Shown piece by piece: positions 1-64,000 of a stretch of DNA of 64,000 nucleotides. The notes below the pieces were generated by a model. The model had not been told where the DNA came from. It saw only the letters and a list, made by a program, of their open reading frames with translations, and ran no database searches. How positions within the stretch are numbered: the stretch's first letter is position 1; each line of letters begins with the position of its first letter. Source of the stretch: Pyramidobacter piscolens W5455. Lineage in GTDB: Bacteria; Synergistota; Synergistia; Synergistales; Dethiosulfovibrionaceae. The DNA is taken from contig NZ_ADFP01000121.1 of NCBI RefSeq assembly GCF_000177335.1, positions 1 to 64,000 of the forward strand. The letters are read 5' to 3'. A program made the position numbers and the translations under genes.

Positions 1-459
1 GGAGCCCCGCACATGTGTCCCGGCTCGATGGCGCGCGCCATTCAACGCGGCGCGGCGGAAGCGCCCGAGACGGCGGGCGCGCCGGCCGATCTGCGCAGCC
101 TCCTCAGCCAGTGGCCCGTGCAGATCAGGCTGGTCCCCGTCAACGCGCCGTATTTCAAAAACGCCTCGCTGCTGATCGCCGCCGACTGCACGGCTTACGC
201 CTACGGCGCCTTTCACCGCGACTTCATCAAAAACCGCGTCGTGCTGATCGGCTGCCCCAAGCTCGACGAAGGGGATTACAGCGAGAAGCTGACCGAGATC
301 ATCAAAAACAACGACGTCAAAAGCGTTACCATCGTGCGCATGGAAGTGCCCTGCTGCGGCGGCCTCGAAAAAGCTGCCCGCGCCGCGCTGATGAACAGCG
401 GCAAGTTCATCCCCTGGCAGGTCGTCACCATCGGCGTGGACGGCCGCGTGATCGAATAG
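1..459 (+). CDS. 4Fe-4S ferredoxin-type protein, C-terminal part (5' end outside window)
   Basis: The reading frame is open from the first base, so only the C-terminal about 152 residues are present. The segment matches my recollection of a family of ferredoxin-like proteins in anaerobes whose N-terminal part carries two 4Fe-4S clusters. The visible part has the typical stretches QWPVQIRLVPVNAPYF, AADCTAYAYGAFHRDF, IGCPKLDEGDY and VRMEVPCCGGLEKAA, with conserved cysteines that could bind a further cluster or metal. An ATG lies at base 13, but the residues before it (GAPH) continue the family pattern, so it is not the real start. The function is not established; an electron-transfer role is inferred from the family. 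A strong terminator follows. Confidence 0.75.
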   Translation, partial: GAPHMCPGSMARAIQRGAAEAPETAGAPADLRSLLSQWPVQIRLVPVNAPYFKNASLLIAADCTAYAYGAFHRDFIKNRVVLIGCPKLDEGDYSEKLTEIIKNNDVKSVTIVRMEVPCCGGLEKAARAALMNSGKFIPWQVVTIGVDGRVIE

Positions 460-497
460 CTTTTCGCGTAAGAAAAAATTTACCGCCGCAAACCAAA

Positions 498-547
498 GAC
501 GGCAGAGACGCCTGAACGAATCGGCGCGTCTCTGCCGTCGTTTTTTT
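498..547 (+). terminator. Rho-independent terminator after the 4Fe-4S protein gene
   Basis: Perfect 14-bp arms (GACGGCAGAGACGC and its complement at 526-539) enclose a 14-nt loop and are followed directly by seven T residues. Confidence 0.9.
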
Positions 548-714
548 CGACAAATGTTTGCTTTGTAATGACGATGAGTGAATTATCCTTTTTGACTTTG
601 ATGAAGTCTAGTTGTATATTTATCACGATTAAAGCACTCTTTGTGATAAAGTCGGAGCAAGCCCCGCAGCTTCCGGCGTTTTGGACCTCACAAGAGGAGA
701 AAGGATAACGATCA

Positions 715-1221
715 GTGGAATGCGAACGATGCGCTGCGAGCAAAGAGCAGCTGAACGAAACCGCTCTGCGCTTTTTGCCGCTGGCGAAAAAGATTGCCTG
801 GCAGTATACAAGGCGCGGCGCCGAATACGAAGATTTGGTACAGGAGGGCATGATCGCGCTTTTCGAACTGGTGCGGCGCTATGACGAGGAACGACCGCCC
901 CAGCGGCTGAGCCTGTTCATCTGGTACCGTCTGCGCGGCCGGGTCCGCGACGCGGCCGCGCGGCTGCGCCGGGATGGCGCCCACGATTCGCTGGAACAAA
1001 AATTCGAGGACGACGGTTTCGACGTTCCCTACGAAGAGGGCCGCTACGCCGTCTTCGAACTGCTCGAAAGCCTGCCGCCCCGCGAGCGCGAGCTGGCGCG
1101 CGGCCTGGCTTCCGGCCTGACGCAGAAGGAACTGGCCCGCCGCTGCGCCATCAGCCAGCAGGCCGTGAGCAAACGCGTGCGCTGTCTGCGCGACAAGGTG
1201 CGGCGCGCTCTGGCAAGCTGA
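715..1221 (+). CDS. small sigma-70 family RNA polymerase sigma factor
   Basis: A 168-residue protein with sigma region 2 at about residues 20-85 (YEDLVQEGMIALFELVRRYDE is the core-binding helix, followed by the -10 recognition part FIWYRLRGRVRDAAAR) and region 4 at about 118-165 (LPPRERELARGL, then the helix-turn-helix LTQKELARRCAISQQAVSKR). Regions 1.1 and 3 are absent, as in short alternative sigma factors. The start is the GTG at 715 because a purine-rich Shine-Dalgarno (AAGAGGAGAAAGG, 692-704) precedes it; no ATG fits. The N-terminus has a CxxC pair (MECERC). No anti-sigma gene is adjacent. Its regulon cannot be told from sequence. Confidence 0.85.
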   Translation: MECERCAASKEQLNETALRFLPLAKKIAWQYTRRGAEYEDLVQEGMIALFELVRRYDEERPPQRLSLFIWYRLRGRVRDAAARLRRDGAHDSLEQKFEDDGFDVPYEEGRYAVFELLESLPPRERELARGLASGLTQKELARRCAISQQAVSKRVRCLRDKVRRALAS

Positions 1222-1321
1222 AAATGAAGAGGCGTAACGCCGGCTTTTGATAGGGCTGATTATGAAAAAATCGAGGCTGGCTTTGAGTTTTCATATATTT
1301 TGTCTTCCCCGTGAGAATGAT

Positions 1322-1350
1322 TTGACAAAAATTCATAACTTGAGTAATAA
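1322..1350 (+). promoter_or_regulatory. sigma-70 type promoter
   Basis: TTGACA at 1322-1327 and TAATAA at 1345-1350 are separated by exactly 17 bp. It reads into a short stretch without an ORF that ends in a terminator at 1455-1479. Confidence 0.7.
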
Positions 1351-1356
1351 CACGTA

Positions 1357-1479
1357 GAAAGAGCGATGCTCTTTTGGCAAGTGCCCTGCCGCTTTGAGAG
1401 CAGATCGTCATGAAAGGCGCGCTGCCGCCTGAAGCGCAGCTGCAGTGAAAACGGGAGGGGCTGTGGCCCCTCTCTTTTT
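1357..1479 (+). ncRNA. candidate small RNA of about 120 nt
   Basis: A near-consensus promoter lies just upstream and a good terminator (GAGGGGC, 4-nt loop, GCCCCTC, then TCTTTTT) closes the unit at 1455-1479. The transcript would contain a small hairpin (GAGC/GCTC near 1361-1371) and has no convincing coding frame with a Shine-Dalgarno. I do not recognise it as 6S, SRP or tmRNA. Support is the promoter-terminator pairing only. Confidence 0.45.
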
Positions 1480-1662
1480 ATCTCTGACTTTGAGCCCCGC
1501 ATTGGTGGAGAAACTCAATTTTTACTGCGTGGATTTTGTCTGTACCAACCATTTGAAAATATGTTCGGCAAAAATCCTGGACTTGTGCCCAGCAGCTGCG
1601 ATTCCCTCTTGCCGGAACAAAAATGCCAGTTGTGGATCACTCTCAACACAGACGGATAAAAA

Positions 1663-1695
1663 GCGGCGAACCTCGCTTCATTCGAGGTTCGCCGC
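1663..1695 (-). terminator. terminator of the leftward sulfatase gene
   Basis: 13-bp perfect arms (GCGGCGAACCTCG, complement at 1683-1695) with a 7-nt loop, and on the minus strand a T-rich tract follows (TTTTTATCC). It lies 8 bp past the stop of the leftward gene. The bases 1480-1662 between the small RNA and this hairpin show no gene. Confidence 0.8.
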
Positions 1696-1702
1696 TTTGC
1701 TT

Positions 1703-4700
1703 TCACCGTTTGAACGCGGGGTCTTTGCGCGAGGCGGAGAGGTCGGCGTAGGTGTTGAAGGCGACGCTGTCGACGACGCGCCGTCGTTTTTTGTCGTAGA
1801 CGACGATGTTCATGCCCAGCGACTGTGCGGAATACTCCGTGCCGTCGATCCGGACCGACGACTCGGAACCGGCCTCCATTCCCGTGCTGACGAGCCCGAT
1901 CTTCAGCCCCGCGGCGTCGACGGTTGTGTCGATGCGGCCGGGCGTGCATTCTTCGTAGATCTTTTTGCCGCCGTCGCTGACGGCCGCGTAGCTCCAGCGC
2001 CGCTTGCCGGACAGCGACAGGTCGAGCCCCAGCGGCGCGAAGAGCTTGCGGTGCGTTTCCGTCAGGCGGCGCGCGCCTTCGTCGAGCACGGAGATCAGCA
2101 CGACGTAATCGGGATCGGCCAGCCGCCGCAGATAGCGGCAGAAGTCTGTTTCCAGAAAAAGCGGCGTCAGGTCGACGGACTGCACGCGTTTTTGCCCCTG
2201 CGCGTCGATAAATCCGACGTCGGCGCACGGCCCTTGCGCCGTCAGGGCGGAGATCACGCCGTCGAAACCGGCCGACACGGCGCCGTCCAGCGGCGCGGCA
2301 CCCGCGCTTTCTGGACCGCCGATCAGTTTGATTTTGAAGGCCTGCTCCCACGGCGTCTGGAAGTAAAGCCGGCCGCCGGAGCGCGCGACGTATGGCCCGT
2401 CGGGCCATGAGGCGAGAAACGCCCCCTTTTCGATGGGAACGCGATGATCGACGGGGCGGTGGCGCAGTTTGGGCGTTTCGCCGCCGGGATGCCGCGTCGT
2501 CGCGGGCGCGCCCGCGAGCAGCGGCGCCAGTTCGTCCAGCGGTACCGGCGCGGCGCTTGCGGCGCGGTCGATCACTTCGCCGCAGGCGGGATCGAAGACG
2601 ACGAAGTTCGTGCCCTGCTGCGCCCAGGAGTATTCGAGGCCGTTCACGCGGATTGACAGTCGTGCGCGGGTACGCGACTGGGCGGTGGTGGCCTCGTCAT
2701 ACGTGTTGAGGTCGAGGTAAACGCCGCCTTCCTCGCCGTCGAAGTGCAGCGCCGTGCCGGGCTCGCCGCGCTGAAGCGTGAGGATCTGACCGTCCCGCAT
2801 GGCCAGAAGGCCGGGCTCCCGCCCCGGGGCGTTGACGGCGGCGAGGATCAGCGCCTTCGACCGCGACAGCTTGCGCACATAGGCGTAGAAGTCCTGCTCC
2901 TCGCGCAGCGGCGCGCTTTTCGCCGCGGGGAGGAGGCTGAACGGGCGCGCGTTTTCCGCGCCGTCGCGCCGCCACCCCGCTTCCAGATATTCAAAACCGG
3001 CTCCGTCCAACGGCGCGGCGGCCCAGCGGAATTTTTGGTCGGATGCGCGGCGCAGCTCGCGCGGCGTCAGTTCGACGGTCTGCCCGCCGCGGCGGGCGCG
3101 CAAAATCAGTTCTTTTGCGGACAGGCGCCCGTCCAGCAGCTTGCAGAAGAGCGTGTCCCGATGGCAATAGACTTCCATCGCGCCCGCGAAGGCCACGCAG
3201 GGCGCGCCGCCGTCCAGCACGGTGCGTTCGTCCTGCGGCACGCCGCCGTTCCCGGCTGCGTACGGCCACTGCGCCGCCGTCCGCAGCGGCGTTTCATGGG
3301 CGGCGACCGGCCGGTCTTTTCCGTCGACGAATTCCAGCCGCAGGCGGTACGTTCCTTCCGGCGGCACGGGGATCGACGCCTGCAGGTATTCGGCGTCCTG
3401 CGGCGGCAGGTTGCGCGGCAGCGGGAACGTGCGCGCATATTCCGGCATGTTGCGGCCGTCGGCGGCGCAGACCGACGCGCGGATCCGCAGCGGCGCATCT
3501 CCCGCGCTGGACAGCAGGCTGTCGCTTGAATTGAAGACCGCGCACTGAAAATCGCCGCTGCCGCCGGTCCTCATAAACAGTTCCGGTTCGGAAAAGACGA
3601 TCTTCGGCGCGCCCTTGGAAAAGTCGTTCGTTTTCGGCGGCGCGTGCCGGGCGAAAGAATCTTTGGGACGCTTGAAGAACCGGTTGTAGCGCGCCGACGT
3701 CTTGCCCAGTTCGGCGACGTAAGCCTTTTCGCCCAGTTCCTCGATCATCGTCGGGCACGCGCTGAACAGCGACGTGCCGATGCCGAAACGGCGCCCGGGA
3801 AGATTTGCGCCGATGGCTTCGAGAATCGTCGGCGCGAAATCCGGCGCGCTGAAAAGCCGTTCGCCCTCGCGCTCCGGGCGCGGGATCGCGTTGATGAACA
3901 GGTTGAGCACGGCGCGTCCGTCCCCCAGCGGACGCCCGGCGATGGCGTCGCCCATCCAGAGATGGTCGCCGAGAACGACGATCGTCAGGTCGCGGGCGAA
4001 CGGCTGCGCCTGTACCCAGTCGATGAACTCGCCCATCATCAGGCTGCTGGCGCGGATCACGTCGCGAAAGTCGTGCCAGCGCGTTTGTGGGCGGACGTCG
4101 GGGTCGAGAAAGTAGTATGTGTCCGGCCCGTGCGTGTCGAGCGTCTCGACGAAAAAAGCGTACGGCGCGCCCGAAGCGGCGCGCAGCGCCAGATCTTCCT
4201 TGAGCCGCTCGTAGAGATAGCGGTCGCGCAGTCCCCAGCCGTTGCCGCGGTTCTGTTCCACGTCGGAGCGGTATTGGCTGAACCAGCGCAGATCCTTGAC
4301 GACGGGGCGCTCCGCGTGCGTGCGGATCAGATTTTCGATGCCGCCGAACGAACAATCGCTGGAGAACATAAACTCCAGCGCGTAACCGCTGCGCTCCAGC
4401 ACCTCGAAGATACTCAGCGCGCCGGGCAAAAACGACTCGTAGTCGCCGTAGTCGTTGTGGCCGATCGGCAGTAGCAGCGGCAGCCCGAAGTCCGAGGCCG
4501 TCACGCCCGCCGTCGTCCAGGTCGTGCCGCGCACCTGGCGGAAGCCCGTGAAATGGAGATGGTCCTTCTGCAGCCGCGCCAGCTCCGGCAGCAGCGGCGC
4601 GCCCATGACCACGGCGTCGTTGAAGGTGTCCTCGATCGACTCCATGTGGATCACCAGCAGATTGCGCTTGGCGCCGGGGAACGACCAGCGCGTGTCCGCC

Positions 4701-5104
4701 GGTTCGGGCACGGCGTCGAACAGCGTTGTGCTCTGGAACTGACGCAGTACGAACCCGGCCACGCCGACGCTCTGTTCCGCGTACAGCGCGAAACCCGCCA
4801 GCGCCAGCGCCGCGACGAGGCCCGCGCCGCGCCGGCCGCGCCGCAGGCAGAAACGGCAGAACAGCCCGTACAGAATCACGACTGCCGCCGCGCCCGCGCC
4901 CGCGGCGAAAATGAGACGGCGCAGATGGGCGTCGACGCCGCCCGTCAGCGGCACGTCCAGATGAAACAGGATCTGTTCCATCGACACCGGCCCCCAGACC
5001 CGGCGCATCAGCGCCAGAGCCGCCGTTCCCGCCGCCGCGAGAGCGAAGACGGCGGTCAGCGCCGCACCCTTGAAAAAGCGCGCATGATCTTTTATGAACG
5101 ACAT
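1703..5104 (-). CDS. membrane sulfatase-family phosphoglycerol/phosphoethanolamine transferase-like protein with ILEI-like C-terminus
   Basis: 1133 residues from the ATG at 5104, chosen because GAGGAG precedes it; the open frame extends further upstream without support. Three N-terminal membrane helices (about residues 10-33, 60-82, 92-118) precede an extracytoplasmic alkaline-phosphatase/sulfatase fold of the OpgB/LtaS type: HMESIEDTF near 150, GTTWTTAG (likely nucleophile Thr region), VETLDTHGPDTYYF and LGDHLWMGD as metal-binding stretches. About 600 further residues form beta-rich modules; the stretches VNGLEYSWAQQGTNFVVFDP and IDGTEYSAQSLGMNIVVYDK, with LISVLDEGARRLTE between them, look like ILEI/FAM3-type domains. 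Likely role: transfer of a phospho-group from a phospholipid head to an envelope glycan; substrate unknown. It stands alone, convergent with the sigma-factor side and closed by its own terminator. Confidence 0.75.
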   Translation of the reverse strand: MSFIKDHARFFKGAALTAVFALAAAGTAALALMRRVWGPVSMEQILFHLDVPLTGGVDAHLRRLIFAAGAGAAAVVILYGLFCRFCLRRGRRGAGLVAALALAGFALYAEQSVGVAGFVLRQFQSTTLFDAVPEPADTRWSFPGAKRNLLVIHMESIEDTFNDAVVMGAPLLPELARLQKDHLHFTGFRQVRGTTWTTAGVTASDFGLPLLLPIGHNDYGDYESFLPGALSIFEVLERSGYALEFMFSSDCSFGGIENLIRTHAERPVVKDLRWFSQYRSDVEQNRGNGWGLRDRYLYERLKEDLALRAASGAPYAFFVETLDTHGPDTYYFLDPDVRPQTRWHDFRDVIRASSLMMGEFIDWVQAQPFARDLTIVVLGDHLWMGDAIAGRPLGDGRAVLNLFINAIPRPEREGERLFSAPDFAPTILEAIGANLPGRRFGIGTSLFSACPTMIEELGEKAYVAELGKTSARYNRFFKRPKDSFARHAPPKTNDFSKGAPKIVFSEPELFMRTGGSGDFQCAVFNSSDSLLSSAGDAPLRIRASVCAADGRNMPEYARTFPLPRNLPPQDAEYLQASIPVPPEGTYRLRLEFVDGKDRPVAAHETPLRTAAQWPYAAGNGGVPQDERTVLDGGAPCVAFAGAMEVYCHRDTLFCKLLDGRLSAKELILRARRGGQTVELTPRELRRASDQKFRWAAAPLDGAGFEYLEAGWRRDGAENARPFSLLPAAKSAPLREEQDFYAYVRKLSRSKALILAAVNAPGREPGLLAMRDGQILTLQRGEPGTALHFDGEEGGVYLDLNTYDEATTAQSRTRARLSIRVNGLEYSWAQQGTNFVVFDPACGEVIDRAASAAPVPLDELAPLLAGAPATTRHPGGETPKLRHRPVDHRVPIEKGAFLASWPDGPYVARSGGRLYFQTPWEQAFKIKLIGGPESAGAAPLDGAVSAGFDGVISALTAQGPCADVGFIDAQGQKRVQSVDLTPLFLETDFCRYLRRLADPDYVVLISVLDEGARRLTETHRKLFAPLGLDLSLSGKRRWSYAAVSDGGKKIYEECTPGRIDTTVDAAGLKIGLVSTGMEAGSESSVRIDGTEYSAQSLGMNIVVYDKKRRRVVDSVAFNTYADLSASRKDPAFKR

Positions 5105-5208
5105 GAATACGATCTCCTCATTGAATGTGACGTTGCGGAACGGACATAGTTTATCACAGGGAGACAAAGGACGCGGACTTTGGCGCAAAGTCGCCGGAAG
5201 TCCGCTTC

Positions 5209-5400
5209 GTGCCCTTGGCGACGAGCGGCCGCGAAGTGGGGGCGCGGCGTCGGGAAGATCTGGACGAAAAACTGCGGCGCTGCATCGACGGACTGTCCAA
5301 GGAAGAGCTTCGGCAGGAGCTTTGCAGCCTTTTGCGCGGCTGCGAAGAGACATGGATATTTGAACGATACGTGCGCGGCCGCCTTGACCTTGACTGGTGA
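5209..5400 (+). CDS. small conserved-looking hypothetical protein
   Basis: 63 residues from a GTG; a second GTG at 5236 is an alternative start. The part from residue 17 (DLDEKLRRCIDGLSKEELRQ onward to RYVRGRLDLDW) has a plausible amphipathic helical pattern, and the codon third positions are GC-rich as in the neighbours. No clear Shine-Dalgarno is visible. It lies divergent from the sulfatase gene and is followed by two strong hairpins. Function unknown. Confidence 0.4.
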   Translation: MPLATSGREVGARRREDLDEKLRRCIDGLSKEELRQELCSLLRGCEETWIFERYVRGRLDLDW

Positions 5401-5460
5401 GCTCCCGCATCGAAAGCCGGCGGGGGCTTCGAGTTCCCGCCGGCAGTTCGGGATAGACGA

Positions 5461-5518
5461 CGCCGCGCCCGTCGCGTTTTGAATCATTCCTTCAAAACGC
5501 GACGGGCGCGGCGTGTTT
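5461..5518. terminator. bidirectional terminator between the small ORF and galE
   Basis: Perfect 23-bp inverted repeat (5461-5483 with 5491-5513), 7-nt loop, T-run at 5514-5518 on the plus strand. A second GC-rich hairpin (GCCGGCGGG with its complement) lies just upstream near 5415-5443. The leftward galE gene ends 22 bp further on, so the hairpin can serve both sides. Confidence 0.85.
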
Positions 5519-5539
5519 TTGATGAGCTCTTTGATGTTT

Positions 5540-6544
5540 TTATCGCAGCGACTTCTTCGTCCAGTTCCAGGAATCGCGGCACATGTCGTCGAGCGATTTT
5601 TGCGCTTTCCAGCCCAGCAGACGCTCGGCCTTGCTTGCGTCGGCCCAGCACGCGGCGATGTCGCCGGCGCGGCGCGGCGCGATCGCGTAAGGGATTTCGA
5701 CGCCGTTGACCCGCTCGAACGAACGGATCAGATCAAGCACGCTGCTGCCGTGCCCCGTGCCGAGGTTGAACACCTCGGCACCTTGGTGCGAAGCGGCGTA
5801 ATCCAGCGCCGCCGCGTGCCCTTTGGCCAGATCGACCACGTGGATGTAATCGCGCACCCCCGTGCCGTCGGGCGTGGGGTAGTCGTCGCCGAAGACGCGC
5901 AGCTGCGGCAGCTTGCCCGCCGCCACCTGGCACAGATACGGCATCAGATTGTTGGGGATCCCCTGCGGCTGCTCGCCGATCAGCCCCGACTCGTGCGCGC
6001 CGATCGGGTTGAAGTAACGCAGCAGCACCGCCGCCATCCCCGCGTCCGCGGCGGCCGCGTCGCGCAGGATCTGTTCGATCATGAACTTCGTCCAGCCGTA
6101 GGGATTCGTGCAGCCGCCGGCCGGCATGTCCTCGGTGAACGGAACCGTGTTCGTCATCCCGTACACCGTGGCCGACGAGCTGAAGATGAAGCGCTTGCAG
6201 CCGTGCGCCGCCATGACTTCCAGCAGCGCCAGCGTCGTGTCCAGATTGTTGCGGTAGTAGAGCAGCGGCTTGGCCACCGATTCGCCCACCGCCTTGAGCC
6301 CCGCGAAGTGGATCACCGCGTCGAGATCGTGCTCCGCAAAGAGACGCGCCAGCGCCGCCTTGTCGGCCACGTCGATCCGGTAAAACGGCACGCGCGCACC
6401 CGTAATCCGCGCCAGCCGCTCGATCACCGCCGCCGAGCTGTTGCTCAGATCGTCGGCGATCACCACCCCGTGTCCCGCCGCGATCAATTCGACCGCCGTA
6501 TGCGACCCGATAAAACCGGCCCCGCCGGTAAGGAGAACGTTCAT
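5540..6544 (-). CDS. galE: UDP-glucose 4-epimerase
   Basis: 334 residues, the usual GalE length. It interconverts UDP-glucose and UDP-galactose in the cytoplasm with bound NAD. Visible signatures: the NAD-binding glycine motif GGAGFIGSHTAVEL right after the start, the catalytic SSSATVYG serine/threonine stretch, and the YxxxK pair in NPYGWTK; RDYIHVVDLAKGH and NLGTGHGSSVLDLI are typical GalE C-terminal motifs. The ATG at 6544 is preceded by GGAGGAAACAACC and gives the canonical MNVLLTGGAGFIG; a frame extension of 12 residues upstream has no such signal. It probably feeds galactose units to envelope polysaccharide. Single gene. Confidence 0.95.
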   Translation of the reverse strand: MNVLLTGGAGFIGSHTAVELIAAGHGVVIADDLSNSSAAVIERLARITGARVPFYRIDVADKAALARLFAEHDLDAVIHFAGLKAVGESVAKPLLYYRNNLDTTLALLEVMAAHGCKRFIFSSSATVYGMTNTVPFTEDMPAGGCTNPYGWTKFMIEQILRDAAAADAGMAAVLLRYFNPIGAHESGLIGEQPQGIPNNLMPYLCQVAAGKLPQLRVFGDDYPTPDGTGVRDYIHVVDLAKGHAAALDYAASHQGAEVFNLGTGHGSSVLDLIRSFERVNGVEIPYAIAPRRAGDIAACWADASKAERLLGWKAQKSLDDMCRDSWNWTKKSLR

Positions 6545-6850
6545 GGTTGTTTCCTCCAGTGAAAGATTGTCAGCCGCCACACATCACGCGAATTCCGGCC
6601 TCTGCCATAAAATTATACACTGAATCGAAACTTTTTCACCGGCGCCGAAGAAAGCGGGCTCATGACGTTCCTTTCAGCTTCGCGCCGAGATCCTTCATGT
6701 CCTGGCGCTCGTCCTTCCCGCACCGGTGATCGGTCAAGTTTCTTCGTCCTTTTTCAAAAGGCGGCGGGCTACCCCACAGTCAGAGAGAAAATGACATTTT
6801 TCCTGTGGAGCTCAAATCCGAGGCCGACACGGCCGACAAGAGCCTCAAGA

Positions 6851-6925
6851 AATTTAATGACGACCAGAAGGTACGCCCATCTTTGGCCGGACGATCTCTA
6901 CGGAATGACGAAATTGTTGGAATAA
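6851..6925 (+). pseudogene. 3' remnant of a second phage integrase gene
   Basis: Codes for the last 25 residues of a tyrosine recombinase: NLMTTRRYAHLWPDDLYGM and the final TKLLE plus stop. It equals the end of the intact integrase at 50350 except for four base changes, one of which gives Trp for Arg. The sequence to its left (6545-6850) is not homologous to integrase and shows no supported gene; one frame across 6780-6870 (ENDIFPVELKSEADTADKS) may be a scrap of another protein. The fragment lies outside the present prophage, on the host side of attL, so it is the leftover of an earlier integration at the same tRNA. Confidence 0.8.
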
Positions 6926-7001
6926 AGCTTGAGTAAAATGTCGTAAAAAATAAAAGGACTTGTCGTAACTGCATTGACAAGTCCTTTGCAATTTGAAAAA
7001 A

Positions 7002-7060
7002 TGGTGCCTAAGGAGGGACTCGAACCCTCACGTGGTTGCCCACGGGGGATTTTGAGTCCC
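7002..7060 (-). pseudogene. tRNA-Leu 3' fragment (attL)
   Basis: Identical to the 3' 59 bases of the intact tRNA-Leu at 50427-50513, including the encoded CCA, T arm, variable arm and anticodon 3' side. It lacks the 5' half, so it cannot give a tRNA. This is the usual duplication left when a phage integrates into a tRNA gene with a crossover near the anticodon loop. Confidence 0.92.
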
Positions 7061-7170
7061 TTTTCGCATTTTTTAGAACAATTTCCACAATAAAAACCTA
7101 AGAATTATTGTTTGCTTTTCAATGTGTTAAAACGACATATCGTATTTTTACAACAAAAAACGCCATATTT

Positions 7171-7212
7171 ACAACAAGGGAGACGCCGGTAATAAGGTAT
7201 CTCCCTTGTTGT
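7171..7212. terminator. hairpin upstream of the RNA polymerase promoter
   Basis: Perfect 13-bp inverted repeat (ACAACAAGGGAGA with 7200-7212), 16-nt loop, followed by TTATCTT, a weak T tract. It could block read-through from the chromosome into the RNA polymerase gene. Just left of it, TTTACAACAA occurs twice, 21 bp apart (7147 and 7168). Confidence 0.55.
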
Positions 7213-7265
7213 TTATCTTAAAAGGCCAACGTATTTCCTGTATTTTGAAGTATCGCATAAAAGCA

Positions 7266-7294
7266 TTGTAATCTATACAAATAGATTCCATAAT
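7266..7294 (+). promoter_or_regulatory. host-type promoter of the phage RNA polymerase gene with palindromic operator
   Basis: TTGTAA (7266-7271) and CATAAT (7289-7294) are 17 bp apart, 36 bp before the RNA polymerase ATG. The spacer is filled by a perfect palindrome, AATCTAT-ACAA-ATAGATT (7270-7287), which overlaps the -35 box. A dimeric repressor bound there would block the only visible promoter of the phage RNA polymerase. Confidence 0.7.
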
Positions 7295-7329
7295 GCTATA
7301 CTTCAATTACAGTTTACAAGGAGGTTAAA

Positions 7330-9936
7330 ATGAATACACATAACGAATTCTTATCACTACAACTTCCAGACGAATACGAAAAAGTTTTGGAAAGAGAAAA
7401 GACAATACGAAATCAACACATTGCCGATATTGAAGACAACAGCCGGAAAGCCTTCGAAGACGGTGTCTGGTCAAAACACAAACCGCTCCGTAGTCTAATG
7501 GCAAGCACGCTCCCCTTTATTACCGACTGTGCGCGCGCTGTCGCGAACAACCTCAAAAATACCGATGGCAAGGCCACCCCGCATAAGAACCATATCTTGA
7601 AATTTAGCAAGGAAGACATTGACGCATACTGTTATATCGCGTTGACGGTCATGCTCGATGAGAGCACTAAAGGGCGCTCTCTCACACATGTTTACGCTGC
7701 GATCGCGAGCGCCTGCGAAGAAGAAGCCCGAATCAATTTCTGGCAAAAAGCCGCGCCGCGTTTTTTTACAGCCGTCGTGAACCGTCAAAAGGAAAACACA
7801 TCCGACCCCTTGTGGATCAAGCTTGGTCTTTCAGTCGCCATGAACCGTTATGCGAACGGCGTTTACGGCGGCAAACCGCACAAGGAGGCGCAGTGGGAAA
7901 AATGGTCTACCAGCTATCGCTACTGGATGGCGTCAACACTGGCAGCCATCGTTTTGAGCAAAACATCTTTATTTGATGTTATCCGTATTCCCTATTCCGG
8001 CAATAAAAACATCTCGGAAACAGGGTACAAACTCATGCCCAGTGCGCAACTACTTCAATGGGTAGGAAACGCCGATGCAGTTCTTGGGCTTAAAGGAGGC
8101 TTTTATTTGCCTTTGCCGATCCCTCCAAGACACTGGACAAACACGCAAAACGGCGGCTACTGGACGGTCTACGGCGGTCAACTCCCACTCGTCAAAAACC
8201 GCAATGAAGCGTATCAGGAAGAAATTCTCAACCAGCCGGAACAGTTCGCCACCGTCTTTGAGGCCGTCAACGCCGCCCAAGACACAGCGTGGCGTATCAA
8301 CCAGCGCGTCTACACCGTTTTAACCGAACTCGTACACGAAGGAAAAGCTGTTGCAGGACTGCCGAGCGCTGACAAACTCCCCCTGCCGAACTGCCCTAAA
8401 TGCGGCGCGAAAATCGTCGAAGGCGTCAAACATGAATGCCTGCAAAGCCCGGAAGTACTCGACAGTTGGAAGGGCCTTGCACGAGCCGTATATCGAAAAA
8501 ACGCCAAGGCCATAGGCCAGAGGCTCCGCCTCGGCATGTCGATGGAAATCGCCGCACTGCTTCTAAACGACGAACGATTCTATTACGTATATCAAACCGA
8601 TTTCAGAGGCCGCCTTTACCCGGTCGGCAATTTAACGCCTCAAGGGACTGACTGGGAAAAAGGCATCTTGGAATTTGCGGACGGCGTCCCATTGGGCGCA
8701 CACGGCGCAAAATGGCTCGCTGTCCACGTCGCTAACTGTTGGGGCAACGACAAAGTAGATTACGACGAGCGCGTTCAATGGGCGAAAGACAACACGCAGT
8801 GGATTCGCGACTGTGCCAACGAACCCCTGATCCACAGAGAGTGGACCGAAGCCGATTCTCCGTTCATGTTCCTCGCCGCCTGCATCGAGTGGGACGGCTA
8901 TTGCAGGGAAGGCGACGGTTACCTGTCCCATACCCCTGTCGGCCTCGACGGCAGCTGTTCAGGAATCCAACACTATTCAGCTATGCTCCGCGACGAAGTG
9001 GGCGCAATCGCGACAAACGTCAAATGCCTCCCCAATCAACATAAAAAGTCCGACATCTACGGCCTTGTCGCCGAAGAGGCCGTCAAACAATTCCGGGAAG
9101 ACGCAACGGGGGCCGACGCAGACAAGGCCAAGTACGCCATGTTCCTTCTCGCCCATAACTTAATGGACCGAAAGATCACCAAACGCGCTGTCATGACACT
9201 CCCTTACGGTTCGACGTTTCAGACCGCCCGCGAGTACGTCTGCGAAGCTCTCAGCGAACGCACGGAAATCGAACAATATGACACCAAAGAAGTAAAAAGC
9301 CTGCTTATGTACGCGGCGACGACCGTTTGGCATGCTATCCCCAAAGTCGTAAAAGGCGCGCGGGAAGGCATGAAGTTCCTCAAGACCGTCGCCAACCTCG
9401 TTGCGAAAGCCAGCACCCCCGTCGCATGGGTAGCGCCGAGCGGTTTCGTCGTGCAGCAAAGTTACTATTTGACCGACATGAAGCGCATCAAGACACGGCT
9501 CCAAGGCAGCATCATCGTCAAAAACAAAATGCCATGTTGGGTAGCTTCGGGAGGTGCGGTTCTGTTGAAGGACAGCCACGATAGCCCTTACATCAACAAA
9601 GCCAAGCAGGTATCGGGGATTGCGCCAAATTTCATCCATTCTCTTGACGCTTCGCACCTGATGTTTTCTGTTTGCGCAGCTAAAAAATCCAGAATAACTT
9701 CTTTCGCTTTAGTTCACGACAGCCTTGGTGTTCATGCCGGTAAAACCGAAGAATTTGCTCAGATTCTCCGTGAACAATTCTGGCAATTATACACAAAACA
9801 CAAACCTCTGGAAGATTTTGTCGAGCATATTAAACCATTGTTAATTTCTGGTGATGAGCGCAAACTCCCCAAAATACCGATGATTAACACATTTTGTCCC
9901 GACGATATTTTGAAAGCCAAGTTTCTGTTTTCGTAA
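7330..9936 (+). CDS. single-subunit DNA-directed RNA polymerase (T7 gp1 family)
   Basis: 868 residues against 883 in T7. It would transcribe the middle and late phage genes from phage promoters. Catalytic landmarks align with T7 in spacing: DGSCSGIQHYSAMLRD with Asp540 (T7 D537), TKRAVMTLPYGST with Lys618 and Tyr626 (T7 K631, Y639), NFIHSLDASHL, and VHDS with His796-Asp797 (T7 H811-D812). YQTDFRGRLYPVG is the T7 DWRGRVYAV stretch. A CxxC...HxxC-like cluster near 355-370 (CPKCGAKIVEGVKHEC) resembles a small zinc site. Start ATG follows AAGGAGG. It is the first phage gene and is driven by a host-type promoter with an operator, so its repression should keep the prophage silent. Confidence 0.97.
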   Translation: MNTHNEFLSLQLPDEYEKVLEREKTIRNQHIADIEDNSRKAFEDGVWSKHKPLRSLMASTLPFITDCARAVANNLKNTDGKATPHKNHILKFSKEDIDAYCYIALTVMLDESTKGRSLTHVYAAIASACEEEARINFWQKAAPRFFTAVVNRQKENTSDPLWIKLGLSVAMNRYANGVYGGKPHKEAQWEKWSTSYRYWMASTLAAIVLSKTSLFDVIRIPYSGNKNISETGYKLMPSAQLLQWVGNADAVLGLKGGFYLPLPIPPRHWTNTQNGGYWTVYGGQLPLVKNRNEAYQEEILNQPEQFATVFEAVNAAQDTAWRINQRVYTVLTELVHEGKAVAGLPSADKLPLPNCPKCGAKIVEGVKHECLQSPEVLDSWKGLARAVYRKNAKAIGQRLRLGMSMEIAALLLNDERFYYVYQTDFRGRLYPVGNLTPQGTDWEKGILEFADGVPLGAHGAKWLAVHVANCWGNDKVDYDERVQWAKDNTQWIRDCANEPLIHREWTEADSPFMFLAACIEWDGYCREGDGYLSHTPVGLDGSCSGIQHYSAMLRDEVGAIATNVKCLPNQHKKSDIYGLVAEEAVKQFREDATGADADKAKYAMFLLAHNLMDRKITKRAVMTLPYGSTFQTAREYVCEALSERTEIEQYDTKEVKSLLMYAATTVWHAIPKVVKGAREGMKFLKTVANLVAKASTPVAWVAPSGFVVQQSYYLTDMKRIKTRLQGSIIVKNKMPCWVASGGAVLLKDSHDSPYINKAKQVSGIAPNFIHSLDASHLMFSVCAAKKSRITSFALVHDSLGVHAGKTEEFAQILREQFWQLYTKHKPLEDFVEHIKPLLISGDERKLPKIPMINTFCPDDILKAKFLFS

Positions 9937-9945
9937 TCGCATATA

Positions 9946-10014
9946 TAGTGCACCTTTTGCAAATGGCAAAGTTATTTTGACCAAAACACCGCCGTTCCTG
10001 AAAAAGGTGCACTA
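9946..10014. repeat. inverted repeat after the RNA polymerase gene
   Basis: TAGTGCACCTTTT (9946-9958) and its exact complement (10002-10014) enclose 43 nt. A second hairpin follows at 10041-10062 (CTTTGGAAA, 4-nt loop, TTTCCAAAG), flanked by a further AAGCAG/CTGCTT pair. Both lie in the 513-bp gap between RNA polymerase and the next gene and suggest a folded transcript. Confidence 0.7.
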
Positions 10015-10242
10015 GTGAGAGAAGCAGTTTCACGAACGGACTTTGGAAAATGGTTTCCAAAGTGCTGCTTAAATTCTCATCTTCCTCGCCTGCAACCTTG
10101 CGTTACGAATTGGGGGGCCGTAATGCACGAGACGGGGAAGACGCCCGTGGGGGGTAGGGGGGGGCAATAACTTATATCTTAATAATTCAACAGGAATTAC
10201 TAAGAATGAGTTAAAGCTCTTTCAATATTACCTATTTCTCCG

Positions 10243-10298
10243 ACAAAAACCGTCTACTCGGATCGCTACCGCGATCCTCGTAACCAGACGGTTTTTGT
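10243..10298 (+). terminator. strong terminator-like hairpin after RNA polymerase
   Basis: ACAAAAACCGTCT (10243-10255) pairs perfectly with 10286-10298, and an inner stem GGATCGC/GCGATCC continues it; the right arm ends in GTTTTTGT. The place matches the early terminator of T7, which stops host RNA polymerase after the early region. The bases 10100-10240 between the hairpins hold G runs and nothing recognisable. Confidence 0.65.
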
Positions 10299-10343
10299 AA
10301 AACCCTTGGTAACGACACCTTGGAGGTTATAAACCTAGGTATA

Positions 10344-10412
10344 AATTAAACCGTCTTAAACAATAACTTAACGGTTCATCGATAACGAAGATTGTTTAAG
10401 GATTGGTTTAAT
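10344..10412. repeat. AT-rich imperfect hairpin before the replication block
   Basis: Two nested arm pairs: AATTAAACC with GGTTTAATT and TTAAACAAT with ATTGTTTAA, separated by a small internal loop. It ends 38 bp before the next gene. It may be a 5' leader structure or part of a phage promoter region; I cannot tell which. Confidence 0.5.
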
Positions 10413-10449
10413 TATATTTAACATATCTCATTGTGTTGGGGGTGATGAA

Positions 10450-10731
10450 GTGATTCCGGTTCCCGTCGATCTTTATGCAAAATGTGCCAATGCGTCGATG
10501 CACAATGTGTCCTTAACGGTCATGCAGATTTTGAACAATATCCAAGACCTGTCGCATGACACGCAGTTGATGTCGTCGTGCGCCCTCTTCCTGTGTCTGG
10601 CCGAGCGCTATTCTATCCGGCCAACGGAGTTGATGAACCTCGCGTCGAATCTCATCAAAAAAGCAGGCGGTTATCCCAAGGCGACATTCGAAGCCTTGAA
10701 AGCGTATATGAAAAACGAATTGGAGGATTGA
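10450..10731 (+). CDS. hypothetical protein, first gene of the replication block
   Basis: 93 residues from a GTG preceded by GGGGGTGATGAA. Mostly helical, no membrane segment. The C-terminal half has a regular pattern (RPTELMNLASNLIKKAGGYP). Its stop overlaps the ribosome-binding region of the SSB gene, so the two are probably translated together. Function unknown; early T7-like genes at this place are often small regulators. Confidence 0.7.
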   Translation: MIPVPVDLYAKCANASMHNVSLTVMQILNNIQDLSHDTQLMSSCALFLCLAERYSIRPTELMNLASNLIKKAGGYPKATFEALKAYMKNELED

Positions 10732-10736
10732 CAACA

Positions 10737-11474
10737 GTGTTGAAAGAAAAAGTGGACAAGAACGGATTCAAACGGTTGGTCGGTACGACTCCCGCGGGCA
10801 AGGCGTTGTTTTGTCGCGTGTTCGAACCGGATTATCAGTTCGACGAGCGTGGCGATTACTCCGCGACAATTCTGCTATCGAAGGACAACCCCGAGGTCGC
10901 CGAACTGGAACGGCAGTTCGAAGCCCTGATGGCCGAAGCGGAAGCCATGGCGCAAGAGAACGCCGCCAAGAACAAAAACCCGAGAAAGCGCAATGAACTC
11001 CCGCCCCGTAAAGACGAGAACCACGGCGACTGGTTCGACAAGAACGGCGAGCCTACCGGCGAATACGCCATCCGGGCGAAAGCGAAAGCTTCCGGCACCA
11101 GCAAACAGGGCAAAGACTGGACATTCAGCCCGTTCGTCTGCGACGCGCAGGGCGTGCCTTTCCCCGAAGAGCCCAAGCGCCTTATCGGCAACGGCTCGAC
11201 AATCAAGCTCGCCGTCACGGCGTTCCCGTACGCCAGCCCGATCGGCTATGGCATCTCCATCCGTCTCGACGCGCTGCAAGTTCTTGACCTCGTGGAATAC
11301 AACAAGCGCGACGCCAAGACGTATGGCTTCGGAGAAGAAGAAGGGTATAGTGTCGCCAGTGCCGATGAGCACGATGAGACAGCGCAGTTTGCGGATGAGG
11401 ACAAATACGAAGGCACTACTGCACAGCCTGTATCGTATCGCGAGCGCGCATCGCAGGAAACGGGGGATTTTTAA
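10737..11474 (+). CDS. single-stranded DNA-binding protein, T7 gp2.5-like
   Basis: 245 residues from a GTG, chosen because GGAGG at 10722-10726 sits 10 nt upstream; the frame is open further left but overlaps the previous gene. The protein has the OB-fold pattern seen in gp2.5/DUF2815 proteins: RLVGTTPAGKALFCRVFEPD, then YSATILLSKD, GNGSTIKLAVTAFPY and GYGISIRLDALQVLDL. The C-terminal tail is acidic (EEEGYSVASADEHDETAQFA), as needed in gp2.5 for contacts with DNA polymerase and helicase. Located directly before endonuclease I, the same order as T7 genes 2.5 and 3. Confidence 0.85.
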   Translation: MLKEKVDKNGFKRLVGTTPAGKALFCRVFEPDYQFDERGDYSATILLSKDNPEVAELERQFEALMAEAEAMAQENAAKNKNPRKRNELPPRKDENHGDWFDKNGEPTGEYAIRAKAKASGTSKQGKDWTFSPFVCDAQGVPFPEEPKRLIGNGSTIKLAVTAFPYASPIGYGISIRLDALQVLDLVEYNKRDAKTYGFGEEEGYSVASADEHDETAQFADEDKYEGTTAQPVSYRERASQETGDF

Positions 11475-11894
11475 GTGATCCTGTTCCCTAAAAAACGCGG
11501 GCGGCGTCCGCACGAAGGCGCGGGCACTTCGCGCTTTCAGACTGAGGTCGGCGCGCAACTTGAATCATATGGTTTTTTCGGCTGCGATAAACCACCCAAG
11601 ATCGAATACGCCGAGAAACACACGTATACGCCAGATTTTATCCTTCCGAACGAGACTATCATCGAAGTAAAAGGGTACTTCCCGCCCGAAGACCGGTCGA
11701 AGATGCTCCATGTCAAAGAATCCAACCCAAATCTCGACATTCGGTTTATCTTTTCCTCCCCGCGAAAAACACTTACCAAAACGTCTAAGACAACCTATGG
11801 CGAGTGGGCAACGAAGAACGGCTTTAAATGGGCCGAGAAAAAAATCCCGGTTGAGTGGCTGTACGAAGAGAAAGGAGATGTACACACTGCGTAA
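11475..11894 (+). CDS. endonuclease I, Holliday-junction resolvase (T7 gp3 family)
   Basis: 139 residues from a GTG that directly follows the SSB stop. It resolves branched DNA and helps degrade host DNA. The active-site set fits T7 endonuclease I almost residue for residue: YTPDF with Asp54 (T7 D55), IEVKG with Glu64 and Lys66 (T7 E65, K67) and an N-terminal Glu in RFQTEVGAQLES. DRSKMLHVKESNP and IPVEWL match the family C-terminal parts. It works with the SSB, helicase and polymerase genes around it. Confidence 0.95.
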   Translation: MILFPKKRGRRPHEGAGTSRFQTEVGAQLESYGFFGCDKPPKIEYAEKHTYTPDFILPNETIIEVKGYFPPEDRSKMLHVKESNPNLDIRFIFSSPRKTLTKTSKTTYGEWATKNGFKWAEKKIPVEWLYEEKGDVHTA

Positions 11895-12354
11895 AATCGA
11901 CTTGATCGTTATCCATTGCGCCGCGACGAAACCGTCCATGAACGTCGGCGCGAAAGAAATCAACATCTGGCACCGCCAGCGCGGCTTTTACAATCCCGCG
12001 AGCGGCCTTTCCATCGGTTATCACTATGTAATCCGCCGCGACGGCACGGTCGAAACCGGACGCCCCGTCAATCAGCCCGGAGCGCACGCCAAAGGTTACA
12101 ACGCCAACAGTATTGGAATCTGCCTGATTGGCGGCCTCAATCAAGACACCGGCAAGCCCGAAGCGAACTACACTGAAAAACAATGGGAGGCGTTGTTGGC
12201 GCTGGTCGTCTCACTTTGCAAAGAATACGGCGTCACGAAAGTCGTCGGGCACAACCAGCTCGCCGTAAAAGACTGCCCGTGCTTCCGTGTGCCCGAGTGG
12301 CTGGACGGAAACAGCACGGCGTTCGAAGAAGGAGGAATCGAGATTGAATACTGA
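11878..12354 (+). CDS. N-acetylmuramoyl-L-alanine amidase (T7 lysozyme, gp3.5 family)
   Basis: 158 residues. It cuts the amide bond between muramic acid and the peptide stem, and in T7 it also binds and inhibits the phage RNA polymerase. The zinc ligands are His13 (VIHCAATK), His125 and Cys133 (VVGHNQLAVKDC), with Lys131 as the catalytic lysine, in the same spacing as T7. YHYVIRRDGTVETGRP is the family core. The start overlaps the end of the endonuclease gene by 17 bp; the MYTLRKIDL N-terminus is close to the T7 protein length. No signal peptide, so release needs the holin encoded at 34299. Confidence 0.95.
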   Translation: MYTLRKIDLIVIHCAATKPSMNVGAKEINIWHRQRGFYNPASGLSIGYHYVIRRDGTVETGRPVNQPGAHAKGYNANSIGICLIGGLNQDTGKPEANYTEKQWEALLALVVSLCKEYGVTKVVGHNQLAVKDCPCFRVPEWLDGNSTAFEEGGIEIEY

Positions 12355-12640
12355 CGAACTTATCAGGCAGTACCGCAAAAACAGCCGTTACCCCAAACCG
12401 CGCGCGCAGGCGCTCGCCGACATCGAGAATTTCCTCGCCGTCGTCGCCAAGGCGCTCACGGACGAAGAACGCGTAAACCTTCGCGGCGTCGGCATTCTGA
12501 CGACGACACTCTCGGAAGTGGGAGACAAGACCTATAAAAACCCGCGTACAGGTGAGAGCTTCGTCAAAGAAGGGCATAAGACTCTCCGAGCAAAGTTCAA
12601 GCCTTCCAAGGCCATCTATGGGGCCTATGGATTGGCTTAA
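12344..12640 (+). CDS. HU/IHF-family DNA-binding protein
   Basis: 98 residues from TTG, supported by GGAGG 8 nt upstream and by the family length; the longer frame upstream lies within the amidase gene. The middle and C-terminal part (NLRGVGILTTTLSEV, YKNPRTGESFVKEGHKTLRA, KFKPSKA) follows the HU pattern of a beta arm with NPxTGE and a final FKPSKALK-like helix. HU proteins bend DNA. It sits between amidase and primase-helicase; such a gene is not part of the T7 set and may aid replication or packaging. Confidence 0.75.
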   Translation: MNTDELIRQYRKNSRYPKPRAQALADIENFLAVVAKALTDEERVNLRGVGILTTTLSEVGDKTYKNPRTGESFVKEGHKTLRAKFKPSKAIYGAYGLA

Positions 12641-14404
12641 ATGTCAAACAGCGCGACCGTTCAAGCGCACATTGCCTGTCCTGTCTGCGGGAGCCACGAC
12701 GCGGCGGCATTATACTCGGACGGCCATTTGTACTGCTTCTCCTGCCAGAGCAACATAGCCGGAGAAGCGACGGGAGCGAAACGGACGCACATGCCCGCCG
12801 AACTGATCAAAGACATCGAATATCTGCCGCTGACAGCCCGCGATCTGACCATCGACACCTGTCGCAAATTCAGCTACGGCGTCGCTGATGACGGTACTAA
12901 CGTCTGGCAAGTCGCGACCTACTATGACCAGAACGGGGAACCTGTAGCACAGCACCTCCGCGGAAAAGACAAAACATTCCGATGGCGCGGTTCTCCGCAG
13001 AACGTGAAGCTTTACGGCCAGCAGTTGTGGAACGACCACGGAAAAATGGTTATCGTCACCGAAGGCGAGATCGACTGCCTCAGCGTGTCGCAAGTACAGG
13101 GCAACCGGTGGCCGGTTGTTTCAGTGCCCAACGGCGTGACAAGCGCTGTGCGTGCATTCAAAGACAACCTTGAATGGCTTGAGTCTTTCGAAAAAGTCGT
13201 CATTTGCTTTGACATGGACGAACCGGGACGGAAAGCGGCGAACGAAGCCGCGCAGGTACTCAGCCCCGGCAAAGCCTTCATCATGTACTTGCCGCTGAAA
13301 GACCCTAACGACATGCTTAAAGCAGGCAAGACCGCCGAACTGATCAGCGCGATCTGGTCAGCCGCCCCTTATCGTCCGGACGGAATCGTTTCCGGAATCG
13401 AATTGTGGGATGAGTTGACGAAAGCGCCGGAGAAAGGCTACGCGACGCCGTTTCCCAAACTCAACACGATGACGGACGGCATCCGTAAAAAAGAACTGTG
13501 GCTCTTCACCGCCGGTTCCGGAATAGGCAAGTCAACCGTCGTCCATGAAATAGCGTACCATTTCATGACGCAGCACAAGCTGACCATCGGCGTTATGGCG
13601 TTGGAGGAGAGCAAACGTCGAGCTGCGGAAAGATATCTGTCGATCTACCTGAACAAACCGCTCCACTTGACCCGTGAAGGCGTCAGCGAAGAAGCATTGA
13701 AAGACGCTTACGACCACACCATCGGCCAAGAGGGGCGGTTTTATTTGTACGATCATTTTGGCTCCACCGACATTGACACGCTCATGAGCCGCATCCGCTA
13801 TATGGCTGTTTCCTGCGCCATCGATTTCCTCGTCCTCGATCACATCAGTATCGTCGTGTCGGGATTAAGAGACGCCGGGGAGAGCGAGCGCAAACAGATC
13901 GACATGCTGATGACGGCGCTGCGCAGTTTGGTGGAAGACACAGGCATCGGCGTCCTCGGCGTCGTCCATCTCAAGCGCCCCGCACAGGGAGCTTCATGGA
14001 ACGATGGCAAAAAACCGGCGCTGACCGATCTCCGCGGTTCAGGCGGCCTCGAACAGCTGTCCGATATGGTCGTCTCCCTGTCCCGCAACCAGCAGGATGA
14101 AGAGACAGGCAATTACAGCCGCCTGAACGTGTTGAAGAACCGCTTCACAGGCGTTGTCGGTACTGCCGACACCCTGCTGTATGACAACCGCACGGGCCGT
14201 CTCCTTGCAGTACAGGACAAAGACGACCCGTTCAGGGAGGAAAATCGAGGCAATGTTTTCGAAAACAACGTTAAAGAACAAGATACGCAGTGGCCGCTAC
14301 GAGTTTCGGAACAGCGACGGGCGTCTGCGCCTGCACAAACTGACGCTGGGCGAAAGACTGAAAAAAGCGTTGAACAGCCTTTGGAAGGGGAGGTAGATTT
14401 CTGA
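12641..14404 (+). CDS. DNA primase-helicase (T7 gp4 family)
   Basis: 587 residues, near the 566 of T7 gp4. It makes RNA primers and unwinds the fork as a hexamer. N-terminal zinc ribbon CPVCGSHDAAALYSDGHLYC with a further Cys pair (residues about 13-35), TOPRIM motifs EGEIDCLSV and CFDMDEPGRKAA (about 140-200), then a RecA-like helicase: Walker A GSGIGKST (Lys297), LVLDHISIVVSG as Walker B, and DLRGSGGLEQLSDMVVSLSRN as the H4/arginine-finger part. The start directly follows the HU stop. The C-terminal tail ends in acidic EGEVDF, fitting the polymerase-binding acidic tail of gp4. Confidence 0.96.
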   Translation: MSNSATVQAHIACPVCGSHDAAALYSDGHLYCFSCQSNIAGEATGAKRTHMPAELIKDIEYLPLTARDLTIDTCRKFSYGVADDGTNVWQVATYYDQNGEPVAQHLRGKDKTFRWRGSPQNVKLYGQQLWNDHGKMVIVTEGEIDCLSVSQVQGNRWPVVSVPNGVTSAVRAFKDNLEWLESFEKVVICFDMDEPGRKAANEAAQVLSPGKAFIMYLPLKDPNDMLKAGKTAELISAIWSAAPYRPDGIVSGIELWDELTKAPEKGYATPFPKLNTMTDGIRKKELWLFTAGSGIGKSTVVHEIAYHFMTQHKLTIGVMALEESKRRAAERYLSIYLNKPLHLTREGVSEEALKDAYDHTIGQEGRFYLYDHFGSTDIDTLMSRIRYMAVSCAIDFLVLDHISIVVSGLRDAGESERKQIDMLMTALRSLVEDTGIGVLGVVHLKRPAQGASWNDGKKPALTDLRGSGGLEQLSDMVVSLSRNQQDEETGNYSRLNVLKNRFTGVVGTADTLLYDNRTGRLLAVQDKDDPFREENRGNVFENNVKEQDTQWPLRVSEQRRASAPAQTDAGRKTEKSVEQPLEGEVDF

Positions 14405-14580
14405 TGTTGCTTACTATTGTTGAAAAAGTGCTGGCGGCCGTGCAGCCGTTGATTCAGGCAAAAGCGGAAGTGATGGTATTCAACGCGCGCTGGGCGCCGG
14501 TGTTGTGGTGTTCTTGTTTTGCGTTTCTTGCTGTGTCCGTCATTTGCGCGGTTGCTTTTGCCGCCAGGCGTTTATCTTGA
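14404..14580 (+). CDS. small single-pass membrane protein
   Basis: 58 residues; ATG overlaps the previous stop (TGATG). The first half is a helix (MLLTIVEKVLAAVQPLIQ), the second a strong hydrophobic segment (WCSCFAFLAVSVICAVAFAA) ended by ARRLS. It lies between primase-helicase and DNA polymerase. Function unknown; small toxins of host membranes occur at such places in T7-like phages. Confidence 0.55.
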   Translation: MLLTIVEKVLAAVQPLIQAKAEVMVFNARWAPVLWCSCFAFLAVSVICAVAFAARRLS

Positions 14581-14586
14581 TACGAA

Positions 14587-16557
14587 ATGCTCATCTTCGA
14601 CATTGAAACGGACGGCCTTCTCGACGCGACCACAAAAGTCCACTGCCTGACGATCTACGATACAGAGACTGACGAGTCTCGCCTTTACTCGTCGCGTGGG
14701 GATTACCCGCAAATTCCTGTTGGAGTAGAACGGCTGGCCGCTGCGGACTGTGTTTGCGGGCATAATGTTCTGGCGTTTGATATCCCCGCGCTGACAAAGG
14801 TTTACCCCTCTTTCGCGCCTAAAGGCGAAGTCGTCGACACTTTGACGATCTCCCGCCTTATCTGGACGAACCTTGCCGATTTGGATTTTACGGAGATACG
14901 TCGTGCCAAAACACCAGCTCAGCCCATGTTTTTCTTTCCGAAAAAGCTAGTTGGTTCCCATTCCCTCAAAGCGTGGGGGTACCGCCTCGGCGTGCTGAAG
15001 GGCGAGTTCGGCGAGACGACCGACTGGCAGGAATGGTCCGAGGAAATGTGCGCGTACAATAGGCAAGACGTTGTTGTGACCAGGGCGCTGTGGGAGCGGA
15101 TACAGGAGCAGGACTACAGTCAGACGGCCATCGACCTTGAACACCAGTTCCAGAAAATCATCCTGCAACAAGAGCAGAACGGCTTTCCTTTCAACCAAGA
15201 GAAAGCCGTTCTTTATTATTCCCAACTCGCCAAGCGCCGCGAGGAACTGACGCAGGAATTGCAGCGCATTTTTCCTCCGGAAGATAAAGGCGACTGGTTT
15301 GTCCCAAAAGTCAACAACGCCAAGCGCGGCTACGTCAAAGGCGAGCGCGTTTGGAGAGCGCGCATCACCGCCTTCAACCCCGGCAGCCGCAAGGATATCG
15401 CCGAACGGTTGAGAGAGACGCGCGGCTGGGAACCGCAGGAGTACACCGAACGTGGCACTCCGAAAGTCGATGAAGAAGTTCTTTCGGCCCTCGACTGGCC
15501 GGAAGCAAAAGCCCTGAGCGAGTATTTCCTTGTGCAGAAACGTATCGGACAGCTCGCCGAGGGCAACAACGCGTGGCTCAAGCTGGTGGGGAGAGACGGC
15601 CGTATCCACGGCCACGTCATCACCAACGGAGCCGTTACAGGGAGGTGCACACATGTCAGTCCGAACATGGCTCAGGTGCCTGCCGTGGGCGTTCCTTGGG
15701 GCGCTGAGTTTCGCAGTCTGTTCTATGCTCCCCCCGGCTGGTCGGTTCTGGGCGCTGACGCTTCTGGCCTTGAACTGCGGTGTCTTGCTCATTTTATGGC
15801 TCGGTACGATGGTGGCGCTTACGCGAGAAAAATCCTCGAAGGCGACATCCACTGGGCCAACGCGCAGGCGCTGGGATTGGTAGCGGAAGGCGAAAAGAAA
15901 GACCCCGAGAACCCCTACCACATGTGGGCGCGAAACAAAGTCGCGAAACGATTTATTTACGCTCTGAATTACGGCGCGGGCGACCATAAGCTCGGCGAAC
16001 TCGTCGAACTGACCGACGATCAGGCGAAAGCGCTGCTCGCCGCCGCGCCGAAGAGCAAGATCGACCAGACCAGCGCTCGACTTGCCAAACAGTTTCAGTA
16101 TAAAACTATCACGTTCAAGGACATTGCGCAGAGTTTGAAAGGCGCAGAGCTTCGCGCAACATTCATGAAGAACCTCCCGGCGCTAGCGTCGCTGATCGAA
16201 GACGTGAAACGCGTTGCCAAAAAGCGCGGTTATCTCATCGGCCTCGACAAGCGCCGTTTGAACGTCCGTTCGATACACAGTGCTTTCAACACGCTGCTGC
16301 AATCGGCCGGAGCTATCGCCGTCAAGAAAGCCACCTGCGTTCTGTGGGACGACCTGACCACTGCTGGCCTCGCCGACAAAGTCCAGCAAGTCGCGCACGT
16401 TCACGACGAATATCAATTATTGGTGAAAGAAGGAGAGGAAGAACATGTTGGACAAATCGCCACCGCTGCGTTTGGAAAAGCCGGCTTATTCTTTGAATTC
16501 AGAATCCCTCTTGCGGGAGAGTTCAAATTTGGAAGAAATTGGGCTGAAACTCATTAG
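14587..16557 (+). CDS. DNA polymerase with 3'-5' exonuclease (T7 gp5, family A)
   Basis: 656 residues (T7: 704). The exonuclease domain opens the protein: DIETDGLLDATTKVHC (Exo I) and later YNRQDVVVTRALW (Exo III-like). The polymerase domain has motif A GADASGLELRCLAH with Asp391, motif B KVAKRFIYALNYGAG, and motif C VAHVHDEYQLLV with His606-Asp607. The T7 thioredoxin-binding loop cannot be judged by eye. It begins six bases after the small membrane protein gene. With SSB, primase-helicase and exonuclease it forms a full T7-type replisome. Confidence 0.97.
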   Translation: MLIFDIETDGLLDATTKVHCLTIYDTETDESRLYSSRGDYPQIPVGVERLAAADCVCGHNVLAFDIPALTKVYPSFAPKGEVVDTLTISRLIWTNLADLDFTEIRRAKTPAQPMFFFPKKLVGSHSLKAWGYRLGVLKGEFGETTDWQEWSEEMCAYNRQDVVVTRALWERIQEQDYSQTAIDLEHQFQKIILQQEQNGFPFNQEKAVLYYSQLAKRREELTQELQRIFPPEDKGDWFVPKVNNAKRGYVKGERVWRARITAFNPGSRKDIAERLRETRGWEPQEYTERGTPKVDEEVLSALDWPEAKALSEYFLVQKRIGQLAEGNNAWLKLVGRDGRIHGHVITNGAVTGRCTHVSPNMAQVPAVGVPWGAEFRSLFYAPPGWSVLGADASGLELRCLAHFMARYDGGAYARKILEGDIHWANAQALGLVAEGEKKDPENPYHMWARNKVAKRFIYALNYGAGDHKLGELVELTDDQAKALLAAAPKSKIDQTSARLAKQFQYKTITFKDIAQSLKGAELRATFMKNLPALASLIEDVKRVAKKRGYLIGLDKRRLNVRSIHSAFNTLLQSAGAIAVKKATCVLWDDLTTAGLADKVQQVAHVHDEYQLLVKEGEEEHVGQIATAAFGKAGLFFEFRIPLAGEFKFGRNWAETH

Positions 16558-16723
16558 GGCGAGCGTTAAGGCTGCTACTCGATTTCTGACGGAAGATGTC
16601 GCGCGATACGACGCCATTCCCGAAGACGAATTATTCCGCGATCTTGTCGTCGTCCTCGGACTGCTCAGCTGTTTGAATAACGCTTTGAGCGGGGATGCCG
16701 TTGCGCCCGCGGAGGGCGATTGA
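16445..16723 (+). CDS. hypothetical small protein overlapping the polymerase 3' end
   Basis: 92 residues; its first 113 bases overlap the DNA polymerase gene in another frame. The ATG has a good ribosome-binding site (AAGGAGAGG). The part after residue 30 looks like a real helical protein (EEIGLKLIRASVKAATRFL). The N-terminal part may be only frame overlap, so a later start is possible. Function unknown. Confidence 0.5.
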   Translation: MLDKSPPLRLEKPAYSLNSESLLRESSNLEEIGLKLIRASVKAATRFLTEDVARYDAIPEDELFRDLVVVLGLLSCLNNALSGDAVAPAEGD

Positions 16724-16724
16724 A

Positions 16725-17384
16725 ATGTTCGTCGTGCCAGTCGACAGCAGCAACCTCAGCGTACCTCGCTTGGCGAGGATTGCCCGCGTCTGCACGACGC
16801 CGTTAGAATGCCAGCCGGCGAGCGGCGCGGAAGAGGACGACGCGCGCCTTGTCCGCACACTGTATGAAAACGGCCATTGGAGCGTTTTCGAGCATGCCAC
16901 AATGACCTTTTACATTGACGGCATCAGCCGCGCCTGTTCCTTGCAGCTCGCCCGTCACAGACATATTTCGCGTACCGAAATGAGCCAACGGTATGTCACG
17001 TTCACTCGAGTAAAAGACGAGACAGACCGCATGTTCCTCAATCGCGTCTGCGTCTTGCCGGAAGCGTACGACAGCCCCAAAGAACAGGCGTTGTGCGAAA
17101 GGGCTTTGCTTCGCCCGCTCGAAGCGTACCGGGAAGCGCTCGAAAAATATGGGATGAAACCCGAAGACGCGCGCATGCTGCTTCCGGAAGCAGCCAAGAC
17201 GCGCATGTACGTTACGTTCAATTTGCGTACATTGTTGGAGCTTATGGAAAAACGCGGGACGAACAGATACGCGCAAAAAGAAATACGGGATTTGGTAAAC
17301 GCCATGTGGGCGCAGGTGCCTTTGGACGTGTGGCAGATACTTGACCCGCTTGTACGGGAAGGGAGCAAGAAAAATGACCAGTGA
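16725..17384 (+). CDS. thyX: FAD-dependent thymidylate synthase
   Basis: 219 residues. Makes dTMP from dUMP with methylene-tetrahydrofolate and NADPH. The ThyX signature is present as RHRHISRTEMSQRY (residues 77-90; family RHRxxSxNExSxRY, here Thr for Asn), with EHATMTFYIDGISRAC before it and LPEAAKTRMYVTFNLRTLLE after it, which holds the substrate-binding arginine. The frame is open upstream, but the ATG at 16725 gives the family N-terminus. Together with the dNMP kinase-like gene downstream it supplies nucleotides for phage DNA synthesis; T7 itself has no such gene. Confidence 0.95.
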   Translation: MFVVPVDSSNLSVPRLARIARVCTTPLECQPASGAEEDDARLVRTLYENGHWSVFEHATMTFYIDGISRACSLQLARHRHISRTEMSQRYVTFTRVKDETDRMFLNRVCVLPEAYDSPKEQALCERALLRPLEAYREALEKYGMKPEDARMLLPEAAKTRMYVTFNLRTLLELMEKRGTNRYAQKEIRDLVNAMWAQVPLDVWQILDPLVREGSKKNDQ

Positions 17385-17868
17385 AGAATACGTGAAGATG
17401 CAGAAAATGTGGCTCGAAGCTACCGGCGTCAAGAAGGGCAGCTGGGTAAGGGTGACACGAAATGCAGTAAGCGGTGAAAGCGGTTGGAACAATTTGTGGG
17501 ACGCGGAGATGACTAAGAGCGTAGGGAAGGTTCTGCGTGTAACGGGGGCATGCGTTAGTTCTCTTGGAATCGAACTAGCGGAGCCCAAGACTGTCTCTTT
17601 CAGATTCCCATTCTTCGTCCTCGACCTCGCAGAAGCGCCGAAGCCGGAGAAGTACCAATTCAAGCCGTTCGAGCAGGTGCTTGTGAGAAACAACGATAAT
17701 GAGGTATGGTGCGCCAACGTGTTTAGCAGATACGTCAGGGGCAGTAGTTATCCTTACGAGTGCGTAAATTGTGTGTGGGAGCAGTGCATCCCTTACGCCT
17801 GGCACGAGCATCTGCTCGGTACGACAAACGCGCCCGTGGACTTGACGAAGGATTATGACAAAGAGTAA
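17374..17868 (+). CDS. hypothetical protein
   Basis: 164 residues; ATG at 17374 overlaps the end of thyX by 11 bp and follows GGGAAGGGAGC. Contains a VKKGSWVRVTR beta-type segment and a second similar one (KPFEQVLVRNNDNEVW), so it may be two small SH3-like or PUA-like barrels; Trp- and Cys-rich near the end (CVNCVWEQC). No known family recognised. A 22-codon ORF with its own ATG lies at 17884-17952, just downstream. Confidence 0.65.
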   Translation: MTSEEYVKMQKMWLEATGVKKGSWVRVTRNAVSGESGWNNLWDAEMTKSVGKVLRVTGACVSSLGIELAEPKTVSFRFPFFVLDLAEAPKPEKYQFKPFEQVLVRNNDNEVWCANVFSRYVRGSSYPYECVNCVWEQCIPYAWHEHLLGTTNAPVDLTKDYDKE

Positions 17869-17951
17869 CGGTATGGACGCAAAATGAGAAACGTCGCGTA
17901 CATCTACGACAGATTCCTCAATAAGGCCAATAAGTCCGAACAGGAGGGATG

Positions 17952-18185
17952 ATGGTGTTTTCGTCACGTGATTTTGTTTGTGAAATAACCGCTGATTTAC
18001 TCGCAGAAATCGACAGACTCGTCGAGCGCTTGAACACATTAAAAAACGCATGCAGCGAAAAGCCCCGCAACGATTATGATTTTGTCAATGTGAGTTACGC
18101 CGCAGCTGCAAAGCGCGCTTCGATCGACGTTTGGCGGGCGCTCAGCGAATGGCGGCGCAAGATGCGGAACACTGCGCCGTTTTAG
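17952..18185 (+). CDS. hypothetical small helical protein
   Basis: About 77 residues; three candidate starts (17949, 17952, 17955) follow AGGAGGG. Coiled-coil-like start (CEITADLLAEIDRLVERLN). Similar small helical proteins recur in this block (20171, 20734, 20933, 47406, 48559), all opening with a helix and containing a second helix with a DVxD-type stretch. Function unknown. Confidence 0.55.
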   Translation: MVFSSRDFVCEITADLLAEIDRLVERLNTLKNACSEKPRNDYDFVNVSYAAAAKRASIDVWRALSEWRRKMRNTAPF

Positions 18186-18196
18186 GAGGCCGCGAA

Positions 18197-18433
18197 ATGG
18201 TATGCCACGACAGCGCCGCCCGTTTGGGCAAGATCGCCGACGACATCTCCGACGCTCTGGTCGGACTTGGTGTTTCCAAAAGCCAGTTTGCTTGGTACAT
18301 GCGCGTCCCATTCAGTACGGTCGCGCGCTGGTGCGGTTATGGGATTTCTCCACAGTCTCGTTATTTCAAGCGTGTCTGCAAAGAACTCGGGCTGGAACCG
18401 GAAGATTACGGATGGTATGAATATGGCGAATGA
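18197..18433 (+). CDS. small putative helix-turn-helix protein
   Basis: 78 residues from the ATG after TTAGGAGG. The segment LGVSKSQFAWYMRVPFSTVARW has the spacing of a helix-turn-helix. The C-terminal SRYFKRVCKELGLEPEDYGW would follow as a further helix. It may be a DNA-binding regulator; low certainty. Confidence 0.5.
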   Translation: MVCHDSAARLGKIADDISDALVGLGVSKSQFAWYMRVPFSTVARWCGYGISPQSRYFKRVCKELGLEPEDYGWYEYGE

Positions 18434-18782
18434 TTTGAAGTGGCTCCCGCAGTTCACCGACGAAGAGCTGGTGGTGCTGCATCGAAAGTGCTTCGGCGAC
18501 AACGTAGACAGCTTGGCTTCCCGAGACGACGAACATGGAGATTACACATTCTTCGAAGACGGCTGGGGAGGAGACGAAGAACCTGATCTTCTGTTGGAGA
18601 CGGCGTACTATTACAACGACTTCGATTGCCCCAGGCCTGTTGATTGGTCCGGCAGTGACGTCGGTCTTCACGCGCGCTTTGTCGAATACATGTACAAACG
18701 TTTCGGCGCGCCTTATATCGTTGACTTTGCGCGTTACATGACAAACGGCGCTGATGTTAGGGAGTATCTTGAGTATGCCTGA
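18417..18782 (+). CDS. hypothetical acidic protein
   Basis: 121 residues from ATG 18417, or 119 from ATG 18423; overlaps the previous gene by 17 bp. Strongly acidic (SLASRDDEHGDYTFFEDGWG), no transmembrane part. DNA-mimic type inhibitors are acidic, but nothing else supports such a role. Overlaps the exonuclease gene start. Confidence 0.55.
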   Translation: MNMANDLKWLPQFTDEELVVLHRKCFGDNVDSLASRDDEHGDYTFFEDGWGGDEEPDLLLETAYYYNDFDCPRPVDWSGSDVGLHARFVEYMYKRFGAPYIVDFARYMTNGADVREYLEYA

Positions 18783-19533
18783 TGGCAAGTTGACGCTTCT
18801 TATCGACGGCGACATTATTGCCTACAAAGTCGCTTGCGCTTGCGAACACGCTATCGAATGGTCGGAAGGCGTTTGGACCCTCCATTCCGATCTCAAGGAA
18901 GCTAAAGCGCTGTTTCAGGAGCAGTACGAACAGATACGGGACAAGATCACGGCCGACGACGCGGTCTTCGCGCTGAGTCCCAAGCGCAATTTCCGTTACC
19001 GTATCTGGCCGGAATACAAGGCTAATCGAAAAGACAAGCGCCGCCCCTTGGTGCTGGAACAGCTCAAAGCATGGATGACGGAAGAGTACGAAACCTTCCT
19101 GCGCCCCGGTCTTGAAGCCGACGACTCACTCGGCATTCTCGCCACGTCGCCGTACATTATTGAAGGCGAGAAAATCATCGTCAGCGCGGACAAAGACTTC
19201 AAGACAGTCCCGGCTAAATTCTGCGACATTCGCGATTGGGAAGTCCGCGAGACGACAGAAGCGCAGGCCGATTACAATCATATGTTCCAGACCCTCACGG
19301 GCGACGCCTGCGACGGGTATAAAGGCTGCCCGGATTGCGGGCCGGTAAAGGCCCGGAAAGTTCTGGACGGCCTTTCGTCGTATCGGGAGATGTGGCCCGC
19401 CGTCGTCGAGGCTTACGCCAAAAAAGGTCTGGGAGAAGAATACGCGCTCGTCATGGCGCGGCTCGCTCGTATCTGCCGCCGCGGGGATTATGACTTCAAA
19501 AGAAAGGAAGTTATTTTATGGACTCCAATGTAG
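18775..19533 (+). CDS. 5'-3' exonuclease (T7 gp6 family)
   Basis: 252 residues (T7: 300). It degrades host DNA and removes primers. FEN/PIN-like acidic motifs are visible: LIDGDIIAYK near the start, RIWPEYKANRKDKRRP (helical arch), GLEADDSLGILA and VSADKDFKTVP, then TGDACDGYKGCPDCGPVKAR, the helix-hairpin region. The ATG at 18775 (GGGAG ten bases upstream) is preferred over the one at 18754. Overlaps the next gene by 16 bp. Confidence 0.92.
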   Translation: MPDGKLTLLIDGDIIAYKVACACEHAIEWSEGVWTLHSDLKEAKALFQEQYEQIRDKITADDAVFALSPKRNFRYRIWPEYKANRKDKRRPLVLEQLKAWMTEEYETFLRPGLEADDSLGILATSPYIIEGEKIIVSADKDFKTVPAKFCDIRDWEVRETTEAQADYNHMFQTLTGDACDGYKGCPDCGPVKARKVLDGLSSYREMWPAVVEAYAKKGLGEEYALVMARLARICRRGDYDFKRKEVILWTPM

Positions 19534-20147
19534 GTACTGTGCCTTTTGTGAAAAAGACATCGCCGTTCATTGTCGCTATCGCCGGTAACGGGCACGACGC
19601 TGGCAAAACCACCGTCGGTGATTTTATCGCCGATGTTTTGACGCGCGTTTACAGCCTCGACTCAATCCGCCTGCCGCTCGCTGCGCCGCTGAAAGAGTTC
19701 TGTACCAACTTGTACGGTGTGCCATTCAACTGGGTAAACAAAGACGAGTACAACAAAGAGATCGGCACTGTCCCGCGCAGTGTACTTATCGACGTCGGGC
19801 AGGCCCTCACCAGCCATTACCCGGCCATTTTCGTCGAAGCCCTATGCCGGCGCGTTAAAAGAGACTTTGCCAACGAAAATTTTTACACTCCGTCCATTGT
19901 TATTGTCGACGACCTGCGCTTTCAGGTCGAATTGGAAACGCTGAAGAAGTCCTTTCCCAATGCTGTCCTTTCGTGCTTTGTTGAGCGTAAAAAAGCAAAG
20001 AACGAGTTTAAAAACACGAGCATGGACGCAGACTTAGTGCATGAGACATCAGTACGCTTCTCCAATAATTCTGACTTGGGCAGGCTGTACACGTGCGCGT
20101 GCGATATCGCTAAGGAAATAGCTGGATGCGTTGGGGCCGTACTATAA
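19518..20147 (+). CDS. deoxynucleoside monophosphate kinase-like protein
   Basis: 209 residues. The P-loop is AGNGHDAGKTTVGDF (about residues 22-36). VPRSVLIDVGQALTSHYPAIFVEAL and IVIVDDLRFQVELETLKK are the pattern of phage dNMP kinases (T4 gene 1 family), which phosphorylate dNMPs for phage DNA synthesis. It overlaps the exonuclease gene and completes a nucleotide supply pair with ThyX. Which nucleotides it uses cannot be seen. Confidence 0.75.
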   Translation: MDSNVGTVPFVKKTSPFIVAIAGNGHDAGKTTVGDFIADVLTRVYSLDSIRLPLAAPLKEFCTNLYGVPFNWVNKDEYNKEIGTVPRSVLIDVGQALTSHYPAIFVEALCRRVKRDFANENFYTPSIVIVDDLRFQVELETLKKSFPNAVLSCFVERKKAKNEFKNTSMDADLVHETSVRFSNNSDLGRLYTCACDIAKEIAGCVGAVL

Positions 20148-20170
20148 AGCGCCGATTTGGAGGGATTGTA

Positions 20171-20332
20171 TTGCTGTTACAGGACGAGTTTTATGACAAA
20201 CTTCTCAGTTTTCGCGCGGATATCGAAGAACTTTACATAAAGACCACCGAAGGAAAGTTGGCCTATGCGTTGCGTTGCCTGTTCGACGCTATGGACGACG
20301 TTTTGGATATTATCAAGAGGGTAAACGAATAA
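20171..20332 (+). CDS. hypothetical small helical protein
   Basis: 53 residues from TTG with GGAGG seven bases upstream; the ATG at 20126 lies inside the kinase gene. Pattern DEFYDKLLSFRADIEELYIK then ALRCLFDAMDDVLDIIKRVN, a two-helix bundle. Shares this layout with the proteins at 20734 and 20933. Confidence 0.55.
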   Translation: MLLQDEFYDKLLSFRADIEELYIKTTEGKLAYALRCLFDAMDDVLDIIKRVNE

Positions 20333-20377
20333 TGCAGCGCGATTTTGTCGGTACGTTTGTTGAAGGAGATGCCAAAA

Positions 20378-20737
20378 ATGCTTGACACAGAGGTTTTAGA
20401 ACTGCTGCCTACCAACAGGCTTGTTTCGCGTGTTGCTATTTATAGCGATCGTTTTTGGTGCGCTTACGAAAAAGTTATGGAAACACTGTCTAGATTCTGC
20501 AATGTTGCCGACGCGGCATTCGAACATAAGAAAAGCCTTATCAGCGAGATGGCACATTCCCCAAAAAAAGAGAAGGAGTGGTGTTCCGCTAAAAACGCAC
20601 TTGTCGAGAATCTCAAAAATATGGCCGCTTGTTCGGGAGCCTTATTGATCGCGTTCGGGAAAGATACTCCGGAGAATATGGCGGCTGTTTGCACGGCTTT
20701 TTTGTCAACGTGGGATCCCAACAGATACAAAAAATGA
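20378..20737 (+). CDS. hypothetical helical protein
   Basis: 119 residues, ATG 9 bases after GAAGGAG. Helical, with KKSLISEMAHSPKKEKEWCS in the middle. No family recognised. Overlaps the next gene by 4 bp. Confidence 0.6.
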   Translation: MLDTEVLELLPTNRLVSRVAIYSDRFWCAYEKVMETLSRFCNVADAAFEHKKSLISEMAHSPKKEKEWCSAKNALVENLKNMAACSGALLIAFGKDTPENMAAVCTAFLSTWDPNRYKK

Positions 20738-20946
20738 CGCATCCTTATATCTCTTTTTCGTACATGACGCGCGCCGAGAAGGAACGACTGTCGAAGTTGT
20801 TCCTCTCGGCGCGCGCTCAGCTGGAAGACATCTATTGCAGCCCTTACACGGATTCATCGTGTTTCGCCCTTATGATGCAGCGTCTTCTGAACAACGTGGA
20901 CGACGTTATCGATGCTTTTGAGGAGGCTGAAATTGCCGGTGAATAA
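20734..20946 (+). CDS. hypothetical small helical protein
   Basis: 70 residues; MTHPYISFSYMTRAEKERL start, then MMQRLLNNVDDVIDAFEEAE. Its last helix resembles that of the 20171 product (LFDAMDDVLDIIKR), so these may be duplicated small genes. Start by coupling to the previous stop. Confidence 0.5.
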   Translation: MTHPYISFSYMTRAEKERLSKLFLSARAQLEDIYCSPYTDSSCFALMMQRLLNNVDDVIDAFEEAEIAGE

Positions 20947-21148
20947 CCAGTACAGCGCCGCGTTTTTGGAGCGGCAGTATCGTCGTGTGAATTATGCGCT
21001 CTCGTTTATAGAGTCTGTGAGCGACTCTATGAACAACCACAACGGCCCGGTCGACGAATTGTTCAAGCAGGTCGACACCGTTTACTCCGAAGCTTTGTGC
21101 CTCTTGAATATGCTGGCGAAAGCGACAAACCGCGTTGTGCGTACATAG
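20933..21148 (+). CDS. hypothetical small helical protein
   Basis: 71 residues from TTG, six bases after GAGGAGG; GTG 20939 is an alternative. RQYRRVNYALSFIESVSDSM then VDELFKQVDTVYSEALCLL, again a two-helix layout. Last gene of the replication block; a hairpin region follows. Confidence 0.5.
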   Translation: MPVNNQYSAAFLERQYRRVNYALSFIESVSDSMNNHNGPVDELFKQVDTVYSEALCLLNMLAKATNRVVRT

Positions 21149-21155
21149 CCGTCTA

Positions 21156-21206
21156 TTCCGTTGTAAAAACAACGGATTACATAATTTCGTTGTTTTTACA
21201 ACGGAA
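21156..21206. promoter_or_regulatory. self-similar palindromic element before the virion block
   Basis: Perfect 19-bp inverted repeat (TTCCGTTGTAAAAACAACG and complement at 21188-21206) with a 13-nt spacer. Each arm is itself a small dyad (CGTTGT-AAAA-ACAACG). It lies in the only gap between replication and virion genes, 39 bp before the first virion gene. It could be a paired operator, a terminator or part of a phage promoter. Confidence 0.6.
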
Positions 21207-21244
21207 TGCATTAATGAGGTAATTATTTAAAGGAGGGCATAATC

Positions 21245-21463
21245 GTGTGTTTTTCTAAGCCAAAGGAAATTCAGCCAGCGCCCGCGCCTCCGGCGCCCGA
21301 ACCCGTGCCTGAAAGCGTCGCCCCGGCGAATACGGAAACGACGTCGACACGGGCACAGACAAAGATCAGGCGTAAAGGGCTGAGTTCGTACCGCACCGAT
21401 CTCAACGTTTCGGGAGTTTCAGGCGGCGCGTCTTCCGGCAGTGGTCTGAATGTCCCGAGATAA
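21245..21463 (+). CDS. T7 gp7.3-like virion/tail assembly protein
   Basis: 72 residues from GTG after AAAGGAGGG. Pro/Ala-rich start (PAPAPPAPEPVPESVAPA), then basic KIRRKGLSSYRTDLN and a Gly/Ser tail ending SGSGLNVPR. The layout and the ending resemble T7 gp7.3 (ARAGGKKSLSVARSSGGGIN), and the place directly before the portal gene is the same. In T7 the protein is part of the virion and is ejected at infection. Confidence 0.65.
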   Translation: MCFSKPKEIQPAPAPPAPEPVPESVAPANTETTSTRAQTKIRRKGLSSYRTDLNVSGVSGGASSGSGLNVPR

Positions 21464-23054
21464 AACGCTCGCCGCGCTCCGGCGAAGCGCGCGAACTACG
21501 TTCAAGGCGCGCTTCGAACTGCTCGCCGGTATCCGCGAAAGCTACTGCCAACGCGCCGAACAATGCTCGGCGCTGACGGACCCTTATTTATTCCCCAAAG
21601 ATGGCGTGACGGGCGAGAAGGTCGCGTCTCCATACCAGTCCGTAGGCGCGGAAGGCGTGACCAACCTCAGTTCGCGCATTCTCAATATCATCCTTCCGCC
21701 GAACCGCCCGCCCTTCCGCCTCCGCGTCGAGAAAAACCCGGCGCTGCCGGAAGAGAAACGAAATTGGCAACAGATCGAAGAAGGCTTGGCACAGCTTGAA
21801 AAAATGGTGTGCGACCACATCGAAACGCTCGAAGACCGCGTCGTGATCGCCGAAGCCATCCCTCACCTGCTGGTGACGGGGAACGTCCTGCTGCACGTCC
21901 GCAAAGACGGCATTCGTCTGCACAGTCTCAGGAATTACGTCGTCAGCCGCGACCCCCGCGGTAACGTCGCCGAGATCATCGTCCGGGAAAAAGTCGATCC
22001 GCGTTTCCTTGCGCTGCCGTTAGCAACGTCCACGACGGACGCGCCGGAAAACGACCGCCGCCCCGAGGACAAAGCCAGCTACAAGGAACTGTTCACGCAG
22101 ATCAAACGCACCGAAAACGGTTGGTCGCTGCAACAGGAAGTCGATGGTAAGTTTGTTAGCAAACACGGTCATTACAAGAAAGATGAATGTCCTTGGCTTC
22201 CGCTGCGCATGTATCGCGTTTCCGGCGAAAGCTACGGTCGCGGTTATGTCGAGAAGTATCTTGGCGACCACAAGTCCCTTGAAGCTTTGACCAAGGCCAT
22301 CGTCGAAGGCGCGGCAGCGTGTGCCAAGGTCGTTTTTCTTGTTTCTCCCAACGGCACGCTCAAGGCCAAACAGCTTGAAGAGGCGGGTAACCTTGCCATT
22401 CTCACCGGCAGCGCCGCGGAAGTTTCGACCGTACAGGTACAGAAAGCCAACGATTTCCAAATCGCCAAAGCCATGGCCGATAACCTTCAACAGCGCCTCA
22501 GCCGCGCGTATCTGTTGAACTCGGCCATTCAACGCAACGCAGAGCGCGTTACGGCAGAAGAGATCAGGTATATGGCGCAGGAACTCGAAACGGCGCTGGG
22601 CGGGCTGTACTCGATGCTTTCGATGGAGTTCCAGCATCCTTATGTGAAACTCCGCATGAAGTATATGAAGGAAGACGCTCTTCTTCCTGATCTTGATCAA
22701 CAGTATCAGGAAGGAAAAGTCGGCGTAAAGATCGTCACGGGCATCGACGCTTTGGGCCGGGGACAAGACGCCAGCCGCCTCACCGAATGGGCGGGGATCG
22801 TCTTCAAGACCATCGGGCCTCAGGTCGCCTTGCCCTACATCAACGCGTCGGCCTTTATGAAAGCCCTCGCCAACAGCATGGGTATCGACGGCGTGAGTCT
22901 GCTCAAGTCGCAGGAAGAGATCGAAGCCGAACAGGAACAGTCTCAGCAGAACCAGCTCCTTCAAAACGTCGCCCCCAACGCCGTCAACCAGATCGGCGCT
23001 TTGCTGGGCAAGCGCATGGACGCGGAGAATCAAGAACAGTCCCCAATCTCTTAA
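21450..23054 (+). CDS. portal (head-tail connector) protein, T7 gp8 family
   Basis: 534 residues against 536 in T7. The dodecamer forms the DNA gate of the head. RSARTTFKARFELLAGIRES, YQSVGAEGVTNLSSRILNII and PPNRPPFRLRV at the N-terminus are the family hallmark; SGESYGRGYVEKYLGDHKSL and NAERVTAEEIRYMAQELE follow in the core. The ATG overlaps the previous gene by 14 bp. Confidence 0.96.
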   Translation: MSRDKTLAALRRSARTTFKARFELLAGIRESYCQRAEQCSALTDPYLFPKDGVTGEKVASPYQSVGAEGVTNLSSRILNIILPPNRPPFRLRVEKNPALPEEKRNWQQIEEGLAQLEKMVCDHIETLEDRVVIAEAIPHLLVTGNVLLHVRKDGIRLHSLRNYVVSRDPRGNVAEIIVREKVDPRFLALPLATSTTDAPENDRRPEDKASYKELFTQIKRTENGWSLQQEVDGKFVSKHGHYKKDECPWLPLRMYRVSGESYGRGYVEKYLGDHKSLEALTKAIVEGAAACAKVVFLVSPNGTLKAKQLEEAGNLAILTGSAAEVSTVQVQKANDFQIAKAMADNLQQRLSRAYLLNSAIQRNAERVTAEEIRYMAQELETALGGLYSMLSMEFQHPYVKLRMKYMKEDALLPDLDQQYQEGKVGVKIVTGIDALGRGQDASRLTEWAGIVFKTIGPQVALPYINASAFMKALANSMGIDGVSLLKSQEEIEAEQEQSQQNQLLQNVAPNAVNQIGALLGKRMDAENQEQSPIS

Positions 23055-23134
23055 CAGTTCAACTGTTCATTGGTTGGGCCGTTCATTAGGGCTGCGTCGT
23101 TCGTGGAGGGGCAGCATGCACCCGAAACGGAACC

Positions 23135-23178
23135 GCAACACGACGCCCCACTTCCCTGCCTCTCCTTTAAGGAGGGGC
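23135..23178. repeat. GC-rich hairpin between portal and the next ORF
   Basis: Within 23055-23214, which has no gene, CCTCTCCT and AGGAGG with flanking CCC/GGG form a hairpin near 23147-23176. No T-run follows, so it is not a classic terminator. It may shape the ratio of portal to scaffold messages. Confidence 0.35.
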
Positions 23179-23214
23179 GGGGATTCTATTTTTATTCTAC
23201 GGAGGAAAGATCAG

Positions 23215-23367
23215 ATGGCGAACACGAAAAAAGCGGCAACGGTAGTGGCCGGCAACCCCGCCGAACTGGCGATCCAGCCTAACGTCCACGAGTACGAACG
23301 ACGCGAAGACGATATGGGCAACGGCATCAAGCGTGTTACGTATTACGTCAAGAAAGACGAAGAATAA
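23215..23367 (+). CDS. hypothetical small protein before the scaffold gene
   Basis: 50 residues from ATG after ACGGAGGAAAG. Sequence MANTKKAATVVAGNPAELAI then charged QPNVHEYERREDDMGNGIKR ending in YYVKKDEE. Stop overlaps the scaffold ATG (TAATG), so the two are coupled. Unknown role, probably head assembly. Confidence 0.65.
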   Translation: MANTKKAATVVAGNPAELAIQPNVHEYERREDDMGNGIKRVTYYVKKDEE

Positions 23368-24110
23368 TGGCGGAAGAGCAGATCGACGTTGCTGTCGAAG
23401 AGAACACGGGCGGTAACGCGTTCGGTTTCGACGACGGCGCGCAGGCCGAACAAAGCGAAGAGCAGTTCGAAGAAGGTCTCGGCGTCCCCGAGGACGAACC
23501 GGAAGAAGGTGCCGCGCAAGAAGAACAGAGCGAAGAAGAGCTTGTCGAGAAGCTGGCTGAAAATGCGGCTGAGGCGCAGTCTGTAGTCTCTTTCCTTGCG
23601 TCCAAAGGCATTGACTACGACAGCCTCGTTGCCGAGTACAGCCGTGACGGTAAACTCTCGGAGCAGACCTACAGGCAGTTCGATAAAGCGGGGCTGCCGC
23701 GCTCCATGGTCGACGCCTATTGTGCTGGCCAGCAGGCCCTGTACGAGTCCTGGGTAGATCACGTTAAGGGCATTGCAGGCGGCGAAGAGAACTATGCCGA
23801 GCTGATGAAATTCGCCAGCGCCACGCTGAGCGACAAGGAAAAAGAAGCCTACGACCTCGCCGTCAATTCCGGCGACATGGGAACGGCCCGCATGGCCGTC
23901 GAAGCGCTCTTGTACCGCTACAATCATGAGTATCCAGACGACGGCTACGATTATGAGGGGAACGACAGTGATTCTGCCGTCGCCGTCACGGGCTTCAAGA
24001 CCCTCGACGAAGCTGTCGCCGCGCAGGAAGACCCGCGCATGTACACTGACCCCGAATACGCCAAAGTGTTCAATATGCGTTTAATGAAAACGCCGTTTTT
24101 GAAGCAGTAA
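23367..24110 (+). CDS. capsid assembly scaffolding protein, T7 gp9-like
   Basis: 247 residues (T7: 307). Very acidic N-terminal half (EEQFEEGLGVPEDEPEEGAA), helical middle, and the C-terminal EDPRMYTDPEYAKVFNMRL that matches the capsid-binding end of T7 gp9 (DPRYKTDPAFRAKV). It guides capsid shell assembly and then leaves. Position between portal and capsid genes is the T7 order. Confidence 0.85.
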   Translation: MAEEQIDVAVEENTGGNAFGFDDGAQAEQSEEQFEEGLGVPEDEPEEGAAQEEQSEEELVEKLAENAAEAQSVVSFLASKGIDYDSLVAEYSRDGKLSEQTYRQFDKAGLPRSMVDAYCAGQQALYESWVDHVKGIAGGEENYAELMKFASATLSDKEKEAYDLAVNSGDMGTARMAVEALLYRYNHEYPDDGYDYEGNDSDSAVAVTGFKTLDEAVAAQEDPRMYTDPEYAKVFNMRLMKTPFLKQ

Positions 24111-24130
24111 AAATTTCCTAAAGGAGACTG

Positions 24131-25162
24131 ATATCCATACCCGCAACCAACGTCCTCGCTAATCCGATGTGGCTCGGTGCAAACAACGGCACCATCCCCG
24201 CCAACGAAAACGCCGCCGAAGCGCGCGCCCTGTTCATCACCAACTACAAACTCGACGTGATGAAAGCCTTCGCGCGCAAGTGCATCTTCAAAGACCTGCA
24301 CCGTATCCACACCATCGACCACGGCAGTTCCAGCACCTTCTACTACACCGGCACCGCCTCGGCGCACTACCACGACAAGGGCAAGATGATTCTCGGTACG
24401 AACAACCCCCCGATCAGCAAGACTATCATCAACATCGATGGGCTGCTGCTGGCCGACATCATGATCGACGACCTCGAAGACGCCATGATGCACCTCGACG
24501 TCCGTTCCGAGTTTTCGCATCAGCAGGGAGTGGCCCTCGCCAACGCCTTCGACGAACGGATCGCCCGCCTGTTCTACCTGTCGGCGCGCTCCGGCCCCAA
24601 GAACAAAGACCACCCCGGCGGCTCCGTGATCAGCGCCAAGGACGCCGAAACCAACGGCTCCGTTCTGGCCGACTGCATCTTCGCCGCCGCGCAGACCCTC
24701 GACGAGAAGGACGTCCCCGACGACGAGCGCTTCATTGTCGTCAAGCCCGCCCAGTATTACCTGCTGTGCAAGGTCAAAGACCTCATCAACCGTGATTACG
24801 GCGGCTCCGGCTCCATCAAGGACGTAGCTTTGCAGAGCATTGCCAACATGTCTCTCAAAAAGAGCATGAACCTGCCTAACGGTAAAAACATTACTACTGC
24901 CGACCCGCACGAGCATAACGACTACCGTGGCGACTTTACGAAATCTGTTGCTGTCGTGGGCAACCGCAACGCCGTGGGCACCGTCAAACTCAAGGACCTG
25001 ACCACGCGCATGTCCGGCTCCGAAGTGAAGACCCTCTTCGAAGCGACCCTCATCACCGCGTCTTATGCCATGGGGCACGGAATTCTCGACCCTCGCGGCG
25101 CGGTCGAAATCGCCACCGGCGGCGCGGGCGCGACGCCCGTCGTCACTCCGAGCAATCCGTAG
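24131..25162 (+). CDS. major capsid protein, T7 gp10 family
   Basis: 343 residues if translation starts at the ATA at 24131; 331 from the first ATG at 24167. AAAGGAG (24120-24126) lies 4 bases before that ATA, but 40 bases before the ATG, and the codons between (SIPATNVLANP) look coding, so the upstream start is favoured; an ATA at 24137 or CTG at 24128 is also possible. T7 gp10A has 345 residues. AAEARALFITNYKLDVMKAF fits the T7 N-terminal helix region, and DDERFIVVKPAQYYLLCK and GTVKLKDLTTRMSGSEVKTL fit the later core. It forms the icosahedral shell. A terminator follows, as in T7. Confidence 0.93.
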   Translation: MSIPATNVLANPMWLGANNGTIPANENAAEARALFITNYKLDVMKAFARKCIFKDLHRIHTIDHGSSSTFYYTGTASAHYHDKGKMILGTNNPPISKTIINIDGLLLADIMIDDLEDAMMHLDVRSEFSHQQGVALANAFDERIARLFYLSARSGPKNKDHPGGSVISAKDAETNGSVLADCIFAAAQTLDEKDVPDDERFIVVKPAQYYLLCKVKDLINRDYGGSGSIKDVALQSIANMSLKKSMNLPNGKNITTADPHEHNDYRGDFTKSVAVVGNRNAVGTVKLKDLTTRMSGSEVKTLFEATLITASYAMGHGILDPRGAVEIATGGAGATPVVTPSNP

Positions 25163-25175
25163 TAAAGCGCAGCGT

Positions 25176-25210
25176 AAAGGGGGCCTGATTCATTCCGGGC
25201 TCCCTTTTTT
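25176..25210 (+). terminator. terminator after the capsid gene
   Basis: AAAGGGGGCC pairs with GGGCTCCCTTT across a short loop, and six T residues end it. T7 has its late terminator at exactly this place, which leaves capsid as the most abundant late product. Confidence 0.8.
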
Positions 25211-25240
25211 ATTCAGACGAAGGGGGAGTTACTCATAGGA

Positions 25241-26014
25241 TTGGCAACCAAGATTAAAGCCAATAATATCAACCGCGAAGAGCGCTTGAACAAGATTATC
25301 CGCAATAACCGGGAGCGTGCGTACCAAACCCTCAAAAAAGAAAAAGAACGAGCGGATGCCGCCCGTAAAGAATATAGAGAGCACGCCCGCCGCCTCGCCG
25401 CCAAGAAAGCTGTGCAAGCGCGCGAAAAGGAAAAGCCTCAGGAAGAGCATAAAATTGTTCAGCCCGTTTCCGTCGATCGCGAAACCGGAGCCGTAACGGC
25501 CAGTAAAACCCCGCGGCGGCTTGGGTTGAACGAAATCGAAAAGCGGGCTGTGCAGAAAGAGCTTGAAAAACGTTACGGCAAGCAGGAACAAAAGTTCCAG
25601 ACAGTAAGAATGCAAGAACTCAATCGCGGTTACCGTCCGCAGCCCCAAGAACCCGGAGAGATCAGAAAGGGCCTGTCCAACAGGGCTGCTCTAGCCGCAT
25701 CGTATAGGAGAGAGCATGAAACCTTGAAGAGAGGCGTGCCGCTTGTCGCGGCCGGTGCCCTTGCCGCAGGAGCGGGATTTGCTGGAGCTGGGGCTGCGTC
25801 CGCCGCCAAAGCTGCCGCCATAGGCAAGCTCAAGCGCGCTTCAACTGCCATGAGCGGGCGTATGGGCGAACAGGCGCAGAGAGTGGCCTCTCGCACTCAC
25901 AAGTCTGTGGAGAAGCTTTCCAAGCCCAAACTTGCGGAAGTTGCGCGGCGCGTTCGCGTGGACGATAAAAGCGGCGTCATGAAAAGAATCTTCAAGAAAG
26001 CCATCCGCAACTAA
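25241..26014 (+). CDS. hypothetical basic protein with a glycine-alanine hydrophobic segment
   Basis: 257 residues from TTG (AGGA just upstream; GAAGGGGGA further left). The first 130 residues are very charged and helical (EERLNKIIRNNRERAYQTLK), then a Gly/Ala-rich hydrophobic run at about 165-190 (AAGALAAGAGFAGAGAASAA), then a basic C-terminus. T7 has no such gene between gp10 and gp11. The charge and the hydrophobic helix recall proteins packed in the virion and ejected into the host, but this is a guess. Confidence 0.7.
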   Translation: MATKIKANNINREERLNKIIRNNRERAYQTLKKEKERADAARKEYREHARRLAAKKAVQAREKEKPQEEHKIVQPVSVDRETGAVTASKTPRRLGLNEIEKRAVQKELEKRYGKQEQKFQTVRMQELNRGYRPQPQEPGEIRKGLSNRAALAASYRREHETLKRGVPLVAAGALAAGAGFAGAGAASAAKAAAIGKLKRASTAMSGRMGEQAQRVASRTHKSVEKLSKPKLAEVARRVRVDDKSGVMKRIFKKAIRN

Positions 26015-26028
26015 ACAAGGAGGAAGAC

Positions 26029-26616
26029 ATGCCCAATACCGCTACGGAACTCAGCGCCGTCAACATCATGCTCGAAACCATCGGGGCCGCTCCCGTAGCG
26101 AGCTTGGCCGGCGTGCAAAACCAAGATGTCATCGTCGCCAAGTCCGTTCTCGATCAGGTGGTCCGTGAAGTACAGGGAGAGGAATTCTATTTCAACACGG
26201 AAAAAGGCTTTCCTTTTGTCCCCGAGAACGACGGCACGGTACGTGTCCCTAACAACGTGACGCGCATCTATCCTTGCGCGGCTTTTTACGGGCCGAAGGA
26301 TGTCGTCGTGCGTGGCAATAAACTCTACGACAAAGAAAATCATACCTATCGTTTCGAACACCCGTTCGAAGCCGACATAACGCTGTGCCTTGATTTCGAC
26401 GCGCTGCCGAGCGAAGTGAAAACCTACATTACCATCAGAGCCGCCCGTAAGTTCGCTGTAACGTCCCTTGGTGACGATAACGTCGAACAGTGGACGGCGC
26501 AGGACGAAGCCCGCGCCAGAGCCACTATGATCGCCGCTGACACGGCGCAAGGCACGGCGCATATGGGCGTGCGCATGAAACTGGACCCGCTGATCGGAGT
26601 AGAACTCTCACGATGA
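26029..26616 (+). CDS. tail tubular protein A (T7 gp11 family)
   Basis: 195 residues (T7: 196). It forms the ring under the portal. TELSAVNIMLETIGAAPVAS, the QDVIVAKSVLDQVVREVQGE helix, FPFVPENDGTVRVPNNVTRI and YITIRAARKF are family hallmarks. Clear AAGGAGG. Its last bases overlap the next gene (ATGA). Confidence 0.95.
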   Translation: MPNTATELSAVNIMLETIGAAPVASLAGVQNQDVIVAKSVLDQVVREVQGEEFYFNTEKGFPFVPENDGTVRVPNNVTRIYPCAAFYGPKDVVVRGNKLYDKENHTYRFEHPFEADITLCLDFDALPSEVKTYITIRAARKFAVTSLGDDNVEQWTAQDEARARATMIAADTAQGTAHMGVRMKLDPLIGVELSR

Positions 26617-29210
26617 ACGTCGTCAAAACAATCCCCAACCTGATCGGCGGCATCTCGCAACAGCCCGCCGCATTACGCCTGAACAACCAGCTGGAAGATC
26701 AACTTAACTTTGTCAGCTCTCCCGCCGCCGGTTTGCAGAACAGACCGGCGCTCAAATACGTCAGTTCTTCCCCGTACACGGGGGGAGGCGCGTTTTTCAC
26801 ACTTGACCGGGACGAGCAGGTACGTCATAACTTGTGGATCGGCCCTGATGGTCTCAGAATCGAGGATTTACAGGGAAATGTAAAAACCGTCCAGTATCAA
26901 GGAAACGCCTTGGCATACCTGAGTCTTCCGGCAGGCGCTGACAAAAAAAACAGTTATCGCATTCTCAACATTGCCGACTCTTGCTTTATCGTTAACCGGA
27001 CGAAAACGCCTCAGATAGATCAGAACAGCATTACGGAGAGCAAAAACCATGCGTTGATTCACATCAAACAAGTGGCGCTCGGAACCACGTGGTCCGTTAC
27101 GCTCCAGGGAAAAAGCGTCAGTTACGGCTATTCGTCCGACACAAGCCTGTCCGTTTCGACGGAGCAGGTCGCCAACGAACTTGCGAACGCGTTGCTCGGC
27201 GATTCGACGATCAGTGCAGCTTTCAATATCGTCCACGCTTCGTCCGTCATTTCGATCGAAAGGAAAGACGGCGGCAGTTTCAGCATTGGCTTAAGCGACT
27301 CGCGCGGCAACACATACAGCTCTTTGACGACGTGGAAGAACAAGAACTTCACCGATCTCCCAACGATCGCCCCAGAGGGTTTCGCGTGTTGTATCAGCGG
27401 TTCTACCGGGAGCGCGGCGGATGATTATTATGTCCGGTTCGTCGCTTCCGGGGCAGCTTCCCGGCTGACGTGGCAGAACGCCGAATATCCTGTGGGCGGC
27501 GTCAAGAAACGTATTTACGTGCGCAGTTCGGAAGAGCCCTTGTTTACTGAGAACAGACTTGTCTCATGCACGAATTTGCACGGATTCACCACGCGGATCA
27601 AAAACGTCGGCGTGCAGGTTGTCACACCCACTGGGGGCACGCCCCAATATCGTTATTTGGTGGAATTTGAAACGAAATTCCCGGATAACGCGGGCAATCT
27701 TCGCTTCAACACTGGAACACAGACGATAACCGGCCTGTCCCGCGGTACGTGGGAAGAATGCGTTGCGCCGGACATTCCCAACAAGTTCGTTAACGCGACG
27801 ATGCCACACCTCCTTGTTCACGATCTCGAAGAAGACATGTGGGTGTTCAAACCTGTCAACTGGGCGGCGCGTTCTTCCGGAGACGCTGAGTCAGCGCCGT
27901 GGCCGAGCTTCATCGGCAAAAAGATTACAGCGCTCTTCCTTTATCGGAATCGTCTTGGTTTCGTGGCGGGGGATTCCGTCTCGCTGTCCGCGGCGGGGGA
28001 CCTTGAGCGCTTTTTCCCTGAAACCGTGCAGACGTTGACGGACGCCGATCCCATCGACCTTTCCGTGTCTGTCGATGACTATTCGGACATTCGCGCCACC
28101 GTCACCGTGCAGGATAAACTATTCTTTTTCAGCAACCGTCGTCAGTACACGTTCTCTTCGCCGGACGCGCTCAGCCCCAAAACAGCCGCTGTCCTGCCGT
28201 CCACGGCGTACTCGTGCCTCCCGGATATCGGCCTCCCAGTCGTCGGAGACAGGCTCTATTTCGCCACCGCCTACAGCGCGAAGATGCAGGTCAGGGAGTA
28301 CGGCGTTGATCCTTATACCGACAACAAAACAGCCAACCCCGTTACCGCCCATGTCGCCCAGCTCATTCCCAAAGGCGCTAACATGTGCCTTGTTGCCTCC
28401 CCGACAGCGGATTGTCTGGCCTTTTTCAGCTCGGTTTACCCCAACACGCTGTTCCTGTACCAGTGCTATATCTCGGGCGGCAACAAGCTCCAAAGCGCGT
28501 GGAGCAGACAGACCTTCAACGCGACAATCCTGAACATGGCGTTCAGAGACAACGTTCTCTGGCTCGAACTACTGAAAAACAATCAGAGGATCATGTGCAC
28601 GCTCGACCTTTCCACGCAGCAGACAAAACACAAGTTGCTTTACGAACCAGCGCTCGACTTCCAGACGACGTACGCGAACGTCGCGACAGTGACCCTCCCT
28701 TACACGCCCGACGCAGACAAACTGGTTGTCCTTGCGAAAGACGCAAAGAACCGTCTGATGCGTCTGACAACCACGCAGATCGACGGCAGGGCGGTCAACT
28801 TAGACAAAGAGTACTCCTATGTGGTTATCGGCGAAACATACACAAGGAAGGCCGTTTTCAGCGAAATCTGGCCAACAAAACAAGATGCTTCGGGCGCGAC
28901 CGCCACACTCACCGACGGGCGTTTGCAGCTGCGTCGCTGGACGCTCAGTTACTTCATGACCGGGCCGTTCGTCGTAAGAGTGAAGAGTAAAGTCAACGAC
29001 CGCTTTGTATTGTACAGGAGCAACCAGATCGTCGGCCGCCGTTCTTCCGTGCTTGACAGCTTGCCGATCGCCACGAACAGTTTCACGGTGCCGTGCCGCG
29101 GGCGCAACACCGAAGTGGAAGTCAGCGTCGAGAGCGACAATTACTTCCCTCACGATTTCCTCTCCATGGACGTCGAAGGGAATTACACCAAGAAAAACAA
29201 GAACATCTAA
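26613..29210 (+). CDS. tail tubular protein B / tail nozzle (T7 gp12 family)
   Basis: 865 residues (T7: 794). It forms the tail nozzle. The N-terminus IPNLIGGISQQPAALRLNNQ is diagnostic, followed by DQLNFVSSPAAGLQNRPALK. FLYRNRLGFVAGDSVSLSAA, VTVQDKLFFFSNRRQYTF and GDRLYFATAYS are further family motifs. The extra 70 residues are spread over loops. Coupled to gp11 by ATGA. Confidence 0.96.
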   Translation: MNVVKTIPNLIGGISQQPAALRLNNQLEDQLNFVSSPAAGLQNRPALKYVSSSPYTGGGAFFTLDRDEQVRHNLWIGPDGLRIEDLQGNVKTVQYQGNALAYLSLPAGADKKNSYRILNIADSCFIVNRTKTPQIDQNSITESKNHALIHIKQVALGTTWSVTLQGKSVSYGYSSDTSLSVSTEQVANELANALLGDSTISAAFNIVHASSVISIERKDGGSFSIGLSDSRGNTYSSLTTWKNKNFTDLPTIAPEGFACCISGSTGSAADDYYVRFVASGAASRLTWQNAEYPVGGVKKRIYVRSSEEPLFTENRLVSCTNLHGFTTRIKNVGVQVVTPTGGTPQYRYLVEFETKFPDNAGNLRFNTGTQTITGLSRGTWEECVAPDIPNKFVNATMPHLLVHDLEEDMWVFKPVNWAARSSGDAESAPWPSFIGKKITALFLYRNRLGFVAGDSVSLSAAGDLERFFPETVQTLTDADPIDLSVSVDDYSDIRATVTVQDKLFFFSNRRQYTFSSPDALSPKTAAVLPSTAYSCLPDIGLPVVGDRLYFATAYSAKMQVREYGVDPYTDNKTANPVTAHVAQLIPKGANMCLVASPTADCLAFFSSVYPNTLFLYQCYISGGNKLQSAWSRQTFNATILNMAFRDNVLWLELLKNNQRIMCTLDLSTQQTKHKLLYEPALDFQTTYANVATVTLPYTPDADKLVVLAKDAKNRLMRLTTTQIDGRAVNLDKEYSYVVIGETYTRKAVFSEIWPTKQDASGATATLTDGRLQLRRWTLSYFMTGPFVVRVKSKVNDRFVLYRSNQIVGRRSSVLDSLPIATNSFTVPCRGRNTEVEVSVESDNYFPHDFLSMDVEGNYTKKNKNI

Positions 29211-29222
29211 GAGGTGAGACGG

Positions 29223-30527
29223 ATAGCAAGCACCCCATACAGCTACGCTATGTATAAGGGCGACGGCGCGAACAAGACGTTCAACGTTTCGTTCCCTTAC
29301 ATATCGAAAGCACACGTACATGCATGCCTTTACAGAGCCAATGCCGAAGACACACCCTTAACGATCGTGGAATGGTTGAGCAACGGCGCATTACGCCTTG
29401 GAACGGCCCCGCCCAAGGACGCTGACGTCAAGATATACCGCGACACGCCCAAAGACCACCCGCTGGTCGATTTCGAGGACGGCAACGTCATCCTCGCCGA
29501 AGACCTCGACCTGAGCGTCATCCAGAATCTTTTCATCACGCAGGAAGCCTACGATTATTTATCCCAGTCGGTAGACCCATACGTCAAGCAGGTCAACGGC
29601 CTCGTCGACGAGTTCAAGGTGACGTACAACGACTTTCTCGGCAAGTTCCAGATCGTCAAAGAATACGCAGCGTTCCTCGAAGACTGTTCGTCTGGAGTGC
29701 CCATCGGCGCGACCGTCATGTTCAAGAAAGGACAGCAGGAACCCGGCTATCTCCTCGCCAATGGCGCGCCGTATGACACGGCGAAGTACCCGTATCTCGC
29801 CGACTGCCTCGGCGCGGCCAACCTGCCCGACATGAGCCACACGCCCGTGCTTATCCCCGGCTGGGCGTGGTATGTCAAGGCGTATCACCGCCCCAACGTC
29901 AGAGGTGACCTCAAACGCTTGCAAATACTCGTCCACCAGCTCCCGTCGGACCAAGCCGCGTACGGCGCGTACAATTCCAGCGAGGACATACTCAACCTCT
30001 ATATACCTCAAGGCATCCAAGGCATTCAGGGCCCCATGGGTCCCACTGGTCCGGCCGGGCCTCAAGGGCCGCAAGGCGAGCAAGGCCCGCGCGGCATTCA
30101 AGGCCCGCAGGGCGAGCAGGGGCTCCGCGGCCCCGAAGGCGCGCAGGGCGTCAAGGGCGATACGGGCGAGCAGGGGCCGAGAGGCTTTCAGGGCGAGCGA
30201 GGCCCTCAAGGCATCGCCGGTCCGCAGGGGCCTACGGGGCTGCAAGGCCCGCGAGGTCCGCAGGGCGAAGTCGGCCCCAGAGGCCCGCAGGGCATCAAAG
30301 GCGACAAGGGCGACCGCGGCGACCCCGGCCCGGAAGGACTGAAAGGCCCCACCGGCGATAAAGGCCCTACCGGCGACGCCCCTGTGGGGCTGTGCTTCGG
30401 GAATTTCCAGTACAACAACGACGGGCACCTGCTGTTTTCCGTTTACGGGCTCGAAGAAGGCAGCAACATCGTCGCCAGCTTCGACCACCGCGGGCACGTG
30501 ATCATGGCGATCACGTCCGACATCTAG
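29223..30527 (+). CDS. tail fibre protein with gp17-like N-terminus, tail-collar-like part and collagen repeats
   Basis: 434 residues from ATA 29223; 437 from GTG 29214. The GTG lies inside GAGGTGA (29211-29217), which is the likely Shine-Dalgarno, so the ATA five bases after it is favoured and would give M-ASTPYSY. Residues to about 150 follow the T7 fibre adaptor ([37 protein letters not shown]) that binds the tail. [20 protein letters not shown] is tail-collar-like. About 40 Gly-x-y triplets (bases 30010-30375) form a collagen-type shaft, then a short C-terminal head ([20 protein letters not shown]). Role: host receptor binding. Confidence 0.88.
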
Positions 30528-30537
30528 GAGGTAACGC

Positions 30538-31527
30538 ATGTCTATTGTCAAAACCATCGATCTCGGCCCCGCGCGGGCCGTCTACAAAGGCGCGTGGGAC
30601 GCAGAGGCCATCTACGAGTACAACAACATGGTGCGCCATCAGGGGAGCCTGTGGTGCTACGTCTCCACCGACGAAATCGCCGGGGACGAACCCCGTCCCT
30701 CTGCGGCCGACGAAACGACTTCCGCTTCCGGGCGCTGGATCGTCGTCGGCGGCACGGGCGAAAAAGGCGACAAGGGCGAACAAGGCATTCAAGGCGTTCC
30801 CGGCGTCAACGGCCTCGACGGCGCGCAAGGCCCCCGCGGCGAAATCGGCCTGACCGGCCCGCAAGGCCCAGCCGGCCCGCAAGGCCCAGCCGGTATCCAG
30901 GGGCCAAGGGGCACCGCTCCCGACCACGAGTGGAACGGGGCGAAACTGCGCTGGAAGAACCCTGACGGCACGTGGGCCGCATGGGCTGACCTCAGAGGCC
31001 CCCAAGGCGTCACCGGCCCCGAAGGCCCCGTCGGCGTACAGGGCCCCGTAGGCCCCAAAGGTAATACCGGGCCGACCGGACCGCAGGGCCCCAAGGGGGA
31101 TACTGGCGCGACCGGACCCGCCGGCCCGAAGGGCCCCAAGGGGGATACTGGCGCAACCGGAGCCGCCGCCACCATCAAGATCGGCACCGTATCCACCGGA
31201 GCCGCGGGCAGCACCGCCGCGGTCAGCAACTCCGGCAACACCCAGAACGCCGTGCTGAATTTCACCATTCCCCGCGGCGCGACCGGGGCAAAAGGCACGC
31301 AGGGCCCAAAGGGCGCTACGGGGGCGCAAGGGCCTGTCGGCGTCTTCCGCATCGGTTCGGTGACGACGCTTGCCCCCGGAGCCAACGCTACCGTAGCGCT
31401 TTCCGGAAACGGCACAAACGGTTCTCCGTACTACTTCGCGTTCGGCATTCCCCGCGGCGCGACAGGAGTTTCGAGCGGCTCGGGCTGCACGGGTTACCAC
31501 GAGTCATGTAATTGTGATGACCATTAA
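30538..31527 (+). CDS. second collagen-like fibre protein with Cys-rich C-terminal tail
   Basis: 329 residues, ATG after AGGAGG. The N-terminal part (YKGAWDAEAIYEYNNMVRHQ, WCYVSTDEIAGDEP) resembles small carbohydrate-binding or adaptor modules found in fibre proteins. Collagen-type triplets occur in two runs (bases 30754-30915 and 31000-31160) split by ApDHEWNGAKLRWKNPDG. Then come two similar beta modules, each ending in IPRGATG (IGTVSTGAAGSTAAVSNSG and IGSVTTLAPGANATVALSG). The protein ends GSGCTGYHESCNCDDH, three cysteines in 9 residues, unlike the rest of the protein. It may sit at the tip of the fibre; the tail is a possible target for the radical SAM enzyme encoded downstream. Confidence 0.85.
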   Translation: MSIVKTIDLGPARAVYKGAWDAEAIYEYNNMVRHQGSLWCYVSTDEIAGDEPRPSAADETTSASGRWIVVGGTGEKGDKGEQGIQGVPGVNGLDGAQGPRGEIGLTGPQGPAGPQGPAGIQGPRGTAPDHEWNGAKLRWKNPDGTWAAWADLRGPQGVTGPEGPVGVQGPVGPKGNTGPTGPQGPKGDTGATGPAGPKGPKGDTGATGAAATIKIGTVSTGAAGSTAAVSNSGNTQNAVLNFTIPRGATGAKGTQGPKGATGAQGPVGVFRIGSVTTLAPGANATVALSGNGTNGSPYYFAFGIPRGATGVSSGSGCTGYHESCNCDDH

Positions 31528-31550
31528 AAGCACAGAGGAGCGTTGGAAAA

Positions 31551-31829
31551 ATGAGATGTGAAGTCCGACTTTCAAGTTACACCGACTGGGTGGGCGAAAC
31601 AGTACGTTGCCTGCGCGACGGACAGAGCGTCGCCATTATCCCCGACGACGCGGAAACGCCGAATTGGGGGTACCGAGAAATTCTCAACCTTGGATTGGGA
31701 CTGTACCATTTGGATCGCTCGTGCCCTGAATGGCGTAACAGCGTCTCTTTCGGTGAGATCAAGTGCGACGAAGAGGCGGTTTTAAACCTGTACCGTTCGA
31801 TGACAGGAGGTGCCGCCCATGGCGCTTAG
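31551..31829 (+). CDS. hypothetical protein of the fibre island
   Basis: 92 residues, ATG after AGAGGAGCG. Pattern SYTDWVGETVRCLRDGQSVA then NLGLGLYHLDRSCPEWRNSV. Not recognised. Overlaps the next gene by 11 bp. Being between fibre and radical SAM genes it could be a substrate, adaptor or chaperone of either. Confidence 0.65.
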   Translation: MRCEVRLSSYTDWVGETVRCLRDGQSVAIIPDDAETPNWGYREILNLGLGLYHLDRSCPEWRNSVSFGEIKCDEEAVLNLYRSMTGGAAHGA

Positions 31830-32625
31830 TTTTATTGAACTCTTGAACCGCAACAATTACCCCAAGACCATTGCAAAATTCGAGAACATCGAAGCATACC
31901 AGAGCGGCGAGTACACGGCCGTTCTGTGTGAAGGCACCATCGAACCCGACGTCCTTACGCACGACGGCCAGTTCGTCTACGACAAGATCAATACCGCCGT
32001 CGCGCACTACCACAACGGCGTCTACGTCAGCCTGTACTACTGGGGGCTGGGGATCAACGCCGAGTATCTCGACACCCCCATTGAGGGCAAGGTCGTCTAC
32101 GCGCCGCTTCTCGGCTCCGGCCGCTACCTCTACACAGGCGCGAGGAAATACATCGTCGCAGACGCCCCCCTGCCCGCGGAACAGCCCGCGAACTACGGAC
32201 TGCTTTACAAACGCGTCGTCTTCGGCGCGGAAAAGACGCTCGCCGACCTCTACAAAAACGCTTTCAAATACCGATACATGCGCGACGGTGACGCCTACAT
32301 GGCGCTCAACGAAGTGGGCGCGGTCGAGAACATGCTCGAAGTCGTGAAAGAGACGGTGACATTGCGCGAGGTCGGTTCGATCTATTCGCGCCTCGACAGC
32401 CTGAACCTGCTGCTCTGCTACGTGCTCCAACGCATCCAGACGCTCCTCCCCGAGAACGAAAGGACGCTGCTGGCCGACGCCCTCGCGTCTTCTGCGCCTC
32501 TCGACGACGTCGCCCTCGCCGGGCACGAGCTGAAAGAGGTTCGCGACATTGCGCTGGCGGCGAGACAGGGCGTCGACGCGCTGCGGGCGTACACAGTCTA
32601 CAACGGCGCGCATCTCGTCGTATAA
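31819..32625 (+). CDS. hypothetical virion-linked protein of the fibre island
   Basis: 268 residues; ATG 31819 is seven bases after AGGAGGT. Beta-rich first half with many Tyr and Gly (YWGLGINAEYLDTPIEGKVV, LLGSGRYLYTGARKYIV), helical second half (SRLDSLNLLLCYVLQRIQTL). No known family. The stop is directly followed by the ATG of the radical SAM gene (TAAATG), which suggests translation in one unit. Confidence 0.7.
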   Translation: MALSFIELLNRNNYPKTIAKFENIEAYQSGEYTAVLCEGTIEPDVLTHDGQFVYDKINTAVAHYHNGVYVSLYYWGLGINAEYLDTPIEGKVVYAPLLGSGRYLYTGARKYIVADAPLPAEQPANYGLLYKRVVFGAEKTLADLYKNAFKYRYMRDGDAYMALNEVGAVENMLEVVKETVTLREVGSIYSRLDSLNLLLCYVLQRIQTLLPENERTLLADALASSAPLDDVALAGHELKEVRDIALAARQGVDALRAYTVYNGAHLVV

Positions 32626-33603
32626 ATGCGCACCTATATCGTCCTCACGAACTCGGACTGTAACCTGGGGTGCTCCTACTGCTGCGAGTATCGTAAATGT
32701 ACGGCGGTGTTCGACGTTGAAAATAATATCGACTATCTTTCACGGCGTCTGGAAGAGGACGCTCCGCAGGCGGGCGAAAAGGTGCTGCTGTACTGCATCG
32801 GCGGGGAATCGCTGCTCCATCCGCAAAAACTCGACGCCTTCTTTTCGCGCGTGAAAAAGCGCGTTGACCCGCGGTTTGCCATCGACACGAGATTCATGAT
32901 CCAGACCAACGGCACGTTGGTGGCGCACTCCGAGCAGTCCGCGTTTTTGGAGAAGTGGCGGGACGTCGTCCGCCTCGGCTTTTCCATCGACGGCATGAAA
33001 TACAAGCACGACCGCGACCGCTGCGGGAGTTTCGACGCCTGCATCAAGGGGCTGGAACACGCGAAGGCGCTCCTTTCGCCCGAACAGATCACGATCAAGG
33101 GCACGTTCACCGTCGAAGACATTCCCCGCTTCGCCGAAAACGTGAAGTACCTTTTGAGCCTCGGCGTGTCCAGCGTCAAGTCTAACTTCGACACCGGTGC
33201 GGTCATACCCGAATGTCTCACGCTGCTTCTGGCCGAGCAGATGTGCTCCGTCGTGGACTGGATCGCGGAAACGAAATGCCCAACGTGGTGGTCGGAGTTG
33301 AACGACCCCAGCGCGTTCGCCGATCTCGGCTGCGGCGTTGGGGACGGCAGCCGGTGCCTTGGACTGGACGGGCACGAGTACCCGTGCTTCGTTTTCGCCT
33401 CGAACAAAAACCGCCGCGCCCCCGTTTACAAGGAAGCCGACGAGTGCGCGACATGCGTTTTGAAGTGCTGCTGCGTGCCCTGCGCCGCCGCCATGGTGGC
33501 CGGAGGGCACGCCAAGCGCCCGTGGTGTGCCTATACGTGGGCGCGGACGATAACGAGAATGTACGCGAAATTGAGAAAGGTGGAAAAACCATGGCATACG
33601 TAA
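32626..33603 (+). CDS. radical SAM protein with SPASM-like C-terminal cysteine cluster
   Basis: 325 residues. It should cleave S-adenosylmethionine at a 4Fe-4S cluster to start radical chemistry on a protein or peptide. Cluster cysteines Cys12, Cys16, Cys19 form the CxxxCxxC motif in SDCNLGCSYC; the SAM-binding GGE motif is IGGESLLHP near residue 65. LGFSIDGMKYKHDRDR fits the barrel of SPASM enzymes. The C-terminus has a SPASM-type set: LGCGVGDGSRCLGLDGHEYP followed by Cys, then CATCVLKCCCVPC, able to hold extra clusters. Peptide-modifying enzymes (anSME, PqqE, sactionine synthases) share this layout. It lies in the phage fibre block, same strand, no gaps. Substrate unknown; the Cys-rich fibre tail and the next gene product are candidates. 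Confidence 0.88.
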   Translation: MRTYIVLTNSDCNLGCSYCCEYRKCTAVFDVENNIDYLSRRLEEDAPQAGEKVLLYCIGGESLLHPQKLDAFFSRVKKRVDPRFAIDTRFMIQTNGTLVAHSEQSAFLEKWRDVVRLGFSIDGMKYKHDRDRCGSFDACIKGLEHAKALLSPEQITIKGTFTVEDIPRFAENVKYLLSLGVSSVKSNFDTGAVIPECLTLLLAEQMCSVVDWIAETKCPTWWSELNDPSAFADLGCGVGDGSRCLGLDGHEYPCFVFASNKNRRAPVYKEADECATCVLKCCCVPCAAAMVAGGHAKRPWCAYTWARTITRMYAKLRKVEKPWHT

Positions 33604-34277
33604 CCTACAAGGACAGCTACGGCAACGACATCAAAGCCTACGCGCGCGTCAAGGTGGCGGGGCACGAAGTTGAAAATAACTCTAGGGAATGGCTGTTCGA
33701 CATTTTTCTTGGCATGGACGAGCTGACAGGGACAGGCGCGCCCTACCGCTGCGCTTCGGGGTATTACCCCGTCTGCGTGCGCATCAACTCCGCGGGCGAA
33801 CTCGACCTGCCCGCCGCGCGGCTGGAAGCCCTGAAAACGCAGCGCATCCAGCTGATCGAAAGCCACGCGGCGCGACAAGCGACAGAGATCGACGAGATGC
33901 TTCTGATGCTTACCCACGGTCCCGACACTTCCCCCGAAGTAACCGCCAGCGCCGTCGCGTCGCTGCGCTCGCACCTGAACGACGGCCCCCAGACGCCCGA
34001 GGAACAGGCCGCGCTCGTCAATCTGGTTGCAAACTACAACCAGCTCTCCGGCACAACCCATCCCCAGAGCTGCGGGATGAACCTCTTTATTTTCATGCTA
34101 AATCTAATCGATTTCCAACGTGCCCAGATCGCCGCCGACAAAGCGCTGCACATAGCCGCCGTGCAGGCCGCGACGACGGAAGAGGAAGTGAACGCCGTAC
34201 CTTATATCTGGACAGCCCACGACACCCCCGTCTTCGACCCCGCCGTGACGTACACTTACACGCCGCAGGAGCCGTAA
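33591..34277 (+). CDS. hypothetical protein directly after the radical SAM gene
   Basis: 228 residues; ATG 33591 after GAAAGGTGG, overlapping the radical SAM gene by 13 bp. N-terminal beta part (YVTYKDSYGNDIKAYARVKV), a Cys-containing turn (GAPYRCASGYYPVCVRIN), a helical middle (RLEALKTQRIQLIESHAARQ), and a Thr/Pro tail (PAVTYTYTPQEP). It may be a fibre chaperone, a virion protein or the radical SAM substrate. No family recognised. Confidence 0.65.
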   Translation: MAYVTYKDSYGNDIKAYARVKVAGHEVENNSREWLFDIFLGMDELTGTGAPYRCASGYYPVCVRINSAGELDLPAARLEALKTQRIQLIESHAARQATEIDEMLLMLTHGPDTSPEVTASAVASLRSHLNDGPQTPEEQAALVNLVANYNQLSGTTHPQSCGMNLFIFMLNLIDFQRAQIAADKALHIAAVQAATTEEEVNAVPYIWTAHDTPVFDPAVTYTYTPQEP

Positions 34278-34298
34278 AACAAAAGGAGTACGCAATGT

Positions 34299-34613
34299 AT
34301 GATCGAATCCGAAAAGCTTCAAGATTTGATTCCTTTTTTTGTCCTCGGTGGCTTGGGAGGAGCCGTAAGAGCGCTGAATGAGAACGAATCCTTGCGCACT
34401 GTCAGCATCCGGATTATTACCGGCTCATTCTTCGCCACCTTAGGCGGGTTATTGTCGGAAGTAACGGGCTTCCCCATGTCCGTACAATACGCATTCGCCG
34501 GTGGAATCGGCTGCTGCGCCAGCGAGATCATGCGCATGCTCCAAAAAAAGCTGCCCAAAGCCATCGGCAAGAAGATCGACAAAAAAGATGATTGCAAATA
34601 TCTTTACGAATAA
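34299..34613 (+). CDS. putative holin
   Basis: 104 residues. Three hydrophobic stretches (LIPFFVLGGLGGAVRAL, IITGSFFATLGGLLSEV, VQYAFAGGIGCCASEIMRML) and a basic C-terminus (KKLPKAIGKKIDKKDD) fit a class of phage holins. ATG 34299 lies 10 bases after AAAAGGAG; ATG 34295 opens a different frame that is not supported. It lies directly before the spanin pair, which supports a lysis role: pores that release the cytoplasmic amidase. Confidence 0.75.
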   Translation: MIESEKLQDLIPFFVLGGLGGAVRALNENESLRTVSIRIITGSFFATLGGLLSEVTGFPMSVQYAFAGGIGCCASEIMRMLQKKLPKAIGKKIDKKDDCKYLYE

Positions 34614-34878
34614 CAAGAAGGCCTGCATCGTGCTCGGTGTAGGCCTTCTCGTCTATACGCTCGTCGGTCTCTGGGCGTGGTTCTTTTACCGCCCCTCGGC
34701 ACCGGCGAAACACATCGGAGCCGTCGTCGAACAGCATAAGAGCGAGGTGAAAGAACTTGAACGAAGCGTGGCGGAAACGCGCAAAGAAACGGACGAAAAA
34801 GCGCCTCAGACTGAGCGCCTTGATATCGACGCTCTTGTTGATTGGTTTAACGACTGGCTGCTACGCCAAAGCTATTAA
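34588..34878 (+). CDS. i-spanin (Rz-like) inner-membrane protein
   Basis: 96 residues. One N-terminal membrane helix (CIVLGVGLLVYTLVGLWAWF) and then a charged helical periplasmic part (KSEVKELERSVAETRKETDE). It overlaps the holin gene at its start and the o-spanin gene by 122 bp in another frame, the classic Rz/Rz1 arrangement. With the o-spanin it would fuse inner and outer membrane at the last lysis step. Confidence 0.8.
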   Translation: MIANIFTNNKKACIVLGVGLLVYTLVGLWAWFFYRPSAPAKHIGAVVEQHKSEVKELERSVAETRKETDEKAPQTERLDIDALVDWFNDWLLRQSY

Positions 34879-35194
34879 GCTGAATGACAACGAAGCATCG
34901 TTGACTCAAGAGGATTTGAACAATGTCAGAAACGCGCTCAGAGAAGCGGAACATATCAAACGATCTCTCCAACGCGAGCGCGAAGCCTATGACCGCCTCG
35001 CAGCTTCAAGAGCTTATCTCGACGCTGAGAGAGACGCCGAAACAGCTACCCTCAGAGAACAGATCAAGGCAATGCAGAGGCAGAAGAAACAGGACGCGCT
35101 TCCGCACTTATACGCTTTCGCCGAAGGCTTCGCGTCCCGGGAACGAAACAGTGACTACCGCATCGGGCTTCGTATGGAATGGAAGCTGTTCTGA
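34757..35194 (+). CDS. o-spanin (Rz1-like) lipoprotein
   Basis: 145 residues from TTG with GAGGTGAAAG upstream. Basic N-terminus (RKRAKKRTKKRLR), hydrophobic core and lipobox LTTGC with the lipidated Cys at about residue 35, then a long coiled coil (REAEHIKRSLQREREAYDRL) and a beta-like end (SDYRIGLRMEWKLF). Longer than typical Rz1. It starts inside the i-spanin gene. The presence of an outer-membrane spanin fits a diderm host. Confidence 0.8.
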   Translation: MNEAWRKRAKKRTKKRLRLSALISTLLLIGLTTGCYAKAIKLNDNEASLTQEDLNNVRNALREAEHIKRSLQREREAYDRLAASRAYLDAERDAETATLREQIKAMQRQKKQDALPHLYAFAEGFASRERNSDYRIGLRMEWKLF

Positions 35195-35218
35195 CGAAGA
35201 CACCCCTTAAAACGCGCG

Positions 35219-35281
35219 CCAATGCCTATAACTTTGCTTCAGGCATACCCAATTGCCTTTAAAACAAGTTAGGGCCATTGG
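35219..35281. repeat. structured repeat element, copy 1 (before terminase)
   Basis: Outer stem CCAATG/CATTGG, middle stem TAACTT/AAGTTA, inner stem AGGCA/TGCCT, loop TACCCAAT. It lies between the spanin gene and the small terminase gene. Three further copies are at 44080, 44772 and 49219; inner-stem bases change in a compensating way between copies. Confidence 0.7.
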
Positions 35282-35311
35282 CATGCGAATTTCAGGCTCA
35301 CGGAGGATTTC

Positions 35312-35554
35312 ATGAGCAAAGCGACTTCGAAACAGATGGGGGACTTGCATGGCCTGACCGCCGCCGTCCTCTCCGAACAGATACAACAGATGAAACGCGG
35401 GGAAATCCCGCTTGACACCAAAGTGCTCGCCGCCGCCATCAAGTTCCTTAAAGACAACAACATTGAATGCACCGACGAGGACATGAAAAAACTCTTCGAC
35501 ATCAAAGAGCCGCTCCCTACTTTTGTCAGCGACCTTATGGACGGGGAAGCGTGA
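35312..35554 (+). CDS. terminase small subunit, T7 gp18-like
   Basis: 80 residues (T7: 89). Helical start LHGLTAAVLSEQIQQMKRGE, then PLDTKVLAAAIKFLKDNNIE, the pattern of small terminases in this group, and a final acidic part. It marks DNA for packaging with the large subunit encoded two genes on. Good ribosome-binding site (CGGAGGATTTC). Confidence 0.75.
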   Translation: MSKATSKQMGDLHGLTAAVLSEQIQQMKRGEIPLDTKVLAAAIKFLKDNNIECTDEDMKKLFDIKEPLPTFVSDLMDGEA

Positions 35555-36042
35555 TGCACAAATATTTCGCTACAATCCCCAACGAAGAGTTGAAGTATAT
35601 CTCTTCCCATATCAGCAAGGCGAACAGAGACGAGATCGCCGTCTGGCTCGACAAGCACCCGGAAGAAATGAATTCGGCCGCCGTCAGTTTAGCCCTGCGC
35701 CTTACCGCGATCGACAGTCTAACGATGTTCGTCCTGTACGACGCCAAAGACCGCCCCGGGGCGTTCGGCTGCGTCTCTCCCAGAGGGGCCATGTCCTTCG
35801 TCATCTGCGAAGGCATCGACCGCAAGACTTACGTAAGGTGGCTCAGGCACAGCCGCGAGATCGTCGATCACTGCGCCCGCCTCGCCGGAGGCGAGATCGG
35901 CTGTCTCGCCGATTCCCGCAACGAGCTCGCCAAAAAATGGTTCGCCTTTGCGGGCCTCGAACGGCATGAAGAAACGACCGTGACCAAGGCGGGGGTGACA
36001 TTCGTTTATTATGACCACAGAATACCCTTGGCAGAACAGTAA
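35554..36042 (+). CDS. GNAT-like / T7 gp13-like protein
   Basis: 162 residues; ATG overlaps the previous stop (TGATG). The middle (FVLYDAKDRPGAFGCVSPRG) and the C-terminal KKWFAFAGLERHEETTVTKA followed by a beta strand fit the acyltransferase-like fold proposed for T7 gp13 and similar small virion-assembly proteins. T7 gp13 lies before gp14; here the gene is between the terminase subunits. No catalytic role can be claimed. Confidence 0.6.
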   Translation: MHKYFATIPNEELKYISSHISKANRDEIAVWLDKHPEEMNSAAVSLALRLTAIDSLTMFVLYDAKDRPGAFGCVSPRGAMSFVICEGIDRKTYVRWLRHSREIVDHCARLAGGEIGCLADSRNELAKKWFAFAGLERHEETTVTKAGVTFVYYDHRIPLAEQ

Positions 36043-37786
36043 GCTCAAAGACTTTCGCGCGTTCCTGTACGTCGTCTGGAAGCACCTCAACCTTCCCGAA
36101 CCGACCCCGCTTCAATACGATATCGCCAACTACCTGCAAACCGGGCCGAAGCGTAAGATCATCGAAGCGTTCCGGGGCGTCGGTAAAAGCTGGATAACGT
36201 CGGCCTACGCCTTATGGCGGCTCTATTGGAACCCACAGCTCAATATTTTGGTCGTGTCAGCGTCCAAGGAACGCGCTGATTCTTTCAGCACCTTCACGTT
36301 ACGCCTCATTGATGAAATGGGCATTCTTAGCCCTCTCAAACCCGATTTCAACAAAGGACAACGCAACTCCAAGATTGCCTTCGACGTAGGCCCCGCCAGA
36401 GCCTCGCACGCGCCATCGGTAAAATCCGTAGGTATTTACGGACAGCTCACGGGAAGCCGCGCCGATGTTATTATCGCGGACGACATCGAAATATCGAATA
36501 ACTCGTATACACAGATGATGCGCGACAAACTCAGCGAAGCCGTCAAGGAATTCGACGCCATCCTCAAACCGGCCGACGACGCCGAAATCACTTACTTGGG
36601 GACGCCGCAGGTCGAGATGAGCCTGTACAACGCCTTGCGAGACCGCGGATACAGTACGCGCATCTGGCCCGCCCGCGTCCCTTCGGCGGAAAAGCGGATC
36701 GGCTACGGCGACCGTCTCGCGCCATACGTGGCCAAGATGGAGGACGTCGGGCGTACTACCGACCCAGCACGGTTCAGCGACAACGACTTGCGTGAGCGCG
36801 AAGCGTCTTACGGCCGTTCCGGATTCGCGCTGCAATTCATGCTCGATACCACATTGAGCGACGCCGAACGCTTCCCCCTGCGGCTGAACGACCTTATCAT
36901 TCTCCCGCTCGATAAGGACATGGCACCGGAAAAAGTCGTGTGGTCGAGCGGCCCGGAGCTGCTCATCAAAGATCTCGCCAGCACGGGCTTCGCCGGAGAC
37001 AGCTTTCACCGCCCCATGGGCATACAGGGCGAGTTCCGAGAGTACACCGGCTCGGTCATGTTCGTCGATCCGTCCGGAAGAGGCATGGACGAAACCGCTT
37101 ACGCCGTTGTAAAAACGCTCAACGGGCAACTTTTCCTCACCGCCTGCTGCGGGCATATCGAAGGGTACAGTTCAAGCGGCATGTCGAAACTCGTTAAGGT
37201 CGCTAAGGAAAACAAAGTCAACAAAATCCTCATCGAATCGAACTTCGGCGACGGCATGTTCGCCGAACTGTTCAAACCGTACCTGAACGACGAATACCCG
37301 TGCGCCCTCGAAGAAGTGCGCAGCACAAAGCAGAAGGAAGCGCGCATCATCGACACGCTCGAGCCCGTGCTCAACCAGCACCGCCTGATCGTAGACCGTT
37401 CCGTAATCGAGGAAGATTTCCACTCCATCGAGCGCTACCCGGAAGAACGCGCTAGGGAATACCTGCTCTTCTACCAAATGACACGCATCACGCGCGAGCG
37501 GGGGAGCCTTAACCACGACGACCGTCTTGACGCTCTCGCGGGCGCGGTCGCCTACTGGACGCAGGTCATGGGCGTCGACCGCGAAGCCAACATCAGGGAG
37601 CGCAATGAAGAAGAACTCAAAGCGACGATCGACATCATGACTGAACTCGACCGCGACGCGACGGCGTTCGACCTGTTCGTCATTTCAGGTGACGCCGTGA
37701 AAGCGCTGAAAGCAAAAGGAGGGAATGTTCGTCATTGGGTAGAACCCATGGCCGTCACATATGAAAAAAAGCGTCAAAATACGTGA
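36011..37786 (+). CDS. terminase large subunit (T7 gp19 family)
   Basis: 591 residues (T7: 586). ATPase and nuclease of the packaging motor. IIEAFRGVGKSWITSAYALW holds Walker A (GVGKS), ADVIIADDIEI is Walker B, and FVDPSGRGMDETAYAVVK opens the RNase H-like nuclease with its Asp; LNHDDRLDALAGAVAYW near the end holds further nuclease acids. Starts inside the preceding gene by 32 bp. Confidence 0.97.
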   Translation: MTTEYPWQNSKLKDFRAFLYVVWKHLNLPEPTPLQYDIANYLQTGPKRKIIEAFRGVGKSWITSAYALWRLYWNPQLNILVVSASKERADSFSTFTLRLIDEMGILSPLKPDFNKGQRNSKIAFDVGPARASHAPSVKSVGIYGQLTGSRADVIIADDIEISNNSYTQMMRDKLSEAVKEFDAILKPADDAEITYLGTPQVEMSLYNALRDRGYSTRIWPARVPSAEKRIGYGDRLAPYVAKMEDVGRTTDPARFSDNDLREREASYGRSGFALQFMLDTTLSDAERFPLRLNDLIILPLDKDMAPEKVVWSSGPELLIKDLASTGFAGDSFHRPMGIQGEFREYTGSVMFVDPSGRGMDETAYAVVKTLNGQLFLTACCGHIEGYSSSGMSKLVKVAKENKVNKILIESNFGDGMFAELFKPYLNDEYPCALEEVRSTKQKEARIIDTLEPVLNQHRLIVDRSVIEEDFHSIERYPEERAREYLLFYQMTRITRERGSLNHDDRLDALAGAVAYWTQVMGVDREANIRERNEEELKATIDIMTELDRDATAFDLFVISGDAVKALKAKGGNVRHWVEPMAVTYEKKRQNT

Positions 37787-37997
37787 TTACGAGAAAGAAT
37801 ATAGGGAATACCACGGAAAGCCCGAGCAAATCCACAAACGCAGCCTGCGCAATCAGGCGCGGCGCGTCCTCGGGCTCAAAAAAGGCGACCCAAGGGAAGC
37901 CGACCATATCCGGCCGCTCGCCCGGGGTGGTTCGAACACGCGTTCCAATCTGCGGGCCGTTTCTTTACGGACCAATCGCAAAAAATACGACAAGTGA
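37761..37997 (+). CDS. small HNH-like protein
   Basis: 78 residues; overlaps the terminase end by 26 bp. Basic N-terminus, then EADHIRPLARGGSNTRSNLR and NRKKYDK, which match the core of HNH nucleases (DHxxPLxxGGxNxxxNL). HNH proteins are common next to terminases and can be needed for packaging. No zinc cysteine pairs seen. Confidence 0.75.
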   Translation: MKKSVKIRDYEKEYREYHGKPEQIHKRSLRNQARRVLGLKKGDPREADHIRPLARGGSNTRSNLRAVSLRTNRKKYDK

Positions 37998-38008
37998 GGT
38001 GATTCAGC

Positions 38009-38629
38009 GTGTGTCTCGCAGTATCGGCCCTCTTGGGCATAGCCCAGACAGCGACGCAATTTATCGCTGAATCGCAAGCGGCCAATGCCCAGAACGAATA
38101 CGCGGCGCTCAACGCGCAGTCGGCCAACGAAGCCGCCATTCTCAAATACACGCAAGAATTGAGCCGCCAGCGTGAAGAAGCGGCGAACGCGGCGCGGCAG
38201 CGCCAGAACGCGTATCTTACCGCGCTGAACAATCAGGGCACGGCGCTGGCTTCGTCGCAGAACGAAGGCAATAGCACCAACCTCACGCTGTTGGATTTGG
38301 CGCGCCAAGGTGCAAGGGAAATGTCTCTGATCGACGAAAACCAAAAGATTCAGAAACAGCAAGGAAAAGACAACCTTTACTCCATTCAACAGGAAGCGCA
38401 GTCCCGCATCAACGGCGTCCAGCAAACGTCCGGGCCGAGCATCCTCGGTGCGGCCATTTCCGGGCTGGGAGCCGTACTCAGCGCCAAAACAGGCAACGGC
38501 AAACACCCGTACAGCACACCGATGGGGAAAAAAGGCGAGAACGCTTCGCTCAGCATCACTTCTCATGCGAAAGGGACGCCCCGTCCTACGCTGAACGCTT
38601 TCTCTTCATGGACGGACCTGTATAAATGA
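38009..38629 (+). CDS. internal virion protein, T7 gp14-like
   Basis: 206 residues (T7: 196) from GTG, six bases after GAGGTGA. N-terminal hydrophobic helix with Cys (MCLAVSALLGIAQTATQFI), a long Gln/Ala coiled coil (NEAAILKYTQELSRQREEAA) and a Gly-rich part (GAAISGLGAVLS). In T7, gp14 is ejected first and forms a pore in the outer membrane. Followed directly by the gp15 and gp16 counterparts. Confidence 0.8.
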   Translation: MCLAVSALLGIAQTATQFIAESQAANAQNEYAALNAQSANEAAILKYTQELSRQREEAANAARQRQNAYLTALNNQGTALASSQNEGNSTNLTLLDLARQGAREMSLIDENQKIQKQQGKDNLYSIQQEAQSRINGVQQTSGPSILGAAISGLGAVLSAKTGNGKHPYSTPMGKKGENASLSITSHAKGTPRPTLNAFSSWTDLYK

Positions 38630-40587
38630 CACGAATTGTAAAAGACCTCGATCAGCGCGTCGTCACCTCCGCTTCCCGGAGCGTCACCGACAGCTACGCA
38701 CGCCCTTATTACCACAACGATACGCGCTTGCAGTCCCTCGCGGGCGCGCTCGGCCGGTTCCTGCCCGCCTTCGTCGATTACGACCGTCAAAAGAAAGACG
38801 AGCAATACCGCAAAGAAGTGGCCGAAGGCTGGGCCTTGGCACAGAAGTACTCCGGCCGCGGCTACTCCGTCGAGGAGTTCCGTAGCATCGTCGAGAACGA
38901 CGGAGCCGAGAAGTTCCGCCGTCTCACCAAAGCGCGCGAACACGGCGTCAACCAATTCCAAATGATGGAAATGACCGGCAGTCTCGCCGCCGACATGGAC
39001 GACTGGTTCAAACACAAAACGTTCGTCGACCAGAACGGCAACGAGCTTCCAATCGCGGACGTGCAGGACCCAGCGGTTTTCGACCGCCTTTTCAACCAAG
39101 AAGTCTCCCGTAGAGTGCAGGAAAAGACGGGCGGCCAATACGACGCCCGCCTGTTTCAGGAGTACTTCACGCCGAGACTCGCCAGCATCCACAACCAAGT
39201 CACGCAGCAGTTCCTCCAAAAAAGGGCTTCGGCGCTTCTTTTCGAAACGCAGCAGAAATTTACCGAAGCCATGAACGCCGTGCTCGAACCGAACATGAAC
39301 AGCAAAGCGTTTTACGGCAGCCCTTCTCAATGGATCAAAGACAATTCGCCAGTTTTGAACCACGCCCTCGACGTGTTCGCCTCGCAATCGAGCCGCGAAG
39401 AAGCGGCGGCCATGGGCGCGGCTTACCTCATCAGCCATTTCCACGAGGGCATGAGCGATCAGGCTAAAGAAACGTGGCGGTCATTTTACAAGAGCATCCC
39501 TTTGCTCCGGAACGACCCTCGGAACGTTGAAAAAATCGAAGACGCCCTCAATACGGCTAATTGGCAATGGAACCAAAAGCAGGAACGTTTGCGGTCAGAA
39601 GCACGCTACAACCAGCTGCAAGCGCAGAAGGCGCAAGAAGACGCCGTCCTCAAGGCCTTCTGGGAGAAAAACTTCAACCTCAATACCGAAGAAGGACGGC
39701 AAGGAGCCCTAGGCTTCATGCAGGCTTTTCCGAAACAAGCAGGGGCACTCAGCGCCGCTTTGCACACGCAGGCGTACATCTCACAAGCCAAACGGGAAGG
39801 GATCGCTTCTACAGGCAAAGCGGGCCTGCTAAGTGACGCCGAAACGGCCGATTTGCTGAGAACAGGGCAGATCACCGCCGAAGACAAAGAACTGTACGAT
39901 CTCGCCCGCAACACGCTCAACGCCAAGATCGATGCAGAGATCGACAAGAACCCGAACTACCGAGGTTACCTCGGTGATCAGTACTTCGAAGTACAGGCCA
40001 ACGGACAGATCAAACGCCTGTCGGCTGGTGAGGCGTACGTCGCCTCGTGCGTCAAGAACGGCGTCAAAGAGCATATCGCCAAAGAGATAGAAAAAACAGG
40101 CGTCAGGCAGCTGGCTCTCGACCCGGAAAAGAGGCGTGCCGTTATCGACCGCGCCATCATCGATTTTGTCCAGCATCGCCCCATCAACGCCGTCGTCGAC
40201 GAAGAGATGAAGAAAGAGGGGTTCAAGTACCCTGTCGCCGACGCGCAGCGCTTATTCCGAGCGTCGGGCCTCGTCGCTACGTCGTGCGAACCGTTGAACG
40301 CCGTCGTGAGGGAAGTGGCCCTGGAAATCAAAAATAACCCGAACAGCGTGTTCGTAACTTACCCAGTCGCACTCGATCGCGGCTGCCTCCGGGAAACCGC
40401 GGGCGCCATCGACACGATCAACGAGTTCCTTCGGGAAAACGAATACTACATTGGCGATCAACGTGCGTGGAGTGTGGCAGACGTTTACGATCTCGTTCGC
40501 AACGCGAACCTGAGCCGTGCATTAGGAGAACAGAAGACCAATGTCAATAGAAACAGCGCAGAATCAAAACCAAATACTACAGAGTAA
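38626..40587 (+). CDS. internal virion protein, T7 gp15-like
   Basis: 653 residues (T7: 747). Almost entirely helical with polar repeats; no membrane segment. LQSLAGALGRFLPAFVDYDR near the N-terminus and the ATGA coupling to gp14 support the call, as does the size and place before the 1166-residue gp16-like gene. In T7 it builds the periplasmic tube with gp16. Confidence 0.8.
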   Translation: MTRIVKDLDQRVVTSASRSVTDSYARPYYHNDTRLQSLAGALGRFLPAFVDYDRQKKDEQYRKEVAEGWALAQKYSGRGYSVEEFRSIVENDGAEKFRRLTKAREHGVNQFQMMEMTGSLAADMDDWFKHKTFVDQNGNELPIADVQDPAVFDRLFNQEVSRRVQEKTGGQYDARLFQEYFTPRLASIHNQVTQQFLQKRASALLFETQQKFTEAMNAVLEPNMNSKAFYGSPSQWIKDNSPVLNHALDVFASQSSREEAAAMGAAYLISHFHEGMSDQAKETWRSFYKSIPLLRNDPRNVEKIEDALNTANWQWNQKQERLRSEARYNQLQAQKAQEDAVLKAFWEKNFNLNTEEGRQGALGFMQAFPKQAGALSAALHTQAYISQAKREGIASTGKAGLLSDAETADLLRTGQITAEDKELYDLARNTLNAKIDAEIDKNPNYRGYLGDQYFEVQANGQIKRLSAGEAYVASCVKNGVKEHIAKEIEKTGVRQLALDPEKRRAVIDRAIIDFVQHRPINAVVDEEMKKEGFKYPVADAQRLFRASGLVATSCEPLNAVVREVALEIKNNPNSVFVTYPVALDRGCLRETAGAIDTINEFLRENEYYIGDQRAWSVADVYDLVRNANLSRALGEQKTNVNRNSAESKPNTTE

Positions 40588-43500
40588 CCCTGATGAAGAT
40601 TTTGACGCATTCTTCGACCGCCTCACTTCGGAAGCACCTTCGGCAGTTAACGAGAAAGACGTTGTGAAAAACGCGCAGCCCGGCTTCGGCGATTACCTCG
40701 TCGATGCCGGGAAAGGCCTTGTTTCCGGTCCGTTCAAATTTGTCGAGAATACGACCGAAGGCATTGCCGCCCTCGGCGACGCCATTGTCGACAGGCCGCT
40801 CAATTACATGTTCGGCGAGGGCTCGGTTGATCTCTTCGCCGACAACGCCGATTTCGACTTTGTCCCCGACTGGCTCAAGCCGCAAACGGGAGTAGGCAAC
40901 ACCGCTCAAGCGATCGCTTCGTTCGTTTCCGGCTACATGACCGTAGGAGCCGCCATGAAAGGTGCGCAAGCCGGGGCGAAAATGGTCGGGGGAGGCTTGG
41001 AGGTCGCTGATAAAATCCTCGGTACGGACCTCGCCACGCTCTTTAACTCCAGCGAAAAGGCCAAGGCTTTCGCCGAGGTCGCCGCGGCGGGCGGCGCTAT
41101 CGACTTCTTTGTCGACGGCAACAAAGGCGAGCGTCTTTCCAATGTCCTCGTCGACAACGATATCCTGCGCAACGGGCTGACGGAAGCGTTAATGTCCAAG
41201 GACGACGACACCGTCTTCGAAGCCCGCGTCAAGAACATGGTTGAAGGCTTCGTCATGTCCGGAGTGGCAGAGATGTTCGCGCGAACGTGGAAATGGGTGC
41301 GGAAAAGTTCTCACGCAGCGACGACGGCTGAAAAAGCTGCTATTCGCGCGGAAGCCGCGGACGATCTGCAGAAGCTCGCCAAAAGCATTGACGAAAGCGC
41401 CTACGTCCCCAAGGCAGGGGCATATCCCAGTGATGGCACTTTCGCCAAAGAAATCCTCGGCGAGCAAAACGCCGACAAAATCCTCAAACAGGCGCAGGGA
41501 CTCAAACTCACCAAAAGCACCGCCATCAACCCGCGCACGCTGAACAGTGTTTCCGGAAAGCTCGCCGTTGATCTCGATGAAGATATTGTGGCGCACGCCA
41601 GCAAGTATAAATACCCAACTAAAGAACTACGGGAAAACGCCATGAACACAGCCATGGAAATACTGAACAGCGCTGACGAAGACGGCTATGGGACTCTCGC
41701 CAAAGAGGCCGCAGCAGCGGGGAAGAGGCTGACGGATAACATGGTCGCCATGTGCGCCGTCGTGCAGCAGGACTACACGCCCAAAACGCTTTTGTCCTTG
41801 GAAATCTGGAAAGACGACATCGGAAACGTCGCCAAGAAAGAGCAGTACGTCAACCAGCTGGCGCGCCTCATAGACAGCTTCGCCAAGCTCCACGACGTGA
41901 AGTACTGGACAGGGTATAGCCTGCAAGCCAACAAGCGTGGCATTTTCGAAGCAAAGAGTGTTACGAATGTTGGTAAAACATTCGGCATGAAAGAGATCAA
42001 AGACGCCTTGCTGGAAAAGGTTGACGACAAAAGTTTGATGGAACTCGGCAATTGTCTCAACGGCTGTCGGGATGTAGGACTGAGCGACGCCAAGACCAGC
42101 ACGTTTATTATCCAGCAAGCCAAGAGAGCCCTCGGCGACAAGGAACCTTTGACGCCCTTGAAGATTCTCAATAGCTGGGTAAAGTTTTATTTCTACAACT
42201 CCGTTCTGTCCGGCCCTTCGACCCTTACGGCCAACGTTGTAGGCAACGCCATAAATGTCGGCCTGATCGACGGCTCCGATATTTTCTGGTCGGGACTTTA
42301 CGGAAAGAAAGGCGCTTTCGGGCGCACGGCCGCCTATTACAAAGGTCTGGGTGAAGCGTGGGAACAGGCCAGTAAATGTTTCTGGGCGACCTTGAAAACC
42401 GGCAACCCCATTCTCGACGGCGCGACGCGCATCGACGGAGCCGGAAAGAACCTGTTCAAGGCGAATGCTGACAATATTGCGCTTAAAGTCCTAGACTCGC
42501 CGACGCGTGCCCTCGCCGCCCTTGACGAGATCACCAAGCAACTCAGCTATCGCGGGCATTTGAGCGTACAGTTCTACGACGCCGTCCGAGGCGACCCGAT
42601 ACGCCGTCAGTGGCTCAAAAACGGCAACAGGAAAGCTCTCGGCGCCTTCAAGGAGAAGTTCTTCAAGGAAGCGTACAAAGACAGCCTTTACAGCACGACA
42701 GGCATCATGCGCGGCGGCGAAGCCTCCCTCGCCAACATTGCCGAAATCGGACTCAATTCGTCCAAAGCGCTCGAAGCGGCACGAAGAACGTCGTTCCAAG
42801 CGCCGTTGAAGGGATGGATGGCTCCTATCGCCCAGGGTCTTAACGCCTGTCCATTCGGTTATCTTATTGCGCCTTTCATTAAAACGCCCGTGAATATTTT
42901 TAAAGACGCCATGATCGAACACAACCCAATCACGCTGTTGTTCAAGCTGTCCCGGGCGGAAACGCCTGAAATGGCACAAAAATATTTCGGGCAATTCATG
43001 ACGGGCCTGATGGTTTGGGGTACAGCGGGGACTCTCGTCGCAAACGGTGCGCTTACCGGCAGCGGCCCCTCCAACCCGGCTGCTCGTAAACTTTGGCTCG
43101 AATCCGGCATGCAGCCGTACTCGATCAAGATCGGGGATGTCTACGTTTCGTATAATCAGTTCGAACCTCTGGCGACGCCGTTTGCTCTTATCGCCGACAT
43201 ACACGATAAGTTGAAAGAGTGCGACCCGAAGAACCCGGCCGAGCAGGCCAATCTTGTCGCGGCGGCTTTCAACACTCTGACGAGGAGCACGATGGACAAA
43301 ACGTTTATGAAAGGTATCGCAAACTTTGTCAGCATGCTTGACAATGCCCGCGGGGGCGGCGCTGATGCGCATGCTAAAGCTTACGCCAACCAGCTTATGA
43401 GCTCTTTTGTCCCGTCGCTGGCCAATACCGCAGCACGTCTTATCGACAGCACGAGGAAAGAACAGAAAGACTGGTTCGCTCCGGCATTAGCGCGTATCCC

Positions 43501-44041
43501 CGGAGTGAGCAAGACCGTACCGACACAGTTTTCATGGCTCACCGGTCTCCCCGTCGAATACAGCACCAACGGAGGGCTTGGCCCCATGCTGAACACATTC
43601 CTTCGCACCAGCGTCAAGAAAGATAACGATGTCGTGTTTGCGACACTGACCCAGACGACAAGGAACAGGACTCCCAGTCATGCAGTCGTCGGTGTGACAA
43701 TGAACGACGCTATGTACAGCGAATTCTGCGAGACGATGGGGAATACGCGCATCAATGGGAAAAATCTATACCAAGCTCTTGACGCTCTGATTCGCTCTTC
43801 AACGTGGGCGAGGGCGGTCCCGAATCCTTCGGAAGGAACCCTCTCCGAACAGAAAGAACAATTGATCGACACTGTTGTAAACCGTTACAAAACACGGGCT
43901 GTGAAAGAGTACATCAAACGCTATCCCGATATTGCCGAACATCAGGCAGCCCTATACCGTTTCGACAGAGACGTTGCGAGAGGCAAAGAAGTGGGGACGC
44001 GACCTGTCTATGAAGGACTTGCTTCCGTGGGCAGACGATAA
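40541..44041 (+). CDS. internal virion protein, T7 gp16-like
   Basis: 1166 residues (T7: 1318), the largest phage gene. Overlaps gp15 by 47 bp. Helical, with several amphipathic or hydrophobic parts (QAIASFVSGYMTVGAAMKGA, FYFYNSVLSGPSTLTANVVG, QFMTGLMVWGTAGTLVANGA). The T7 protein starts with a transglycosylase domain; I see no such Glu-Ser motif here, so wall digestion at entry may be missing or done by another part. In T7 it forms the inner-membrane channel for DNA ejection. Confidence 0.8.
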   Translation: MSIETAQNQNQILQSNPDEDFDAFFDRLTSEAPSAVNEKDVVKNAQPGFGDYLVDAGKGLVSGPFKFVENTTEGIAALGDAIVDRPLNYMFGEGSVDLFADNADFDFVPDWLKPQTGVGNTAQAIASFVSGYMTVGAAMKGAQAGAKMVGGGLEVADKILGTDLATLFNSSEKAKAFAEVAAAGGAIDFFVDGNKGERLSNVLVDNDILRNGLTEALMSKDDDTVFEARVKNMVEGFVMSGVAEMFARTWKWVRKSSHAATTAEKAAIRAEAADDLQKLAKSIDESAYVPKAGAYPSDGTFAKEILGEQNADKILKQAQGLKLTKSTAINPRTLNSVSGKLAVDLDEDIVAHASKYKYPTKELRENAMNTAMEILNSADEDGYGTLAKEAAAAGKRLTDNMVAMCAVVQQDYTPKTLLSLEIWKDDIGNVAKKEQYVNQLARLIDSFAKLHDVKYWTGYSLQANKRGIFEAKSVTNVGKTFGMKEIKDALLEKVDDKSLMELGNCLNGCRDVGLSDAKTSTFIIQQAKRALGDKEPLTPLKILNSWVKFYFYNSVLSGPSTLTANVVGNAINVGLIDGSDIFWSGLYGKKGAFGRTAAYYKGLGEAWEQASKCFWATLKTGNPILDGATRIDGAGKNLFKANADNIALKVLDSPTRALAALDEITKQLSYRGHLSVQFYDAVRGDPIRRQWLKNGNRKALGAFKEKFFKEAYKDSLYSTTGIMRGGEASLANIAEIGLNSSKALEAARRTSFQAPLKGWMAPIAQGLNACPFGYLIAPFIKTPVNIFKDAMIEHNPITLLFKLSRAETPEMAQKYFGQFMTGLMVWGTAGTLVANGALTGSGPSNPAARKLWLESGMQPYSIKIGDVYVSYNQFEPLATPFALIADIHDKLKECDPKNPAEQANLVAAAFNTLTRSTMDKTFMKGIANFVSMLDNARGGGADAHAKAYANQLMSSFVPSLANTAARLIDSTRKEQKDWFAPALARIPGVSKTVPTQFSWLTGLPVEYSTNGGLGPMLNTFLRTSVKKDNDVVFATLTQTTRNRTPSHAVVGVTMNDAMYSEFCETMGNTRINGKNLYQALDALIRSSTWARAVPNPSEGTLSEQKEQLIDTVVNRYKTRAVKEYIKRYPDIAEHQAALYRFDRDVARGKEVGTRPVYEGLASVGRR

Positions 44042-44079
44042 AGGCACAAATGCCCTAGAAGGCCCCTAGGATCGACGAC

Positions 44080-44147
44080 AAGGCCCATAACTTGTTCCAG
44101 GCATACAAGATTATCTGACGACATAAGTTATGGGCCTTATCGTTTGT
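44080..44147 (+). terminator. structured repeat element, copy 2, probable late terminator
   Basis: Perfect 14-bp stem (AAGGCCCATAACTT, 44080-44093, with 44125-44138), followed by TCGTTTGTTTTT. The loop carries AGGCATAC as in copies 1 and 4. It closes the virion operon. Confidence 0.75.
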
Positions 44148-44159
44148 TTTTGAGCAATG

Positions 44160-44515
44160 CTTCTATTAGGGGCCTACGCCCCTACGGCATAAAGGAATAA
44201 TAGAAAATAAATAGAGATACGTATGAGGATAAATAAAGACATAGCTATAATAATACCACCATGTAGGTAACCTAAATATTAATGCTATTAGACCTACATA
44301 TAATTATTACATAGGCACTGATTATAAATACCTACTACGTAGTTACCTATAATACTTCCTATTACATAATTATATTCATACCTAATACAAGAGTCTTAAT
44401 AATACCTATACATAAATAATAAATATCTAGGTATATTTAATACATACCTAGATACACAATCCTAATACTATATTTATCTCGCCCTTGCTTGCCGCAGATT
44501 GTACACTACATTTAG
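44160..44515. other. AT-rich non-coding region with repeated CCTA-type motifs
   Basis: About 350 bp without a credible ORF, far richer in A and T than any other part of the phage. It opens with a small hairpin (AGGGGC, 4-nt loop, GCCCCT near 44167). The motif WCCTA followed by A/T-rich bases recurs about ten times between 44270 and 44465 (for example near 44292, 44345, 44380, 44404, 44446, 44461). Together with the repeat array to its right it looks like an easily melted replication-origin region. Confidence 0.45.
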
Positions 44516-44564
44516 CGTTTTGTCAAGAGGTATTTAGTGTCTTATATTGCAATCAAGGTTCTCT

Positions 44565-44783
44565 GTGTCGTTACCCCTCGGTCTTTGCGTCGTAATCTGC
44601 TCTCTGTGTCGTTACCCTTACCTTTGCGTCGTAATCTGCTCTCTGTGTCGTTACCCTTACCTTTGTGTCGTCGTTCTTGTTTCTGTGTCATTGCTTTGGA
44701 TGCTGTGTCGTCGTGTTGCTTTAACCACGCGTCGATGTGGGACACGGCGAAAAACGCGTCATGATGTCCCTAACTTGTGTCGA
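44565..44783. repeat. iteron-like array of GYGTCGT at about 20-bp spacing
   Basis: GTGTCGT or GCGTCGT (one GTGTCAT) starts at 44565, 44587, 44606, 44626, 44645, 44665, 44685 and 44705, that is steps of 22, 19, 20, 19, 20, 20 and 20 bp; weaker copies follow at 44729, 44756 and 44777. Part of it is also a longer tandem repeat of about 39 bp. A minus-strand ORF of 67 codons crosses it (repeating GKGNDTESRLRRK), but a 20-bp period does not keep a frame, so protein coding does not explain the array. Confidence 0.75.
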
Positions 44784-44812
44784 GGTATACTCAGTTACCT
44801 TTAAAACAAGTT
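44772..44812. repeat. structured repeat element, copy 3
   Basis: Stem AACTTGT (44772-44778) with ACAAGTT (44806-44812); inner stem AGGTA/TACCT, where copy 1 has AGGCA/TGCCT. The outer stem seen in the other copies is not formed here. It sits at the right end of the iteron-like array. Confidence 0.6.
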
Positions 44813-44865
44813 TGCCCCCTTGGCGTTCGAACTTGGGGCATATTTGGATGGTTGCACGTTACAGC

Positions 44866-45234
44866 CTACCGGTATAGACGGTATTGTGCAGGGATATTAT
44901 TGGCTGAAATAAATCTGTCAGTTGCGCAGTCCTCAGTTGATTGGAGCGCCCACATAAAACGTGTGCCAATTAAAAAATAGAAGAGGATTTGGCGCCCCAG
45001 CGCAAGAGGTCCCTCGCTGGTTAATGAATAAGGAATGTAACCAGCCAGCATAAGAGCGAGTGGGATAACAATACCGGGTAAGAGCCATCCAGCAATGCCG
45101 CAGGTAAGGAGTCCTTCAAAGAACATTTTGGCGTTCACAACCCTAATATTCATGTAACCATAAAGAAGCCCGCAAATGACGAGAATGGCGACTGCAATCT
45201 GTTTATCTGAAAAATCTGGGGTTTCGTTGAACAT
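44866..45234 (-). CDS. small multi-pass membrane protein, leftward
   Basis: 122 residues; ATG at 45234 with GGAGGA seven bases upstream. Hydrophobic helices at about residues 12-34 (AVAILVICGLLYGYMNIRVV) and 40-70 (LLTCGIAGWLLPGIVIPLAL), and a weaker one near 82-95. It is one of two leftward genes in the phage, in the part where lysogeny genes are expected, so a prophage-expressed role such as superinfection exclusion is possible. No family recognised. Confidence 0.65.
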   Translation of the reverse strand: MFNETPDFSDKQIAVAILVICGLLYGYMNIRVVNAKMFFEGLLTCGIAGWLLPGIVIPLALMLAGYIPYSLTSEGPLALGRQILFYFLIGTRFMWALQSTEDCATDRFISANNIPAQYRLYR

Positions 45235-45239
45235 TGCGT

Positions 45240-45659
45240 CCTCCGTTTAAAAATAAAAGCGAAAGGTGCCCGATGAAATTTTGGAGAAAAAATCTGAGGC
45301 GTTTGAACGTTATATTGAACTTGCGTTTTCCCCCATATGGCCTCCCGCCCCTGTTATCATTAAAAAGTAGGGGATTACACATCCCATGGGTTTTATCCGC
45401 AAAGTTTGTGATTGCAAGGGTTTTTATGCAGGCTGTTGTAGTGGGCTGTCGTAAACCTGTTGATCGTGCCACGATTGCGCATAGAGTAGTAGCACAAAAG
45501 GCGTCATTTGTCGATTATCATGCTACTAGTAGAAGTGTAGCACGGTTTAAACAAAATCCATAAAAACGTAACACGAATGTGTTATTTTATATACATATAT
45601 ATTTTTTGTCACCTTGCGTCACATCACAGCACGCCAAAAGCCGCCGTGATAGTCCTCAC
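45240..45659. other. region without a supported gene
   Basis: Both strands have open frames of about 90-109 codons here (45234-45563 plus; 45203-45472 minus), but neither has a Shine-Dalgarno or a protein-like composition. A small hairpin with T-rich flank (ACAC, 4-nt loop, GTGT, near 45571-45588) lies in an AT-rich part. I see nothing firm. Confidence 0.4.
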
Positions 45660-45983
45660 CTAGCTCTGCGCGTTCTCTTCACCGCTTTGAATACGTCTAT
45701 ATAAGGAAGAGCCTTTTGATGATAAGGAATAAATTTGTCGAACTAATGCACTTCTATTCTTATCGTCTTTGTCATCGACTGAATTAACAAGTCCTTTTAT
45801 TTTCATCTGTGATAGCACGTTTCGCATATATGAACCATGCGCACCAATTTTCTTATATGCTTCATTGCTTGTCAAAGAGCCTTTTTCAGCCATTAATAGA
45901 AAGGCCATGAGTTCCGTTAAACCTGAAAACGCCTTTGACTTTAATAAATAATCTATTTGTTTTACTGTTTTATAATCAATCAC
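45660..45983 (-). CDS. winged-helix transcriptional regulator (MarR-like), candidate prophage repressor
   Basis: 107 residues from GTG with AAGGTGA on the minus strand six bases upstream. Helical dimer part (KTVKQIDYLLKSKAFSGLTE), then a helix-turn-helix wing: LTSNEAYKKIGAHGSYMRNV, QMKIKGLVNSVDDKDDKNRS (wing) and IYSLSSKGSSLYRRIQSGEE, the order seen in MarR/PadR-type regulators. It reads leftward, against all lytic genes, as expected for a lysogeny regulator, and no CI-like gene is seen elsewhere. It could bind the palindrome at 7270-7287. Confidence 0.7.
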   Translation of the reverse strand: MIDYKTVKQIDYLLKSKAFSGLTELMAFLLMAEKGSLTSNEAYKKIGAHGSYMRNVLSQMKIKGLVNSVDDKDDKNRSALVRQIYSLSSKGSSLYRRIQSGEENAQS

Positions 45984-46010
45984 ACTATCACCTTTCTTTC
46001 GGAAGCAGTA

Positions 46011-46072
46011 ATGTCAATCATACGGCAATATCTATTGATGCGCTTGACATATCGAGCAGCAAGGTGTATCAT
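46011..46072 (+). promoter_or_regulatory. sigma-70 promoter with inverted repeat at its -35 box
   Basis: TTGACA (46044-46049) and TATCAT (46067-46072), spacer 17 bp. TTGACAT is mirrored by ATGTCAA at 46011-46017. Between them lies CAATATCTATTG, which shares the core ATCTAT with the operator at the RNA polymerase promoter. It reads right, away from the regulator gene at 45983. Confidence 0.6.
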
Positions 46073-46079
46073 ACAGCCA

Positions 46080-46620
46080 TCGTCACAGGGGACGCAACCG
46101 ACAAAGCACATCCCTTGAGACAATCAGAGCCACCGCCTACGCCTCACTGCTCTAGCTGGCAGTCGTGAGTACAGGCACAGTCTACACAGCACACATATGA
46201 GGCCTCATAGATAGGCGCTCACCCGCTAGTGTATCGACGGCCATAGCTCACAGCCTAGGCGCTCTCTGACACAGCAGCACGCGCTCATACATCATATAGA
46301 CGCTACACTGACCATAGTCTGGCGTACTCTATCCGCCGTCCCTACTGCTACAGCATCAGGTGTATAGGCTATAAAAATATCGTGCTATATGGGCGGCAAC
46401 CCTAGCACGATACTCCGTAACTTGACAATCGAATAGTCGGCGAAAGGTATTGCGCCTATCCCTGCGCGCATATCGTCTATAAGTGGCGTAGCCAGCTACT
46501 CCAAACTGTAAGACGTTGGCGAGCATATAGTAACAATACGATAGCGACAACTGATTATCAGGTCATGAGCATTTTAACATGACTAGATAATCTCTGCAAG
46601 AGTACTAAAAATACATAAAA
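46080..46620 (+). ncRNA. long non-coding, hairpin-containing region (possible RNA)
   Basis: 540 bp downstream of a good promoter and before the gene at 46638. No credible ORF. Hairpins: TATCGTGCTA with TAGCACGATA (46378-46412), CTCACTG with CAGT-C-GTGAG near 46143-46168. TAGGCGCTC occurs twice (46212, 46256), and CATAG/TATAG words are frequent. It may be a regulatory RNA or a long leader; function unknown. Confidence 0.35.
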
Positions 46621-46637
46621 GAAAGGCGTGTCTACAA

Positions 46638-46958
46638 ATGTCTAGCAACGAATTAATAGATATGTTGAAACGTGTGTCCAATGAGCTAAATACTCTCGTC
46701 GTTGATTTTGAGGGATACGGCGACGAATTTTATACGTATTTTGGCGATGTATTAGACGTTGATTATCGCGTAAGCCGCAATAAAACTTATAAGGGCGTGT
46801 GCCTGCTGCTTGCATGCGGCGGCCCAACGATTTGGCTTGATACGTACGAGCGCAAACTCAAAGGGCACTGGGGCGGCGATGAAGAGGTGCTGCACGTAAA
46901 CTCTGATGTATGCGAAATGATTAACCAATATTTTGAGGAAATTTATAACAGTTTTTAA
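46638..46958 (+). CDS. hypothetical acidic protein, accessory cassette
   Basis: 106 residues; ATG 11 bases after AAAGAAAGG. Acidic and with conserved-looking stretches (LLACGGPTIWLDTYERKLKG, then HWGGDEEVLHVNSDVCEMIN) that I vaguely associate with proteins on mobile elements, without a known function. Lower GC than the phage core. Followed by a perfect 10-bp hairpin at 46973-46998. Confidence 0.65.
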   Translation: MSSNELIDMLKRVSNELNTLVVDFEGYGDEFYTYFGDVLDVDYRVSRNKTYKGVCLLLACGGPTIWLDTYERKLKGHWGGDEEVLHVNSDVCEMINQYFEEIYNSF

Positions 46959-46972
46959 CTGTAAATTGTGAG

Positions 46973-46998
46973 GTGGCTAGACTGTTGCGTCTAGCCAC
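46973..46998 (+). terminator. hairpin between accessory genes
   Basis: GTGGCTAGAC and GTCTAGCCAC with a 6-nt loop, followed by ATATTTTATCT. Likely terminator of the gene at 46638. Confidence 0.65.
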
Positions 46999-47029
46999 AT
47001 ATTTTATCTCCCAAGAAAGGAAAACCAAT

Positions 47030-47392
47030 ATGGCATACGTTGAAAACAATCAGTGCATCGAGCGGCTTTACCTTAGAGACGGGACTACAGTGGCGACAAT
47101 GCGGGACATGGTGTCCGCAGTCGAAACGACGCTAGGAGCAGACGCTGCGGACTATGTCACGCAGATGTTTAACACGCTAAATGAACTAAAACCTGGACAG
47201 AAACGCCAAGATTTGTACGCGCAGCGCAGCGACGATTACGAGGCTATCTCCGATGGCTATTACAATCAGCTGCAAGAAATCAAACGATACGTAGATGAAA
47301 AGCTGCGCGAACTCAAAGACGCAAAGCGACTCAACCGCGAAAAAATCTACAATCAGTTCAAAGAAATTTTGAACCTTACATCTAATTATTAA
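47030..47392 (+). CDS. hypothetical helical protein, accessory cassette
   Basis: 120 residues; ATG after AAGAAAGGAAAA. Short beta start (LYLRDGTTVATMRDMVSAVE), then helical, ending in a long charged helix (QEIKRYVDEKLRELKDAKRL). No family recognised. Confidence 0.65.
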   Translation: MAYVENNQCIERLYLRDGTTVATMRDMVSAVETTLGADAADYVTQMFNTLNELKPGQKRQDLYAQRSDDYEAISDGYYNQLQEIKRYVDEKLRELKDAKRLNREKIYNQFKEILNLTSNY

Positions 47393-47405
47393 CGAGGACG
47401 CGAAA

Positions 47406-47663
47406 ATGATTGAAAACCGTGAACTGAGCATTGCCTGCAACGAGATCGGCGCGGACTTGGACACCGTGGAAAGTCTACTCCGTACTACGTTGCGTAAGCA
47501 GAATATTACACGCGAACGGATTGAAGAGCTTTTATCAGAAGCGCTTGAGTATCTCATTTTAGCGCGAGAAAGCCTTGACTATCTTGCAAGTGAACACTGC
47601 TACAACAATGCGTCGCTTTTTGGATACGACGATGGCGAATGTGTAATTACATATCATGAGTGA
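47406..47663 (+). CDS. hypothetical small acidic helical protein
   Basis: 85 residues, ATG after ACGAGGACG. Helical (NEIGADLDTVESLLRTTLRK, EALEYLILARESLDYLASEH), acidic end. Same general layout as the 48559 product. Function unknown. Confidence 0.6.
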   Translation: MIENRELSIACNEIGADLDTVESLLRTTLRKQNITRERIEELLSEALEYLILARESLDYLASEHCYNNASLFGYDDGECVITYHE

Positions 47664-47835
47664 AGAGGTGTGCCTATGCGCGAAAAGATATTCAAAGTCA
47701 AGAAATTTTATCTGTTCGGATTTGAGGTTACACTCATTATTAAAAACACGATGTAATATCCCTGTTGCGTTTTTAAAAATGAAGCGTTAATATAACATGT
47801 AGACGTAACCGACAAAACAAGAGAGGTGACAGCGT

Positions 47836-47997
47836 ATGCTTACCAAAAGGAAAGAGCTAAACGCACTACAGTTTCGCGCAGCACAGCGAAAGCGGTATTA
47901 CCATAATGCCGTGCCTGTTGGAGCGTGCGCTGAAAACGAAAACGCGCGCGAACTTGCCCCGCTTATGTACAAGCAGATTGGAGAAAGCGGAGAATGA
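47836..47997 (+). CDS. small basic protein, candidate antitoxin
   Basis: 53 residues; very good ribosome-binding site (AGAGAGGTGACAGC). Basic first half (MLTKRKELNALQFRAAQRKR), then YYHNAVPVGACAENENAREL. Its stop overlaps the ATG of the MazF/PemK-like gene (ATGA), the layout of toxin-antitoxin pairs. I do not recognise the sequence as a known MazE-type antitoxin. It is too short for many gene callers. Confidence 0.55.
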   Translation: MLTKRKELNALQFRAAQRKRYYHNAVPVGACAENENARELAPLMYKQIGESGE

Positions 47998-48413
47998 ACC
48001 TTCGTCGTGGAGAAATTTATTACATCACATTCCCGTATACCCTTGATCCCAAATATCCGAACGGTAAACCTAAATTCGTCCTCGTGCTCCAAGAGGGCGA
48101 ATATTTCAAGAAATATAACACCGTAGAAATAATGCTCATTACATCCGATAAGCAATACAAGCACAATGAACGGTATGTAACGAACGTTGTTATAGAACCG
48201 GGAACGACAAAGCTAAAAGAAAAGTCATGGGTATTATGCGCACAGCCGTATCCGATTGAAAAGAAGCTGTTTGAAGAACCATCCGTATGGTGTGCGGGCA
48301 TGCTGTCGCCTGAAAAAATGGATGAGATTGACGAAGCGACTTACATAGGGCTGTGTATGGGACTGCAACACGAACTGGCAATTGAACCAGCGGAAACACA
48401 AGAAAAAGAATAA
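47994..48413 (+). CDS. PemK/MazF-like toxin-family protein
   Basis: 139 residues. The N-terminus NLRRGEIYYITFPYTLDPKY and KPKFVLVLQEGEYFKKYNTV follow the MazF/PemK fold (RGDIVxVxF...RPxLVLQ). Family members are mRNA endoribonucleases. The later part (VVIEPGTTKLKEKSWVLCAQ) keeps the barrel pattern. Coupled by ATGA to the 53-residue ORF upstream. It could stabilise the prophage or act in phage competition. A strong terminator hairpin follows at 48430-48461. Confidence 0.72.
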   Translation: MNLRRGEIYYITFPYTLDPKYPNGKPKFVLVLQEGEYFKKYNTVEIMLITSDKQYKHNERYVTNVVIEPGTTKLKEKSWVLCAQPYPIEKKLFEEPSVWCAGMLSPEKMDEIDEATYIGLCMGLQHELAIEPAETQEKE

Positions 48414-48429
48414 ACATACTAACAACAAG

Positions 48430-48468
48430 GAGCCACCTACAAATGAAAGTAGGTGGTTCTTTTTATTT
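48430..48468 (+). terminator. terminator after the toxin-like gene
   Basis: AGCCACCTAC, loop AAATGAAA, GTAGGTGGTT, followed by CTTTTTATTT. Confidence 0.85.
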
Positions 48469-48558
48469 CAGCGCCCTATTATGAATAGACACAACAAAGA
48501 ATGGCATAACGAAAAAGGGCACTAACTTTTCTATTTAAAGATTGGAGTAAAAACAAAA

Positions 48559-48816
48559 ATGAATAATTATATTAAAGATAAGCTGCTACGGCGTAATAAC
48601 ATCACAAGTAACTTGCTAAGCGAAATGGTACGCACAGCAACACGGCTGGAAAACATAATCAACGATACCAAGAAACAACTTGATTGGCTGCGCGAAAATC
48701 CTGAAGAAAAAGTTTGGATGTGTCCAAATAATATTCGCGTCATTCCCGCAGCATACCGTGCGACGCTTGACCTTTCACAGGCCTTGGTGGAATGGAGAAA
48801 GGAGATTAAAAGCTGA
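48559..48816 (+). CDS. hypothetical small helical protein
   Basis: 85 residues; ATG in AT-rich leader with GGAGT 12 bases upstream. Helical (LLSEMVRTATRLENIINDTK) with a central WMCPNNIRVIP strand. Its layout recalls the 17952 product, which also ends with a LSxALxEWRxxM-type helix. Its stop overlaps the start of the broken antirepressor gene (TGATG). Confidence 0.6.
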   Translation: MNNYIKDKLLRRNNITSNLLSEMVRTATRLENIINDTKKQLDWLRENPEEKVWMCPNNIRVIPAAYRATLDLSQALVEWRKEIKS

Positions 48817-49229
48817 TGGAGTAGAACGCATTACAGATTTTCAATAGCACAACGTTCGGTACAATTCGAACCTATCTTGAACCGAATGGAGCAATTCTCT
48901 ACGGCGCGAGTACGGCAACGAAAAACCTGCTGTATGTCAGAGAATTCGCAAAACTGCTCAACAAAGCCGGTTACCCGACAGGTCAACGCCGTCTTTTTGA
49001 AGACCTTCGCAAACTAGGCTATCTCTGTAAAAACGGCAGAAACAACGAACCAACGCAAGAATCCATTAACAACGGCTGGCTTGTCGCAAGCGAGTTTATC
49101 AAAACCAATCCATGGACCGGACAAAAGATCGTGCAGATTACGCCCCTGATTACAGGTAAAGGTCAAAAATACTTTTTTGACTTGTTTGTGAAAAATAGAG
49201 GCGTCAAAAACGCACGACAAGGGGCATAA
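48816..49229 (+). pseudogene. antirepressor (BRO-N start plus KilA-C domain), amber at codon 3 and internal deletion
   Basis: Read in frame, ATG GAG TAG is followed by NALQIFNSTTFGTIRTYLEP, a typical start of phage antirepressors, then directly by NLLYVREFAKLLNKAGYPTG and the KilA-C end (FEDLRKLGYLCKNGRNNEPT, KIVQITPLITGKGQKYFFDL). The frame is open apart from the TAG. Full antirepressors have about 250 residues, so most of the BRO-N domain is missing as well. TAG is an ordinary stop in this phage (for example thyX block, capsid and fibre genes end with it or near it), so recoding is unlikely. A shorter KilA-C protein from an internal start cannot be excluded. Confidence 0.75.
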
Positions 49230-49277
49230 CTTAGTCTAAGGCATACTCATATACCTAAAAATAAAGTTTGATGCCTT
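49219..49277. repeat. structured repeat element, copy 4 (before integrase)
   Basis: Outer stem AAGGGGCATAACTT (49219-49232) with AAAGTTTGATGCCTT (49263-49277), loop with AGGCATAC as in copies 1 and 2. It overlaps the end of the broken antirepressor gene and precedes the integrase by 62 bp. Confidence 0.65.
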
Positions 49278-49339
49278 AGCGACGATCCTCGACGATTCTG
49301 AGCAATTTAGGCTACTTAACGCTTAAAAAGGAGCACGGA

Positions 49340-50350
49340 ATGAACAGAGACTTGCCCAAGGGCATTAGAAAGGTAGGCAACCGATATAAATGGGAAATTA
49401 TGTACAACGGCGTCAGGCGTGCTGGCTATACCGTCACGCTGGAAGAAGCTATACAGCTAAGGAAGGATATACCGAAGATGTTGAGCGCACGCGCCAGCGA
49501 CACCAGCCCTAAATGTTTGGGCGGCGCGATCGCCCACCTGCTGGCAACCGACTGGTCGGAAGACCAGTGTAAAAGCCACGCGTGGTTTGTCAGAAACACG
49601 AACCTCATCATGCGGTATTTCAACCCGGTCATGCTGCTGTCCGAAATCACAGCAGAAAAGATTGATGAATACGTACTCCATTTGAAAAACGTCGAACGCA
49701 ACTCAGGCGGTACCATCAACAGGAAACTGTCTGCGTTGAGCAAAATCCTGTCGTGGGGAGCAGAGAAAGGATATATCGCCAAAAAGCCCAAAGTCCCGCG
49801 ACTAAAAGAAAGCGTTGGGAGGCTCCGCTTCTTGAGTGAAGCCGAAGAAATCCGTGTCCTCAACTATTTCAAAGACAACGGTTATCGTGTTGAATACCTG
49901 TCATGTATCGTGTTGGTCGATACCGGCATCCGAACGGGGGAGTTGTTCAAGGCCTCTGTGAAAGACGTAGATTGGAACGCCGGCGATCATGGCATTATCA
50001 TTCTGCGCGACACGAAGAACAACGACACGCGTTCCGTTCCGCTGACCAAGCGCGCGGCTGACGCGCTGAAAGAACTAAGCGGACTATCACCGAATCACGA
50101 ACAGTTTGTGCCGAAAGAAGACTGGCTCCGTTCAGCGTGGCTGAAAATGCGTGAAACGCTTGGCTACGCTGACGATAAATTCATGGTGCCTCATATCCTG
50201 CGCCACACCTGCGCCAGCCGCCTCGTTCAGAAAGGTGCCCCGTTGTATTCAGTTGCGAAATGGCTTGGACATCGGAATTTAATGACGACCAGAAGGTATG
50301 CTCATCTCCGGCCGGACGATCTCTACGGAATGACGAAATTGTTGGAATAA
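49340..50350 (+). CDS. tyrosine recombinase (phage integrase)
   Basis: 336 residues. N-terminal DNA-binding part (GIRKVGNRYKWEIMYNGVRR), a core-binding domain at about 60-160, and the catalytic domain with Arg198 (DTGIRTGEL), His285-xx-Arg288 (HILRHTCASRL), His311 (WLGHRN) and nucleophile Tyr320 (RRYAHL). Start ATG after AAAAAGGAGC. It inserts and excises the phage at tRNA-Leu; its gene ends 77 bp before the tRNA, so it travels with attP. Its 3' end is duplicated at 6851. Confidence 0.97.
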   Translation: MNRDLPKGIRKVGNRYKWEIMYNGVRRAGYTVTLEEAIQLRKDIPKMLSARASDTSPKCLGGAIAHLLATDWSEDQCKSHAWFVRNTNLIMRYFNPVMLLSEITAEKIDEYVLHLKNVERNSGGTINRKLSALSKILSWGAEKGYIAKKPKVPRLKESVGRLRFLSEAEEIRVLNYFKDNGYRVEYLSCIVLVDTGIRTGELFKASVKDVDWNAGDHGIIILRDTKNNDTRSVPLTKRAADALKELSGLSPNHEQFVPKEDWLRSAWLKMRETLGYADDKFMVPHILRHTCASRLVQKGAPLYSVAKWLGHRNLMTTRRYAHLRPDDLYGMTKLLE

Positions 50351-50485
50351 AGCTTGAGTAAAATGTCGTAAAAAATAAAAGGACTTGTCGTAACTGCATT
50401 GACAAGTCCTTTGCAATTTGAAAAAATGGTGCCTAAGGAGGGACTCGAACCCTCACGTGGTTGCCCACGGGGGATTTTGAGTCCC
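50276..50485. repeat. right copy of 210-bp direct repeat (attR with int 3' end)
   Basis: Holds the last 75 bp of the integrase gene, a terminator hairpin (AAAGGACTTGTC with GACAAGTCCTTT, 50378-50412) and the 3' 59 bases of tRNA-Leu. See the copy at 6851-7060. Confidence 0.9.
50378..50412. terminator. bidirectional terminator between integrase and tRNA-Leu
   Basis: 12-bp perfect arms with an 11-nt loop; A-rich left and TTT-rich right sides allow action on both the rightward integrase and the leftward tRNA transcripts. The same hairpin is at 6953-6987. Confidence 0.8.
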
Positions 50486-50513
50486 CTGCGTCTACCGATT
50501 CCGCCACTCAGGC
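50427..50513 (-). tRNA. tRNA-Leu (anticodon CAA)
   Basis: 87 nt including encoded CCA. Acceptor GCCTGAG pairs with CTTAGGC (one G-T pair). The anticodon stem GGGGA/TCCCC holds the loop CTCAAAA, anticodon CAA for UUG. A long variable arm (CGTGGGCAACCACG) marks a class II tRNA; the T arm GAGGGTTCGAGTCCCTC is normal. The 3' part was supplied by the phage attP at integration, so the tRNA stays functional. Confidence 0.97.
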
Positions 50514-50800
50514 ATGGTCACAACGATGAACGGTAGAATGATAACACGGACAGTCCATCCCTGCAAGTGTGTCTAAACTTATACGGCAAGGGGTGATGTC
50601 ATAATATTCCGAAAAAAATGTACGAGAAATTCAGAATCTGGGAATCCCTGTTTTCGACCGGAGCACATGGCCCTTTGGAGGAAAAGATGAATTGCTTCCT
50701 GGGACAAATTTTTTTAGGAAATAAATATGAAAGTCGTGTATAATTCTACAATATGACTTGTAATTGATAATAAATTTTAGGCAAGAAAGTAGGATGTAGT

Positions 50801-51067
50801 GTGCGGCAGGAATGCGGAGAGGAAAATTGGCGCGCTTCACTGATTTGCGGCTGGGTTTTTAGTTCGGCTCTTTCGGTGCTTATTGTAGCGTTTTTTAGGC
50901 TGAACTGGTTCCCTGAAAATTCTTTTTATAGCGGACTTGCTTTAAAAAGCGCGGTTCAATATCATGCCATTTTATTCCTTCTTACATGGGGAATGTCGGC
51001 ATTTTGCTTTTATTTGGGTAAAAGTTTTATCGTGATCTATGCGTTCTTTTTGCTCTCGAAACGGTGA
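50801..51067 (+). CDS. membrane protein, probably the N-terminal part of a split sulfatase
   Basis: 88 residues from GTG. Two hydrophobic segments (ASLICGWVFSSALSVLIVAF and HAILFLLTWGMSAFCFYLGK). It ends in the base overlap GTGA with the next gene, in another frame. Phosphoethanolamine-transferase-like enzymes have about five N-terminal membrane helices; these two and those at the start of the next ORF would add up to such a domain. It may be a frameshifted single gene or a coupled pair. The region 50514-50800 before it has no gene. Confidence 0.55.
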   Translation: MRQECGEENWRASLICGWVFSSALSVLIVAFFRLNWFPENSFYSGLALKSAVQYHAILFLLTWGMSAFCFYLGKSFIVIYAFFLLSKR

Positions 51068-52662
51068 TTGCTCTTTTGTGCAAAATGTCTTGGTATAGGT
51101 ATGAATGTATCTGCCTTGTGTGCTTCCCTGCGGTATATGCCACTTCTGCGTTTTTATTTCGTTGCCGCTACCAGCGCGGAGCCTGGTTGATAAAATTGTC
51201 TGCGGGAGCGGTACTGCTATTGGCGGCTCTTCAATATGGGATCTATATTTCCTATATTCTGCGTTTCGGCGGTCGGCCAAGCGCATCGGCCGTGATGACC
51301 GTACTTGGCACTCACACTGCGGAGGTGCAGGGATTTCTGCTTGACCAATTTGGTTTAAGGTATATGGTCCTAGCGGTGGGCATTGCGATAATGTCTTGGG
51401 CAGTTCCATGTTTTATATCTGAGCGAATAGTTTCTTCGCGGCGCCGAAAGTATGCGGCGTTTTTGCTTGTTTTGTCCTTGGGGCTGGCGTTGGCGTACAG
51501 ATATAAGGCGGAAAGCTACAGCAATCTGTTTTTCGATTTCAGAAGCGGTGTGCGTCAATATCGGCTGGCTGTTAAGAGCATGAGTCTGCGCAGGGCAGAC
51601 CGTTCTCATGAAGCGGGAACGTTGCATACTGTTAAGCGCGGAACAGGTGAAGTCTGTCTCGTGGTGGTCGGCGAATCCGCCAATCGGACGCATATGGCTT
51701 GTTATGGATATGATCGTCCTACAACGCCATGGTTGAGTGACGATTCTCGAGCGATCTGTCTTGAACGGAGTTATTCCTGTATGACTCATACTGAGCCCGC
51801 GGTGACAATGGCATTGAGTCGTTTGAATAATTACGCGCCAGGGCTGAATGAACGCACGGCGATGATGCCCATGATCGCAGACTCTTTGTCTTTGATTGAT
51901 TTTCTGCGCTCCGTGGGGGTAAAAACATATTGGTTGAGCGGGCAAGAGCGGATTGGCAACTATAATAATTTCTTGACGGGAAAGCTGGCTGTCTGCGCTG
52001 ACAAAATGAAATTTCTCTGCGACGAACCTATTGTTTCCGGCAGCGGACATTTTGACGGGGAATTGGCGGGTTATCTTCAAGAAATTCTTCAACAAGCTTC
52101 GCTCCAGGAGAATCTGGTAATCTTTTTGCATCTGCAGGGGAGCCACTGGGTGTATCTTCACAATGTTCCCACGGATTGGCCGTGGCTGCAGGAAAAAGCG
52201 GGTATTGCTGAAGAACTCCACGATGTATGGAATGCTTACGATCGAACCATCTTTTACACCGATTCAGTGCTGAGAGCATTTATTCAGGAGCTTGAAAAAT
52301 GTAAATTTACTGTAAGTAGCATGATTTATTTTTCCGACCATGGCGAAAAAGTTCCCGGCGGACATAATTTCGATAACTTTGTTCCCGATATGGCTAAAAT
52401 TCCTGTGGTGTTCTGGGGATCAAATGGCTATCAGCGGCGCTATCCTGAAACGGTGGCGCAAATCAGGAAGAACAGAAAGAATATTTTTACAAGCGACTTG
52501 ATGTTCGAATTTATTCTTGGCGTTAATCATGTGACCTTTGACGGGCTTGAATACAAACGCCAGTTTACGTCTCCTCTGTATCATATTGATGCGGACAATG
52601 CCCGTTTCTGGCAGGGAAGAATGCTGAAAGATATGATTCCCGATCTGCGAGAACCGTCGTAA
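51064..52662 (+). CDS. membrane sulfatase-family phosphoethanolamine transferase-like protein
   Basis: 532 residues from GTG. Membrane helices at about 13-33, 42-65, 97-117 and 127-146, then a periplasmic catalytic domain: VCLVVVGESANRTHMACYGY is the EptA/CptA motif with a Glu metal ligand, SYSCMTHTEPAVTMALSRLN holds the likely catalytic Thr region, LHLQGSHWVYLHNVP and IYFSDHGEKVPGGHNF (Asp-His ligands) follow. Such enzymes move phosphoethanolamine from phosphatidylethanolamine to lipid A or other glycans. The gene has much lower GC than its right-hand neighbours and lies beside the tRNA insertion site, a sign of transfer. Confidence 0.82.
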   Translation: MIALLCKMSWYRYECICLVCFPAVYATSAFLFRCRYQRGAWLIKLSAGAVLLLAALQYGIYISYILRFGGRPSASAVMTVLGTHTAEVQGFLLDQFGLRYMVLAVGIAIMSWAVPCFISERIVSSRRRKYAAFLLVLSLGLALAYRYKAESYSNLFFDFRSGVRQYRLAVKSMSLRRADRSHEAGTLHTVKRGTGEVCLVVVGESANRTHMACYGYDRPTTPWLSDDSRAICLERSYSCMTHTEPAVTMALSRLNNYAPGLNERTAMMPMIADSLSLIDFLRSVGVKTYWLSGQERIGNYNNFLTGKLAVCADKMKFLCDEPIVSGSGHFDGELAGYLQEILQQASLQENLVIFLHLQGSHWVYLHNVPTDWPWLQEKAGIAEELHDVWNAYDRTIFYTDSVLRAFIQELEKCKFTVSSMIYFSDHGEKVPGGHNFDNFVPDMAKIPVVFWGSNGYQRRYPETVAQIRKNRKNIFTSDLMFEFILGVNHVTFDGLEYKRQFTSPLYHIDADNARFWQGRMLKDMIPDLREPS

Positions 52663-52785
52663 CGGAGCGGAGCGTTCGTTTCCATCTTGCAGGGTAAGTC
52701 ACGTCAGTCATGTAAACAAAGTGAATTCTTGAAATTGTGCTATGATTGGAATTAGAATCAAGATGCTAGTTGTGAAAGGGGTGGA

Positions 52786-53142
52786 ATGAGTATGGACAAA
52801 AATGCGATGATCGCCAAAGTGAAGGAAGTTGTTGCGGCCGGAAGCTGCTGTGCCGAATTGAAAGCCGCGGGACAGGCGTGGCTCGACGCGGTCGGCACGC
52901 CCAAGCAGAAGGAAGCGGCGGAAAAGCTCGTGCGGGAACTGAAAGAAGACGTGCAGAGTCTCGACGCGACGATGGACTTCCTGAAAAGTCAGGCCGCCGT
53001 CGATTTCTTGGGCGCGGAAACGGTCGCCCGGATGACGGAACAGGGCAAGAAGGTCAAGGCGGCCGGCGGCAAATACTGTTTTTGCCCCGCCTGTCAGGGC
53101 GGCGTGGAAGTCCTCGCCCACAAAGAAGAGCTTTTTGCGTAG
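52786..53142 (+). CDS. small conserved CxxC protein (labelled Hsp90-like in some genomes)
   Basis: 118 residues; GTG/ATG start after AAAGGGGTGG. Helical N-terminus (IAKVKEVVAAGSCCAELKAA) and a C-terminal KYCFCPACQGGVEVLAHKEE with CxCPAC, a probable metal or redox site. I recall similar small proteins of anaerobes being annotated as molecular chaperone Hsp90, though they lack the Hsp90 ATPase. Real function unknown. Confidence 0.75.
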   Translation: MSMDKNAMIAKVKEVVAAGSCCAELKAAGQAWLDAVGTPKQKEAAEKLVRELKEDVQSLDATMDFLKSQAAVDFLGAETVARMTEQGKKVKAAGGKYCFCPACQGGVEVLAHKEELFA

Positions 53143-53220
53143 GATCTGTTTTAAAGAAGGCAGCCGCACCGGCAGCCACGTTGAAGTGAAATCCGCCGTG
53201 AAATATTTACCGACTGTGAG

Positions 53221-53236
53221 TGTTCCACGTAGAACA
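53221..53236. other. parS-like 16-bp palindrome
   Basis: TGTTCCACGTAGAACA differs at one position from TGTTCCACGTGGAACA, a common form of the ParB centromere site. It is intergenic, between the CxxC protein gene and a terminator. Confidence 0.4.
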
Positions 53237-53248
53237 TTTTGAAATGAA

Positions 53249-53284
53249 AAAAGTCCCGATGATCAAGTGACCATCGGGACTTTT
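53249..53284. terminator. bidirectional terminator between the CxxC protein gene and cysS
   Basis: AAAAGTCCCGATG with CATCGGGACTTTT, 10-nt loop; T/A ends on both strands. Confidence 0.88.
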
Positions 53285-53298
53285 CGTTATCGGGCGCG

Positions 53299-54723
53299 CT
53301 AAATTTTTTTCTTCCACTTGGTGCCCTGCGGCGTGTCTTCGAGGATGATGCCCTGGGCGGCCAGCTCGTCGCGGATGGCGTCGGAACGTTTGAAATCCCT
53401 TGCCTTTCTGGCGGCGTTGCGCTCGGCGATCAGGGGCTCGATCCGGGCGGCTTCGTCGCCGCTTTCTTCTTTCTTTTCCTGTTCGATGCCGATGATGCCC
53501 ATGACGCTGTCGATGTCGCCGAAAAACTTTTCGGCGGCCGCCACGGCGGCGGGGTCGAGTTTTTCGTTGCCCTTCAGGTATTTGTTGACCTCGGTGACGG
53601 CTTCGAAGATCACGCCGATGGCGGCGGCGGTGTTGAAGTCGTCGTCCATGGCGGCGGTGAAATCGGCGCGGAATGTGTCCAGCGCGGCCATGAGGGCGGC
53701 GCCGGCGGCGGACGTTTCGCCGAGGCGGCCGCCCTTGGCGAACTGCAGGTCGCTCCAGCAGTTGCGCAGGCGCTCTACGGCCGCGGCGGCCTGTTCGAGC
53801 CCTTCGGGGGTGAAGTTGATGGGCGAGCGGTAATGGGCGCCGAGCATGAACATGCGGATGGCCAGCGGCGGGAACTTCTGGCGCGCGGCGCGGGCGGTGA
53901 GGAAATTGCCCAGCGACTTGGACATTTTTTCGGCGTTGATGAGGATGTACTCGTTGTGCAGCCAGTATTTGACGAACGGTTTGCCCGTGGCGGCCTCGGT
54001 CTGGGCGATCTCGTTCTCGTGGTGGGGGAAGACCAGGTCGATGCCGCCGGTGTGAATGTCGACGGTGTCGCCGAGCAGATCGGTGGACATGGCGCTGCAC
54101 TCGATGTGCCAGCCCGGGCGGCCGAGGCCCCAGGGGCTTTCCCAGGCGGGTTCGCCGGGCTTCTGCGGCTTCCAGAGCACAAAATCGAGCGGGCTGCGCT
54201 TGACATCGTCCACTTCGATGCGCGCGCCCGACTGCAGGTCGTCGAGGTTCTGATGGCTCAGTTTGCCGTACGCGGGGAAGCTTTTCACGTCGAAAAACAC
54301 GGTGCCGTCGGCCACGTAGGCGTGGCCGTTGTCGATGATGCGCTGGATCATCGCGATGATCTTGGGGATGTACTCGGTGGCGCGGGGATAGAAAGAGGCG
54401 CGCTTGATGCCCAGCGCGTCGGCGTCTTCGTAATAATCGGCGATGGTTTTCTCGGCCAGTTGCTGCACGGTGACGCCGTCGCGGTTGGCGCGGGCGATCA
54501 TCTTGTCGTCGATGTCGGTGAAGTTCTGCACGAAGGTGACTTCGTAGCCGCGGAACTCGAGATAGCGGCGCAGCACGTCGAAGACGATGAAGGGACGGGC
54601 GTTGCCGATGTGGAAATAGTCGTATACGGTGGGGCCGCAGCTGTAAAAAGCGACCTTTCCTTCGTGCAGCGGGACGAACGGCTCCTTTTTACGCGTCAAA
54701 TCGTTATAAAGCGCGAGTGCCAT
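53299..54723 (-). CDS. cysS: cysteinyl-tRNA synthetase
   Basis: 474 residues, usual length. Attaches cysteine to tRNA-Cys. Class I signatures: YSCGPTVYDYFHIGNARPFI (HIGH-type HIGN, with the zinc Cys) and KMSKSLGN (KMSKS). GWHIECSAM holds the other zinc ligands. The C-terminal ARKARDFKRSDAIRDELAAQ is typical of CysS. ATG 54723 follows CGGAGGAACTG; an upstream extension of 31 codons is not supported. Confidence 0.97.
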   Translation of the reverse strand: MALALYNDLTRKKEPFVPLHEGKVAFYSCGPTVYDYFHIGNARPFIVFDVLRRYLEFRGYEVTFVQNFTDIDDKMIARANRDGVTVQQLAEKTIADYYEDADALGIKRASFYPRATEYIPKIIAMIQRIIDNGHAYVADGTVFFDVKSFPAYGKLSHQNLDDLQSGARIEVDDVKRSPLDFVLWKPQKPGEPAWESPWGLGRPGWHIECSAMSTDLLGDTVDIHTGGIDLVFPHHENEIAQTEAATGKPFVKYWLHNEYILINAEKMSKSLGNFLTARAARQKFPPLAIRMFMLGAHYRSPINFTPEGLEQAAAAVERLRNCWSDLQFAKGGRLGETSAAGAALMAALDTFRADFTAAMDDDFNTAAAIGVIFEAVTEVNKYLKGNEKLDPAAVAAAEKFFGDIDSVMGIIGIEQEKKEESGDEAARIEPLIAERNAARKARDFKRSDAIRDELAAQGIILEDTPQGTKWKKKI

Positions 54724-54866
54724 AAACAGTTCCTCCGTTCTGGTGTAAAATTGTACCTGTCCAGTCGCTCTATTATAGCCGAGAAAGCGAGAAAAGGAAC
54801 TCCGAAAAACGTCCATGGAATTTAGGGTTTCGAATCGAAAAATCGCGACGAAGGGAGGCGCGGCGA

Positions 54867-56594
54867 ATGGATGAAAAGGAACGCATGGGACGGATCCGCG
54901 CCATTCTCAGGACTTTGCCGCTCAAGCCCGGCGTCTATCTGATGCACGACGAAACGGGCAAGGTGATCTACGTCGGCAAGGCGAAAAAGCTGAAGCGCCG
55001 CGTTTCGTCCTATTTCAACCATCGGGATTTCGCCATCCCACGCCTGCGCAAGCTGGTGCAGACGGTGCAGGACATCAGCTTCATCCGCACGGAAACGGAG
55101 TCGGAGGCGTTTATCGTCGAGAGCCGCCTGATCAAGGCGATCCAACCGTTTTTCAACGTGGAACTGAAAATGGGCTCGCGCTATCCGTTCATCGTCGTCA
55201 CGGCCGAAAAATTCCCGCGCGTGCTGGTCACGCACACGCGCCCGAAAACGGGGCGCGTCTTCGGCCCCTACACCAGCGCCGGCGCGATGCGCAGCATGCT
55301 GAATATGATCAAGAATTTCTTTCCGGCGCGAAACTGCTCGATGAATCTGGAAAAGGAAAAGCTGGCGCGCCCGTGTATAATGTACGATATCGGCAAGTGC
55401 CTCGGCCCGTGCGCGGGCAAGTGCACCGAGAAGGAATACGGCGAGACCGTCGACGACATCCTCATGCTGCTGAGCGGTCAGACCGCCGATCTGGTGGCGC
55501 GGCTGCGGCCGCGCATGGAACGTTTGGCGAAGGAGATGCGCTTCGAAGAAGCGGCCAAAGCGCGCGACACGATCCGCGACCTGTGGAAGTTCTCGCGTCA
55601 GAAGCTGTCGGTGACGCTCGCCGACGACCTCGACGAGGATACGTGGTTCGCGATGACGCGCCTGCGCGACCTTTGCGGACTGCCCGTGGTGCCATGGCGC
55701 ATCGACGGCTTCGACATCTCCCATTCGGCGGGGCGCGAGACGTACGGCGTGGCCGTGGTTTTCGAACAGGGCTATCCCAACCAGTCGCTGTACCGCCGCT
55801 ACGCCATCAAAACGGTGGAGGGGATCGACGACTTCCGTTCCATGCGCGAGACGGTGCTGCGCCGTTACCGCGGAATGATCGAAAGCCAGCTGCCGCTGCC
55901 GCAGCTGATTCTCATCGACGGCGGCCCCGAGCAGCTGGCGTTCGCCCGCCAGGCGCTGGCCGAAGTGCCCGTGGCGATCCGCACGATCGCGCTGGCAAAA
56001 CGCGACGAACTGATCTTCACCGAGCCGGACAAACCGCCGTTGCGGCTCGACTGGAACGATCCGGCGCTGCGTCTTCTGCAGCGCGTGCGCGACGAGTCGC
56101 ACCGCTTCGCCATCACCACGCACCGCCGCAAGCGCGTTTCGCGCCTCAGCCGCTCGGCGCTGGAAGACGTCCCCGGCATCGGCAAGCATAAAGCGGCGCT
56201 GTTGCTGTCGACCTTCGGCAGCGTGCAGCGCATCGCCGCGCTCTCCGCGGAAGAACTGCAAAAAGCGCCCGGCATCGGCCCCGTTCAGGCCGCGAAGATC
56301 CTCGGTTTTTTGACCGAAACTCCCGAGCCGGAAGCGCCGGAGACGAAAAAAACGGTGGAACTTGTCCGCGCGGAGCGTCCGCCTCAGGCCGTCGCGCCGG
56401 AGACGGCCCGGTATCGTTGGGACGAAACGATAGACGTGCCTTATCGTGAAATGCCTCCCGAGCGGCGCGACGCCTCCGGCGGCGTTCACCCGGCGGAAGC
56501 CGCCGGGGCGCCTGCCGAAGAAGCGCCGGGCGACGGACGCGCGGTGCGCAAAACGTACGATCCCAAACGAAAGCGAGGCATCCATCGCGCATGA
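54867..56594 (+). CDS. uvrC: excinuclease ABC subunit C
   Basis: 575 residues. Makes both cuts in nucleotide excision repair. GIY-YIG nuclease at the N-terminus (PGVYLMHDETGKVIYVGKAK), Cys cluster (CIMYDIGKCLGPCAGKC), UVR motif about residues 205-240, RNase H-like nuclease (IDGFDISHSAGRETYGVAVV, LILIDGGPEQL), and helix-hairpin-helix pairs (LEDVPGIGKHKAALLLSTFG). A Pro/Glu-rich tail of about 90 residues follows the last hairpin, which is longer than usual. First gene of a rightward group; its stop overlaps ribD. Confidence 0.95.
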   Translation: MDEKERMGRIRAILRTLPLKPGVYLMHDETGKVIYVGKAKKLKRRVSSYFNHRDFAIPRLRKLVQTVQDISFIRTETESEAFIVESRLIKAIQPFFNVELKMGSRYPFIVVTAEKFPRVLVTHTRPKTGRVFGPYTSAGAMRSMLNMIKNFFPARNCSMNLEKEKLARPCIMYDIGKCLGPCAGKCTEKEYGETVDDILMLLSGQTADLVARLRPRMERLAKEMRFEEAAKARDTIRDLWKFSRQKLSVTLADDLDEDTWFAMTRLRDLCGLPVVPWRIDGFDISHSAGRETYGVAVVFEQGYPNQSLYRRYAIKTVEGIDDFRSMRETVLRRYRGMIESQLPLPQLILIDGGPEQLAFARQALAEVPVAIRTIALAKRDELIFTEPDKPPLRLDWNDPALRLLQRVRDESHRFAITTHRRKRVSRLSRSALEDVPGIGKHKAALLLSTFGSVQRIAALSAEELQKAPGIGPVQAAKILGFLTETPEPEAPETKKTVELVRAERPPQAVAPETARYRWDETIDVPYREMPPERRDASGGVHPAEAAGAPAEEAPGDGRAVRKTYDPKRKRGIHRA

Positions 56595-57685
56595 GACAGC
56601 AATGGACCGATGAGCATCACATGCGTCAGGCTCTTGATCTGGCGCTGCGCGGCCTAGGCAAAACGACGCCCAACCCTATGGTCGGCTGCGTGATCGTCAA
56701 AGACGGCGAAGTGGTCGGCCGCGGCTGGCACGACCATCTCGGCGGACTCCACGCCGAGGCGGCGGCCCTACGCGACGCGGGAGACAAGGCGCGCGGCGCC
56801 ACGGTCTATGTGACGTTGGAGCCATGCAGCCATCAGGGGCGTCAGCCGCCCTGCGCTCCGGCCCTGGTGAAGTCCGGCGTCACGCGTTGCGTCTGCGCCG
56901 TCGGCGATCCCAACCCGAAAGTCAGCGGCCGCGGCCTGAAAATTTTGAGCGACGCCGGCGTCGAAACCGTCTGCGGCGTGCTTGAAAAAGAAGCGTCGTG
57001 GCTGAACCGCGGTTTTTTCTCCCTGCAGACGCGCCGCCGTCCCTGGGTGACGCTCAAGGCCGCCCTGTCGCTGGACGGCTCCATGGCCTTGGCCGACGGA
57101 ACCAGCCGGTGGATCACCGGCGAAGCGGCGCGCGCCGAGAGCCATCGCCTGCGCGGCGAGAACGACGCGATCCTGATCGGTTCGGGAACCTTGCGGCACG
57201 ACGATCCGGCGCTGACCGTCCGCGCCGTGGAGGGCCCGTCGCCGCGCCCCGTGATCCTCTGTTCCGACGCCGCCGTCTTGAAGGGGAACTACAAAGCCCT
57301 GCGCCGCGACGCGATCGTTTTCGTCCCCGAAGGAACGGCTGTTCCGCCCGAACGGAGCGGACGCGTTTATGCCGTTTCGTCGTCCGCGGGCCGTCCCGAC
57401 CTGAAAGCCGCGCTGGAAAAACTGGCGGAGCTGGGGCTTGCCCGCGTACTGGTGGAAGCGGGGCCGACAATCTGCTCGGCCTTCATCGCGGCCGGGCTGG
57501 CCGACGAATATCAGCTTTTCGTGGCCCCCGTGTTCACGGGCGAGGGACGGAAAATCACCGGCTCGATTCGTTTGCGGCGCATGGACGACGCCATCCCCAT
57601 GACGCTGCGCGACGTCCGCACCGCGGGGCGCGACCTGTGGCTCGAAGGAGGAAATCCATGTTCACTGGACTGGTTGAAGCAGTAG
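56591..57685 (+). CDS. ribD: bifunctional diaminohydroxyphosphoribosylaminopyrimidine deaminase / reductase
   Basis: 364 residues; ATG overlaps uvrC by 4 bp. Two steps of riboflavin synthesis. Deaminase zinc motifs GGLHAEAAAL (His-Ala-Glu) and VTLEPCSHQGRQPPC; reductase domain after about residue 145 (VTLKAALSLDGSMALADGTS, LIGSGTLRHDDPALTVR). A family-typical layout. Confidence 0.96.
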   Translation: MRQQWTDEHHMRQALDLALRGLGKTTPNPMVGCVIVKDGEVVGRGWHDHLGGLHAEAAALRDAGDKARGATVYVTLEPCSHQGRQPPCAPALVKSGVTRCVCAVGDPNPKVSGRGLKILSDAGVETVCGVLEKEASWLNRGFFSLQTRRRPWVTLKAALSLDGSMALADGTSRWITGEAARAESHRLRGENDAILIGSGTLRHDDPALTVRAVEGPSPRPVILCSDAAVLKGNYKALRRDAIVFVPEGTAVPPERSGRVYAVSSSAGRPDLKAALEKLAELGLARVLVEAGPTICSAFIAAGLADEYQLFVAPVFTGEGRKITGSIRLRRMDDAIPMTLRDVRTAGRDLWLEGGNPCSLDWLKQ

Positions 57686-58311
57686 GGACGATCGTCGCCG
57701 TCTCCCGCCGCGGGGATGTGACCGTTTTCCGCGTCGGCGCTCCGTTCGCCGGCGAACTGAAACGCGGCGAATCGGTGGCCGTCAGCGGCGTCTGCACGAC
57801 CGTGACCGAGCGCGACGGCGCTTCGTTCGCCGTGGAACTGACCGGCGAAACCATGAACGCATCGCGATTTTCCTTCGTTACCACGGGCGAGCGCGTCAAC
57901 CTCGAACGGGCGCTGCCGGCCGACGGCCGGCTGGACGGGCATTTCGTGGCCGGGCACGTGGACGGTACCGCTCTGGTCATGTCGCTGCGCCGCGGCCGCC
58001 ACGCGGCCGATCTGTGGCTGAACCTGCCGCAGGATCTGGCGCGCTACGTCGTGCGCAAGGGCTCGCTCTGCGTCGACGGCGTCAGCCTGACCGTCGCGGC
58101 GGTGGAAGGCAACGCCTGCTCCGTGGCCGTGATCCCGGAGACGTTGGCGCGCACGACCCTCGGAACTCTGGCGGCCGGCAAAAAGGTGAACGTCGAGACC
58201 GACCTGATCGCCCGCTACGTGGAAAAGCTGATGGGGCTGGAAGCGCCGCGCGACGCCTCGAAAACGCCGCCTGAATTGACGGCGGAGCGGCTGGCGCGGA
58301 TGGGCTGGTAA
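57658..58311 (+). CDS. ribE: riboflavin synthase, alpha subunit
   Basis: 217 residues. Converts two lumazines into riboflavin. Two lumazine-binding repeats: MFTGLVEAVGTI at the start and DGHFVAGHVDGTALV opening the second; CVDGVSLTVAAVEGNACSVA is the SLT motif of repeat two. GGAGG precedes the ATG, which overlaps ribD by 28 bp. The usual ribBA gene is not between ribE and ribH here. Confidence 0.95.
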   Translation: MFTGLVEAVGTIVAVSRRGDVTVFRVGAPFAGELKRGESVAVSGVCTTVTERDGASFAVELTGETMNASRFSFVTTGERVNLERALPADGRLDGHFVAGHVDGTALVMSLRRGRHAADLWLNLPQDLARYVVRKGSLCVDGVSLTVAAVEGNACSVAVIPETLARTTLGTLAAGKKVNVETDLIARYVEKLMGLEAPRDASKTPPELTAERLARMGW

Positions 58312-58421
58312 TTTCGCGGCGGCGATTTTTCGCTTTCCGGCTTGGATTATGCCCGGAATGATGTAAAATCAGCGCAGAGAATGTTGATTTTTTATAAAAG
58401 AATTTTGCAGGAGGAGTGTCC

Positions 58422-58898
58422 ATGAAAGTAGTTCAGGGGAATTTAGTCGCCCAGGGCGAGCGTTACGCAATCGTCGTGTCGCGTTTCAACGAACTGATCT
58501 GCGGCAAGCTGGTGGAGGGGGCCAAAGACGCGCTCGTGCGTCACGGCGTGAAAATGAACGAATTCGACGTTTACTGGGTGCCCGGGGCCTGGGAACTGCC
58601 GCTGACCGTGAAGGAACTGGCCCTTTCCGGCCGTTACGACGCGGTGGTTGCGCTCGGAGCGGTGATCCGCGGCGACACGCCTCATTTCGAGTACGTCTCC
58701 GCCGAAATGTCGAAGGGGCTGGCCGCCGTCGGCTTGGATCATCGCGTGCCCGTCGCCTTTGGCGTGCTGACCACCGAGAATCTGGAGCAGGCCCTGCTCC
58801 GCGCCGGCAGCAAGGCCGGCAACAAGGGAGCCGAAGCGGCGCTGGCCGCGCTGGAAATGGTGTCGCTGCTGAGGCAGATCCGCGAGAACAAAGAATAG
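58422..58898 (+). CDS. ribH: 6,7-dimethyl-8-ribityllumazine synthase
   Basis: 158 residues. Forms lumazine from the RibD-pathway pyrimidine and dihydroxybutanone phosphate. VVSRFNELICGKLVEGAKDA, WVPGAWELPLTVKELA, ALGAVIRGDTPHFEYV (catalytic His) and FGVLTTENLEQALLRAG are all typical. ATG 58422 lies five bases after GGAGGAG. A gap of 110 bp from ribE suggests its own signal. Confidence 0.96.
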   Translation: MKVVQGNLVAQGERYAIVVSRFNELICGKLVEGAKDALVRHGVKMNEFDVYWVPGAWELPLTVKELALSGRYDAVVALGAVIRGDTPHFEYVSAEMSKGLAAVGLDHRVPVAFGVLTTENLEQALLRAGSKAGNKGAEAALAALEMVSLLRQIRENKE

Positions 58899-58929
58899 AT
58901 TTTGATAACTGAGGAAGGAGACTCCTGCC

Positions 58930-60216
58930 ATGCTCGATATACATATGATTCGCGAGGACACGGAGGCCGTCAAGGCCTATCTGAAAGCGAGAAACAACGA
59001 CTTCGACGTCGACAAAGTGCTGGCGCTCGACGACGAACGCAAGAAACTGCTGGCTTCCGTCGAAGAGGTCAAGGCCCGGCGCAACGCCGGTTCCAAAGAA
59101 GTCGGCAGGATCAAGGCAGCCGGAGGCGACGCTGCCGCCGTCATGGACGAGATGAGAAGGCTCGGCGAGCAGATCAAGGCCGACGACGCCCGCGTGGCCG
59201 AGATCGACGAGGAACTTCGCGAGCTCATGCTGCAGATCCCCAACCGTCCCGACGCCACCGTGCCCGTCGGCAAGGACGAGACCGAAAACGTGGAAGTGCG
59301 CCGTTGGGGCGCGCCGCGCCGTTTCGATTTCGAGCCCAAGGCTCATTGGGACGTGGCCGAAGCCTGCGGACTGCTCGATTTCGAGCGCGGCCCCCGCATG
59401 GCTCAAAGCCGCTTTACCGTCTTCAAGGGATTGGGCGCCCGACTCGAGCGCGCGATCATGAACTACATGCTTGACATGCATACCCAGAAGCACGGCTATA
59501 CCGAGTTCAACGTCCCCGTGATGGTCAACTCCGAGTCGATGCTCGGCACCGGCCAGCTGCCCAAGTTCGCCGAGGATCTCTACAAGGTCGAGAAGGACGA
59601 TCTGTGGATGATTCCCACCGCCGAAGTGCCGCTGACCAACATGCACAACGGCGAGATGCTCAGCGAGAGCGAGCTGCCCAAATATTACACGGCCTACACG
59701 CCGTGCTTCCGCCGCGAATCCGGCAGCTACGGGCGCGACGTGCGCGGCATCATGCGCCTGCACCAGTTCGACAAGGTCGAGATGGTGAAGATCTGCACGC
59801 CCGAGAGCAGCTGGGACGAACTCGAAAAGCTGACCGGCAACGCCGAGGAAGTGCTGCAGGGGCTCGGGCTGCCGTATCGCGTCATCGTGCTCTGCACCGG
59901 CGACATGGGGTTCGGCTCCGCCAAGACCTACGACGTGGAAGTTTGGCTGCCCAGCCAGAACTGCTACCGCGAGATCAGCTCGTGCAGCAACTGCGTCGAT
60001 TTTCAGGCGCGCCGCATGAACACGCGCTATCGTCCCGCCGACGGCGGCAAGCCCCGCTACGTTCACACGCTGAACGGTTCCGGTCTGGCGATCGGTCGCA
60101 CGCTGATCGCCGTGCTCGAAAACTGCCAGAACGCCGACGGCTCCGTCGATCTGCCCGAAGCTTTGGTCCCCTACATGGGCGGCGTCAAGCACATCGAACC
60201 GCTCGGCAAAAAGTAA
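58930..60216 (+). CDS. serS: seryl-tRNA synthetase
   Basis: 428 residues. N-terminal coiled-coil arm (LDIHMIREDTEAVKAYLKAR to about residue 100) that holds the long arm of tRNA-Ser, then a class II core: TAEVPLTNMHNGEM, YTPCFRRESGSYGRDVRGIM (motif 2) and NGSGLAIGRTLIAVLENCQN (motif 3). AGGAAGGAGAC precedes the ATG. Terminator downstream. Confidence 0.97.
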   Translation: MLDIHMIREDTEAVKAYLKARNNDFDVDKVLALDDERKKLLASVEEVKARRNAGSKEVGRIKAAGGDAAAVMDEMRRLGEQIKADDARVAEIDEELRELMLQIPNRPDATVPVGKDETENVEVRRWGAPRRFDFEPKAHWDVAEACGLLDFERGPRMAQSRFTVFKGLGARLERAIMNYMLDMHTQKHGYTEFNVPVMVNSESMLGTGQLPKFAEDLYKVEKDDLWMIPTAEVPLTNMHNGEMLSESELPKYYTAYTPCFRRESGSYGRDVRGIMRLHQFDKVEMVKICTPESSWDELEKLTGNAEEVLQGLGLPYRVIVLCTGDMGFGSAKTYDVEVWLPSQNCYREISSCSNCVDFQARRMNTRYRPADGGKPRYVHTLNGSGLAIGRTLIAVLENCQNADGSVDLPEALVPYMGGVKHIEPLGKK

Positions 60217-60253
60217 ACGCTCGTCCGCCACACAAAAAATCGATACGGTCCGG

Positions 60254-60297
60254 AAAAAAGGACGGTTCGGCGCAGCTCCGCCGGACCGTCCTTTTTT
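60254..60297 (+). terminator. terminator after serS
   Basis: GGACGGTTCGGCG pairs with CGCCGGACCGTCC (one G-T-type mismatch), flanked by AAAAAA and TTTTTT, so it can act on both strands. The rest of the gap up to 60568 has only a weak promoter-like TACAAT at 60470 and no gene. Confidence 0.9.
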
Positions 60298-60568
60298 GCC
60301 GCCAAGTTTTCCGCTGGCCGTAAATTTTTGGAAAGGGCTCTCGCCGCCGCATCGCGTTCGCTTTGATAAAGAACGGACGCTTCTGACGCGACGGCCTGCT
60401 CGCGGTCGTTTTCCTTCGTCTTCCCGGCCGATGACGCAAAAAGGGATTTTTTTTTATCAATAACTCTGATACAATGTTTAAGACGAGCCGAGGCGAGCGT
60501 TTCCCGTCCGTTCTCAAGATTGCAGACTGAAATCTTTCAGGTGAAAGTATAAAAGGGAGGAATCGGCT

Positions 60569-62308
60569 GTGACGTTGCCGTTCACCGCTGACGCGATCGT
60601 GCCGCTGCTTCTGGTGGCGGCCGGATGTGTGGCGCTTCAGCGTTTTTTCAGGAAAAAACTGAGCCGAGATCAATATTTCTACATGAGAGACCTTTCGCTG
60701 ATGACGGTGATGATGCTGCTGGCTTTGTGGAGCGGTAGCGACCGCATCGAAGCGCTGGTGGCCTGTTCGTTGCTGTCCATGGTGGTGGGGCTGGCGGAGC
60801 GGGCCCGGCCGGGAAAAGGTTTCTTTGCCTTTATCGTTTTGCCGGGACTGATTTTTGCCCTGACAGGGCAGCCGATTTCGTTCGTCTCTTCCAGCGGTTC
60901 CGCGTTTCTGTATCTGTCTTCGTGGCAGTCCATTCTGCTGACTACGGCGTGGATGACGCTGTTCCCCGTGCTGTTCCGGCGGCTCGACCAGGTGCCGGGG
61001 CTGGCGGGGCATCTGTTGGGCGTCAGCCTGTCGCTGATGGTCGCGGTGACGTATTTTTCGCGCCAAAATCTGAGCGAGGCGTTCCTGGTCTCGGTCGTGT
61101 CGCTGGTGTTGGTGGGCGCGTACTGGAGCCGGCTCGGCCATCAGTTCCGCCAGCTGGGAACGCCGCTTGCGTCCTTGTGGGGCACGCTGGTGGCGGGGAT
61201 TTCCATCATTGGCGTCAGCAAGGGGATCACGCTCACGGCGCTGATGGTGATCCCGCTGGGCTTTTACGCCGTGCCGCTGGTGGAGCTGTCGCTGGGGCTG
61301 GTCAGTCATGCGTTCACACACGGACAGACTCGCGCGGCGCCCGACCTTTACAGCCGCGTGATCGAGCGCGGCGTGGACCATCCGGCGGCGGTCCGTCTGG
61401 TGACGGAGATCTGCCTGTTGGTGGGGGGATCGGTAGCTCTGATGCAGCTGATCCCCGATTCCGCCGCGCTGAAAATGGCGGTGCCGGCGATGGCGGGCGT
61501 ATTGCTGCTGGTGCTGTGGGGCGTGCACGGCGGCCGGCGCACGCGCGCCGACGATCATGCGCTGTGGGGCGTACGGATCGACGGGATCTCCATGAACTAC
61601 GCGCTGTCGAAGAGTCTGGCCTGGCTCAAGAGCTCCGAGCCGGGTTTTCGCATGGTGGTGACGATGAACGCGCTGGGGCTGAACGAAACGCGCTCCGACG
61701 CGGAGTTCCGCCGCATCGCCAACGCGGCCGATCTGAACCTGCCCGACGGTGCCGGGCTGGTCTGGGCGTTGAGAAAGCTGAAAGTGCCCGTGGTGGAACG
61801 CATCGCCGGCATCGATTACATGGACCGGCTCTGTCGTCTGGCGGCGTCGGAATCGTTGCCCGTGTACCTGCTGGGCGGCCGCCCGGGCATCGCCCGCCGC
61901 GCCGCGGAACGCCTGCAGGCGGAATACCCCGGCTTGGTCGTTTCCGGTTGTTACGACGGCTATTTCGACCGCGCTTTTTCCGGCGAAGTTGCCGGCAACG
62001 TGCGCGGCAGCGGCGCCAAAATCCTCTTTGCGGCGCTGGGAATGCCGGCGCAGGAGAAGTGGCTCGACTCGCAGCGCGCGAATCTGGACGGGATCCTCTG
62101 CGTCGGCGTCGGCGGCAGTTTCGACGTTTACGCCGGGGTGTTGAAGCGGGCGCCCCGTTTCTGGCAGAAAATCGGCTGCGAATGGCTCTATCGCCTGTTC
62201 CAGGAGCCGTGGCGGCTGAAGCGCGATTTCCAGCTGCTGTCCTTTGTGCTGGCGGTGTTCCGCGAGCGGTTCAACGTATTCCCGTGGAGAGAGAACGATC
62301 ATGCGTAA
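60569..62308 (+). CDS. fusion of a degenerate WecA/MraY-like membrane domain with a WecG/TagA-type glycosyltransferase
   Basis: 579 residues. The first about 330 form roughly ten membrane helices. LYSRVIERGVDHPAAVRLVT stands where polyprenyl-phosphate sugar transferases have their His-rich HLHHRLLRRGLSHRQA loop, but the catalytic Asp/His residues are gone. The C-terminal 240 residues are a GT26 enzyme: FRMVVTMNALGLNETRSDAE, LNLPDGAGLVWALRKL (Asp-Gly motif), VERIAGIDYMDRL, FAALGMPAQEKWLD and VGVGGSFDVYAGVLKRAP. It likely adds a ManNAc-type sugar to a lipid-linked precursor, with the dead transferase as membrane anchor. Overlaps the next gene by 8 bp. Confidence 0.8.
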   Translation: MTLPFTADAIVPLLLVAAGCVALQRFFRKKLSRDQYFYMRDLSLMTVMMLLALWSGSDRIEALVACSLLSMVVGLAERARPGKGFFAFIVLPGLIFALTGQPISFVSSSGSAFLYLSSWQSILLTTAWMTLFPVLFRRLDQVPGLAGHLLGVSLSLMVAVTYFSRQNLSEAFLVSVVSLVLVGAYWSRLGHQFRQLGTPLASLWGTLVAGISIIGVSKGITLTALMVIPLGFYAVPLVELSLGLVSHAFTHGQTRAAPDLYSRVIERGVDHPAAVRLVTEICLLVGGSVALMQLIPDSAALKMAVPAMAGVLLLVLWGVHGGRRTRADDHALWGVRIDGISMNYALSKSLAWLKSSEPGFRMVVTMNALGLNETRSDAEFRRIANAADLNLPDGAGLVWALRKLKVPVVERIAGIDYMDRLCRLAASESLPVYLLGGRPGIARRAAERLQAEYPGLVVSGCYDGYFDRAFSGEVAGNVRGSGAKILFAALGMPAQEKWLDSQRANLDGILCVGVGGSFDVYAGVLKRAPRFWQKIGCEWLYRLFQEPWRLKRDFQLLSFVLAVFRERFNVFPWRENDHA

Positions 62309-62768
62309 CGAAATGGTGACCGCCGAGCAGCTGATGAAGCGCGACCTGACCGCCGTCATGGCCGAAGACACCGTCGAAGACGCCATGCACGTGTTGCGCA
62401 GCCACAGCCTGAGCGGCGTTCCGGTCGTGGACGATCAGTGGCGTCTGGTGGGCTTCCTTTCGGAATCGGACATCCTCCGCTCCGTGCTGCCGTCGTATCT
62501 GGAGATCCTTGCGCAGGACTCTTTTCTCTACGGCGAACATGAACTGCTGGTAAAAAAATTTTCGCAGGTCCGCGCCGGCGTCGTGCGCGATTACATGCAG
62601 GCGTGCTGCCAGTCGGTGCAGCCGGAGACGAATATCATGAACGTGGCCGATTTGATGCTGCGTCTCAAAGTGAAGCGCCTGCCCGTCGTCGAAGGCCGAC
62701 TGCTGATGGGGATCATCGACCGGAGCGATCTGTGCGAGTATCTGATGAATTCCGGGAACGCCTCATGA
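62301..62768 (+). CDS. CBS-domain pair protein
   Basis: 155 residues. Two CBS motifs: MKRDLTAVMAEDTVEDAMHV to GVPVVDDQWRLVGFLSESDI and YMQACCQSVQPETNIMNVAD to LPVVEGRLLMGIIDRSDLCE. Such pairs bind adenosine nucleotides and act as regulators. It overlaps the genes on both sides, between the glycosyltransferase and ATPase genes, and may sense energy state. Confidence 0.85.
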   Translation: MRNEMVTAEQLMKRDLTAVMAEDTVEDAMHVLRSHSLSGVPVVDDQWRLVGFLSESDILRSVLPSYLEILAQDSFLYGEHELLVKKFSQVRAGVVRDYMQACCQSVQPETNIMNVADLMLRLKVKRLPVVEGRLLMGIIDRSDLCEYLMNSGNAS

Positions 62769-63094
62769 CGCCGAAAGAAAACGAGTCGCGCTGGAAAGAT
62801 CAGTTGCATCAACTGGCGGCGGCGCAGCAGGCACGTACGCTCGCTTTGGAGCGGGAGCTCGAGGCTCGCGTACGGGAAGCGGAGCAACGGGCGCGTCTCA
62901 TGGTGGAGAATACGCTGAAACATTGCGACGAGATGCAGAAAAGCAGAATCGCTGCTTACGAGCGCGAGACGCAGCGTCTTCTCGAACAGGCGCGCGGGGA
63001 ATCGGAACGCCGCTGTGCCGAAGCCGCCTGCGCGCCGATGGATGCGGAACTGGATCGCGTCTGGGCGGCGATGAGCGGAGAGGAGGCGCGCTGA
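62765..63094 (+). CDS. coiled-coil stalk subunit of a V/A-type ATPase (subunit H/G-like)
   Basis: 109 residues, nearly all one long charged helix (QQARTLALERELEARVREAE, QRLLEQARGESERRCAEAAC). ATG overlaps the CBS gene stop and its stop overlaps the next ATG. This size and place directly before the subunit I gene is the usual start of V/A-ATPase operons, where it forms the peripheral stalk. Confidence 0.7.
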   Translation: MTPKENESRWKDQLHQLAAAQQARTLALERELEARVREAEQRARLMVENTLKHCDEMQKSRIAAYERETQRLLEQARGESERRCAEAACAPMDAELDRVWAAMSGEEAR

Positions 63095-64000
63095 TGATCG
63101 AAAAAATGTGCCGGCTGTCGATGGCGGTCCCGGAATCTCTGGGGATGGATTTTATCGACTTCCTGCAGGCCGATGGGCGCGTCCATCTGATCCTGCCTTC
63201 CGAAGAACCGCGCTGCGGCGATCTGGCGGAGCGCCTTGTGGTGTTGCGCGAGAAGCTGCGCGCCGTGGTGGAAACGCTGGAAGAGGGCTCCGTCCTCGCT
63301 GTGGCGGAAGACCGGCCGGCCGCGGCCGACGCGGAAGTGGAGCGGATCCTGTCCGAATCCTTTGCTCTGACCGTTCCCGAGCTGGAAAAAAGCGTGGAGA
63401 AATTTCAGGCCGATCTTGCCCGCGTCATGAAAGGTCATGAGCGTCTCGCCGATGAACAAAGCCTGCTCGAGCGCATTCTCGCGCAGCTGGGAACGTTTGC
63501 TTTCAAGGACTCGGCGGGACGGCGGTGCCTGCTCTGGTGGGTGGCGAAAGACCTTTGGCCGCTGGCGCAGAGGCAGATCGAACGTCATTGCGCCGACGGC
63601 GAGAGAACCCTGTTTCACGTGCACGACACCGCCAAAGAGGATCAGCTGCTGGTTGAGCTCTCGGTACCGGCGGCGCAGGTTCCCGCCGTGGCGGAAATCC
63701 TGCACGGCATCAGCGCGGCGTTATGGACGCCGCCGCCTCAGTACGCCGGTAAAAATTACGCTGAAAGTATAGAACTGATGAAACGCCGTCTGTCGGAGAT
63801 CCAGTCCCTTCTCAAGGCGGAGCAGTCTGCCCTTGCCGCCATGAGAAAACAATGGGGGCCTCGACAGAAGGCGTTTTTTTTGCTGATCGACCGCAAGGTC
63901 GACCAGTATCATGTCTTCAGCTGCTGCGACCGAGTCGGCGGCGCGCTGCTGGTCGAAGGCTGGATGCCGCAGGACGGGCTGGAAGATTTTCGTGCCAGGC
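63094..64000 (+). CDS. V/A-type ATP synthase subunit I, N-terminal part (cut by window end)
   Basis: About 302 residues are present and the frame runs off the window. MIEKMCRLSMAVPESLGMDF opens it, followed by a long coiled coil (FQADLARVMKGHERLADEQS) and alpha/beta cytoplasmic lobes; LLIDRKVDQYHVFSCCDRVG then LLVEGWMPQDGLEDF is the typical subunit I stretch just before the membrane domain. This subunit links stalk and membrane ring. Confidence 0.8.
   Translation, partial: MIEKMCRLSMAVPESLGMDFIDFLQADGRVHLILPSEEPRCGDLAERLVVLREKLRAVVETLEEGSVLAVAEDRPAAADAEVERILSESFALTVPELEKSVEKFQADLARVMKGHERLADEQSLLERILAQLGTFAFKDSAGRRCLLWWVAKDLWPLAQRQIERHCADGERTLFHVHDTAKEDQLLVELSVPAAQVPAVAEILHGISAALWTPPPQYAGKNYAESIELMKRRLSEIQSLLKAEQSALAAMRKQWGPRQKAFFLLIDRKVDQYHVFSCCDRVGGALLVEGWMPQDGLEDFRAR

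Follow-up and report, generated by a model that had tools for sequence, protein, structure and literature searches.

What is a radical SAM/SPASM enzyme doing among the tail-fibre genes of a phage? Its gene lies in a prophage within the window (the whole 64,000-nucleotide stretch of Pyramidobacter piscolens DNA analysed here). The prophage is flanked by a 210-bp direct repeat, 98% identical between its copies (6851-7060 and 50276-50485), of which the right one overlaps a tRNA-Leu gene (50427-50513); the two copies are likely the attachment sites. The sequence-only reading had taken the phage to be T7-like, and the match of Phage_T7_tail (PF03906) to the first of its fibres agrees with this. At the other end of the genes of interest, the lysis neighbour at 34299 matches a holin family weakly (PF16083, 26.6 bits), under the cut-off of 28.4. 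The features on which the argument turns are the following:

29214..30527, + strand: tail fibre 1, with a T7-type virion-attachment domain (PF03906, 3e-27) and collagen repeats (PF01391); the shared block begins within it
29718..34278, + strand: apparently exchangeable block of fibre and enzyme genes, 77.6% identical in DNA to a prophage of genome G005; other structural genes unmatched
30538..31527, + strand: second, collagen-like tail fibre (fibre 2), Cys-tailed at the C terminus; candidate substrate; PHROG tail-fibre matches, 84% identical to the G005 fibre
31486..31524, + strand: the Cys tail, CTGYHESCNCDDH (C317, C324, C326), proposed modification site; none on the homologous G094 and G143 fibres
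31551..31829, + strand: 92-aa protein, no family match; 80% identical to its G005 counterpart, only in the window and G005
31819..32625, + strand: partner, read from the ATG at 31819; proposed substrate-recognition factor or fibre-maturation chaperone; new family linked to phage radical SAM/SPASM genes
32626..33603, + strand: radical SAM/SPASM enzyme, 325 aa, ATG start, intact ORF
33591..34277, + strand: 228-aa protein, no family match, last gene of the shared block; 84% identical to its G005 counterpart; the shared DNA ends at 34278

The enzyme and its nearest relatives

The match to Pfam Radical_SAM (PF04055; E 5.4e-11, 43.4 bits against a cut-off of 29.5) places the enzyme in the radical SAM (rSAM) superfamily. 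The CxxxCxxC and GGE motifs and the SPASM-like set of C-terminal cysteines that had been read from the sequence are all present, and none varies among the 18 phage and bacterial relatives aligned: C12-x3-C16-x2-C19, G59-G60-E61, and C236, C254, C274, C277, C283, C286, and C301. The seven-cysteine pattern of SPASM domains runs CX9-15GX4C ... CX2CX5CX3C ... C; the enzyme follows it (C236-x12-G249-x4-C254, C274-x2-C277-x5-C283-x2-C286, C301), with two residues between C283 and C286 where the pattern has three. The gapless packing of the gene likewise stands: it starts directly after the TAA of the preceding gene and overlaps the next one by 13 bases.

Within the superfamily, the nearest profiles are those of maturases of Cys-rich peptides. 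The best NCBIfam model is TIGR04115, the CXXX-repeat maturase (an equivalog domain; 72.6 bits against a cut-off of 350), alongside NF047865, the PapB ranthipeptide maturase (an equivalog; 62.6 bits against 340); with such scores the enzyme is a member of neither family. An AlphaFold2 model (pLDDT 86, pTM 0.86) finds its best PDB match in CteB, a peptide maturase that forms thioethers (5why; E 1.8e-14, TM 0.76), and CteB also comes first (5wgg, 2.9e-35) when the subfamily profile is compared with PDB sequences. With the ranthipeptide maturases (CteB/SCIFF, PapB, TIGR04115), the enzyme shares the rSAM core, the SPASM cysteines, the best profile and fold matches, and the linkage to a Cys-rich protein. 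Unlike them, it falls far below the family cut-offs, has no N-terminal RRE (its core motif begins at residue 12), has the end of a fibre as its putative substrate, and is accompanied by a new partner of ~270 residues in place of the known helpers. Its superfamily is an ordinary one; its proposed use is unusual. A separate recognition protein has a precedent in PqqE (PMC8326336), and QhpD, the maturase of the quinohemoprotein amine dehydrogenase subunit, forms thioethers between Cys and Asp or Glu within a protein, not a secreted peptide (PMC8326336). QhpD resembles the proposed system as an rSAM enzyme that acts on a protein, but its substrate is a subunit of a bacterial enzyme, not a virion protein, and its profile matches the window enzyme weakly (27.8 of 453 bits). 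Sulfatase-maturase, PQQ, and mycofactocin roles, for which the profile matches are weaker or absent, were dropped.

A shared block and a fibre tail

Does the enzyme belong with the fibre genes, or does it only adjoin them? Among 188 genomes of the phylum, G005, which belongs to the same genus, is alone in encoding a close relative of the enzyme (50%) amid a matching set of neighbours: a Cys-tailed fibre, the 92-aa protein (80%), the partner (75%), and the 228-aa protein (84%). A 43.8-kb IMG/VR record holds the same enzyme at 100% identity, and when the window enzyme, A1, and the 92-aa protein are scanned against IMG/VR for close relatives, they return the same prophage only. The DNA common to the window and G005 prophages is one block, which runs from position 29718 inside fibre 1, after the virion-attachment domain, to the stop codon of the 228-aa gene; the portal, capsid, tube, terminase, and internal virion proteins of the window phage find no match in the G005 region. 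Because this block is all that the two prophages share and their other structural genes do not match, the fibre, the enzyme, and their companions appear to travel jointly as a module. For the 92- and 228-aa proteins, the searches made give no relatives beyond the window prophage and its G005 sister; four cysteines of the 92-aa protein (C3, C20, C58, and C72) are conserved.

Fibre 2 ends in GCTGYHESCNCDDH, and its final 13 residues contain three of its four cysteines (hypergeometric p 1.9e-4), in keeping with the earlier remark that the fibre has a Cys-rich tail unlike the rest of it. A CxC in the last 13 residues is found in none of 276 other phage proteins encoded more than 4 kb from an rSAM gene. 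The sister fibre ends in GYTGCSCDEA; with three cysteines in the window tail and two in that of the sister, both fall short of the 10-31 usual in other members. Both contain C-[NS]-C-D-[DE], in which the first cysteine of the pair fits C-x3-[DE]. In G094 and G143, two genomes of the phylum in which the enzyme profile finds nothing at 1e-12 and the only controls of this kind, homologous collagen-like fibre segments occur in proteins without a Cys tail. A search of the window, the rest of the contig, and the G005 prophage for other Cys-repeat ORFs gave antisense or unrelated matches, and none in the prophage beyond the fibre tail. Short tails are seen in other phages: proteins of 147-148 aa in L058 (7475-7921) and L081 (7451-7894), which overlap the start of an rSAM gene, end in CSCSCC and CSCGCC.

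How have the two blocks diverged? The enzyme is their most diverged gene (dS 1.50, against 0.25-0.94 for the others) and, between the two prophages, it is under purifying selection (dN 0.48, dS 1.50). In the sister fibres, the tail is the most diverged part, and the 38 residues that precede it are identical. Such correlated divergence of enzyme and tail is expected of an enzyme-substrate pair and suggests one here, with the limit that two sequences cannot prove it. Compared with L003 and L020, the enzyme gene has 58% DNA identity and a dS of 1.5 and its block neighbours have 75-88%, as if the enzyme gene had been separately replaced.

The partner and the recurring gene order

The 268-aa protein encoded just before the enzyme had been passed over; comparison with its homologues indicates that it should be added as a conserved partner and core component. 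It has no Pfam match. A phmmer search finds homologues in L033 (1.8e-18), L035 (1.8e-8), and L038 (1.9e-7); the partner profile adds L036 and three jumbo-phage loci, among them SPN3US_0165 (2e-14), and reaches L112, a prophage of Desulfoluna butyratoxydans (1.8e-23). The homologues span some seven lineages of phages: the window and G005 prophages, both podoviral; phages with sheath- or J-type tails; and SPN3US-like jumbo phages. A tblastn search of phages with the L033 partner gave nothing, and the aligned partner sequences differ too much to be scanned for by a pattern. When the predicted structure of the partner (pLDDT 75) is compared with the PDB, nothing convincing is matched (best E 0.6), and by this search the fold is not RRE-like; in a library of viral structures its sole match is a jumbo-phage protein. 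Without the enzyme, the partner was never found in sets of 188 and 292 genomes, both searched without the enzyme as an anchor; it is on these sets that the test rests, since the viral partner loci were located via the enzyme. Among the 292 genomes, chosen as relatives of L112 (Desulfoluna), L112 itself is the only one with the partner. About ten SPFM records, including L280 (Salmonella phage SPFM7), give broken, low-identity partner matches where sister records give 99%; these records look aberrant.

What accompanies the partner elsewhere? It stands beside rSAM genes in L033, L035, L036, L038, L112, the SPN3US-like jumbo phages, and G005, and at 25 of 25 partner loci outside the window (several of them near-identical phages, about seven lineages in all) a Cys-tailed protein is encoded just upstream of the partner and an rSAM/SPASM gene. 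This slot is held in L033 by a collagen-like fibre with 31 cysteines, clustered with genes for the tail sheath and the baseplate; in L036 by a tail-collar fibre (PHROG 1e-54); in L035 by a tail fibre (PHROG 3e-32); and in L112 by a 257-aa protein among tail-type genes, while in L038 the cluster comes after a J-type tail gene. The window fibre occupies the same slot. The order Cys-tailed fibre, partner, rSAM recurs in unrelated phages. What would mark a fibre-maturation module, a gene set tied to fibre genes in unrelated phages, is found in the 25 of 25 loci, in the PHROG matches, and in the block border inside fibre 1.

Jumbo phages present a variant of this arrangement. SPN3US_0163 and SPN3US_0164, annotated as "radical SAM superfamily", belong to the same rSAM clade as the window enzyme and adjoin a member of the partner family (SPN3US_0165), Cys-repeat proteins, and tail genes; the SPN3US-like set differs from that of the window in having two rSAM genes, small Cys-repeat proteins, and no long fibre. 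Two of the Cys-repeat proteins have ~130 aa and a third has 68-69 aa with only 2-4 cysteines, so short tails occur there too. In L210 (4967-5173), L215 (4969-5178), and L252 (4991-5200), the third ORF is a short paralogue that resembles the other Cys-repeat proteins in its N-terminal part; in SPN3US itself (L012, 5097-5489), a 130-aa Cys-repeat ORF that adjoins the rSAM genes is unannotated in the public record. Just upstream of the set lies gp168, a tail protein that resembles gp131 of phiKZ, a protein of the baseplate periphery (PMC5105663). No mention of gp163-gp167 occurs in the SPN3US main texts searched.

The partner-linked rSAM enzymes, that of the window included, form one clade (support 100/99, nine rows) in a tree that leaves out the fused, only partly aligned L035 enzyme; the window and G005 enzymes sit on a long branch. 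In L035, two rSAM units are fused in one 686-aa ORF (7137-9197), and in L206 a short rSAM gene (4074-4789) is apparently broken in two. The rSAM gene is carried by 61 jumbo phage records. Tail fibres and endolysins make up most of the named neighbours of phage rSAM genes. A Cys-repeat ORF lies within 3 kb on the same strand at 65 of 80 phage loci and at 64 of 80 genome loci with related rSAM genes; 81 (phage) and 87 (genome) such ORFs were counted near rSAM genes against 11 and 13 more than 4 kb away. Outside the partner clade, L048, L056, L057, L065, L066, L084, and others encode long Cys-repeat proteins (~30-90 cysteines) next to rSAM genes, without the partner; in some of these the repeats are N-terminal, and they appear to represent a larger, uncharted family.

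What the enzyme may modify

We consider it probable, on the strength of gene order and sequence comparison, that the cassette serves fibre maturation: the enzyme, with its partner, would modify the C-terminal Cys tail that forms the tip of the collagen-like fibre, most likely by a radical-made thioether. Among the targets proposed by the sequence-only reading, the fibre tip is the one to which the recurring gene order in unrelated phages and the tail-free fibres of the two enzyme-free genomes point; the 92- and 228-aa proteins, confined to the window and its sister, lose ground. The partner (31819-32625) may act as a recognition or presentation factor for the enzyme (32626-33603), which would cross-link or otherwise modify the fibre cysteines post-translationally. 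By analogy to the nearest characterised relatives, the reaction would most likely join a Cys sulphur to a neighbouring residue, in a ranthipeptide-like thioether. PapB links Cys to Asp/Glu (PMC9413430), and the C-x3-[DE] present in both sister tails would suit such a bond; this match is suggestive only, the tails of other members being rich in Gly/Ser/Thr. A tip stapled in this way may hold under reducing, anaerobic conditions, where disulphides would not, and could serve receptor binding or fibre stability.

Could the cassette instead produce a small modified peptide, a phage RiPP such as a bacteriocin or a signal, with the Cys tail or another peptide cut off after modification? Enzymes of this type classically act on small Cys-repeat peptides, and chromosomal rSAMs of a sister group, from the order of the host (L021, L022, L023, and L025), stand beside Cys-repeat peptides of 65-103 aa; Cys-repeat proteins of 68-155 aa are also present in jumbo phages. 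This possibility, which the sequence-only reading had named as the other option, is nonetheless unlikely: the prophage has no separate Cys-repeat peptide, no protease or exporter gene is recognised in the block, and in L033, L035, L036, L038, and L112 the Cys region ends a larger, fibre-like protein. It is less probable still that the fibre tail is coincidental and the enzyme acts on the 92-aa, the 228-aa, or a host protein. Both small genes do lie within the block common to the two prophages, with 80-84% conservation, but neither is found beyond these two, and elsewhere the enzyme and its partner occur without them, next to Cys-tailed proteins.

The tail might also work by itself. Cys knots end the helices of some collagens, and a tail as short as that of the window fibre, without a CXXX repeat, could form an interchain disulphide or a metal knot that ends the triple helix; the enzyme, placed on its long branch, would then be a leftover missing an old Cys-repeat substrate. 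Against this, the enzyme gene shows purifying selection between the two prophages and keeps every cluster cysteine, and the collagen-like fibres of the two enzyme-free genomes do without the tail; we regard this explanation as very improbable. Modification of the fibre tip by the enzyme and its partner remains our preferred reading.

Has anything like it been described? To our knowledge, radical SAM enzymes mature no structural protein of any virion, and no such case was found in the literature searched; a search of the literature on phage radical SAM enzymes, tail fibres, ranthipeptides, and SPN3US likewise found no description of such a system, nor any paper that assigns a role to SPN3US_0163/0164. 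In Campylobacter phages CP220 and CPt10, several radical SAM genes lie in an interchangeable module described as metabolic; a Cys-tailed fibre or a partner is not reported in the consulted part of that account, and the comparison is by description only (PMC2853527).

We lean towards a broader view as well, in which a widespread, so far undescribed class of phages carries radical-SAM machines that post-translationally cross-link the Cys-rich C-terminal tips of their tail fibres and, probably, further proteins of the virion. Virion maturation of this form would have a dedicated partner protein and an exchangeable gene module. If so, phages of anaerobes and enterobacterial jumbo phages would build chemically stapled fibre tips, which would matter for the stability of the fibres and the recognition of hosts. 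The many "radical SAM" and Cys-repeat genes that are now annotated as metabolic or hypothetical would also acquire a function. The SPN3US-like phages, which are cultivated, make the idea directly testable.
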